Positions 1 to 35,195 of a DNA stretch of 35,195 nucleotides are shown here, piece by piece. Location: NCBI RefSeq assembly GCF_012163155.1, contig NZ_JAAVUN010000025.1, positions 1-35,195 of the forward strand, written 5' to 3'. Positions within the stretch are counted from its first letter, which is position 1; each line of letters starts with the position of its first letter. The translations under genes and the position numbers were made by a program. The stretch comes from Kocuria subflava (GTDB lineage Bacteria > Actinomycetota > Actinomycetes > Actinomycetales > Micrococcaceae). The notes below the pieces were generated by a model. That model did no database searches, was not told where the DNA came from, and was given only the letters and a program-made list of their open reading frames with translations.

Positions 1-175
1 GGCCATCAACCAAACAAAACAATATTTGGTATCAACAAACATGAAACACTATTGAGTTCTCAAACAACAGATCGATCAAGGGATCCTCACCGCCACACGA
101 CGAACCAGAGGCCGCTAAGCCTGCTGTGATGTTCGTGGAAGTGACTGATCGGTGAATCTCACCTTGCCGAAGTGC
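1..175 (-). other. rRNA operon leader (5' part) with antitermination signal
   Basis: Read on the minus strand, this is the leader of an rRNA operon running off the left edge. It contains GAACTCAATAG at 59-49, the NusA-binding sequence known from the Mycobacterium tuberculosis rrn leader, inside the longer TTTGAGAACTCAATAGTG context typical of actinobacterial 16S leaders. A T/G-rich stretch follows at 48-1 and ends in GGCC, as in mycobacterial leaders. A strong promoter lies just upstream at 211-182. The 16S gene itself is not in the window, so its presence is inferred from these signals. The first 60 bases are much more AT-rich than the flanking genes, as expected of an rrn leader. Confidence 0.78.
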
Positions 176-181
176 TCCGCT

Positions 182-211
182 ACTCTATCCATCCGTTTGC
201 CATCTCGTCAA
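182..211 (-). promoter_or_regulatory. Strong sigma-70-type rRNA promoter
   Basis: On the minus strand, the -35 box TTGACG (211-206) is followed by an 18-bp spacer and the -10 box TAGAGT (187-182), predicting a transcription start near 175. Both boxes are close to consensus, which is unusual in this GC-rich window. The NusA-binding leader sequence lies about 115 nt downstream. Confidence 0.75.
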
Positions 212-335
212 CTCCCGGTTTCCCGGAGGTGAACGTCTGGTTCGTTCGGAGTGTTGGCCGCTTCCTATCGGAGGCCGCCGGAGCAACGACGTGAAACAGT
301 ACACCCGGTGCCACAGCATCGCAACCGCCGGATAC

Positions 336-374
336 GACGATCGCCCCAACCGTCAAGCGGTTGGGGCGATCGTC
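336..374 (-). terminator. Hairpin terminator after the maltokinase-glgB gene
   Basis: A perfect 17-bp inverted repeat (336-352 with 358-374) has a 5-nt loop TCAAG. It starts 16 nt beyond the end of the maltokinase-glgB gene. There is no U-tract, as is common in actinobacteria. It separates that gene from the rRNA promoter pointing the same way. The rest of 212-390 shows nothing further. Confidence 0.7.
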
Positions 375-390
375 CAAGTCAAGCCACGGT

Positions 391-3300
391 TCAGTTCTGG
401 ACCGGGCGCAACCAGAGTGCTGCCAGAGGCGGAACTGTGATCGCAGCATGTGCCGGCTGGGCGTAGTGAGGCTTGTCCACACCCTTCACGGTGCCACCGT
501 TACCCACACCGGATCCGCCGTACTGATCGGCGTCGGAGTTCAGGACTTCTTCCCAGTCACCTGCGAACGGCAGGGCCACGCGGTAGTCGTAGTGCGGGTT
601 ACCGGCAAAGTTGACCACGCACACCAGTGGGTTGCCTTGCTTGTCCCACCGCACAAAGGACAACGTGTTACGCCCGGCGTCGTTGGCATCCAGCCAGTTG
701 AAACCGTCAGGCGTGTTGTCCTGCTCCCAGAGCGCGGGGGTGTCCTTGTAGACATCGTTGATCCGTGCCACCAACTCCTGCACGCCGCGGTGCGGTTCCG
801 TGTCAGCCAGCCACCAGTCCAGGCTGCGTTCGTTGCTCCACTCGGATTCCTGAGCGAACTCCTGGCCCATGAAGATCAACTGCTTGCCGGGGTGTGCCCA
901 CATGAAGGACAGGTAGGCACGGACACCGGCCAGCTGCTTCCAACGGTCACCGGGCATCTTGCGCAGCAGTGAACCCTTGCCGTAGACCACCTCGTCATGG
1001 GAGATCGGCAGGATGAAGTTCTCCGAGTAGGCGTACACCAGGGAGAAGGTCATCTTGCCGTGGTGGTAGTGGCGGTACATGGGGTCTTCGGACACATACT
1101 CCAGGGAGTCGTGCATCCAGCCCATGTTCCACTTGATGCCAAAGCCCAGACCGTTGCTCTCCGTGGGCTGGGTGACACCCGGGAAGGCGGTGGATTCCTC
1201 GGCAATCATCACAATGCCGGGGTTACGCCGGTAGGCAGTGGCATTCGCCTCCTGGAGGAACCCGATGGCCTCCAAGTTCTCACGGCCGCCGAACTGGTTG
1301 GGTGACCATTCGCCGTCTTCACGGGAGTAGTCCAGGTAGAGCATGGAGGCCACGGCGTCCACGCGCAGACCGTCGATGTGGAATTCCTCCAACCAGAACA
1401 GTGCGTTGGCCACCAGGAAGTTGCGCACCTCGGTGCGGCCGTAGTCAAAGATCAGAGTGCCCCAGTCCTTGTGCTCACCACGCTGGGGGTCAGGATGCTC
1501 GTAGAGGGCCTCGCCGTCGAACTTGGCCAGGGCGAAATCATCCTTGGGGAAGTGCCCGGGGACCCAGTCCACCAGCACGCCGATTCCGGCCTGGTGCAGT
1601 GCGTTGACCAGGTACTTGAAGTCATCGGGGTTGCCGAATCGCGACGACGGCGCGTAGTAGCCCGTGACCTGGTAGCCCCAGGAACCACCGAACGGGTGTT
1701 CCGCCACTGGCATGAATTCCACGTGGGTGAAGCCGTGATCGCGGACGTAGTTGACCAGCTCGGTGGCCAAATCGCGGTAGGAGAGCCCCTGGCGCCAGGA
1801 TGCAATGTGCACCTCGTAGACGCTCATGGGTGAGTTGTGCGGATCGGTCTGGGCGCGCTGTTCCATCCAGGTCTGGTCGGAGAATTCGTAGTCGCCGTCC
1901 CAGACGCGTGATCCGGTGCGCGGGGGCTCCTCGGTCCAGCGGGCCATGGGGTCGGCCTTGTCCCGCCACTGACCGTCACGGCCCAACAGCCGGTACTTGT
2001 AGGTGGTTCCCACGCCGACGCCCGGGATGAACACCTCCCACACGCCGCTGCCGCCCAGCGAGCGCATGGCGTGTTCGGTGCCGTCCCATCCGTTGAAGTC
2101 ACCGATCACCCGTACGGCCTGGGCGTTGGGGGCCCAGACAGCAAAGCTGGTGCCCTTGATCTCGCCAAAGCTGGAAGGCCAGCTGCGCACGTGCGAGCCC
2201 AAGGATTCCCACAGGGTTTCGTGGCGGCCTTCACCGATCAGGTGCAGGTCAAGATCCCCCAGGGTGGGCGCGTAACGGTACGGGTCATCGAGTTCGATCG
2301 GCTCCTGGTTGCCCCAGGTGACCATCAGTCGGTAGTCGGGAACGGTGCCGTCCTCAGACGGAATGTGCCCTGAGAAGATCCCACCCCACTCATGGGACAG
2401 ACGGTGGGTGGTGCCATCGGCCAGCACGGCCGAAACATGCGTGGCGAATCGCCGGAGGGTCCGGATGGCCACCGTCCCTTCACCGGTCGGGTGCGCGCCC
2501 AGAACCTGGTGGGGATCGTAGTAACGCCCCTCGGCCACTGCGGCCAGGACGTCCTCGGAGATGGTGTTTGCCACGGGGTGCTCGCTTCCGGTGTTCGAGG
2601 GCTCTTCAACAGCGTCTTCGCTGGAGGCTTGCGCCCACGGTAGAGAGCCAGCGGAGTTTCTCTCAACTGCGGGAGTCACGGGTGCGTCATTGTTGGGTTC
2701 TGTGACGTCACCGTGCTGATGGTCTTGCGGGGTGGTGCCGGGTTCAACTGACTGGGTTGCCTCTGAGTCGGACAGTGCAGCAGTGACCGCAGCCATGGGC
2801 ACGTCAATCCAGTCAGGACGGTTACGGGTTTCGTAGACCACCTCATAAAGGGCCTTGTCCAGCCACAGTGCACGGAACACAGGGTCCTCACGGTCCACGG
2901 GCTGGTAGCTCACGGAGGACCATCCCTCCAGGAACGCATCCGCTGCGGTTTCTCCCCACTGGGTGGTGTCCGCCCCGGATTCCTTGTGACCGAAGGCCGC
3001 GGCATAATCCAGGGACCGCAGCATGCCCACCACATCCCGCAGCGCCAGATCCGGCACCACACGTTCGTGGATGGGCCGCAGTGGCTCGCCTTCAAAATCC
3101 AGGATCCGGTAGGCGCCGTCGGCACCATGCAGCACCTGCCCCAGGTGGTAGTCACCGTGGATGCGTTGCAGGGCGGGGAGGTCCTGGACGTCCTCCAGGT
3201 TCTCCACCACGGCTTCCAACGCTTCTGCGTGGCGATCCAGTGCCGGGGAGAGTTCCTTGCCCGCCCACGCGAGGCGTTGGGTGATCCCGTCCAACAAACG

Positions 3301-4194
3301 ACGACGCCGCGCCGGATCCGCCGCCTGTTCTCCAAAGGCACTGACCAGGTCCCTGTGCATCCGAGCCGTTGCTCGGCCCAACTCGCGGGCTTCTGCCGAG
3401 AAGTCCCGGTTGGCTGAAGCCGCCTCCACGGCTTGCGCCCAGGCATCTGCGGCGCCATCCACCAATTCGGTCACCACAACCACTTGTCCCACGGCGGTGC
3501 TGGCAGAAACGGCGGCGGTGTCCGAGTCTTGAGAAGAGGCCTGGGACCAGGTCAGATCCGCCCATCCCCAGGTGTGGGGAACCACGGAGGATCCCAGCTC
3601 CGTCAGTTCTCGCCCGACCTCAACGTCTGGATTCACACCATCTGAGACCACGCGGAAGAACTTGAGAATCACGGCTGACTCCCCCGGTTCCACCGGGCGG
3701 ACGATCACGGAGGTGTTGGACTGCTCGGCGGAGATCACCTGGACCTGTTCGGATGCCTTGACCTCCGAGACCGCAGTCAAAGACGTGTTGGAAGCACCAG
3801 TCAACCTGGCCCCACCGGATCGGAGTTCACCTGAACCGTGCAGCAAACGCAGAACACCGTCCAGGAACTCAGGACTGTCCACGGCCTCTCGCACGAACTT
3901 CTGCGCACCGTCAATCAGTGCCTGGCCGATGTCCCCAGGCCCGGCGGAGGTGCTTACCACCAGGGGGATCTGCAGCAGTTCCCGGCGCCGGCCTACCACG
4001 GCTTGCACCAGGTAGATGGCGGCCGCGTCGTCGTCGTTGTGAGCCGAGGAGCAGGACACGGGAATGCGAGCCACCACGCTCACATCAGGGGTCCCAGCGG
4101 ATGATTCGAACGGGTACCAGCGGCGGCCCGGAAGCCACTGCGCCAACAACTGCTCAAGCTGCGGATGGGGAGTCACCGTGGTCTGGGTGCTCAA
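391..4194 (-). CDS. glgB: Maltokinase / 1,4-alpha-glucan branching enzyme fusion
   Basis: This 1267-residue fusion joins two enzymes of the GlgE pathway. Residues 1 to about 470 are a maltokinase (Pep2/Mak family), which makes maltose 1-phosphate from maltose and ATP. The motif HGDYHLGQVL near residue 348 and DFEGEP near 365 supply the catalytic and metal-binding Asp of an aminoglycoside-phosphotransferase-like fold. Residues about 470-550 are an acidic Ser/Thr/Pro linker. From about 550 onward lies a full GlgB (GH13): DGLRVDAVASMLY holds the nucleophile Asp near 945, MIAEESTA the acid/base Glu near 998, and PISHDEVV the third Asp near 1066. The TTG start at 4194 is chosen because AAGGAG lies 8 nt upstream; in-frame starts further upstream overlap or precede that site. 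It follows treS by 74 nt and is probably cotranscribed with it. Confidence 0.95.
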   Translation of the reverse strand: MSTQTTVTPHPQLEQLLAQWLPGRRWYPFESSAGTPDVSVVARIPVSCSSAHNDDDAAAIYLVQAVVGRRRELLQIPLVVSTSAGPGDIGQALIDGAQKFVREAVDSPEFLDGVLRLLHGSGELRSGGARLTGASNTSLTAVSEVKASEQVQVISAEQSNTSVIVRPVEPGESAVILKFFRVVSDGVNPDVEVGRELTELGSSVVPHTWGWADLTWSQASSQDSDTAAVSASTAVGQVVVVTELVDGAADAWAQAVEAASANRDFSAEARELGRATARMHRDLVSAFGEQAADPARRRRLLDGITQRLAWAGKELSPALDRHAEALEAVVENLEDVQDLPALQRIHGDYHLGQVLHGADGAYRILDFEGEPLRPIHERVVPDLALRDVVGMLRSLDYAAAFGHKESGADTTQWGETAADAFLEGWSSVSYQPVDREDPVFRALWLDKALYEVVYETRNRPDWIDVPMAAVTAALSDSEATQSVEPGTTPQDHQHGDVTEPNNDAPVTPAVERNSAGSLPWAQASSEDAVEEPSNTGSEHPVANTISEDVLAAVAEGRYYDPHQVLGAHPTGEGTVAIRTLRRFATHVSAVLADGTTHRLSHEWGGIFSGHIPSEDGTVPDYRLMVTWGNQEPIELDDPYRYAPTLGDLDLHLIGEGRHETLWESLGSHVRSWPSSFGEIKGTSFAVWAPNAQAVRVIGDFNGWDGTEHAMRSLGGSGVWEVFIPGVGVGTTYKYRLLGRDGQWRDKADPMARWTEEPPRTGSRVWDGDYEFSDQTWMEQRAQTDPHNSPMSVYEVHIASWRQGLSYRDLATELVNYVRDHGFTHVEFMPVAEHPFGGSWGYQVTGYYAPSSRFGNPDDFKYLVNALHQAGIGVLVDWVPGHFPKDDFALAKFDGEALYEHPDPQRGEHKDWGTLIFDYGRTEVRNFLVANALFWLEEFHIDGLRVDAVASMLYLDYSREDGEWSPNQFGGRENLEAIGFLQEANATAYRRNPGIVMIAEESTAFPGVTQPTESNGLGFGIKWNMGWMHDSLEYVSEDPMYRHYHHGKMTFSLVYAYSENFILPISHDEVVYGKGSLLRKMPGDRWKQLAGVRAYLSFMWAHPGKQLIFMGQEFAQESEWSNERSLDWWLADTEPHRGVQELVARINDVYKDTPALWEQDNTPDGFNWLDANDAGRNTLSFVRWDKQGNPLVCVVNFAGNPHYDYRVALPFAGDWEEVLNSDADQYGGSGVGNGGTVKGVDKPHYAQPAHAAITVPPLAALWLRPVQN

Positions 4195-4202
4195 CTTCAC
4201 CA

Positions 4203-4208
4203 CTCCTT
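4203..4208 (-). promoter_or_regulatory. Ribosome binding site deciding a TTG start
   Basis: AAGGAG on the minus strand stands 8 nt before the TTG at 4194-4192. Two GTG codons between them are too close to the site, or overlap it, to serve as starts. Confidence 0.65.
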
Positions 4209-4268
4209 GTGGTTTTCCTGCGGCGGTCAACGACGACGGCGCAGTGCGCCGCCCGGTGGGGACTGGGC

Positions 4269-6044
4269 TCAGCCCAGGGACGAGACGATGGGCAGGGCAC
4301 GGGTTTCCGGCTGGTTGCCGTCAGAGTCCGGGGCGCTGCGCACACGCAACCAGTAGAAGTCCTGCGAACCCAAGGTGGCATGGAAGTTGCCGTCCTGTCC
4401 CACAGCACCGAACTCCTCGCCACCAAAGATCTCCCGCAACCCGCGGCCCGCGTATTCGGCCAGGTCCAGTGTGGCCCGGGCCGGGGTGTGGGACAGGTTG
4501 AAGACGCAGACCAAGGTTTCTGAGGCCGGACCGTGGCGGTCATCCTCCGCGCGGTATTCGCGGACAAAGGCCAACACGGATCCGTGATCCGTGGGCACGT
4601 TGCGGTAATCCCCCATGCCAAAGGCCGCGTGTTCCTTGCGTACCAGCAGCATGCGCCGCACCCAGTGCAGCAGGGAGGATGAGGAAGCCAGCTGGGCCTC
4701 CACGTTGGTCTGCCCGTAGTGATGCACCAGGGACTGAACCACCGGCAGGTACAGCTTGCCCGGATCCGCATTGGAGAACCCGGCGTTGCGGTCCGGGGTC
4801 CACTGCATGGGCGTACGGGAGGCATCACGGTCATCCAGCCAGATGTTGTCCCCCATGCCGATCTCATCCCCGTAGTACAGGAACGGGCTGCCCGGCATGG
4901 CGAACAGCAGGGCGTGGATCAGCTCGGTCTCCGCCCGGGAGTTGTCCAGCAACGTGGCCAGACGACGCCGGATGCCCACGTTGGCGCGCATCCGCGAATC
5001 CGGGGCGTACCAGCCCAGCATGGCTTGGCGTTCCTCCGGGGTGACCATTTCCAGGGTCAGTTCATCGTGATTGCGCAGGAACGTACCCCACTGGGTGCCC
5101 CGCGGAATGGCCGGGGTGGCATCCATGGTCTCCACGATCGGAGCAGCCTTCTGATCCCGCAACGCGTAGAAAATCCGCGGCATGATCGGGAAGTGGAAGC
5201 ACATGTGGCACTCGGGGTCCTCCTCCGAGCCGTAGTACTCCACCACTTCCTCCGGCGGCTGGTTGGCCTCTGCAATGATCACGCGACCCGGGTACTGCTC
5301 ATCCACCATGCGGCGCAGGCGCACCAGGAAGTCGTGGGTGCCCGGGAGGTTCTCACAGTTGGTGCCGTCCTCCTCCACCAGGTACGGGATGGCATCGGCG
5401 CGGAAGCCGTCAATGCCCATGTCCAGCCAGAACTTCACGACGTCGAACACGGCATCCTCAACCTTGGGGTTGTCAAAGTTGAGGTCAGGCTGGTGAGAGA
5501 AGAACCGGTGCCAGAAGAACTGCCGGCGCACAGGATCAAAGGTCCAGTTGGACTCCTCCGTGTCAACAAAGATGATGCGGGCGTCCTGGTAGAGCTCATC
5601 CGTGTCAGACCACACGTAGAAGTCACCAAAGGGGCCGTCCGGATCCTCACGGGAGGCCTGGAACCACGGGTGCTGATCCGAGGTGTGGTTCAGGGGCAGA
5701 TCCGTGATCACACGCAGACCACGAGCGTGGGCCTCTGCCACCAACCGTTTGAAGTCGGAGACGGTCCCGAACTCATCCAGCACGGAGTAGTAATCGGAGA
5801 TGTCGTAGCCGCCGTCACGCAGCGGGGACTCGTAGAACGGCGGAATCCACAGGCAGTCGATTCCCAGCCACTGCAGGTAGTCCAGTTTGTCGATCAGACC
5901 GGAGAAGTCACCCGAACCATCCCCGTTGGCATCCGAGAAGGCCCGGACCAGGACCTCGTAGAACACGGCCTTGCGGAACCAGTCGGGATCGTGGGAAATA
6001 CCCGGGGCATGGACACCAAAGTTGGAGGGGTTCAAGGCGTTCAC
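4269..6044 (-). CDS. treS: Trehalose synthase (maltose alpha-D-glucosyltransferase)
   Basis: TreS interconverts trehalose and maltose and so feeds the GlgE route to alpha-glucan. The 591 residues match the usual length of a stand-alone GH13 TreS. The N-terminal WFRKAVFYEVLVRAF and GDFSGLIDKLDYLQWLG stretches are characteristic. GFRADAIPYL carries the nucleophile Asp near residue 216, VIIAEANQPP the acid/base Glu near 258, and FLRNHDELTLEM the transition-state Asp near 326. The GTG start at 6044 has AGGAGA 10 nt upstream. Unlike TreS-Pep2 fusions in other actinobacteria, the maltokinase here is fused to GlgB, encoded just downstream. A hairpin separates treS from glgE, so it may have its own promoter. 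Confidence 0.96.
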   Translation of the reverse strand: MNALNPSNFGVHAPGISHDPDWFRKAVFYEVLVRAFSDANGDGSGDFSGLIDKLDYLQWLGIDCLWIPPFYESPLRDGGYDISDYYSVLDEFGTVSDFKRLVAEAHARGLRVITDLPLNHTSDQHPWFQASREDPDGPFGDFYVWSDTDELYQDARIIFVDTEESNWTFDPVRRQFFWHRFFSHQPDLNFDNPKVEDAVFDVVKFWLDMGIDGFRADAIPYLVEEDGTNCENLPGTHDFLVRLRRMVDEQYPGRVIIAEANQPPEEVVEYYGSEEDPECHMCFHFPIMPRIFYALRDQKAAPIVETMDATPAIPRGTQWGTFLRNHDELTLEMVTPEERQAMLGWYAPDSRMRANVGIRRRLATLLDNSRAETELIHALLFAMPGSPFLYYGDEIGMGDNIWLDDRDASRTPMQWTPDRNAGFSNADPGKLYLPVVQSLVHHYGQTNVEAQLASSSSLLHWVRRMLLVRKEHAAFGMGDYRNVPTDHGSVLAFVREYRAEDDRHGPASETLVCVFNLSHTPARATLDLAEYAGRGLREIFGGEEFGAVGQDGNFHATLGSQDFYWLRVRSAPDSDGNQPETRALPIVSSLG

Positions 6045-6149
6045 AGGCGTGCGCTCTCCTGGACTGGATTGTTCGGACGGAACCGCTCAGGCCAACCTGC
6101 ATCAACTCTGACGTCAGGCCAACAATGCGGTCTAAGAATACTGGCAATA

Positions 6150-6202
6150 CAGAACCGGCCGTGCACCGTCACCTGACGATGACGCCTGCACGGCCGGTTC
6201 TG
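6150..6202 (-). terminator. Hairpin between glgE and treS
   Basis: A perfect 16-bp inverted repeat (6150-6165 with 6187-6202) encloses a smaller GTCA/TGAC stem. It begins 31 nt past the glgE stop on the same strand and probably ends or attenuates the glgE transcript. A separate 12-bp palindrome ATGTTGCAACAT lies at 6203-6214, between it and the glgE stop. Confidence 0.65.
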
Positions 6203-6232
6203 ATGTTGCAACATTGCCCGCAGGTGCTGTGA

Positions 6233-8404
6233 TCAGCGGCTGCGGCGGACCTGCACAATGTGGACGGGCTCGTAGAACGGGTCAAGACGCACCCACACGT
6301 GCTCGCCCCAGTTCCAGGAAGCACCTGTCAGCAGATCATCTGCGGAGAAGGTGCCGTCCTCATGACGGTCCTCCGGACGCAGCTTCAGAGCATCCAGGTC
6401 CAGATCGATGTTGGCAATTCGCACTGAATGGGGATCGGTGTTGACCACCACGATCAGGGTGTCCTCGTGCTCGCCGTCGTCGTCCGTGACCGTCTTGGTC
6501 TTGGAGAAGCACAGCACGGCGTCGTCATCCGTGTTGTGCAGGGTGAGGTTCTGCAGATCCAGCAGAGCGGGGTGCTCGCGGCGGATCTGGTTGAGGCGGC
6601 GGACGTACGGGGCCAAGGAGTCACCGCGGGCCTCAGCGCCGTCGAAGTCGCGGGGACGGTACTGGTACTTCTCGTTGTCGTTGGCTTCCTCAGCACCCTG
6701 GCGCTGGACGTTTTCGTAGAGCTCAAAGCCCGCGTACATGCCCCACAGCGGTGATGCCGTGGCGGCCAGTGCGGCGCGGATCTTGAAGGACGGGCGCCCG
6801 CCGTGGACAAAGTAGTCCGTGAGGATGTCAGGGGTGTTGACAAAAAAGTTGGGGCGGTAGTGGGAGGCGGTCTCCCGGGAGATCTCCTCCAGGTACTCCT
6901 CCAACTCCCACTTGGCGTTGCGCCAGGTGAAGTAGGAGTAGGACTGCTGGTAACCGGCCTTGGCCAGCCCCTGCATCATGGCCGGGCGGGTGAAGGCCTC
7001 CGCCAGGAACACCACTCCGGGATCGATCTTGTGGATCTCCCCCAGCAGCCATTCCCAGAACCACAGGGGCTTGGTGTGCGGGTTGTCCACGCGGAAGATT
7101 CGGATGCCGTGGGACATCCACAACTTCACGATCCGCAAGACCTCCTGGGAGAGGCCCTCAGGATCGTTGTCAAAGTTCAGGGGGTAGATGTCCTGGTACT
7201 TCTTGGGCGGGTTCTCCGCATAGGCGATGGTGCCATCAGCGCGGGTGGTGAACCACTCCGGGTTGGACTGCACCCAGGGGTGGTCCGGGGACGCCTGAAG
7301 TGCCAGGTCCAGGGCAACTTCCAGACCGAGTTCATGAGCACGCGCCACAAAGGCATCGAACTCTTCAAAGCCGCCCAGGTCCGGGTGGATGGCGTCATGG
7401 CCACCCTCGGCTGCACCGATGGCCCACGGGGAACCGGGGTCCCCCGGAGCCGGTGTCAAGGAATTGTTGGGGCCCTTGCGGTGGGCCACACCGATGGGAT
7501 GGATGGGCGGCAGGTAGATGACGTCAAAGCCCATCCCCGCAACGGCATCCAGACGCTCAGCGGCGGTGACAAACGTGCCGGAACGCCATTGACCGGTCTC
7601 CGGGTTCCACTCCGCGCCCTCGGACCGCGGGAAGAACTCGTACCAGGCACCGCGCCCGGCTGCTTCACGCTCCACACGGATGGGGTAGCGCTGCGATTCC
7701 GTGACCAGGGCGCGGATGGGGTTGCGCTCCACCGCGGAGAGGATGCCGCGATCCGTGGCCTCTGCAAAGCGCTGTCCGGCAGGCACGGAACGGTCCTTGA
7801 GGTGTTCGGCAACCTTGGTGAACAGGCTGCGCTGGTCCTGCGGGCGCTCGGACTCTGCTGCGGCCCGCTCGAACACCAGCGCGCCTTCATCCATCATCAA
7901 TTCGACGTCCTGGCCAACGGCCAGCTTGATGGCGGCGTCGTGATGCCATGTGCCGAAAACATCAGAGAAGCCCTCGATGGCAAAGCTCCAGTCACCCTCC
8001 GAGGTGGGGGTCAACCAGCCTTCGAAGCGGTCCGTGCCTTTGCTCTTGAGGGTGAGCAGAACCCGCTCGGTCTCCTGCCCCTCCGGGTTGTACAGCACGG
8101 CAGCCACACCCAGGGCGTCATGGCCTTCCCGGTAGACGGTGGCACCCACCCGGATTGATTCGCCCGGAACCGCGGTGGCCGGCCGCTGCCCGTTGTGCAC
8201 CACGGGAGAGACCTGCTCAATCGGGATACGGCCGTAAACCAGATGGGAGCGATCGACGACGGCGCTGGACTCCGGCGTGCCTGCGGCGGCAACACCAGTC
8301 GGCTTCAGCGGCGACTGGGCGGGAGCCGGTTTGGTGGCCGGATCCTGCGTGGAATGCGTGGGGCTGGCTGAGTTGTTCGAGTTCAACGAAGTCACGTGTC
8401 TCAC
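6233..8404 (-). CDS. glgE: Alpha-1,4-glucan:maltose-1-phosphate maltosyltransferase
   Basis: GlgE transfers maltose from maltose 1-phosphate to the growing end of an alpha-1,4-glucan. The chosen start gives 723 residues, slightly above the usual 660-700 because of a low-complexity Ser/Pro/Ala N-terminus. The family is recognised from YEFFPRSEG, VIYLPPIHPIGVAHRKGPNN, IFRVDNPHTKPLWFW (nucleophile Asp), FLAEAFTRPAMM (acid/base Glu) and VNTPDILTDY (third Asp), in the expected order. The start is uncertain: GTG at 8404 and GTG at 8395 are both plausible and neither has a convincing ribosome binding site. An open frame to 8665 exists, but it would run through the divergent glgP start region. It is divergent from glgP with about 110 nt between starts. 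Confidence 0.94.
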   Translation of the reverse strand: MRHVTSLNSNNSASPTHSTQDPATKPAPAQSPLKPTGVAAAGTPESSAVVDRSHLVYGRIPIEQVSPVVHNGQRPATAVPGESIRVGATVYREGHDALGVAAVLYNPEGQETERVLLTLKSKGTDRFEGWLTPTSEGDWSFAIEGFSDVFGTWHHDAAIKLAVGQDVELMMDEGALVFERAAAESERPQDQRSLFTKVAEHLKDRSVPAGQRFAEATDRGILSAVERNPIRALVTESQRYPIRVEREAAGRGAWYEFFPRSEGAEWNPETGQWRSGTFVTAAERLDAVAGMGFDVIYLPPIHPIGVAHRKGPNNSLTPAPGDPGSPWAIGAAEGGHDAIHPDLGGFEEFDAFVARAHELGLEVALDLALQASPDHPWVQSNPEWFTTRADGTIAYAENPPKKYQDIYPLNFDNDPEGLSQEVLRIVKLWMSHGIRIFRVDNPHTKPLWFWEWLLGEIHKIDPGVVFLAEAFTRPAMMQGLAKAGYQQSYSYFTWRNAKWELEEYLEEISRETASHYRPNFFVNTPDILTDYFVHGGRPSFKIRAALAATASPLWGMYAGFELYENVQRQGAEEANDNEKYQYRPRDFDGAEARGDSLAPYVRRLNQIRREHPALLDLQNLTLHNTDDDAVLCFSKTKTVTDDDGEHEDTLIVVVNTDPHSVRIANIDLDLDALKLRPEDRHEDGTFSADDLLTGASWNWGEHVWVRLDPFYEPVHIVQVRRSR

Positions 8405-8501
8405 CGTAGTCAGTCCGGCGCCGCGGATGAAGTACCTGGAGAGATCCCCGTCACGATTGCGCCTGGTTGCCGCTCGAATCGTGCCACAGGCATACACCCG
8501 A

Positions 8502-8507
8502 TATTCT
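8502..8507 (+). promoter_or_regulatory. -10 box of a probable leaderless glgP transcript
   Basis: TATTCT lies 6 nt before the GTG at 8514, so transcription would start at the initiation codon. There is no Shine-Dalgarno sequence before this GTG. No clear -35 box is seen, which is common for such actinobacterial promoters. Confidence 0.55.
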
Positions 8508-8513
8508 GCGCCT

Positions 8514-11096
8514 GTGAAGGCTATCCGCAGGTTCACCGTACGCACTGTCCTCCCCGAGTCGATTCGCCCTCTGAGCAGGCTCGCCAACAACCTCCGCTGG
8601 TCGTGGAACAAATCCACCGAACAGCTCTTTGCTGATCTCAACCCACAGGCTTGGGACAGCGTCAATCACGACCCCGTCAAGCTCCTGGGTTCCTTGACCC
8701 GCGAGGAAATTCAGCAGATCGCTGAAGATCCCGAGTTGGTTGAGCGCATTCAGACGCAGGACGCCGAGCTGGAGACCTACCTGGGCCAAGACCTCTGGTA
8801 CCAGCAGGAAGTTTCTGCTGATTCCCCCAAGTCCATTGCCTACTTCTCCGCCGAATACGGCATCACCTCCGTTCTTCCGCAGTACTCCGGCGGCCTGGGC
8901 ATCCTGGCCGGCGATCACCTCAAGACCGCCTCTGACATGGGCATCCCGATTGTGGGTGTTGGCCTGCTCTACCAGCACGGCTACTTCAAGCAGTCCCTGT
9001 CCCGTGATGCCTGGCAGTTGGAGGACTACCCGGTTCTGGATCCGGACGGTCTGCCCCTGAGCCTGCTGCGTGAGGACGACGGGACGCCGGCACGGGTTGA
9101 CCTCCCCTTGCCGGACGGCAGGCGACTTCTGGCGCAGATCTGGCGCGCCGACGTCGGCCGCGTCCCCCTGCTGCTGCTGGACTCCGACATTGCTGACAAC
9201 GACGACCACGCCCGCAACATCACCGACCGCCTCTACGGTGGCGGCGGGGACCACCGCCTCCAGCAGGAATTGCTGCTGGGCATGGGCGGTGTGCGCGCCC
9301 TGCGCATCTTCTCCCGTTTGACCGGGGCCCCAGCCCCCGAGGTGTTCCACTGCAACGAGGGCCACGCAGGCTTCCTGGGCATTGAGCGCATCTCCGAGCT
9401 CATGGCACCAGGCACCGGACAGGTACCCATGTCCTGGGACGAGGCCCTGACCGCCGTCCGCTCCGCCACGGTGTTCACCACGCACACCCCGGTACCTGCC
9501 GGCATTGACCGGTTTGAGAAGGACCAGATCAACCGGTTCTTCTCCGCAGGTCTTGCCCCGGAGGTCCCCACGGACCGCATTCTGGCGCTGGGAGACGAGA
9601 ACTACGACGGCGGTGACCCGTCCAAGTTCAACATGGCCGTGATGGGTCTGCGCCTGGCACAGCGGGCCAACGGTGTGGCCAAGCTGCACGGCAAGGTCTC
9701 CCGTGACATGTTTGCCGGGCTCTGGCCGGGATTTGAACATGACGAGGTACCCATCACCTCCGTGACCAACGGGGTGCACGTTCCGTCCTGGATCGATCCC
9801 CGCATGGAGGTCCTGGCTGTGGACCGCAGCCAGCCGGACCTGGAATCCCGGTGGAGGGCCATCAACAAGGTGGACGACGCCGAGTTGTGGAAGGTCCGCC
9901 GCGAACTACGCTCCGCCTTGGTGGAGGACGTCCGTGCCCGCCTGCGCGCCTCCTGGAAGAAGCGTGGCGCCGCGGATGCCGAGTTGGGCTGGACCGAGTC
10001 CGTCCTGGACCCGGACGTTCTGACCATCGGTTTTGCGCGCCGGGTGCCCACCTACAAGCGGCTGACCCTGATGCTGCGTGACCCTGCACGCCTGCAGCGT
10101 CTGCTGCTGGACCCCCACCGCCCTGTGCAGCTGGTGGTGGCCGGCAAGTCCCACCCCGCGGATGAGATGGGCAAGCAGATGATCCGTGACCTGGTGAAGT
10201 TCACGGATGACCCGGAGGTGCGCCACCGGATCGTGTTCCTGCCGAACTACGACATCGCCATGGCCCGCACCCTGTTCCCCGGCTGTGACGTGTGGCTGAA
10301 CAACCCGCTGCGTCCTCTGGAAGCCTGTGGCACCTCCGGGATGAAGGCCGCCATCAACGGTGGCCTGAACCTGTCCGTGCTGGATGGCTGGTGGGACGAG
10401 ATGTACGACGGCCAGAACGGCTGGGCCATCCCCACCGCGGACGACCGGGCCTCCACGGAGGAGCGCGACAACATTGAGGCTGCAGCCCTCTACGAGTTGA
10501 TCGAGGATCACGTGGCCCCCCGCTTCTACGGGGAGAAGGCCTCCTACGACGACGACGTTGTGCCCCACCAGTGGTTGGCCATGGTCAAGCACACGCTGTC
10601 CAACCTTGGCCCCAAGGTCTCCGCCAAGCGCATGTTGGAGGACTACGTGCGCAAGCTCTACATTCCGGCAGCACTGTCGGGACGTGAAGCAGCCGCCTCC
10701 GAGCATGCCGCAGCACGCGAATCCTCCCGGTGGATCAATCACGTCCGCCAAGGCTGGGCCGGTGTGCGGGTGGAGCACGTGGAGGCTGAGGCCGTTGCAG
10801 AGATCCCACAGATCGGTGACAACCTGACCGTGACCGCCTACGTGCAGTTGGGTGAGCTCTCTCCTGATGATGTCACCGTGGAAATCGGCTACGGCCGGGT
10901 GTCCGAGTCCGACCACATCCACGAACGCAGCTTTGGCGTCCTGGACCAGGTGCGGGCCACCACCGACGGCAAGTGGGCCTTCACCGGTTCCATCACCATC
11001 GACCGCTCCGGGCCATTCGGGTACACCGTGCGGGTGCTGCCCAACAGCAAGCACTTGACCAACAAGGCTGAGTTGGGCCTGGTGGTCAACGCCTGA
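8514..11096 (+). CDS. glgP: Alpha-glucan (glycogen) phosphorylase
   Basis: This enzyme removes glucose 1-phosphate from non-reducing ends of alpha-1,4-glucans using pyridoxal phosphate. The 860-residue product is of the longer actinobacterial type. An N-terminal region (about 1-115, with PLSRLANNLRWSWN) resembles DUF3417 and precedes the phosphorylase core. IAYFSAEYGI, FHCNEGHAGFLGIERI and VWLNNPLRPLEACG are family motifs. The PLP-binding lysine is Lys611 in CGTSGMKAAINGG. The GTG at 8514 is chosen because homology starts there and a TATTCT box sits 6 nt upstream; the frame is open back to 8277 but would overlap glgE. It opposes the GlgE synthesis genes functionally and is convergent with glgX. 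Confidence 0.94.
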   Translation: MKAIRRFTVRTVLPESIRPLSRLANNLRWSWNKSTEQLFADLNPQAWDSVNHDPVKLLGSLTREEIQQIAEDPELVERIQTQDAELETYLGQDLWYQQEVSADSPKSIAYFSAEYGITSVLPQYSGGLGILAGDHLKTASDMGIPIVGVGLLYQHGYFKQSLSRDAWQLEDYPVLDPDGLPLSLLREDDGTPARVDLPLPDGRRLLAQIWRADVGRVPLLLLDSDIADNDDHARNITDRLYGGGGDHRLQQELLLGMGGVRALRIFSRLTGAPAPEVFHCNEGHAGFLGIERISELMAPGTGQVPMSWDEALTAVRSATVFTTHTPVPAGIDRFEKDQINRFFSAGLAPEVPTDRILALGDENYDGGDPSKFNMAVMGLRLAQRANGVAKLHGKVSRDMFAGLWPGFEHDEVPITSVTNGVHVPSWIDPRMEVLAVDRSQPDLESRWRAINKVDDAELWKVRRELRSALVEDVRARLRASWKKRGAADAELGWTESVLDPDVLTIGFARRVPTYKRLTLMLRDPARLQRLLLDPHRPVQLVVAGKSHPADEMGKQMIRDLVKFTDDPEVRHRIVFLPNYDIAMARTLFPGCDVWLNNPLRPLEACGTSGMKAAINGGLNLSVLDGWWDEMYDGQNGWAIPTADDRASTEERDNIEAAALYELIEDHVAPRFYGEKASYDDDVVPHQWLAMVKHTLSNLGPKVSAKRMLEDYVRKLYIPAALSGREAAASEHAAARESSRWINHVRQGWAGVRVEHVEAEAVAEIPQIGDNLTVTAYVQLGELSPDDVTVEIGYGRVSESDHIHERSFGVLDQVRATTDGKWAFTGSITIDRSGPFGYTVRVLPNSKHLTNKAELGLVVNA

Positions 11097-11118
11097 GGGT
11101 GAGCCTCCACCGCGGATC

Positions 11119-11162
11119 AACAGAACGCCCGTTCCGGGATGCACCGGAACGGGCGTTCTGTT
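11119..11162. terminator. Bidirectional terminator between glgP and glgX
   Basis: A perfect 19-bp stem (11119-11137 with 11144-11162) has a 6-nt loop GATGCA. On the plus strand a short TTT follows. It sits between the convergent glgP stop (11096) and glgX stop (11204), so it can serve both. Confidence 0.82.
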
Positions 11163-11203
11163 TGATCAGCCTGAAACAGCTCCTGAGCTGAAAGGACAGA
11201 CTC

Positions 11204-13417
11204 TCAGATCAACCGCAACACCGTGACAGACATGGACGGCGCCACCGTCGAATCGCCGGTGGGCAGACGCATTCCGTAGCTGGGCCGCAGGGCGGCATCC
11301 GTGGAGAACAGCAGCTCGAAGCCTGTGGGTGCGTCCTCCGGCTCAGCTTCCTCCCCGCGGCTCACGATCTCCTCGATCGCGTCCTGGGACGGCAGGGTCA
11401 CCTCAACATCGAGGGCACTGCCATTGACCAGCACCAGCGCGGTGGTGGTCCCGGCACGGGCACCAATGACCATCTGAACGGTGCGGAACCCGGCGGCCTG
11501 CCACTCGTAGGAGTGCATGTGGTTGCCGCTGGGCGAGAACCATTCCATGCGCACGTCATGGACGCGGCGCATGTAGTCCTCTGGCTGGTCCTGGAGGAAC
11601 CGGCGACGCAACCGCAGCAGCTCCTGGGTGCAGGCCAGCATGGCGCGGTCCGCCGGAGTCTTCTTCCAATCCACCCAGCCGATGGGTGAATCCTGACAGT
11701 AGGCGTTGTTGTTGCCGCCCTGAGTGCGCAGGAACTCATCCCCCGCGGTGATCATGGGAACGCCCTGGGACAGCAGGAGTGTGGCCATGATGTTGCGTGC
11801 GGTCCGGGCACGGGCTGCCCTAACCGAGGCAGTGCGCGCGGGGCCTTCCTCCCCGTGGTTCCACGAGTGGTTGTCATTGGTACCGTCCCGGTTGCCTTCC
11901 CGGTTGGCCTCGTTGTGCTTCTGGTCATACGCCGTGAGGTCATACAGGGTGAAGCCATCGTGAGCGGTCACAAAGTTCACGGCGGACAACGGAGTTCGCC
12001 CGGAGGCCTCAAAGCGACTGTTGGACCCGGCCAGGGCATCAGCCAGCCGGGACAGGCTTCCGCCGGTTCCGCCGCTGGCAATGGCCCGCTGATCCGTCAG
12101 CCAGAATTCACGCACGGTGTCCCGGTAGGAATCGTTCCAGTCGGCCCATCCGGGCGGGAAGTTTCCGGTTTGCCATCCGCCCATGCCCACATCCCAGGGC
12201 TCTGCGATCAGCTTGGAGGCGCCGATGCTGGGATCAGCGGTGGCAGCCACCAGGAACGGGTGGCGCTGGCTGAAGGTGTGCTGCGAATCCCGAGCCAGGG
12301 TGGGCGCAAGATCGAAACGGAAACCGTCAATGTGAACCTGACGCACCCAGTACCGCAGGGAGTCCAGGGTCATGCGCACCACGTTGGGGTTGGCAAAATC
12401 CAGGGTGTTTCCGCACCCGGTCATGTCCAGGTAGTGCCCGTTGTGGTGGCGGTACCAGTGCTCATCGCCCAAGCCACGCCAGCAATACGGCTGCTCCGTG
12501 GGGCCACCTTCTGCCGTGTGGTTGTAGACCACGTCCAGGACCACTTCCAGGCCGGCCGCGTGCAGCGCCTTGACCATGGCCTTGACCTCATCCAGCACAC
12601 CCTGCGTCCCGCGAGCCCGAGCCTCCGCCGTGGCATAGGCCGCGTGCGGAGCAAAGTAGGACAGGGTGTTGTAACCCCAGTAGTTGGTCAGCCCGTTCTC
12701 CGTGAGGTGGGCTTCATCCAGGTGGGCGTGGATGGGCAGCAGCTCAACGGTGGTGATGCCCAGTGACTTCAGGTAGTCGATCATCACCGGATGCCCCAAC
12801 CCCGCGTAGGTTCCGCGCAGGTGTTCCGGGATGTCCGGGTGCTGGATGGTCAGGCCCTTCACATGGGCCTCGTACACCACGGTGTCCCGCCAGGGGATGT
12901 CCGGGTGGACGTCATCGCCCCAGTCGAACCGTTCGTCCACCACGGAGGAGACATAACGGGTGCCGTAGGCATCCGGGCGGTCATCGTGTCCGGGCAGTTG
13001 GTCTGCACGGGCCACACGCTCGATTCCCAGGCCGTGCGGATCCAAGAAGATCTGTCCGGTTTCCGGGGTGTGGTTGGGCTGGCGCAGCATGCTGGAAGAT
13101 GTGGGGATGAACCCGTAGCGGGTCCCCGGCGGCAGAGCCATGAACGTGTACGGGTCCAAGTCACTGTTGGCTGAGGTCAGTGCCCGGTCCGGGCTGACAT
13201 GGATCAGGTCAAAATGCACCCCACCTTCCAGGTGCATCAGCGTGTGCCGTTGCCACGGTTGCCCGGGTTCGGACCAGATCAGGTCCACTGCTTCCAGTCC
13301 GGGCGCCCACACGGCCACATTGGCCGCCAGGCTGTCACCGGGGGTACGGGAAACCCCTAAAGGACGCGAGCGCGGACGCGGGTGGGCACTGCTGACCGGA
13401 CGATCCGGGGTCTGCAT
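11204..13417 (-). CDS. glgX: Glycogen debranching enzyme GlgX (isoamylase type)
   Basis: GlgX hydrolyses alpha-1,6 branches left by glycogen phosphorylase. The 737 residues begin with an N-terminal beta-sandwich (CBM48-like, AANVAVWAPGLEAVDLI) followed by the GH13 barrel. Catalytic residues are Asp369 in GFRFDLAPTLAR, Glu406 in LIAEPWDVG and Asp487 in FVTAHDGFTL. VYEAHVKGLT and NYWGYNTLSYFAP are typical of GlgX/TreX. The ATG at 13417 is taken as start, 10 nt after the rlmB stop; a TTG at 13450 in the same frame would overlap rlmB by 23 nt. It is the last gene of the carD-ispD-ispF-cysS-rlmB direction, so cotranscription with rlmB is likely. Confidence 0.93.
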   Translation of the reverse strand: MQTPDRPVSSAHPRPRSRPLGVSRTPGDSLAANVAVWAPGLEAVDLIWSEPGQPWQRHTLMHLEGGVHFDLIHVSPDRALTSANSDLDPYTFMALPPGTRYGFIPTSSSMLRQPNHTPETGQIFLDPHGLGIERVARADQLPGHDDRPDAYGTRYVSSVVDERFDWGDDVHPDIPWRDTVVYEAHVKGLTIQHPDIPEHLRGTYAGLGHPVMIDYLKSLGITTVELLPIHAHLDEAHLTENGLTNYWGYNTLSYFAPHAAYATAEARARGTQGVLDEVKAMVKALHAAGLEVVLDVVYNHTAEGGPTEQPYCWRGLGDEHWYRHHNGHYLDMTGCGNTLDFANPNVVRMTLDSLRYWVRQVHIDGFRFDLAPTLARDSQHTFSQRHPFLVAATADPSIGASKLIAEPWDVGMGGWQTGNFPPGWADWNDSYRDTVREFWLTDQRAIASGGTGGSLSRLADALAGSNSRFEASGRTPLSAVNFVTAHDGFTLYDLTAYDQKHNEANREGNRDGTNDNHSWNHGEEGPARTASVRAARARTARNIMATLLLSQGVPMITAGDEFLRTQGGNNNAYCQDSPIGWVDWKKTPADRAMLACTQELLRLRRRFLQDQPEDYMRRVHDVRMEWFSPSGNHMHSYEWQAAGFRTVQMVIGARAGTTTALVLVNGSALDVEVTLPSQDAIEEIVSRGEEAEPEDAPTGFELLFSTDAALRPSYGMRLPTGDSTVAPSMSVTVLRLI

Positions 13418-13427
13418 CAGGGGACGT

Positions 13428-14426
13428 TCACCGGGCACGACGACGCGCAACCTCGTACAGCGTGATGCCCACGGCCATGGACGCGTTCAACGACTCCATG
13501 GCGGAGTCAATGGGGATGGAGACGATCTGATCGCAGTTCTCCGTGATCAGGCGGGACAGGCCCTTGCCCTCGGAACCCACCACAACTATCAAGGGTTCCG
13601 TGGCCAGATCCAGCTGCGGGAGCTCAACGTCCCCGCCGCCGTCCAGACCCACCACAAAGAATCCTGCGACCTTGGCCTTCTCCACGGCCCGGTTCAAGTT
13701 GGTTGCCTTGGCCACCGGCACGCGGGCGGCAGCACCTGCGCTGGTCTTCCACGCCGTGGCCGTGACCCCGGTGGACCGACGCTCCGGAAGCACCACGGCA
13801 TCCCCGGCAAAGGCGGAGACACTACGGATGATGGCACCCAGATTGCGAGGATCCGTGATGCCGTCCAAGGCCACGATCAACGGTGCGCGCTGCGACTTGT
13901 CCTTCTGCCACGTGGCCATGACCTGGCCTATCAGATCTTCGGCGTCGTCGTACTCGTACGGTGGGACCTGCAGGGCAACGCCCTGGTGAACGGCGTCCTC
14001 CGTGAGCCGGTCCAACTCAGGCTTGGTGGCCTCCAGGACCGGCACCTGACCCTCCGCGCACAGTTTGAGGATTTCGCGGATGCGGTCATCGGCCTCAATG
14101 CGAGTGGCCACGTAGAGGGTCTTGGCCGGGACACCGGCCCGCAGCGACTCCAGGACCGCGTTGCGTCCGGTGACCAGATCCTCGGTCTTTCCTGGGCCGC
14201 GGCGGTTGTGGCCACGCACGGGCCCGCGCTCTGCCGCACCCTTGGGTCGGGCAGCATTGCGGCGCTCAGCGGCCTTCTTCATCTTGTAAGCCTTGTGATA
14301 CGGGCGATCCTCGGCCTTGGGGGTGGGGCCCTTGCCCTCCAAACGACGACGACCGTGGCCGCCCGTGCCCACACTGGGGCCCTTCTTCTTGCTGTTGCCT
14401 GCACCTGGACGACGAGACGTTGCCAT
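13428..14426 (-). CDS. rlmB: 23S rRNA 2'-O-ribose methyltransferase, RlmB/TrmH (SpoU) family
   Basis: This SpoU-family enzyme is expected to methylate a guanosine 2'-hydroxyl in 23S rRNA. Residues 1 to about 80 are a very basic, Gly/Lys/Arg-rich tail, common in actinobacterial members. An L30e-like substrate domain follows (LVTGRNAVLESLRAG onward). The C-terminal trefoil-knot SPOUT domain shows the three family motifs: DGITDPRNLGAIIRS, VVVGSEGKGLSRL and IPIDSAMESLNASMA. Length (332) fits. It lies downstream of cysS, the same neighbour order as Rv3580c-Rv3579c in M. tuberculosis. The exact target nucleotide cannot be read from sequence. Confidence 0.92.
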   Translation of the reverse strand: MATSRRPGAGNSKKKGPSVGTGGHGRRRLEGKGPTPKAEDRPYHKAYKMKKAAERRNAARPKGAAERGPVRGHNRRGPGKTEDLVTGRNAVLESLRAGVPAKTLYVATRIEADDRIREILKLCAEGQVPVLEATKPELDRLTEDAVHQGVALQVPPYEYDDAEDLIGQVMATWQKDKSQRAPLIVALDGITDPRNLGAIIRSVSAFAGDAVVLPERRSTGVTATAWKTSAGAAARVPVAKATNLNRAVEKAKVAGFFVVGLDGGGDVELPQLDLATEPLIVVVGSEGKGLSRLITENCDQIVSIPIDSAMESLNASMAVGITLYEVARRRAR

Positions 14427-14494
14427 GAAAGTTCCTACCTGTTCTTCAAAAGTTTCCAGTGGCCCGTATGAGGGCCGTCACAAGCTGGGGTCTG

Positions 14495-15952
14495 TCAACC
14501 CAACGACCACGTGGATCCGCCGGCACCGTCTGCCACCTGGACGCCGGCTGTCGCCAGGGTGTCCCGGAGGCGGTCGGCCTCAGCCCAGTCCTTGGATGCC
14601 CGAGCCGCTGCACGACGCTCCAAGAGGTCCTTGACCAGGTGATCCAACGCCTGGTGCTCGCCAGCGGCACCGGATGCACCGTCCAGATCCATGAGCTGGC
14701 GCAGCCCCAGGATCTCCGTCATGGCAGCCACCGCACGGGCGGATCCGGCGGCAGATGACGGTGCAGCGTCATCGTTGGAAGGAACAGAGTGGAGGGCAGC
14801 ATTGCCTGCGCGGACGGCGTCGTGGAGGGCACCGAGTGCGCGGGGGACGTTGAGGTCATCGTCCATCGCTTCCCTGAAATTGGCGGGAATCTCCGCAGGA
14901 GTCCACCCCAGATCCACGCCGGCCTCCTGCGCGGCCTTGAGGAATGCCTCCACCCGCTCGACGGCGGCCGTGGCCTCCTCCAAGGACGTGGGCCGGTAAT
15001 CCAGGACGGAGCGGTACTGAGCCTGGCCCAGGTAGTAGCGCACCGCCAACGGACGGGCCATCTGCAGCATCTCCTCCGGGGAGATGGTGTTGCCGATGGA
15101 CTTGGACATCTTCTCCCCCTGGTAGGTCACCAGGCCGTTGTGCAACCAGAAGTTGGCGAACCCGCGGCCGGCCGCAGCGGACTGAGCCAGTTCGTTCTCG
15201 TGGTGAGGGAAGCGCAGGTCCAGGCCGCCACCGTGGATGTCAAAGGTGTCCCCCAGATACTTGCCTGCCATGGCAGAGCACTCCAGGTGCCAGCCCGGCC
15301 GGCCACGGCCCCACGGCGAATCCCAGGCCGCAGTCTCCGGATCCGAGTCCTTGTGCCCCTTCCACAGGGCGAAGTCCCGGGGATCCCGCTTGCCACGCGG
15401 ATCAGCGTCCGGGGCGTCCTGCATGTCCTCCACGCGTTGGCGGGTCAATTCCCCGTACCGGGGCCATGACCGGACATCAAAATAGACGTCCCCGGAACCG
15501 TCTTCAGCCGGGTAGGCGTGACCGGCCTGAATCAGTTCAGTGATGAGTTCATGCATCTCCGGAACGTGACCGGTGGCGCGGGGTTCATACGTCGGATCCT
15601 CGATGCCCAGTGCACCGTAGGCCTCCGTGAAGATCTTCTCGAACCGGTAAGCCAAGGCCCACCAGGCTTCCCGGGGGTGACCACCCTGGAACCCATCGGC
15701 AAAGGAGGCCAGCGAATTGGCCAAAATTTTGTCGTCAATGTCCGTCACGTTGCGCACGGAGGTCACGGTGTAGCCGTGACCATCACGCAGCCAACGGGTG
15801 AGGATGTCAAAGACCAGGGCCGAGCGGACATGCCCAATGTGCGGGCGGCCCTGCACCGTGGCACCGCAGTAGTACAACCGCGCCTCCCCCTGATGGACAG
15901 GTGTGAAGTCACGGATGGATGCTGTGGCGGTGTCGTAGAAGCGCAGGGTCAC
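14495..15952 (-). CDS. cysS: Cysteinyl-tRNA synthetase
   Basis: CysS charges tRNA-Cys with cysteine. The 485 residues have the class I signature HIGH at 38-41 (RPHIGHVRS) and KMSKSIGN near residue 281. Zinc ligands include Cys29 (YYCGATV), the Cys in HLECSAMA and the His in FPHHENELAQ. The Ala/Arg-rich C-terminal helical region ends with KDWAEADRLRDTLA, as usual. Length and the C-terminal region separate it from the shorter paralogue MshC. The GTG start at 15952 lies 28 nt after the ispF stop. A TAGACT sequence lies 7 nt before the GTG, so an internal leaderless promoter is possible. Confidence 0.96.
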   Translation of the reverse strand: MTLRFYDTATASIRDFTPVHQGEARLYYCGATVQGRPHIGHVRSALVFDILTRWLRDGHGYTVTSVRNVTDIDDKILANSLASFADGFQGGHPREAWWALAYRFEKIFTEAYGALGIEDPTYEPRATGHVPEMHELITELIQAGHAYPAEDGSGDVYFDVRSWPRYGELTRQRVEDMQDAPDADPRGKRDPRDFALWKGHKDSDPETAAWDSPWGRGRPGWHLECSAMAGKYLGDTFDIHGGGLDLRFPHHENELAQSAAAGRGFANFWLHNGLVTYQGEKMSKSIGNTISPEEMLQMARPLAVRYYLGQAQYRSVLDYRPTSLEEATAAVERVEAFLKAAQEAGVDLGWTPAEIPANFREAMDDDLNVPRALGALHDAVRAGNAALHSVPSNDDAAPSSAAGSARAVAAMTEILGLRQLMDLDGASGAAGEHQALDHLVKDLLERRAAARASKDWAEADRLRDTLATAGVQVADGAGGSTWSLG

Positions 15953-15980
15953 TCTGGCAAGTCTAACGATCCAGCCGCCG

Positions 15981-16517
15981 TCAGGCTTGCGGGACCACCA
16001 GGGCAGTGGCCACAGCAGCCAGCCCCTCCACCCGCCCGGTGAAACCCAAGTGGTCCGAGGTGGTTGCAGCCACCGTCACGGGGCATCCTGCGGACTGGGT
16101 CAACACCGCCTGGGCTTCCTCCCTGCGCGGGGCAAACTTGGGCCGCTGCCCGATCAACTGAACGGCGATGTTGCCGGGGATGAAACCTGCCTCCCGCACG
16201 ATCTGTGCCGCCTCCCGCAGGATCCGCTCCCCCGAAGCACCGGCCATGTCCGGGCGATCCACACCAAAGTTGGAGCCCAGGTCCCCACAGCCGGCCGCTG
16301 AGAACAAGGCATCCGCAGCGGCGTGGGCCACCACGTCACCATCCGAGTGCCCAGACAGGCCCCGCTCCCCCGGCCAGTGCAGACCGGCCAGCCACAGCGG
16401 CACCGTGCCGGACTCGTGAGCAGCACATTCCTGATCCGAGGCAAAGGCGTGCACATCCACGGAAATGCCCGTACGCGGCAGGTTCATGGGTGCTGATGAG
16501 GGGTGTTCGGTGCTCAT
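15981..16517 (-). CDS. ispF: 2-C-methyl-D-erythritol 2,4-cyclodiphosphate synthase
   Basis: IspF performs the cyclisation step of the non-mevalonate isoprenoid pathway and acts as a zinc-containing trimer. The 178 residues show DVHAF with the first metal ligands (Asp/His), [18 protein letters not shown] with the third His, and [23 protein letters not shown] sequence (here [15 protein letters not shown]) closes the domain. The N-terminus is about 15 residues longer than in many homologues; an internal Met at position 11 is an alternative start. It follows ispD by 32 nt and precedes cysS by 28 nt. Confidence 0.96.
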
Positions 16518-16549
16518 GTGTGGTTCTGGCCTTTCTGGGGTGCAGGTGC

Positions 16550-17311
16550 TCAGCCGGCGGCGTCAGTGCGGGAATCCAGAATGGCCTGCGCCAACAACAA
16601 GTCCATGGGACGGGTGATCTTCAGAGCGGTCTCATCCCCGTCCACCGTGTGCACGGGCACCTCGGAGAACTGCTCCACCAGGGAGGCATCATCCGTGATC
16701 CGGTCATCGTGCGTGAGACCGGCTGCACCGTTGACGTCCACAATCAAGTCCCAGTCAAAACCCTGCGGGGTCTGGATGGCGCGCAGATGGCTGCGCTCCA
16801 CCGTGCCCTGGCTGTTACCGTGGGCGTCCACGGAACGGATGGTGTCCACCACCGGCAACACGGGCACCACCGCTTGGTGCCCCTCCTGCAGGGCTGCCAC
16901 CACACGGTGGAAGACCTCCGGCGGAGTCAGGCACCGGGCGGCGTCGTGAACCAGGACCCCGCGGAAAGCTGCCGTGCCCTGGGAGCGGAGCCGGGTCAGC
17001 AACTGGAGGGCCTCACGGACACTGGCCGCGCGACTGCAACCACCCTCCACCGCATGCGCCCCGGCAGACCGGGCAACAGCCGTGAGGGCAGTGTCGCCTT
17101 GCGGCACGGTGACCACCACGGGAGCCTGCCACCCCTCTGCCCCTTCACACACACCGCTGGCGGCAATGCCCGCCAGTGCGTGGCTCAGGATGGTGCCACC
17201 ACCCACCTCCACCAGCGCCTTGGGGACGCCCTGCCCCAGCCGGGTGCCAGAACCTGCAGCAACAACAACGACGGCGAACCCTCCTGCGGGAGTCGGGTTC
17301 GCCGTCGTCAT
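16550..17311 (-). CDS. ispD: 2-C-methyl-D-erythritol 4-phosphate cytidylyltransferase
   Basis: IspD joins CTP to methylerythritol phosphate, two steps before IspF. The nucleotide-binding motif [21 protein letters not shown] lies at residues about 18-38, and [10 protein letters not shown] and [15 protein letters not shown] are the further family motifs. [12 protein letters not shown] and [14 protein letters not shown] place the C-terminal substrate residues. At 253 residues it is slightly longer than average. The ATG at 17311 is preferred over a GTG two codons upstream (17317); neither has a clear ribosome binding site. It sits 58 nt downstream of carD on the same strand. Confidence 0.95.
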
Positions 17312-17368
17312 AATCACAAGTGTTCTGTTCTGATTCCGTGATGCCCGGAACCTATTGGATGGCGGGCC

Positions 17369-17851
17369 TTAGGCCGCCAGGACGTCGTCCAGGCGCTTTT
17401 CCGCCTCGTCCTCGTCGATGTCCTTGGCCAGAGCCAACTCAGAGGTCAGAATGTGGCGGGCCTTGGTCAGCATGCGCTTTTCACCGGCGGACAGGCCGCG
17501 GTCCTTGTCACGGCGCCACAGGTCACGAACAACCTCAGCCACCTTGAGCACGTCACCGGAGGCGAGCTTTTCCACGTTGGCCTTGTAACGGCGGGACCAG
17601 TTGCTGGCTTCCTCAACGTCCTGCGCCTGCAGCACGGCAAAGACCTCTTTGAGGCCTTCCTCATCCACAACATCGCGGACGCCCACCAAATCAACGTTCT
17701 CTGCCGGAACCTCAATCACCAGATCACCCTGGGTGACCTTGAGCTTGAGGTACATCTTTTCTTCACCCTTGATGGTGCGGGTCTTGATCTCCTCGATCAG
17801 TGCCGCCCCGTGGTGGGGGTAGACGACTGTCTCGCCAACCTCAAAAACCAT
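17369..17851 (-). CDS. carD: RNA polymerase-binding transcription factor CarD
   Basis: CarD binds the RNA polymerase beta subunit and stabilises open complexes, especially at rRNA promoters. The 160-residue protein has the Tudor-like RNAP-interacting domain (residues 1-75: [25 protein letters not shown]) and a helical DNA-binding domain. Trp85 in ASNWSRRYK, the conserved wedge residue, is present. The C-terminus [15 protein letters not shown] is typical. The ATG at 17851 is chosen because the conserved N-terminus begins there; a GAAAGG site lies about 10 nt upstream. The frame is open to 18025, but that part is non-homologous and covers the promoter. Confidence 0.96.
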
Positions 17852-17876
17852 GTAATGTGCCCCTTTCCGACGAGCA

Positions 17877-17882
17877 ATTCTA
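17877..17882 (-). promoter_or_regulatory. Putative -10 box of carD
   Basis: On the minus strand, TGCTAGAAT (an extended -10, TGn-TAGAAT) lies about 25 nt before the carD start, giving a short leader that includes the GAAAGG site. No recognisable -35 box is present at the expected spacing. Confidence 0.45.
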
Positions 17883-18048
17883 GCACGGTGATGTGCCTCG
17901 CTTTCGGGCGTCCGCGGCCAGCGATCAGGCCGCAGAAGCGGGTCGAGTTGCCATCCCACGGCAATCCCCCGCGAGCGGATGCAGACGATCCGTGGCCAAG
18001 CGGATAGCATGAGGCAGAAAGCCACCGAACCGTCGAGGAGTTCGCGCC

Positions 18049-18588
18049 GTGAACATCGCCGCCCGCAAGAAGGCCAAGATGGCTGGCCTCTGCGCAGCAG
18101 TCGTTGCAGCCACCCTGTCCGTGACAGGTTGCTCGTACATCAACCCGCAAGCCACCACCATGCAGTACTCCCCGGGTGACGGCATCGTGGAGGAGATGGA
18201 CCAGGTTTCGCTGAACAACATCCTGATTGTGGCGGAGTCGGAGAACGACCCCGGACGCATCCTGGGCACCGTGGTCAACAAGACCGATCAGGACATCACC
18301 CTGACGGTCACCACGGATCAGGCCTCCGCCGAGGTTGAAGTACCCGCCAACGGTGAAACCCGCCTGCAGGACTCGGAGAACGAGGCCACTTTGGATCAGG
18401 CCGGCGCCCAGCCCGGCATGATGGTGGAAACCACCTTTGACACCGGCGAGTCCGAGCTGACCAAGTCAGTGCCGGTTCTGGATCACACCTTCCCGCGCTA
18501 CGCCGAGTACATCCCCGGCGGCGCCCCGGAGACTCCGGCCAACCCGTCCAACACCCCGGGTGCTGCGGAGCACGGCAGCGGTCACTGA
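18049..18588 (+). CDS. Lipoprotein in the LpqE position
   Basis: This 179-residue exported lipoprotein has a basic start ([12 protein letters not shown]), a hydrophobic stretch and a lipobox LSVTGC, so the mature protein would begin at Cys27. The remainder is a predicted beta-rich domain ([33 protein letters not shown]) followed by a Pro/Gly/Ser-rich tail with HGSGH at the end. It is divergent from carD. In M. tuberculosis the gene divergent from carD encodes lipoprotein LpqE, and this gene appears to be its counterpart by position and general make-up. Start GTG at 18049 has GAGGAG 8 nt upstream. Function is not established from sequence. Confidence 0.85.
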
Positions 18589-18634
18589 CCCACCTCACGG
18601 GTGCATGACCCCACAGGACTCTTGAAGCGATGCA

Positions 18635-18660
18635 GGGCCCCACGCCACGGCGTGGGGCCC
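18635..18660. terminator. Bidirectional terminator between the lipoprotein gene and regX3
   Basis: A perfect 12-bp inverted repeat (18635-18646 with 18649-18660), GGGCCCCACGCC paired with its complement, has a 2-nt centre. It lies between the plus-strand lipoprotein stop and the minus-strand response-regulator stop. TTCAT follows on the plus strand. Confidence 0.75.
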
Positions 18661-18764
18661 TTCATCATGATCGGTGACTTCAGTCTTGCTTCCGTGAACT
18701 CAATCTTGCTCGGCCAAGCAGCGGTGGTGGCTCACCGCAGAACGCTCTGAACGGAGGGCTGGAC

Positions 18765-19445
18765 TCAGAGCTCGAACTTGTAGCCCAACCCGCGCACCGT
18801 GACCAGGTACCGCGGATCGGACGGATCGGGTTCAATCTTGGAGCGCAGGCGCTTGACGTGCACATCCAGAGTCTTGGTGTCCCCCACGTAGTCCGAGCCC
18901 CACACGCGGTCGATCAGCTGCCCGCGCGTGAGCACCCTGCCGGCGTTGCGCAGCAGCATCTCCAGCAGCTCGAACTCCTTAAGCGGCATGCTCACGTTCT
19001 CCCCGTCCACGCTCACCACGTGACGCTCCACGTCCATGCGAACGGGGCCTGCGGCAACCGTGGTGGAGTCCGTGTCCTCGGGTTCCGTGCGGCGCCTGAG
19101 CACCGCCCGGATTCGAGCCACCAACTCGCGGGATGAATACGGCTTGGTCACGTAGTCATCCGCACCGAGCTCCAGGCCCACCACTTTGTCAATCTCCGCA
19201 TCCTTCGCGGTGAGCATGATGATGGGCACCACGGACTTCTGCCTGATCTGACGGCACACCTCCGTACCGGACTGCCCCGGTAGCATGAGGTCCAACAGGA
19301 TCAGGTCGGCACCGTTGCGCTCGAACTCCGTGACCGCATCCAGGCCGTTGTCCACCACCTGGGACTCGAATCCTTCACGGCCCAGCAGGTAGGCCAGCGG
19401 ATCAGACAGCGACTCCTCATCTTCCACGATCAGGATTCGGGTCAT
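18765..19445 (-). CDS. regX3: OmpR-family response regulator, RegX3-type
   Basis: This is the DNA-binding partner of the sensor kinase encoded just upstream. The receiver domain (1-120) has acidic residues Asp9-Glu10, the phosphoacceptor Asp52 (LILLDLMLPG), Thr in MLTAKD and Lys in DDYVTKPYSSREL. The winged-helix domain (about 130-226) ends with TLDVHVKRLRSKIEPD and VRGLGYKFEL. The neighbouring kinase and the divergent phoU identify it as the phosphate-starvation regulator RegX3 rather than another OmpR member. Its ATG overlaps the kinase stop by 4 nt (ATGA), implying translational coupling. Confidence 0.9.
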   Translation of the reverse strand: MTRILIVEDEESLSDPLAYLLGREGFESQVVDNGLDAVTEFERNGADLILLDLMLPGQSGTEVCRQIRQKSVVPIIMLTAKDAEIDKVVGLELGADDYVTKPYSSRELVARIRAVLRRRTEPEDTDSTTVAAGPVRMDVERHVVSVDGENVSMPLKEFELLEMLLRNAGRVLTRGQLIDRVWGSDYVGDTKTLDVHVKRLRSKIEPDPSDPRYLVTVRGLGYKFEL

Positions 19446-20662
19446 GCTCGTTCTCCGTTCGGTTCAGGGATCAAGGTGGCGCCGATGCGGGCGTCGTCGT
19501 GAGCGGATGAGGACTCCGCCAAGGTTTCCGGGAAGTCCATGTCCTCCATGACGGGAATGGACAAGGTGAACGTGGAGCCGTGGCCCTCTCTGGACCAGAC
19601 CGTGACCTCACCGCCGTGCTGCTGCATGACGTGTTTGACAATGCTCAGCCCCAGCCCGGTGCCACCGGTCTGGCGGGAACGAGCAGCGTCCACCCGGTAG
19701 AAGCGCTCAAAGATGCGCTCCTGCTCCTCCTCCGAAATGCCGGGGCCTTGGTCCGTGACAGAAATCTGGATCATGCCGTCACGTTCCCGCAGCCCGATTC
19801 CCACGCGGGTTCCGGACGGGGAGTAGCGGATGGCGTTGTCGATCAGGTTGCGCAAGGCGGTGGTCAGAAGATCGACGTCGCCGAAAGCCTGGGCGTTGAT
19901 GCGCCCGCCGGCCACGATTTTGATCTCCCGGGATTCGGCAGTCAGCCGATTGCGGTCAATCGCCTCCCCCACCACACGGTCCAGGTCCACCGGCTGGCCT
20001 GCGGCCACCACGTCCGTGCCCTGCAGGCGGGACAACTCCATGATGTCCTGCACCAGGGCACTGAGCCGGGCGGATTCCTTGTGCAAGCTCTTGGTGAAGT
20101 GGCGGATGGCTTCAGGATCGTCAGCGGCATCGTCAATGGCCTCCGAGAGCAGGCGAATTGCACCCACCGGGGTCTTGAGTTCATGGGACACGTTGGCCAC
20201 AAAATCGCTGCGCACCGACTGCGCCCGCACAATCTCCGTCTGGTCCTCCGCCAGCAGCAGCACGTATTCATCCCCCAGGATGGCCACCCGCATGTCCAGC
20301 ACCGTGGTCCCGGGCTGATTGCCCCCCGGCCCGATTTCCAACCGGCACTCGCCGGTCACCCCGGTGGCACGCACCGTACGGATCATCCGCAGCAAGTCCT
20401 CCTGAACCACCACGTAGCCGCGCACCAGCCCAAAGGCGTAAGCGGCCGGGGAGGCACGGACCACGCCGTCCACACCGTCCACCACCACATAGGCCTGTCC
20501 GATCACGGAGAGGACATCGGCAGCGCCGTCGGTAAGCCCGGGCTCGGCGATCTCCGAGGCATCCGCACGACGGCGGGGTGTCCCCCTGAGTACCAGGAGG
20601 CCACTCAAGCCCAGCAGCAGGCCGATCAGCCCTGCGACTGCGGCAACGACGGAAGAATCCAC
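19442..20662 (-). CDS. senX3: Sensor histidine kinase, SenX3-type
   Basis: This membrane sensor kinase is predicted to phosphorylate RegX3 when phosphate is scarce. The 406 residues comprise a hydrophobic N-terminal anchor (about 5-26, VVAAVAGLIGLLLGLSGLLV), a PAS-like domain (about 50-140), a HisKA domain with NVSHELKTPVGAIRLL (His near 160) and an HATPase domain with NLIDNAIRYSP, DQGPGISEEEQERIFERFY and GGTGLGLSIVKHV. It has no sizeable extracellular loop, consistent with sensing through membrane or PhoU/Pst partners. It is divergent from phoU; no pst transporter genes are in this window. Confidence 0.92.
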   Translation of the reverse strand: MDSSVVAAVAGLIGLLLGLSGLLVLRGTPRRRADASEIAEPGLTDGAADVLSVIGQAYVVVDGVDGVVRASPAAYAFGLVRGYVVVQEDLLRMIRTVRATGVTGECRLEIGPGGNQPGTTVLDMRVAILGDEYVLLLAEDQTEIVRAQSVRSDFVANVSHELKTPVGAIRLLSEAIDDAADDPEAIRHFTKSLHKESARLSALVQDIMELSRLQGTDVVAAGQPVDLDRVVGEAIDRNRLTAESREIKIVAGGRINAQAFGDVDLLTTALRNLIDNAIRYSPSGTRVGIGLRERDGMIQISVTDQGPGISEEEQERIFERFYRVDAARSRQTGGTGLGLSIVKHVMQQHGGEVTVWSREGHGSTFTLSIPVMEDMDFPETLAESSSAHDDARIGATLIPEPNGERA

Positions 20663-20927
20663 GCCCCTAGCGTATGCGGGCGATCCCCAACCTGCGGCAC
20701 AAAAGTGGCGTTGAAACCCGCTGCGGCCCCGGTGTCACGGATGATTCCCTGGCAGTTGGCCAGACGTTCACCTAAGCGCCCCCTCGCGTCTCCCCGCGAA
20801 CCCGCCACGGCGCTGAGATCGGCGGTAGGCTTGATGGCTGGATCTGAAGTGGCGCAGCCGTGCCCACTCATCAACACCCTCAACGCTCGGCACCCGCCGC
20901 AGCACAGCAGTGGGCACAAGATTTGAG

Positions 20928-20932
20928 AGGAG
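20928..20932 (+). promoter_or_regulatory. Ribosome binding site of phoU
   Basis: AGGAG lies 6 nt before the ATG at 20939 but only 3 nt before the GTG at 20936, which favours the ATG. Confidence 0.6.
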
Positions 20933-20938
20933 CGCGTG

Positions 20939-21631
20939 ATGCGCGAAGTTTTCCAGGCAGAACTCAAGCAGGTTGGCGAGGAACTGGTGGAGATCGCCAC
21001 CCTGGTGCACAAGGCCCTGACCGAGGCCCGCCAGGCCTTCCTGGAGGCCGATTTGGAAACCGCACAGGAAGTCATTGCCGGGGATGCCCGGATCGACTTC
21101 ATGCAGAACGAGCTGGACGAGCGTTCGATCGACATCCTGGCCCTGCAGTCCCCCGTGGCCTCCGACCTCCGCATGATCGTGGGTGCTCTGCGCATGAGCT
21201 CCTCCTTGGAGCGCATGGGCGACCTTGCCCGTCACCTGGCGCAGGATGCACGACGCCGCTACCCCGAGCCCGTTCTGCCGCAGCAGTTGGAAGAGACCTT
21301 CCGCCGCATGTTCGATCTGGACCTGCAGATCATCCAGGGCGTCATCCAGATCTTGGAGACCCGGGACATGTCCGTGGCTGATGACATCTACACCCAAAAG
21401 GGTGAGGTCAACGCCCTCCACCAGGAAGTGTTCAATGCCCTGGGCAGCGACTCCTGGGACTCTCCGGTCAGCACCGCCGTGGACGTCACCCTCTCCGCCC
21501 GTTACCTGGAGCGCATTGGTGACCACGGGGTGTCCGTGGCCCGCAAGGTGGCTTACCTGGTGACCGGTGAATGGACTCCGTCCGCCACCATGGATCGCCC
21601 CACCGGACACGGTCACATCAGCGCCAACTGA
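20939..21631 (+). CDS. phoU: Phosphate-signalling regulator PhoU
   Basis: PhoU links the phosphate transporter to the sensor kinase and keeps the regulon off when phosphate is plentiful. The 230-residue protein has the two tandem three-helix PhoU repeats. The first runs through ARIDFMQNELDERSIDILA and SDLRMIVGALRMSSSLERMGDLA, the second through NALHQEVFNAL and DVTLSARYLERIGDHGVSVA. Both carry the conserved E-R-(M/I)-G-D metal-binding motif. It is divergent from senX3-regX3, as in other actinobacteria, across a 276-bp spacer (20663-20938) in which no confident promoter is seen. It is convergent with gpmA. Confidence 0.93.
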   Translation: MREVFQAELKQVGEELVEIATLVHKALTEARQAFLEADLETAQEVIAGDARIDFMQNELDERSIDILALQSPVASDLRMIVGALRMSSSLERMGDLARHLAQDARRRYPEPVLPQQLEETFRRMFDLDLQIIQGVIQILETRDMSVADDIYTQKGEVNALHQEVFNALGSDSWDSPVSTAVDVTLSARYLERIGDHGVSVARKVAYLVTGEWTPSATMDRPTGHGHISAN

Positions 21632-21721
21632 GCCCCGCCCCGGCCCATGAGGGCCGTTCACAACTCGGTTTCGGCCCCCGTTGCCGCTGGGACACCGGCA
21701 AAAGCGTGGTCCCAGCGCCCA

Positions 21722-21771
21722 CACAGACAACGACGCCGACACTCACGTGAGTGTCGGCGTCGTTGTCTGTG
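21722..21771. terminator. 50-bp perfect palindrome, bidirectional terminator between phoU and gpmA
   Basis: The arms 21722-21746 and 21747-21771 are exact reverse complements for 25 bp with no spacer; the centre is CACGTG. It lies 9 nt from the gpmA stop and 90 nt past the phoU stop, so it can end both convergent transcripts. It is unusually long and fully symmetric compared with the other hairpins here. Confidence 0.78.
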
Positions 21772-21780
21772 GTTGAGGGG

Positions 21781-22536
21781 TTACTTCTTGCCCTGGTTGG
21801 CCACGGCCTGGATGTTGGCAGCAGCTGCCTCCGGGTCCAGGTACTCGCCACCGGGGGTGACGGGCTTGAAGTTCTGATCCAGCTCGTAGTACAGCGGGAT
21901 GCCCGTGGGGATGTTCAGCCCGGCGATGTCATCATCCGAGATGCCGTCCAGGTGCTTGACCAGTGCGCGCAGGGAGTTGCCGTGGGCAGCCACCAGCACG
22001 GTCTTGTCAGCCTTGAGGTCCGGAACGATCTGCTCCTCCCAGTACGGCAGGAAACGCTCCAGGACGTCCTTGAGGCACTCGGTGCGCGGGGCGTTCTGAA
22101 CGTCTGCGTAACGGGGATCGTGAGCCTGGGAGTGTTCGTCGTTGTCGTCCAGCTCGGGCGGCGGGACGTCGTAGGAACGGCGCCAGGTCATGAACTGCTC
22201 TTCACCATACTGGTCACGGACCTGGGTCTTGTCCTTGCCCTGCAGATCCCCGTAGTGACGCTCGTTCAGGCGCCAGGACCGCTTGACCGGGATCCAGTGG
22301 CGGTCAGCCGAGTCCAGGGACAGGTTGGCGGTCATGATCGCGCGGCGCAACAGGGAGGTGTGCACGATGTCCGGGAGGATGTCGCGCTCCTTGAGCAGCT
22401 CTCCGCCGCGTGCGGCCTCCTGCTTGCCCTTCTCCGTCAGCGGGACGTCCACCCAACCGGTGAACAGGTTTTTCTCGTTCCAATCCGACTGCCCGTGGCG
22501 CAGCAGGATCAGCTTGTACTTTGCTTCAGTAGCCAT
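21781..22536 (-). CDS. gpmA: 2,3-bisphosphoglycerate-dependent phosphoglycerate mutase
   Basis: This glycolytic enzyme interconverts 3- and 2-phosphoglycerate. The 251 residues start with [20 protein letters not shown], placing the phosphorylated His at residue 14. [15 protein letters not shown] and [17 protein letters not shown] (second active-site His) are the family signatures. Length and motifs fit the cofactor-dependent dPGM class. It stands alone, with the palindrome downstream and 84 nt to the next minus-strand gene upstream. Confidence 0.97.
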
Positions 22537-22620
22537 GACCTCAGTATTTCATCGGGCACACGGTGCTTGAGACCAAGTTGCCGCCCTGTGTCTGAGAGTT
22601 AAGGCTCAGGCCACGCCAAC

Positions 22621-22983
22621 TCACCAGGCGGAGGGGCCCTGGGACTCCACATCCACGGCGGGCTTGACGTCCACCAGGTAGACACCACACACGGTGGCGG
22701 TGAGCAAGGCGATGAAGTAGCCACCACCCAGGTTCAGACCGCCCGAGACCGCCGCCATCAGGGCCGGCACCGCACTGAGCACGGTCACGGCAGAACATGC
22801 ACCCGTGACGGCCAACCAGAAGTTCCGTGTGCGCTTGAACGCACGTTCGAACTGGACAGCCTTGGTCCGGGTCAGGCAGTGGATGAAGGCAAGAGAGCAG
22901 ATCACCGCAACGAACACCAGGACCGCCACGTTGCTCCAGGAGACAACTTGGGCAATCAGGAAGTGGAACGGTGAAGAAATCAT
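22621..22983 (-). CDS. Small integral membrane protein, DUF2516-like
   Basis: The 120-residue protein has about three membrane segments: residues 18-37 (SNVAVLVFVAVICSLAFIHC), 56-75 (AVTGACSAVTVLSAVPALMA) and 84-103 (LGGGYFIALLTATVCGVYLV), linked by a basic loop (RAFKRTRNFW). The ending GVYLVDVKPAVD is the hallmark I associate with the actinobacterial DUF2516 family, of unknown function. Its ATG overlaps the upstream PLP-enzyme stop by 4 nt, so the two are translationally coupled. Confidence 0.75.
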   Translation of the reverse strand: MISSPFHFLIAQVVSWSNVAVLVFVAVICSLAFIHCLTRTKAVQFERAFKRTRNFWLAVTGACSAVTVLSAVPALMAAVSGGLNLGGGYFIALLTATVCGVYLVDVKPAVDVESQGPSAW

Positions 22984-24131
22984 GACCCGAGCTTAACGGT
23001 CGAAAGCGCCTGGGTCAGATCCGCCCACAGGTCCTCCACGTTCTCGATTCCCACAGACAGTCGCAGCAGGGATTCGGCAACGGAGTCAGGTTCGTCGTGG
23101 TGGCGGCGTCGTCGTTCGATCAACGATTCCACCCCGCCCAGGGACGTTGCCGGGGTCCAGAGGCCCAAGGCCTCCACCACGTGCTGTGCACCGGCGGCGT
23201 CCGTGTCCAGCTCCATGCTGATGACGGCGCCGTAACCCCCGCGCATCTGCGCTGCGGCACGCTCATGGCCGGGGTCCTGGGGCAGGCCGGGGTAACGAAC
23301 CCGGGACACGGCGGGGTGTCGGTCCAGGCGGCCGGCCAGCTCCAGGGCTGTCTGGTTGCTGCGCTCGACGCGCAGGGCCAAGGTGCGGACCCCGCGCAAC
23401 GCCAGCCAGGTTTCGAAAGGTCCGGCGACGGCCCCGTGAATGCTCCGGTGGTGTTGCAGCGTGACGCGCAATTCAGGGTTGGAGGTGACCACGGCCCCCA
23501 GCACGACGTCCGAGTGCCCTGCCAGGTACTTGGTCACCGAATGGATCACGATCTCCGCCCCCAGGCCCAGCGGTTGCTGCAGCAGCGGGGTGGCAAAGGT
23601 GTTGTCCACCGCGGTCAGAATGCCCTCCCGGCGGGTGGTGGCCAGCAGAGCGGGAAGGTCCGCGATCTCCAGCATGGGATTGGTGGGCGATTCGAGCCAC
23701 AGCAGATCCGCGCCACGGGCCGCTTCCAGCGTTGCCTGGGTGTCCGTGACGTCCACTCGGGTCACAGTGAGGTGACCGGCGGCAGCGGCGTCGTCAACCA
23801 GGACCTGGGAGCCTTGGTAGGCGTGCGTGGGCATGACCACCCGGCCCCCGGCGGGCACCAGGGACATGACCGCGGCAACCGCAGCCAGACCGGAGGCCAC
23901 GGCCAGAGCGGGAAGGTCCGAACCTTCCAGGCGGCCCAGGACACCCTCAAAGTCGTCCCAGGTGGGGTTGGACATGCGTGCGTAACCGCGGTCCGCATCA
24001 GTCATGTCACTGATGCCTCTGTAGGTGGAGGTCAGCACCAAGGAGGGGCTGACGGGGGCATCGTGAGCAGGCGCGGGGCGCCCCCCGGCGACGACGACGG
24101 TGTCCGGGTGCAGATCATGAGTTTCGGCCAT
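22980..24131 (-). CDS. PLP-dependent transsulfuration enzyme (cystathionine gamma-synthase/lyase family)
   Basis: This Cys/Met-metabolism enzyme forms or breaks thioether bonds between cysteine and homoserine derivatives. Of its 383 residues, [21 protein letters not shown], the [11 protein letters not shown] stretch (PLP-contacting residues) and [18 protein letters not shown] (PLP lysine) are diagnostic. The C-terminal [16 protein letters not shown] replaces the more common ESL-EHP motif, so synthase, lyase or a related specificity cannot be decided. The ATG at 24131 has AAGG 8 nt upstream. The frame stays open to 24989, but that part is antisense to tmk and not homologous. It is divergent from tmk with 57 nt between. 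Confidence 0.9.
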
Positions 24132-24176
24132 GTCCACAACCTTAGATCCGAGCGCTGTGTTGTCTGTTCCCGCCGT

Positions 24177-24182
24177 TACAGT
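24177..24182 (+). promoter_or_regulatory. -10 box of a probable leaderless tmk transcript
   Basis: TACAGT ends 6 nt before the tmk GTG at 24189, and no Shine-Dalgarno is present. The same geometry is seen at glgP. Confidence 0.5.
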
Positions 24183-24188
24183 TGTGCC

Positions 24189-24920
24189 GTGACTTCCGCC
24201 GACTTTCCCCGCTACCCCCTCGGATCCGCCGCAGGTGAGCCTGATCCTTCGGTGCCGCGCGCGGGATTGTTCATTGCGCTGGAAGGTGGTGACGGTGCCG
24301 GAAAGTCCACGCAGATCAAGCGCCTGGCGCGCGGCCTTGCCCAGGGTGGCCTGGAAGTGCTGACCACGCGTGAACCAGGGGGGTCCGATCTGGGTGAACG
24401 CCTGAGGAATCTGGTGCTGGACCCACAGTTCGCCCCCGTGGACCCGCGCACGGAGGCCTTGCTGTTTGCCGCATCCCGCAGTTCCCACGTGGAGACCGTG
24501 ATTCGACCCGCCCTGGAACGCGGCGCCGTGGTGATCACGGACCGTTTCCTGGACTCCTCCGTGGCCTATCAGGGTGCCGGCCGTGGACTGGGTACCTCCG
24601 TGATCCGGGATCTCAACGCGTGGGCCGTTCACGGCGTGATGCCTGATTTGACGGTGCTGTTGGACGTCAGTGCTGCCACGGGACGGCAACGCCGCTCCAC
24701 CCGCGCTGAGGACCGCATGGAACAGGAGTCCCAGGACTTCCACCATGACGTCCGGCAAGCCTTTTTGGCGCTGGCTCAGGATTCGCCGCAGCGCTACCTG
24801 GTCCTGGCCGCTGATCAGCCCATTCCCGTGCTTGCGCAGCAGATCAGTGAGCGTGTCACACAGTTGCTTGCGGAGCGCAATCTGGGTGATCAGGCGGCTG
24901 CCGGACGGAGCACACCGTGA
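24189..24920 (+). CDS. tmk: Thymidylate kinase
   Basis: Tmk phosphorylates dTMP to dTDP. The 243-residue protein has an extra N-terminal segment of about 25 residues, then the P-loop LEGGDGAGKSTQ (about 31-42), TREPGGSDLGERLR (substrate-binding), DRFLDSSVAYQGAGRGLG (the DR motif and dTMP contact) and a lid region with RRSTRAEDRMEQE. Start GTG at 24189 follows a TACAGT box by 6 nt. The reading frame is open far upstream to 23097, but that stretch is antisense to the PLP enzyme. It overlaps holB by 4 nt. Confidence 0.96.
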   Translation: MTSADFPRYPLGSAAGEPDPSVPRAGLFIALEGGDGAGKSTQIKRLARGLAQGGLEVLTTREPGGSDLGERLRNLVLDPQFAPVDPRTEALLFAASRSSHVETVIRPALERGAVVITDRFLDSSVAYQGAGRGLGTSVIRDLNAWAVHGVMPDLTVLLDVSAATGRQRRSTRAEDRMEQESQDFHHDVRQAFLALAQDSPQRYLVLAADQPIPVLAQQISERVTQLLAERNLGDQAAAGRSTP

Positions 24921-26056
24921 GTGTCTGGGATGAACTGGTGGGTCAGGATTCCGTGGTGCACCAACTGCAGCGTGCAGCACAGGACCCAAACCCCACCCAT
25001 GCCTGGCTGTTCACCGGACCACCTGGTTCTGGCCGGTCCAGCGCTGCCCTGGCCTTGGCCGCAGCCCTGTTGTGTGAGCAGACCGATCCCGCTCAGCGCG
25101 GCTGCGGCCACTGCGCCGCCTGCCGCACGGTGGCCTCCGGATCACACGCGGATCTGACACACTTCCGCACCGAGCACAACGAGATCCGCATTGATGATGC
25201 CCGCGAGCTGGTGGTTCGCGCGCAGGACAAACCATCCGTGGGCCGGTGGCGCGTGTTGGTGGTGGAAGATGCGGACCGCATGGTGGAACGCACCTCCAAC
25301 GTGATGCTCAAGGCCATTGAGGAACCGCCGCCCAACACCATCTGGCTGCTGTGCGCCCCCAGCCCCATGGATGTGTTGGTGACCATCCGGTCCCGTTGCC
25401 GTCCGGTGACCTTGCGGATCCCGCCCGTGGATGCCGTGGCGCATCTGCTGGAAACCCGTGACGGTGTTCCAGCACCGTTGGCCATGGAGTGTGCGCGGCT
25501 TGCGCAGTCGCACGTGGGCGTGGCCCGCAGGCTCGCTCACTACGACGACGCCCGCCAGAGGCGACGCCAAGTGGTGGAAATGCCCCTGCGCCTGGGCGGC
25601 GTTGCCGATGCCGTCCGGGAAGCAGACCGGCTGACCAAGCTTGCGGAAGAGGAAGCCGCAGCTGATGCGCAAGCTCGTCACGAGGACGAAAAAGCTCATC
25701 TTTTGGTGGCCCTGGGGGCCCCTGAATCTGGCCGGATGCCACCGAACGTGCGCAGTGCGCTGAAGCGGCTGGAGGACGATCAGAAGCGCCGCGCCAAGCG
25801 GATCCGCACGGACACCCTGGATCGTTTTCTGATTGACCTGACCACGTTCTACCGGGACGTGCTCACCGTGCAGTTGGGAACCGGATCCGAGTTGATCAAC
25901 ACCCACCTGGCGGAAGATCTACGTGACTACGCCCTCAACAGCGCACCGGAGGAATCCTTGAAACGGATTGACGTGATCAGCCGGACGCGGGCCCGGATTC
26001 GCACCAATGCGGCAGCGGGCTTGGCTTTTGAAGCCATGGCGGTGTCACTGCTGTGA
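24917..26056 (+). CDS. holB: DNA polymerase III subunit delta'
   Basis: This clamp-loader subunit works with DnaX and HolA to load the sliding clamp. The 379 residues begin VWDELVGQDSVVHQLQRA. The Walker A region GPPGSGRSS carries Arg in place of the catalytic Lys, as expected for the ATPase-inactive delta' subunit. A zinc-binding cluster CEQTDPAQRGCGHCAAC and the sensor motif LKAIEEPPPNT with IRSRCR follow. The C-terminal half is helical. Overlaps of 4 nt with tmk upstream and with the hydrolase gene downstream indicate one operon; the tmk-holB pairing is common in bacteria. Confidence 0.95.
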   Translation: MSVWDELVGQDSVVHQLQRAAQDPNPTHAWLFTGPPGSGRSSAALALAAALLCEQTDPAQRGCGHCAACRTVASGSHADLTHFRTEHNEIRIDDARELVVRAQDKPSVGRWRVLVVEDADRMVERTSNVMLKAIEEPPPNTIWLLCAPSPMDVLVTIRSRCRPVTLRIPPVDAVAHLLETRDGVPAPLAMECARLAQSHVGVARRLAHYDDARQRRRQVVEMPLRLGGVADAVREADRLTKLAEEEAAADAQARHEDEKAHLLVALGAPESGRMPPNVRSALKRLEDDQKRRAKRIRTDTLDRFLIDLTTFYRDVLTVQLGTGSELINTHLAEDLRDYALNSAPEESLKRIDVISRTRARIRTNAAAGLAFEAMAVSLL

Positions 26057-27603
26057 AGTGGGTGGTGAACCAAAAAACCGGGAGGTCCCTTGCGGCCGGG
26101 CTCTGTGCTGCCGTGCTGTTGGTGGGGTGCTCACAGGGTGGCAGTTCGGACTCCACCGGTTCCTCCCCCGATGCCCTGGATGGAACCGATGCAGCCTTGT
26201 CCAGGTTCTACCAACAGGAGCTGAGCTGGGGCGAGTGTGACCAGGTGGACAACGGCACGGATCTGGAGTGCGCCGATCTGACCGTCCCCGTGGATTACGC
26301 GGACCCGCAGGGTGAGACCACCACGGTGGTCATGGCCCGCACCACCGGTGGCGCAAACGCCGCACAGGGCTCTTTGCTCATGAATCCCGGTGGCCCCGGT
26401 GGATCCGGCGTGGACTTGATGCAGTACGCCTCCACGTTCTTCAGCCAGGACGTTCTGGACAACTACCAAGTGGTGTCCTTTGATCCACGCGGTGTGTTCA
26501 GGTCTGACGGGATCACATGCTTGAGTGATTCCGAACTGGATCAATGGCGGGAGAACTCCACCTTTGATCCGCAGACCGACTCCATGGACGTGATCCGTGA
26601 GGAGTACCGCACCGTGGGCCAGGCCTGCCAGGAGAACTCCGGGCCGGTGCTGGAGCACATGGACACCGAATCCGTGGCGCGGGACATGGACGTCATGCGT
26701 GCAGTCCTTGGAGATGCGCAGACCAACTACCTGGGTTTCTCCTACGGCACACAGCTGGGATCCACCTATGCCCAGCTTTTCCCGGAACGCGTGGGACGTT
26801 TTGTGTTGGATGGAGCCGTGGACCCGTCCTTGACCAGCAGCCAGATCACGTTGGGGCAGGCCCGCTCCTTTGACGAGTCCCTGCGGGAGTTTGTCCGCGA
26901 CTGCACGGAAAACAACAACATGTGCTTCACGGACGGTTCTGTGGATGATGGTCTGGAACAGATCCAGACCATCCTTGACCGCACCCTGGAGCAGACCATC
27001 ACCGCAGGGGGCCGCACGGTCAGCACCGTGACTGCAGCAGAAGGTGTTCTGGTTCCGCTCTACAGTCCCGCCTCCTACGGCACACTCAACCTGGCGCTGC
27101 GCGATGCCCAAGACGGTGACTACTCAGCGCTGCAAAGACTCTCTGACGCCAATCACGGGCGCACCAGCAACGGCTCCTACCGGGGCAACTCCACCTTTGC
27201 GTTCTCCGCGGTCAACTGCCTGGACTACAACACGCGTGACGTCACGGACCAGCAGATGAACGACGACCAGGACGAACTACAAGCTGCAGCACCCGTGTTC
27301 GGCCAGTACCTGGGATACGCGGATGCTGCCTGCCAGGACTGGCCGGTGGCTCCCGTGCATTCCGCGGAACCTGCCACCTATGACGGCGACTCCCAAATCC
27401 TGGTGGTGGGCACCCAACACGATCCGGCCACCCCCTACCCGTGGGCCGAGGCACTGACAGAACAGTTGGGCAACGCACGGTTGTTGACCTACGACGGCTG
27501 GGGTCACGGTGCCTACACCAGCGGCAATTCGTGCGTGGTGGAAGCAGTCAACACGTACCTGGTAGACGGTGATGTGCCGGAGGAAGGGCAAGTCTGTGGA
27601 TGA
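26053..27603 (+). CDS. Exported alpha/beta-hydrolase lipoprotein, tripeptidyl aminopeptidase-like
   Basis: This secreted hydrolase resembles the Streptomyces SlpD/SlpE/TAP family, which cleaves N-terminal peptides or related substrates outside the cell. Of 516 residues, the N-terminus (KTGRSLAAGLCAAVLLVGC) is a lipoprotein signal with lipobox LLVGC. MNPGGPGGSGVD is the oxyanion loop. The catalytic triad reads Ser230 (GFSYGTQLG), Asp457 (GTQHDPATPY) and His485 (GWGHGAY). The TAP-type C-terminal domain follows the usual pattern, with paired cysteines. It is coupled to holB by a 4-nt overlap (GTGA), a contextual association without an obvious functional link. The natural substrate is unknown. 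Confidence 0.92.
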   Translation: MKWVVNQKTGRSLAAGLCAAVLLVGCSQGGSSDSTGSSPDALDGTDAALSRFYQQELSWGECDQVDNGTDLECADLTVPVDYADPQGETTTVVMARTTGGANAAQGSLLMNPGGPGGSGVDLMQYASTFFSQDVLDNYQVVSFDPRGVFRSDGITCLSDSELDQWRENSTFDPQTDSMDVIREEYRTVGQACQENSGPVLEHMDTESVARDMDVMRAVLGDAQTNYLGFSYGTQLGSTYAQLFPERVGRFVLDGAVDPSLTSSQITLGQARSFDESLREFVRDCTENNNMCFTDGSVDDGLEQIQTILDRTLEQTITAGGRTVSTVTAAEGVLVPLYSPASYGTLNLALRDAQDGDYSALQRLSDANHGRTSNGSYRGNSTFAFSAVNCLDYNTRDVTDQQMNDDQDELQAAAPVFGQYLGYADAACQDWPVAPVHSAEPATYDGDSQILVVGTQHDPATPYPWAEALTEQLGNARLLTYDGWGHGAYTSGNSCVVEAVNTYLVDGDVPEEGQVCG

Positions 27604-27741
27604 CGGCCGGACCCCGCCATCTCGGACTGAAGCCTGCCGTTGGCAGTCCAGCACGTCTCTGACGGAATCCGCTCTCACTGCCTGCACGGGATCGGCGCGA
27701 TGCAGGTGGCCGGCGAGCGGGAGGTCAGCGGGCGGCGTCGT

Positions 27742-27773
27742 GATTCGGGGTCTGGGCGATTTGGGGTCTGGGC
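27742..27773 (+). repeat. Tandem pair of 16-bp repeats upstream of tRNA-Thr
   Basis: Two adjacent 16-bp units (27742-27757 and 27758-27773), GATTCGGGGTCTGGGC and GATTTGGGGTCTGGGC, differ at one base. They lie just upstream of the -10 box of the tRNA-Thr gene. The remainder of 27604-27785 shows nothing else. Confidence 0.6.
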
Positions 27774-27785
27774 GCGCGGCGGTGC

Positions 27786-27791
27786 TAAAGT
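27786..27791 (+). promoter_or_regulatory. Putative tRNA-Thr promoter (-10)
   Basis: TAAAGT preceded by GTGC (extended -10) lies about 45 nt before the tRNA. A TTGGGG at 27761-27766 could act as -35 with a long 19-bp spacer. The same GTGCTAA(A/C)GT sequence with a 19-bp spacer occurs before the tRNA-Ser gene. Confidence 0.45.
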
Positions 27792-27835
27792 AACGTGCGC
27801 GCTGGACAGCACCGTTATGCGATGCCCCGTGCAGC

Positions 27836-27908
27836 GCCTCCTTAGCTCAGTCGGTAGAGCGATTCACTCGTAATGAATAGGTCGCCGGTTCGATTCCGGC
27901 AGGAGGCT
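27836..27908 (+). tRNA. tRNA-Thr (anticodon CGT)
   Basis: The 73-nt cloverleaf has acceptor GCCTCCT/AGGAGGC, D-arm GCTC...GAGC, anticodon stem ATTCA/TGAAT with anticodon CGT at 27869-27871, and T-arm GCCGG-TTCGATT-CCGGC. It reads ACG threonine codons. CCA is not encoded. Confidence 0.96.
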
Positions 27909-27915
27909 CAGATCC

Positions 27916-27947
27916 AACGGCCCGTCACCTCACGGTGGCGGGCCGTT
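27916..27947 (+). terminator. Terminator after tRNA-Thr
   Basis: A 14-bp stem with one G-T pair (27916-27929 with 27934-27947) and loop TCAC is followed by TTCTG. It lies 8 nt after the tRNA. Confidence 0.75.
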
Positions 27948-28059
27948 CTGCATCCCACTGTGCTGCCAATTCCCCACCGGGCTGCGACATCACCGCCCAC
28001 AGCGTGGGGTTCTGCGGGTTTTGTGGGAGATCAACGTCGCGGTGGGAACTGGACCAGGC

Positions 28060-29043
28060 TCATCTGCCCACGCGGCCCAACTCAGCCCGCAGCAACTCCA
28101 CCAGAATCAGCGGGGATCGTACGATCGTGTCCCAGTTGACTCGAATCACCCGCCATCCGGCGTTGGTCAAGTCCTTTTCCCTTTGCCGCTCCGCACGAAT
28201 AATGGCCTCAGGGGTCCCGAACTGGCCCGTGTACTTCACCCCGCCGTCGAACTCCAGAACTACCCTTTCCTTGACCCACGCGAAATCAACCCGGTGCCGA
28301 CCACCTGCGGTCGCGATCGTCACTTGTTGTTCGAACCCCAACAGCGCGTGGTCTTCCAGCACAAGCCTGCTCAGCGTCTCCCCGGGAGATTCTGCCAAAC
28401 CGTTGGAACGGGCCAGGGCGGCAAGGGCCCGCCGAACGCCTCGACGGTTTGGCACGGTCTGGAGAACGGCCTCTACTCCTTCACGCGTTCCGCCAACCCG
28501 CACATAGTGGTCCAGAACAACGACGGCGTCACGCACCGCCAGCTCTCGCGCACAATCAGCGGCGGTTCGAGCAGGCGTGGTCACGAATGCGCCGCCCAAG
28601 GTTTGGACCTCAGCTTTGCCCAAGGACCACGAATGGGCCTGGACACGGCGGTCCGTGCGGTGACTCCTTGTGCCATGGTGTCCGATGATCGTGTATGCCC
28701 TACGCGGCAGGGTCAGCACGGGCCACCCGTGGAGCAACGCAGCCGATTCTCGGCAAAAAATCAGAGGACGTCGCGCAGCCATGCTCAGTGCATAGTGTTC
28801 TTGTTCGCATCGCTGCCACGGTTTCAAAGACAGCCACCACGAGCACGGGGCCCACACGTTCCGTTCAATGCGGAGCAAGCCGAGTTTCTGGTCGCGCCCG
28901 TCGTGATCAGCTCGAGGGTATCGGCCCAGGGTGGAGAGGACTTCTTCCCCCGTGAGAAGCCGGTCCAGATTCTGACTGCTGGAGGACTGGCTATGGCCCG
29001 GGGCACCAGCGGCCAGAGTGCGATGTATGGATGTTGTTCTCAT
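28060..29043 (-). CDS. DUF559-type protein with AbiEi-like N-terminal HTH
   Basis: The 327-residue protein has two recognisable parts. Residues about 30-75 (LLTGEEVLSTLGRYPRADHD then LGLLRIERNVW) look like the short winged-helix domain seen in AbiEi-type antitoxins. Residues about 215-320 resemble DUF559, a restriction-endonuclease/VSR-like fold: HRVDFAWVKERVVLEFDG gives the D...E-x-D pattern, followed by RQREKDLTNAGWRVIRVNWD. Multi-copy proteins of this design are common in actinobacteria and their role is unknown. I see no cognate AbiEii toxin. The ATG at 29043 lacks a clear ribosome binding site, so a later start is possible. It is flanked by tRNA-Thr and a small hypothetical gene. Confidence 0.75.
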   Translation of the reverse strand: MRTTSIHRTLAAGAPGHSQSSSSQNLDRLLTGEEVLSTLGRYPRADHDGRDQKLGLLRIERNVWAPCSWWLSLKPWQRCEQEHYALSMAARRPLIFCRESAALLHGWPVLTLPRRAYTIIGHHGTRSHRTDRRVQAHSWSLGKAEVQTLGGAFVTTPARTAADCARELAVRDAVVVLDHYVRVGGTREGVEAVLQTVPNRRGVRRALAALARSNGLAESPGETLSRLVLEDHALLGFEQQVTIATAGGRHRVDFAWVKERVVLEFDGGVKYTGQFGTPEAIIRAERQREKDLTNAGWRVIRVNWDTIVRSPLILVELLRAELGRVGR

Positions 29044-29328
29044 GCACGGAGCATTCCGTGGTCCGGACGCGCCAACACCCCTTGTTCGTCAATCTGTGGA
29101 TGACAGGGCAGCGTCGTCGACCGACATGGCTGGGTGAGGAGTTCGCGGCGCTGGAGTCTGACCCTGACTCCAGATGTAGCACCGCCGCAGGAGGTCCTCA
29201 CAGAGGGCATTGCGTCGGGAAGGTGGGAGCTGGCTGTGCAGCGCAACCCCACTGCGTCGTCGTGGTCCCACAAAAGCCGCGAGACCCCACGCTTTGGTGG
29301 GTGTTTTTGTCAGGCGGTGGGGAACCGA
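29044..29328. other. Intergenic stretch without a convincing gene
   Basis: This 285-bp gap separates two minus-strand genes. Reading frames here lack coding character or ribosome binding sites. It holds a small ACGGA/TCCGT inverted repeat at 29046-29059, a terminator-like hairpin with a T-tract on the plus strand (29286-29308) and the first of three 19-bp direct repeats. The upstream signals for the DUF559 gene must also lie here but were not recognised. Confidence 0.5.
29286..29308 (+). terminator. Terminator-like hairpin with T-tract, no upstream gene
   Basis: CCCAC (29286-29290) pairs with GTGGG (29297-29301) and is followed by TGTTTTT. The stem is short but the T-run is the best in the window and is only on the plus strand, where no gene lies upstream. 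Confidence 0.4.
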
Positions 29329-29368
29329 TCAGGCGGTGGGAAGTGAGCGAGGCGGTGGGTGTGGGGCT
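29312..29368. repeat. Three 19-bp direct repeats at a gene end
   Basis: AGGCGGTGGG recurs at 29312, 29331 and 29350, exactly 19 bp apart; the rest of each unit is divergent. The repeats span the stop codon and last codons of the minus-strand gene that ends at 29329. Confidence 0.6.
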
Positions 29369-29847
29369 CGAAAACCACGGGAGCGCAGCAGGTTTTCGGC
29401 ACGCTGAACGCGCTCAGTCACGGCGTCGGTGCGGCGAGTCAGAGCGGAGAGGCTGAGTTCATTGGCGCGTACGGCATCCACTCCGGGGCTGCGGAACCGG
29501 GCCATGGCCAGGGCTTCGGCCGCTTGAGCAAGGTCGTTGCCCGCACGGGAGAGTTCACGGTGGAGATCGTGCAGCCATCCGCCGTCGGAATGCGGGATCT
29601 CTTGGTTCTGATCTGGGGCAAAGCCCTGGGTGGTCACGCAGATCTGACGCACCCTGGGCAGAAGATCCGCAAGGTCATTGGCCACCGGCACCACCTGGGC
29701 CAGCAGGTCCTGGTCCTGGATCTGCTCGAGCACCTGGTGGAACCGGTCCAACCCGCGACGGAACCGATCATGCGCCCGCCGCCAAACGCCCTGGCCCAGT
29801 TCCTTTTGATCCCGGCGGCTTGCCAGGTGCTCTGTAAAAAATCCCAT
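29329..29847 (-). CDS. Conserved-looking hypothetical protein, helical
   Basis: The 172-residue protein is not recognised. It is almost all helical by composition, rich in Arg, Gln, Leu and Ala, with long amphipathic stretches (RFHQVLEQIQDQDLLAQVV, LHRELSRAGNDLAQAAEALA, RRTDAVTERVQRAENLL). No signal peptide or membrane segment is visible, so it is probably cytoplasmic and may form a coiled-coil bundle. The C-terminal tail APHPPPRSLPTA is encoded by the start of a repeat array. The ATG at 29847 has three 23-bp direct repeats immediately upstream. The next gene upstream on the same strand is the quinone oxidoreductase. Confidence 0.7.
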   Translation of the reverse strand: MGFFTEHLASRRDQKELGQGVWRRAHDRFRRGLDRFHQVLEQIQDQDLLAQVVPVANDLADLLPRVRQICVTTQGFAPDQNQEIPHSDGGWLHDLHRELSRAGNDLAQAAEALAMARFRSPGVDAVRANELSLSALTRRTDAVTERVQRAENLLRSRGFRAPHPPPRSLPTA

Positions 29848-29858
29848 GGTGCAGACAT

Positions 29859-29929
29859 GTTCTCAGACTTGGTACCCACAGGTTCTCAGACTCGGTGCCC
29901 ACAGGTTTTCAGACGCGGTGCCGCCACAG
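29859..29929. repeat. Three iteron-like 23-bp direct repeats upstream of the helical hypothetical gene
   Basis: Units at 29859-29881, 29882-29904 and 29905-29929 share GTTCTCAGAC-tCGGTgCCCACAG; the third has a 2-nt insertion. They begin 12 nt upstream of the minus-strand gene starting at 29847, a position suited to an operator array. Confidence 0.7.
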
Positions 29930-29972
29930 GGCCGCGGCCCACCGTCGTGGTGGACTCCCGCCCTGTGGCACC
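29917..29972 (-). terminator. Structured hairpin after the quinone oxidoreductase gene
   Basis: GGTGCC-ACAGGG (29917-29931, with a 3-nt bulge) pairs with CCCTGTGGCACC (29961-29972), enclosing a second stem CCACC/GGTGG (29939-29953). It lies 40 nt past the oxidoreductase stop and overlaps the third direct repeat. Confidence 0.5.
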
Positions 29973-30011
29973 GTGACCGCCGGCGTTGAAGCCACCAGGT
30001 GCAGCACTTTC

Positions 30012-30995
30012 TCATGGGATGAGCAGGACCTTGCCCATGTGGGTGCCTGAGTCGAAATACTCGTGCGCCTGTGCCACGTCTTCCAGACTGAATCGCCGAT
30101 CAATGCGGACTCTGATGTCACCACGCTCCACCAGAGGCCATACGTGCTGGTGCACCTGGGCCATGATCTGCGCCTTCTGATCCTGCGGGCGTGCGCGCAA
30201 GGTGGTCCCCATCAAGTGCAGACGGCGTCCCATGACACTGGCCAGATCAATCTCCGCGCGGCGGCCGCCTTGCAGTCCGATCACCACCAGACGCCCGTCC
30301 TTGGCCAGGGCCTTGAGGTTCGACTCCAGGTATTTGGCGCCCACCACGTCCAGGATGACATCAGCACCGCGATCGTCGGTGAGTTCCTGCACAGCGTGGG
30401 TGAAGTCCTGGAGGTCGTAGCGGATGGGCACAGCACCCAAGCTCTGGACGTACTCCGCTTTGGCCTGGCCGCTGACCGTGGACAAGACCGTCATGCCGAA
30501 TCCGCGGCACATCTGGATGGCCGCAGTGCCGATGCCACCGGAACCGCCGTGAACCAGGACAGTTTGCTCAGGTTTTGCCTGGGCCTCCATGAAGATGTTG
30601 GACCACACGGTGGCCAGAACCTCCGGCAGGCCGGCCGCCTCTTCAAGATCCGTCCCCTCGGGGACGGGCACAACGTTGGTGGCTGGGGCCACCACCTCCT
30701 GCGCGTATCCGCCTGAATCCAGTAGGGCACACACCGGATCCCCGACCTTCACGTTGCTCTCCGGGTCAACGTCTGGGCCGACTTCCGTGACGATGCCGGA
30801 GACCTCCAGGCCGAAGATCTTGGAGGCACCCTCAGGAATCTTGTAATTACCAGTTCTCTGCAACACGTCAGCCCGGTTGATACCGGCAGCCGTCACCTGG
30901 ATCCGGATGCCATCAGGTCGCATGGTGGGGACCGGCTGCTCCGTGACCGTCAATACCTCGGGTCCACCCGGGGTGGTGTCCACAACTGCACGCAT
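30012..30995 (-). CDS. NAD(P)H-quinone oxidoreductase, zinc-independent MDR family (PIG3-like)
   Basis: The 327-residue protein is a medium-chain dehydrogenase/reductase that would reduce quinones or related carbonyls with NADPH. It begins MRAVVDTTPGGPEVL. AAGINRADVLQRTGNY matches the PIG3/TP53I3 subgroup, FGLEVSGIVTEVG follows, and LVHGGSGGIGTAAIQM is the Rossmann nucleotide-binding motif (about residue 145). The structural and catalytic zinc cysteines of alcohol dehydrogenases are absent. The ATG at 30995 has AGGAGA 5 nt upstream; an in-frame start at 31043 lies 16 codons earlier and lacks support. It is divergent from tRNA-Ser. Confidence 0.92.
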   Translation of the reverse strand: MRAVVDTTPGGPEVLTVTEQPVPTMRPDGIRIQVTAAGINRADVLQRTGNYKIPEGASKIFGLEVSGIVTEVGPDVDPESNVKVGDPVCALLDSGGYAQEVVAPATNVVPVPEGTDLEEAAGLPEVLATVWSNIFMEAQAKPEQTVLVHGGSGGIGTAAIQMCRGFGMTVLSTVSGQAKAEYVQSLGAVPIRYDLQDFTHAVQELTDDRGADVILDVVGAKYLESNLKALAKDGRLVVIGLQGGRRAEIDLASVMGRRLHLMGTTLRARPQDQKAQIMAQVHQHVWPLVERGDIRVRIDRRFSLEDVAQAHEYFDSGTHMGKVLLIP

Positions 30996-31064
30996 GGGTC
31001 TCTCCTGGGGGTTGGGTGCGTCGTCGTCGGTGAGCAGGGTCACCGAACTTCACGCAAAACCGTA

Positions 31065-31095
31065 TTGCAAGAGCGTCGGCGGACTGTGCTAACGT
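31065..31095 (+). promoter_or_regulatory. Promoter of tRNA-Ser
   Basis: The -35 box TTGCAA (31065-31070), a 19-bp spacer and the extended -10 TGC-TAACGT (31090-31095) lie about 40 nt before the tRNA. Confidence 0.55.
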
Positions 31096-31135
31096 GTTCC
31101 CTCGTACGAAGCGGTGAGAGCCGACTGACGTACAT

Positions 31136-31223
31136 GGAAGGTTGTCCGAGCGGCCGAAGGAGCCGGTCTTGAAAACCGGTGTGCGGTAATCCCGTACCGT
31201 AGGTTCGAATCCTACACCTTCCG
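31136..31223 (+). tRNA. tRNA-Ser (anticodon TGA)
   Basis: The 88-nt class II tRNA has acceptor GGAAGGT/ACCTTCC with discriminator G, anticodon stem CCGGT/ACCGG and anticodon TGA at 31170-31172. A long variable arm (GTGCGGTAATCCCGTAC) and T-arm with GGTTCGAATCC follow. It reads UCA and other UCN codons. CCA is not encoded. Confidence 0.96.
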
Positions 31224-31230
31224 CATTAGG

Positions 31231-31276
31231 CAAAGGCCCGGTGGTCAGCGAGAAATCGCAGGTCACCGGGCCTTTG
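31231..31276 (+). terminator. Terminator after tRNA-Ser
   Basis: A perfect 13-bp stem CAAAGGCCCGGTG (31231-31243) pairs with 31264-31276 across a 20-nt loop. It starts 7 nt after the tRNA. Confidence 0.75.
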
Positions 31277-31376
31277 GCATTCCCCCACCGTCTCGGAAAC
31301 CGCTTACCTCACGGAGCCATCACACAAGAGGCGATTCGCTCATCCACAAGTTCAGGTGAGGCAGTAGAGCACCACC

Positions 31377-31405
31377 TTGCACCCGCGGTAACCTTCCCCT
31401 AATCA
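31377..31405 (+). promoter_or_regulatory. Possible promoter for the membrane-protein gene at 31493
   Basis: TTGCAC (31377-31382), a 17-bp spacer and TAATCA (31400-31405) give a plausible sigma-70 arrangement about 90 nt before the gene. The -10 box lacks the final T, so this is weak. Confidence 0.3.
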
Positions 31406-31492
31406 GAGCTGAACAAACATGATCCTCGCGGGCCAGCCGATATTGCCGCGACCATATGCAGACCCAACCTGAACAACACCGGAGAGCAACCA

Positions 31493-31897
31493 GTGGTGAC
31501 ATCAGAAACCCTGATCTTCCTGGGCACAGCACTGATGATTGCCACCATCAACACCACAGCATTCATACTGGCGTGGCATGGACGAGGGCCAGACGTATGG
31601 CACAGGAGGCAGCCCGGCTGGCTCCCTTTGGCCTTCCTGTCCGGAGCCCTCGCCGGCACGAGTCTAGTCATGTTCACAACAATTGCAGCCATCCAAGAAT
31701 ATTTTGACATAGCAATTTTTCAACTTTTTCCCATGGGATTCACCATGGCCTACGTACTTGTATTCTTTGTGGTAGTTCCAAGTGTTCCTGTATTGGGTTT
31801 CCGTAGAGAGCGGATGAAATTCCTGTGCCCAAAGTGGATCAACGTGGCCCGGTTCCAGAATGACCTGGAGCTTGCACGGAAGACAATCTGGACCTAG
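31493..31897 (+). CDS. Small membrane protein of unknown function
   Basis: The 134-residue protein is not recognised. Three membrane segments are apparent: residues about 6-27 (LIFLGTALMIATINTTAFILAW), 45-67 (LAFLSGALAGTSLVMFTTIAAI) and 78-101 (FPMGFTMAYVLVFFVVVPSVPVLG). They are followed by a basic, Arg/Lys-rich cytoplasmic tail (RRERMKFLCPKWINVARFQNDLE). GTG at 31493 or the next codon GTG at 31496 may start it; GGAGAG lies 6 or 9 nt upstream respectively. Part of the sequence is AT-richer than the flanking core genes. The downstream frameshifted gene is in the same frame after its stop and may form a pair with it. Confidence 0.65.
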   Translation: MVTSETLIFLGTALMIATINTTAFILAWHGRGPDVWHRRQPGWLPLAFLSGALAGTSLVMFTTIAAIQEYFDIAIFQLFPMGFTMAYVLVFFVVVPSVPVLGFRRERMKFLCPKWINVARFQNDLELARKTIWT

Positions 31898-31942
31898 GGC
31901 CAGCAGCCACCCCGATCAGCCCACCCACTGGCGCAGACCACC

Positions 31943-32483
31943 TTGCCCCACAGGACCCGAACCAACCACTGGCGCGCCACAGCAGAGGTTCTTGCACTAC
32001 TGGCAGCATGGGGGCTGCTCCTCAAGATCCAGTCCGAACAGCTCGCGAGCCGTCCACCCCTCCCCGTCATTATCTTTTTGTGGACCAGCCTGATCGCGAT
32101 CTCCCTGTTCACCGCTGGGCATTTCCTGTATCTGGTTCTTTGCTTGTTGACTCCCGCACCGATAACCCTCTCCCAAAAAGGGAGTTTTCACCCGGGACTG
32201 GCAAGTTGATTGGGTTGATGACAGCGCGGTCCAATATGTTGACTATCGCCTGTATTTCCATGTATCAAGCCGGGTTGCAAGGTTCTACCACGACAACAAC
32301 AAATGGAACCCGGGGCGGCCATTTGGGTACGGACGCCGCGTTGCAAGCGGCCATCGCCTGGTCTGCCAAAAGCACATTGCGCATGCCGTGAAAACCCGCG
32401 ATATCGCAATGGCTCTGATGAACACATACGGCGTTCCTGACCAACCCACCCCCGATCCTGTCCTCCTACCGTGGGCTCACTAG
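31943..32483 (+). pseudogene. Frameshifted membrane-anchored gene of unknown function
   Basis: Two coding-like segments meet at an A5 run (32175-32179). The first (frame of 31943, closing at 32209) has two hydrophobic segments, ATAEVLALLAAWGLLL and LPVIIFLWTSLIAISLFTAG, and ends ITLSQKG. The second, in the +1 frame, is open from 32166 to the TAG at 32481-32483. It reads like a soluble domain: VFTRDWQVDWVDDSAVQYVD, YRLYFHVSSRVARFYHDNN, KWNPGRPFGYGRRVASGHR, and ends PDPVLLPWAH. That second frame has no ATG, GTG or TTG in its first 80 codons, so it cannot be a separate gene of that length. Removing one base would join them into about 180 residues. The TTG at 31943 has no ribosome binding site, so the true start is uncertain. 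This may be a pseudogene, a sequencing error, or programmed frameshifting. The domain is not recognised. Confidence 0.55.
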
Positions 32484-32528
32484 TCACCCCGGCGCACCCC
32501 TTCAGCAGCCGACTGAGCAACCATCCGG

Positions 32529-32534
32529 TAGCTT
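32529..32534 (+). promoter_or_regulatory. -10 box of a probable leaderless thioesterase transcript
   Basis: TAGCTT ends 7 nt before the ATG at 32542, and no Shine-Dalgarno is present. This favours the ATG over the TTG at 32533, which overlaps the box. Confidence 0.45.
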
Positions 32535-32541
32535 GAATCCC

Positions 32542-33531
32542 ATGGACTCCACAAAGACGCCGTCTTCTACCGTGCCCCGCCGCTACACCGAAACCTTGCG
32601 TTTCCTGGCTGCTCCCACCGACCTTGGACATTCCGGCACGGTTGACGCCGGCCGGGTTCTGGAGTGGGTGGACAAGGCCGCCTTTGCCGCAGCCACCGCC
32701 TGGGCGGGCGCCTACTGCGTGACGGCCTACGTGGGAAACATCCACTTCCGCTACCCGGTTCAGGTTGGCGAGATGGTGGAGGTCACCGGCACAGTTCTGC
32801 ACACCGGCCGCTCATCCATGCACGTCAGCACCGTGGTCCGTTCAGGTGATCCCAAATCCGGCAAGTTCGAGGAACGCGCCCGCTGCCTGGTGATTTTTGT
32901 GGCCGTTGACGACGACGGCAAGGCCACTCCCGTGCCCACCTTCACCCCGCAGACCCTGGAGCAAGAACTGGCACAACAGTACGCACTGGATCGCATCCCC
33001 ATCCGGGATGAGATCACTGACCTGTTGGCTGCCCAATCCCCTGCCGTCGAAGGTGAGGCCGAGCGTGTGATCTTACGGTTCCTGGCCTCACCCACGGACG
33101 TGAACTGGGGCGGGAAGGTCCACGGTGGAATCGTCATGGAATGGATGGACGAGGCCGCCTACCTGTGCGCCACACGCTACTGCGGCAAGGACACCGTGGC
33201 GGTGTTCTCCGGCGGCATCCGGTTCCTGCAGCCGCTGCACATCGGGGACATGGTGGAGGTGGACGCCCGCCTGGTTTACACCGGCAACAAGGGCATGCAC
33301 ATCTGGGTGGAGGTCCGCTCCGGGGATCCCAAGGGGCAGGAGCTGGCGGTGACCACCAATTGCATCACCGTCATGGTGGCTCGCGACGACGAAGGCACCT
33401 CCATCCCCATCCCCGCCTGGGAACCTGTCACGGATGAGGACAAGCGCCTGTGGCAGCTGGCCCGGGACATGTTGGAGATCCGCGGCCGGGCCCCGGGCAA
33501 CCGCCTGCCGAACCACATGCTGGAGGATTGA
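32542..33531 (+). CDS. Tandem-hotdog acyl-CoA thioesterase
   Basis: The 329-residue protein contains two hotdog domains in tandem, as in BFIT/ACOT-type acyl-CoA hydrolases. Domain 1 (about 15-150) has TLRFLAAPTDLGHSGTVDAG and VLEWVDKAAFAAATAWAG. Domain 2 (about 170-300) has ILRFLASPTDVNWGGKVHGG and VMEWMDEAAYLCATRYCG. The Asn/His-type active-site position is NWGGKVHGG in domain 2 and GHSGTVDAG in domain 1, which suggests one domain may be less active. It would release fatty acids from CoA in the cytoplasm. Its last codons contain the ribosome binding site of the following AT-rich gene. Confidence 0.92.
   Translation: MDSTKTPSSTVPRRYTETLRFLAAPTDLGHSGTVDAGRVLEWVDKAAFAAATAWAGAYCVTAYVGNIHFRYPVQVGEMVEVTGTVLHTGRSSMHVSTVVRSGDPKSGKFEERARCLVIFVAVDDDGKATPVPTFTPQTLEQELAQQYALDRIPIRDEITDLLAAQSPAVEGEAERVILRFLASPTDVNWGGKVHGGIVMEWMDEAAYLCATRYCGKDTVAVFSGGIRFLQPLHIGDMVEVDARLVYTGNKGMHIWVEVRSGDPKGQELAVTTNCITVMVARDDEGTSIPIPAWEPVTDEDKRLWQLARDMLEIRGRAPGNRLPNHMLED
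33522..33526 (+). promoter_or_regulatory. Ribosome binding site inside the thioesterase end, for the ApeA-like gene
   Basis: GGAGG within the last codons of the thioesterase stands 8 nt before the TTG at 33535. It decides this rare start and implies translation from a shared transcript. Confidence 0.65.
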
Positions 33532-33534
33532 GCA

Positions 33535-35001
33535 TTGAATCGTACAGATAGTCTTGAAATAGATCCTATCGGTGGCGCTTGGTGGACACCTGGCGCGGAA
33601 AAACGCATGGCCTCCGGATTCGTGCAGCTGAGGGCAGGAATCTGGTGTCTGGAGGTCATTGGTAGCTTGCGGAATCCTCTGGACCCTGCAGGCACCTCAC
33701 GGGCCCATTTGTTGGGAAACTGTTATGGAACTCCTTATACACTCTGGTCCACGGATTTCCATTATTGCAAAGGGGGTATGGGCGCCCTACCGGGAAACCG
33801 ATCAGACGTCACCACTTCCACAACCGAGACTTGGAAATCTAAAGTTCTACTGAAGGGGGTGCACGATAGTGGGCAAGAATTATATTCGGGCATTCAATTC
33901 TCCGTCACCCACTTGAGCAGCTGGACGCCTCGCTCAGAGCCATACCACCTATGTAAACAAACATCCGGCCAACGAGACCCCGTAGAGTTTACATTCCCCG
34001 ACCACAAGATACGTATTTGTTATATCACTCTTACCTCCTTTGGAAACTATAGTCAAAGCACAGACGAAGTAGCAGTTGTCCAAATACTCCTCAATGAAGA
34101 ATGTCGTTTCGAGACTCTAATCAACGAGTGGATGGAACCATTTCTAAGGCTCCAGGCGGCCAGCCTCCAGGATGATTGCTCCGCATTCAATATCGGCCTA
34201 GCACCAGCGGCGACGCAAAAACGAGTCGACGGCTGGCCTGAGTTTAGTGTAGACGTGGTAAATGCCAAGGAACTAGAGGATCAATCAAGCACTTATAAAA
34301 CTCGTATTTTTAATAACAATGACATCAATTTTTCCAATTTTTTCCCCGAATGGCGCAAAATCTGTACACAACTACCAATCCCCACAGCACTTCTATACCC
34401 CTCCAACCAGCCAATAACATTAGAGGCTCGCGTGGTTCAGGCGGTCAACGCCTTAGAAGCGTGCCATCGCAAACTTGGACAGACCGACACTGACCCACCT
34501 GAAGCCTACGAGCAGCTCAAGAGCGACCTTGCAAACTTACCCACTCCAATAAATCGTAAGAGGCGTGAGAGAATTCTTAAACTCTACTCTCGAACCAAAG
34601 AACCCACACTTGAATCGAGGCTTTTATCAGTAGTCGAATCCTTGGGCGCCAAATCATGCCATATTCTTACATCGCACCAACCCGAAGAGTGGGCTCACAT
34701 TGCGAGTAGACTGAGAAATGTATTAAGTCATGGGCTTGAGACAAATACGAATATTGAGCAGAATGTCAATCTTTTATGGCAGGTAATAAATACAACGACA
34801 CTTGCTATCACTTTGCAGCTTATCCAGGCAGCAGGCGCCGATGTTGAAAATATTTTACAAAAGCCTCAAAATCGGAGTCTTGAGCAAGCTAATCCTAATA
34901 ACAGGATTGACTGGAAGTTATTTTCTTCACATGAAACCTTTCCGCCGTTGTCTTCGGTCAGTAATGACGACCCGCCGAGTAGGCCGTTTGATCGCCCCTG
35001 A
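33535..35001 (+). CDS. ApeA-like HEPN-domain protein, probable anti-phage defence
   Basis: The 488-residue protein resembles ApeA, a single-gene anti-phage system. The N-terminal part (about 8-290) starts with GGAWWTPGAEKRMASGFVQL and LEVIGSL, the pattern I associate with the ApeA N-terminal domain. The C-terminal part (about 330-470) is helical and holds the HEPN RNase motif R394-N-V-L-S-H399 (R-x4-H) in RLRNVLSHGL. HEPN proteins of this kind are thought to cut RNA on infection and arrest the cell. TTG at 33535 has GGAGG 8 nt upstream and lies 3 nt after the thioesterase stop. Base composition and codon use are far more AT-rich than all neighbours, indicating recent transfer. The last residues (DPPSRPFDRP) overlap a hairpin and border a probable insertion element, so the C-terminus may be altered. 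Confidence 0.68.
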   Translation: MNRTDSLEIDPIGGAWWTPGAEKRMASGFVQLRAGIWCLEVIGSLRNPLDPAGTSRAHLLGNCYGTPYTLWSTDFHYCKGGMGALPGNRSDVTTSTTETWKSKVLLKGVHDSGQELYSGIQFSVTHLSSWTPRSEPYHLCKQTSGQRDPVEFTFPDHKIRICYITLTSFGNYSQSTDEVAVVQILLNEECRFETLINEWMEPFLRLQAASLQDDCSAFNIGLAPAATQKRVDGWPEFSVDVVNAKELEDQSSTYKTRIFNNNDINFSNFFPEWRKICTQLPIPTALLYPSNQPITLEARVVQAVNALEACHRKLGQTDTDPPEAYEQLKSDLANLPTPINRKRRERILKLYSRTKEPTLESRLLSVVESLGAKSCHILTSHQPEEWAHIASRLRNVLSHGLETNTNIEQNVNLLWQVINTTTLAITLQLIQAAGADVENILQKPQNRSLEQANPNNRIDWKLFSSHETFPPLSSVSNDDPPSRPFDRP

Positions 35002-35009
35002 GTGGGGCG
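34993..35009 (+). terminator. Hairpin overlapping the stop of the ApeA-like gene
   Basis: CGCCCC (34993-34998) pairs with GGGGCG (35004-35009) with loop TGAGT; the gene's TGA stop (34999-35001) lies in the loop. GTTTC follows. It is short and could be a weak terminator. Confidence 0.45.
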
Positions 35010-35014
35010 GTTTC

Positions 35015-35195
35015 AGGGGGTCAGTGCAACACCGGATTGATTGGTGGTGTTGTTCATGGGTGCTCCTGTGGTGGCGTTGGCCAGGCGGGTTCGGGTGTTG
35101 GAAGAAGCTTTGGAGGGTGTCCCCGTTGAGGTGCTAGCAGCCAGAGAAGGAGTCCGGGCCCGCTCAGTCCGGCGGTGGATAGAGAACGCGGGTCT
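35015..35195 (+). mobile_element. Probable left end of an insertion sequence, cut by the window edge
   Basis: Base composition returns to GC-rich after the AT-rich gene. GGGGGTCAGTGCAACACC (35016-35033) looks like a terminal repeat of a transposable element. CAACACC (35027-35033) recurs inverted as GGTGTTG (35046-35052). A helix-turn-helix reading frame follows directly. The exact boundary, the family and the right end cannot be determined from this window. Confidence 0.45.
35056..35195 (+). CDS. Partial helix-turn-helix protein, probable transposase N-terminus
   Basis: An open frame starts at ATG 35056 and runs off the window after about 46 residues. It begins MGAPVVALARRVRVLEEALE and continues GVPVEVLAAREGVRARSVRR, then WIENAG. 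The VLAAREGVRARSVRRWI stretch fits a helix-turn-helix of the kind found at the N-terminus of IS transposases. No catalytic DDE residues are in view, so the call rests on the HTH and the repeat-like sequence before it. It could instead be a small regulator. Confidence 0.5.
   Translation, partial: MGAPVVALARRVRVLEEALEGVPVEVLAAREGVRARSVRRWIENAG

Follow-up and report, generated by a model that had tools for sequence, protein, structure and literature searches.

A divergent ApeA-family HEPN protein of Kocuria subflava, a likely horizontally acquired one-gene defence protein

ApeA is a defence protein that works as a single gene. According to second-hand accounts, Gao et al. 2020 identified it as a defence system. 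Its N-terminal domain, ApeA-NTD1, is described as a region of about 300 residues that consists mainly of beta strands, has conserved aromatic residues and is fused to the ApeA HEPN domain (PMC3710099). The same source gives the RNase signature of HEPN domains as Rx4-6H with a polar residue after the R, together with Ex3[KR], ascribes a catalytic role to it, and reports ApeA embedded in restriction operons in epsilonproteobacteria. The title of a preprint, cited in a 2026 preprint (PMC13405049), states that deoxydinucleotides activate ApeA, and deoxydinucleotide-specific nucleases are reported from genomic islands of Actinomycetes (PMC11706625). The literature search returned nothing on ApeA as a defense system in Actinobacteria beyond the 2013 HEPN survey, and nothing tying HEPN, phage, host DNA degradation and dinucleotides together. 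By its description, Tha of staphylococcal prophages is a comparable one-gene HEPN RNase of phage defence with an R-x4-H motif, whereas Tha-1, with 301 aa, lacks a recognisable N-terminal domain and responds to a phage tail protein as its trigger (PMC11087260).

The stretch of DNA analysed here, referred to as the window, is 35,195 bp from Kocuria subflava (NZ_JAAVUN010000025.1). An original prediction, made from its letters, had proposed that the frame near its right end encodes an ApeA-like HEPN protein. The frame, its coordinates and its length were re-checked, and the sequence patterns named in that prediction were all found in it: WWTPG at residues 16-20, LEVIGSL at residues 39-45, and the R-x4-H motif as R394-N-V-L-S-H399. 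The features of the gene are as follows.

33535..35001, + strand: ApeA-family HEPN protein gene, 488 codons, TTG start
33522..33526, + strand: GGAGG, likely ribosome-binding site of the TTG, 8 bases before it and inside the end of the thioesterase gene
33574..34026, + strand: match to ApeA_NTD1 (PF18862), residues 14-164, profile positions 4-150 of 271, 27.9 bits against a cut-off of 25.5
34435..34839, + strand: HEPN_Apea domain (PF18739), residues 301-435, profile positions 1-132 of 136, 40.3 bits against a cut-off of 24.4
34456..34470, + strand: E308-x3-R312, the acidic Ex3[KR] element of HEPN domains, with E308 invariant in 22 of 22 aligned proteins and R312 present in at least 90%
34714..34731, + strand: R394-N395-x3-H399, predicted RNase active site, invariant in 22 of 22 aligned proteins

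Both Pfam families passed their curated gathering thresholds, with E values of 5.2e-10 for HEPN_Apea and 2e-6 for ApeA_NTD1; the margin of the latter over its cut-off is just 2.4 bits and its match covers 147 of the 271 profile positions. In the plasmid collection, four Streptomyces plasmids (90-561 kb) encode homologues of 25.8-26.3% identity that cover 82% of the query (E 1e-18 to 7e-15). Since both thresholds were passed and the plasmid homologues cover so much of the query at these E values, the frame is not a chance open reading frame. Among the PADLOC models, searched without PADLOC's own score cut-offs, PDC-S58 (PDLC05048) matched residues 14-406 over 398 of 461 positions, weakly (E 4.7e-8, 30.3 bits), and Cas13-ApeA matched with E 4e-7. 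PDC-S58 is, as we take from its name, a computed class of phage defence candidates. The model also matches 20 of the 22 aligned proteins, and in the literature searched PDC-S58 appeared as a table entry in one paper. The NCBIfam scan of the window protein gave no match of use, and the sequence search of solved structures in PDB gave no relative, the hits being unrelated chains at E 0.59 and worse. Searching genomes with ApeA_NTD1 alone did not recover the window's own genome, and such a search therefore undercounts divergent members of this sort.

The profile of the window clade, built from an alignment of five proteins (A1), was compared with profiles of other ApeA proteins. Against 11 actinobacterial ApeA proteins it aligned over 434 collinear columns, residues 11-458 of the window protein (probability 99.8, E 2.4e-27), and against five more distant ApeA proteins over 401 columns (probability 99.2, E 2.8e-19). 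The middle region is therefore divergent, not unrelated; the divergence proposed for it holds in that the Pfam match of the N-terminal domain ends at residue 164, while the region is still collinear with other ApeA proteins. The window protein shares with ApeA the order of the two domains, the GxWW start, E308 and RNxxxH. It differs in that it is just 13-28% identical to the relatives aligned, its ApeA_NTD1 match is partial in the second half, and its C-terminal tail is supplied by a repeat. The two Pfam domains and the profile comparison over nearly the whole length support the predicted ApeA-like HEPN identity. On this evidence from sequence, it is well supported that the protein is a divergent, complete-looking new member of the already known ApeA family.

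The conservation of the active site was analyzed with an alignment of 22 proteins (A2), all of which match both Pfam ApeA families. Its rows are selected full-length frames with a clear GxWW start. Near-duplicates (loci L019, L037) and fragments (L011, L028, L038, L084, L086, L087, L089) were left out, as were three frames with no clear GxWW start (L007, L025, L088). Thirteen columns are invariant: G14, W16, W17, G28, G61, L70, W273, E308, L359, R362, R394, N395 and H399. The window protein keeps all 13 residues that are invariant among the other 21 proteins, and 26 of the 29 columns conserved in at least 19 of those 21. R394 and H399, whose variation among homologues would have spoken against the prediction, are thus both fixed. 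The R-N-x3-H motif also occurs in the excluded frames L007, L011 (second piece), L019, L025, L037, L038, L084 and L088, and in two frames excluded as weak matches, L010 (RNHVAH) and L014 (RNGLSH). Among the distinct open reading frames matching the clade profile, the window protein included, 28 of 33 have it; the remaining five are pieces whose match does not reach the site. Judged by these residues, the predicted catalytic signature of the window ApeA is intact.

Four other frames excluded from A2 (L009, L012, L013, L015) match ApeA_NTD1 weakly and show no R-N-x3-H in the matched frame. In these, the N-terminal domain may be combined with different effectors.

The closest relatives come from Streptomyces. 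The sister group of the window protein is mostly plasmid-borne and 23-28% identical to it, and includes the plasmid proteins WP_331720305.1 and WP_329529572.1. These are annotated only as HEPN domain-containing proteins and differ from the window protein by C-terminal extensions of about 15-40 residues. A further relative, from Streptomyces apocyni, was the sole match of the genome scan with strict patterns. In the tree, the window protein, three plasmid proteins, the S. apocyni protein and that of locus L083 form a clade of six with support of 100/99. The branch of the window protein is long (2.03) and the tree program flags its place as unsure and its letter make-up as odd, so its exact place in the tree is unsure.

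The distribution of the clade is patchy. At E 1e-3 or better, the clade profile matched 15 of 295 genomes of the family and 8 of 394 of the class, the window's own genome being included in both counts, and 8 of 372 genomes of the Streptomyces-like genus to which genome G276 belongs. The search with the single protein matched 3 of 99 genomes, its own included, and found no close copy in the 26 congeners; with the clade profile, distant matches only were found among these 26, in G014 and G017. The genome itself holds one HEPN_Apea gene. A phage origin was also considered and rejected: tblastn against 50,697 phage records found no match. Three scans of viral contigs gave no relatives, weak evidence given their strict pattern search.

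The surroundings of the gene are as follows.

31136..31224, + strand: tRNA-Ser(tga), edge of the variable interval before the thioesterase
32533..33531, + strand: two-domain acyl-CoA thioesterase (4HBT, by Pfam), the upstream neighbour
33532..34971, + strand: foreign low-GC stretch, comprising all DNA between the thioesterase stop and the palindrome, single-copy in the genome
34972..35008, + strand: half of a species-specific palindromic repeat of about 65 bp, right edge approximate, encoding ApeA residues 480-488 and the stop
35009..35195, + strand: end of a probable insertion sequence within the palindrome, left edge approximate, with the contig ending inside it

The ApeA stretch at 33535-34971 has a GC content of 0.473 and a GC3 of 0.466. 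Among the 18 other window frames measured, 17 have GC of 0.619-0.670 and GC3 of 0.666-0.828, and the exception is a frame of 134 aa at 31493-31897 with GC of 0.519 and GC3 of 0.600. By this comparison the ApeA frame is more A/T-rich than any of the 18, as had been stated of it. The contrast in GC and GC3 and the patchy distribution, with no close copy in the 26 congeners, support the proposal that the ApeA gene was horizontally acquired.

The place of insertion can be seen by comparison with the genus. DNA similarity to the nearest congener (G007), whose thioesterase is 95% identical in protein, stops at the thioesterase stop. Strong thioesterase orthologues (E below 1e-100) were found in 13 of the 26 congeners, and the thioesterase is therefore common, not universal. 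The right border of the low-GC stretch is the palindrome, which is dispersed in this genome with 78 half-sites (0 in the reversed-pattern control) and absent, with up to two mismatches allowed, from the other 26 genomes of the genus. An intact copy (e.g., L081:2844-2908) folds with -46.9 kcal/mol (z -8.4). Different long palindromes were seen by eye about 15-40 bp after the thioesterase stop in G007 and G024, two of the four congeners printed; in the other two, G001 and G020, none was seen by eye in the stretch printed. The ApeA gene thus seems to have inserted between the thioesterase and its palindrome. No direct repeats marking an integrated element around the gene were found in 31100-35195.

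Only half of the palindrome is present at 34972, because a probable insertion sequence sits in its centre. The bases after 35008 recur at other contig ends beside other palindrome halves. The frame from 35056 matched four helix-turn-helix models, all below the Pfam cut-off; Pfam gave no other match by which the insertion-sequence family could be assigned. At least three palindrome copies seem to carry an insertion sequence in the centre. An insertion sequence starting at 34971 and cutting the ApeA gene was considered as well. Aligning the copies and searching the genus identified the shared stretch as half of the dispersed palindrome, and this candidate was rejected.

The TTG of the ApeA frame lies 3 bases past the stop of the thioesterase. 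It is the first start codon past the in-frame stop and the sole ATG, GTG or TTG upstream of the conserved GAWWTP. No promoter-like site was found on the forward strand upstream of the gene by a search for the sigma-70 consensus only. Since this sole start uses a GGAGG within the thioesterase end and no forward promoter-like site precedes it, the gene is probably expressed from the thioesterase transcript. With the odd TTG start and a 3' end made by the repeat, it might be poorly expressed. The same features, namely the borrowed GGAGG, the missing sigma-70-like site and the last nine residues coming from the repeat, would also fit an ApeA remnant, intact in appearance yet silent or in decay, whose own promoter, start codon and C-terminal tail were lost on landing between the thioesterase and the palindrome. 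Another pointer in this direction is that, of the eight Streptomyces-like genomes matched, five (G276, G1160, G1089, G1267, G255) have a broken or fragmentary copy. The frame, however, is open for more than 470 codons with all 13 of the invariant residues kept, and the conserved core extends to about residue 470, which is also where the L083 frame stops, so that no domain appears lost. We consider a remnant unlikely, and a complete ApeA gene remains the preferred reading.

The prediction had described the setting of the gene as core genome; the locus turned out to be plastic instead. tRNA-Ser(tga) and the start of the thioesterase are separated by 1308 bp in the window, by 1052 bp in G001, by 1712 bp in G024, by 71 bp in G020 and by 9109 bp in G007, and in G026 the two lie 0.1-0.2 kb apart. 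The 9.1-kb insert of G007, the nearest congener, lies before the same thioesterase and holds restriction-system genes (L076, L108): a type I methyltransferase, a specificity subunit, a type IV methyl-directed restriction enzyme and a PD-Lambda-2_B-like gene. A frame that reads by eye like a type I restriction subunit, cut by the locus end, lies in the same gap.

In the same genome, 19.4 kb separate tRNA-Thr(cgt), which corresponds to window 27836-27909, from a partial copy of its 3' end (L108:9718-9800, L109:9294-9368), and this stretch is likely an integrated element. In the window, a frame of 327 aa on the minus strand (28060-29043), with weak DUF559/AbiEi-like matches, lies about 150 bp past tRNA-Thr and 4.5 kb from the ApeA gene. 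The interval 31225-32532 between tRNA-Ser and the thioesterase has a lower GC content (0.564) and holds the hydrophobic 134-aa frame mentioned above, which shows no clear family. Among the eight window proteins scanned, no established defence gene was found, the only matches being the weak AbiEi/DUF559 one and metabolic matches of GlgB type.

The neighbours of the relatives were scanned with PADLOC as well. The proteins were chosen by eye, first eight and then eight more, three of the latter from these loci; none was from L105, and the counts stand with no background control. A strong match was found within about 4 kb in three of eight ApeA loci: a type IIG restriction-methylation gene (L101), a MkoC-like helicase gene (L100) and JetC of Wadjet (L103). 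L102 gave a weak match among its scanned neighbours, and L099, L104 and L106 gave none. One plasmid ApeA gene is adjoined by a TIR-domain gene. Among the plasmid loci, L017 and L019 share genes and L016 and L020 share others, none of them common to both pairs or to L099.

The location of all four plasmid-collection matches on Streptomyces plasmids could also reflect an HEPN RNase with a role other than defence, such as plasmid stabilisation or growth control, and HEPN domains are known as toxins of toxin-antitoxin pairs, too (PMC7641770). We regard this as very unlikely, because the window protein carries ApeA's defining N-terminal domain, the four plasmid loci have no neighbour in common, and some relatives lie near restriction and Wadjet genes.

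A horizontally acquired, divergent ApeA acting as a one-gene defence protein, most likely an RNase of abortive infection under the control of the N-terminal domain, is the reading we hold with good confidence. That the window protein is an RNase, dimerises, senses through its N-terminal domain, has such a trigger and defends against phage is here extrapolated from its family. On standby, the window ApeA would lack enzyme activity. The N-terminal domain, rich in beta strands and spanning about residues 14-260, would sense a product of phage infection and switch on the C-terminal HEPN domain (301-435), which would act as a dimer with R394, N395 and H399 together with E308 in the active site. The activated HEPN domain would cut RNA without metal, and the cleavage would halt growth or kill the infected cell before phage release. 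Deoxydinucleotides, which the breakdown of host DNA could yield, may be the trigger; this least certain step takes its basis from the preprint title cited above.

A more far-reaching proposal has two parts: that the window protein and its Streptomyces kin are a separate ApeA clade whose N-terminal sensor has diverged enough to answer a different infection signal, and that the stretch with tRNA-Thr, tRNA-Ser and the thioesterase is a landing site of defence genes in the genus. It is offered tentatively, and we think it rather doubtful that both parts hold together.

With this protein the ApeA family gains a deep clade of about 25% identity; its catalytic residues are fixed, and most of the sensor domain has changed. 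Such a clade is useful for finding the sensor residues that bind the activator. The locus is also a concrete case of a lone predicted defence gene between a housekeeping gene and a species-specific palindrome, and a sister species carries restriction genes at the same site.
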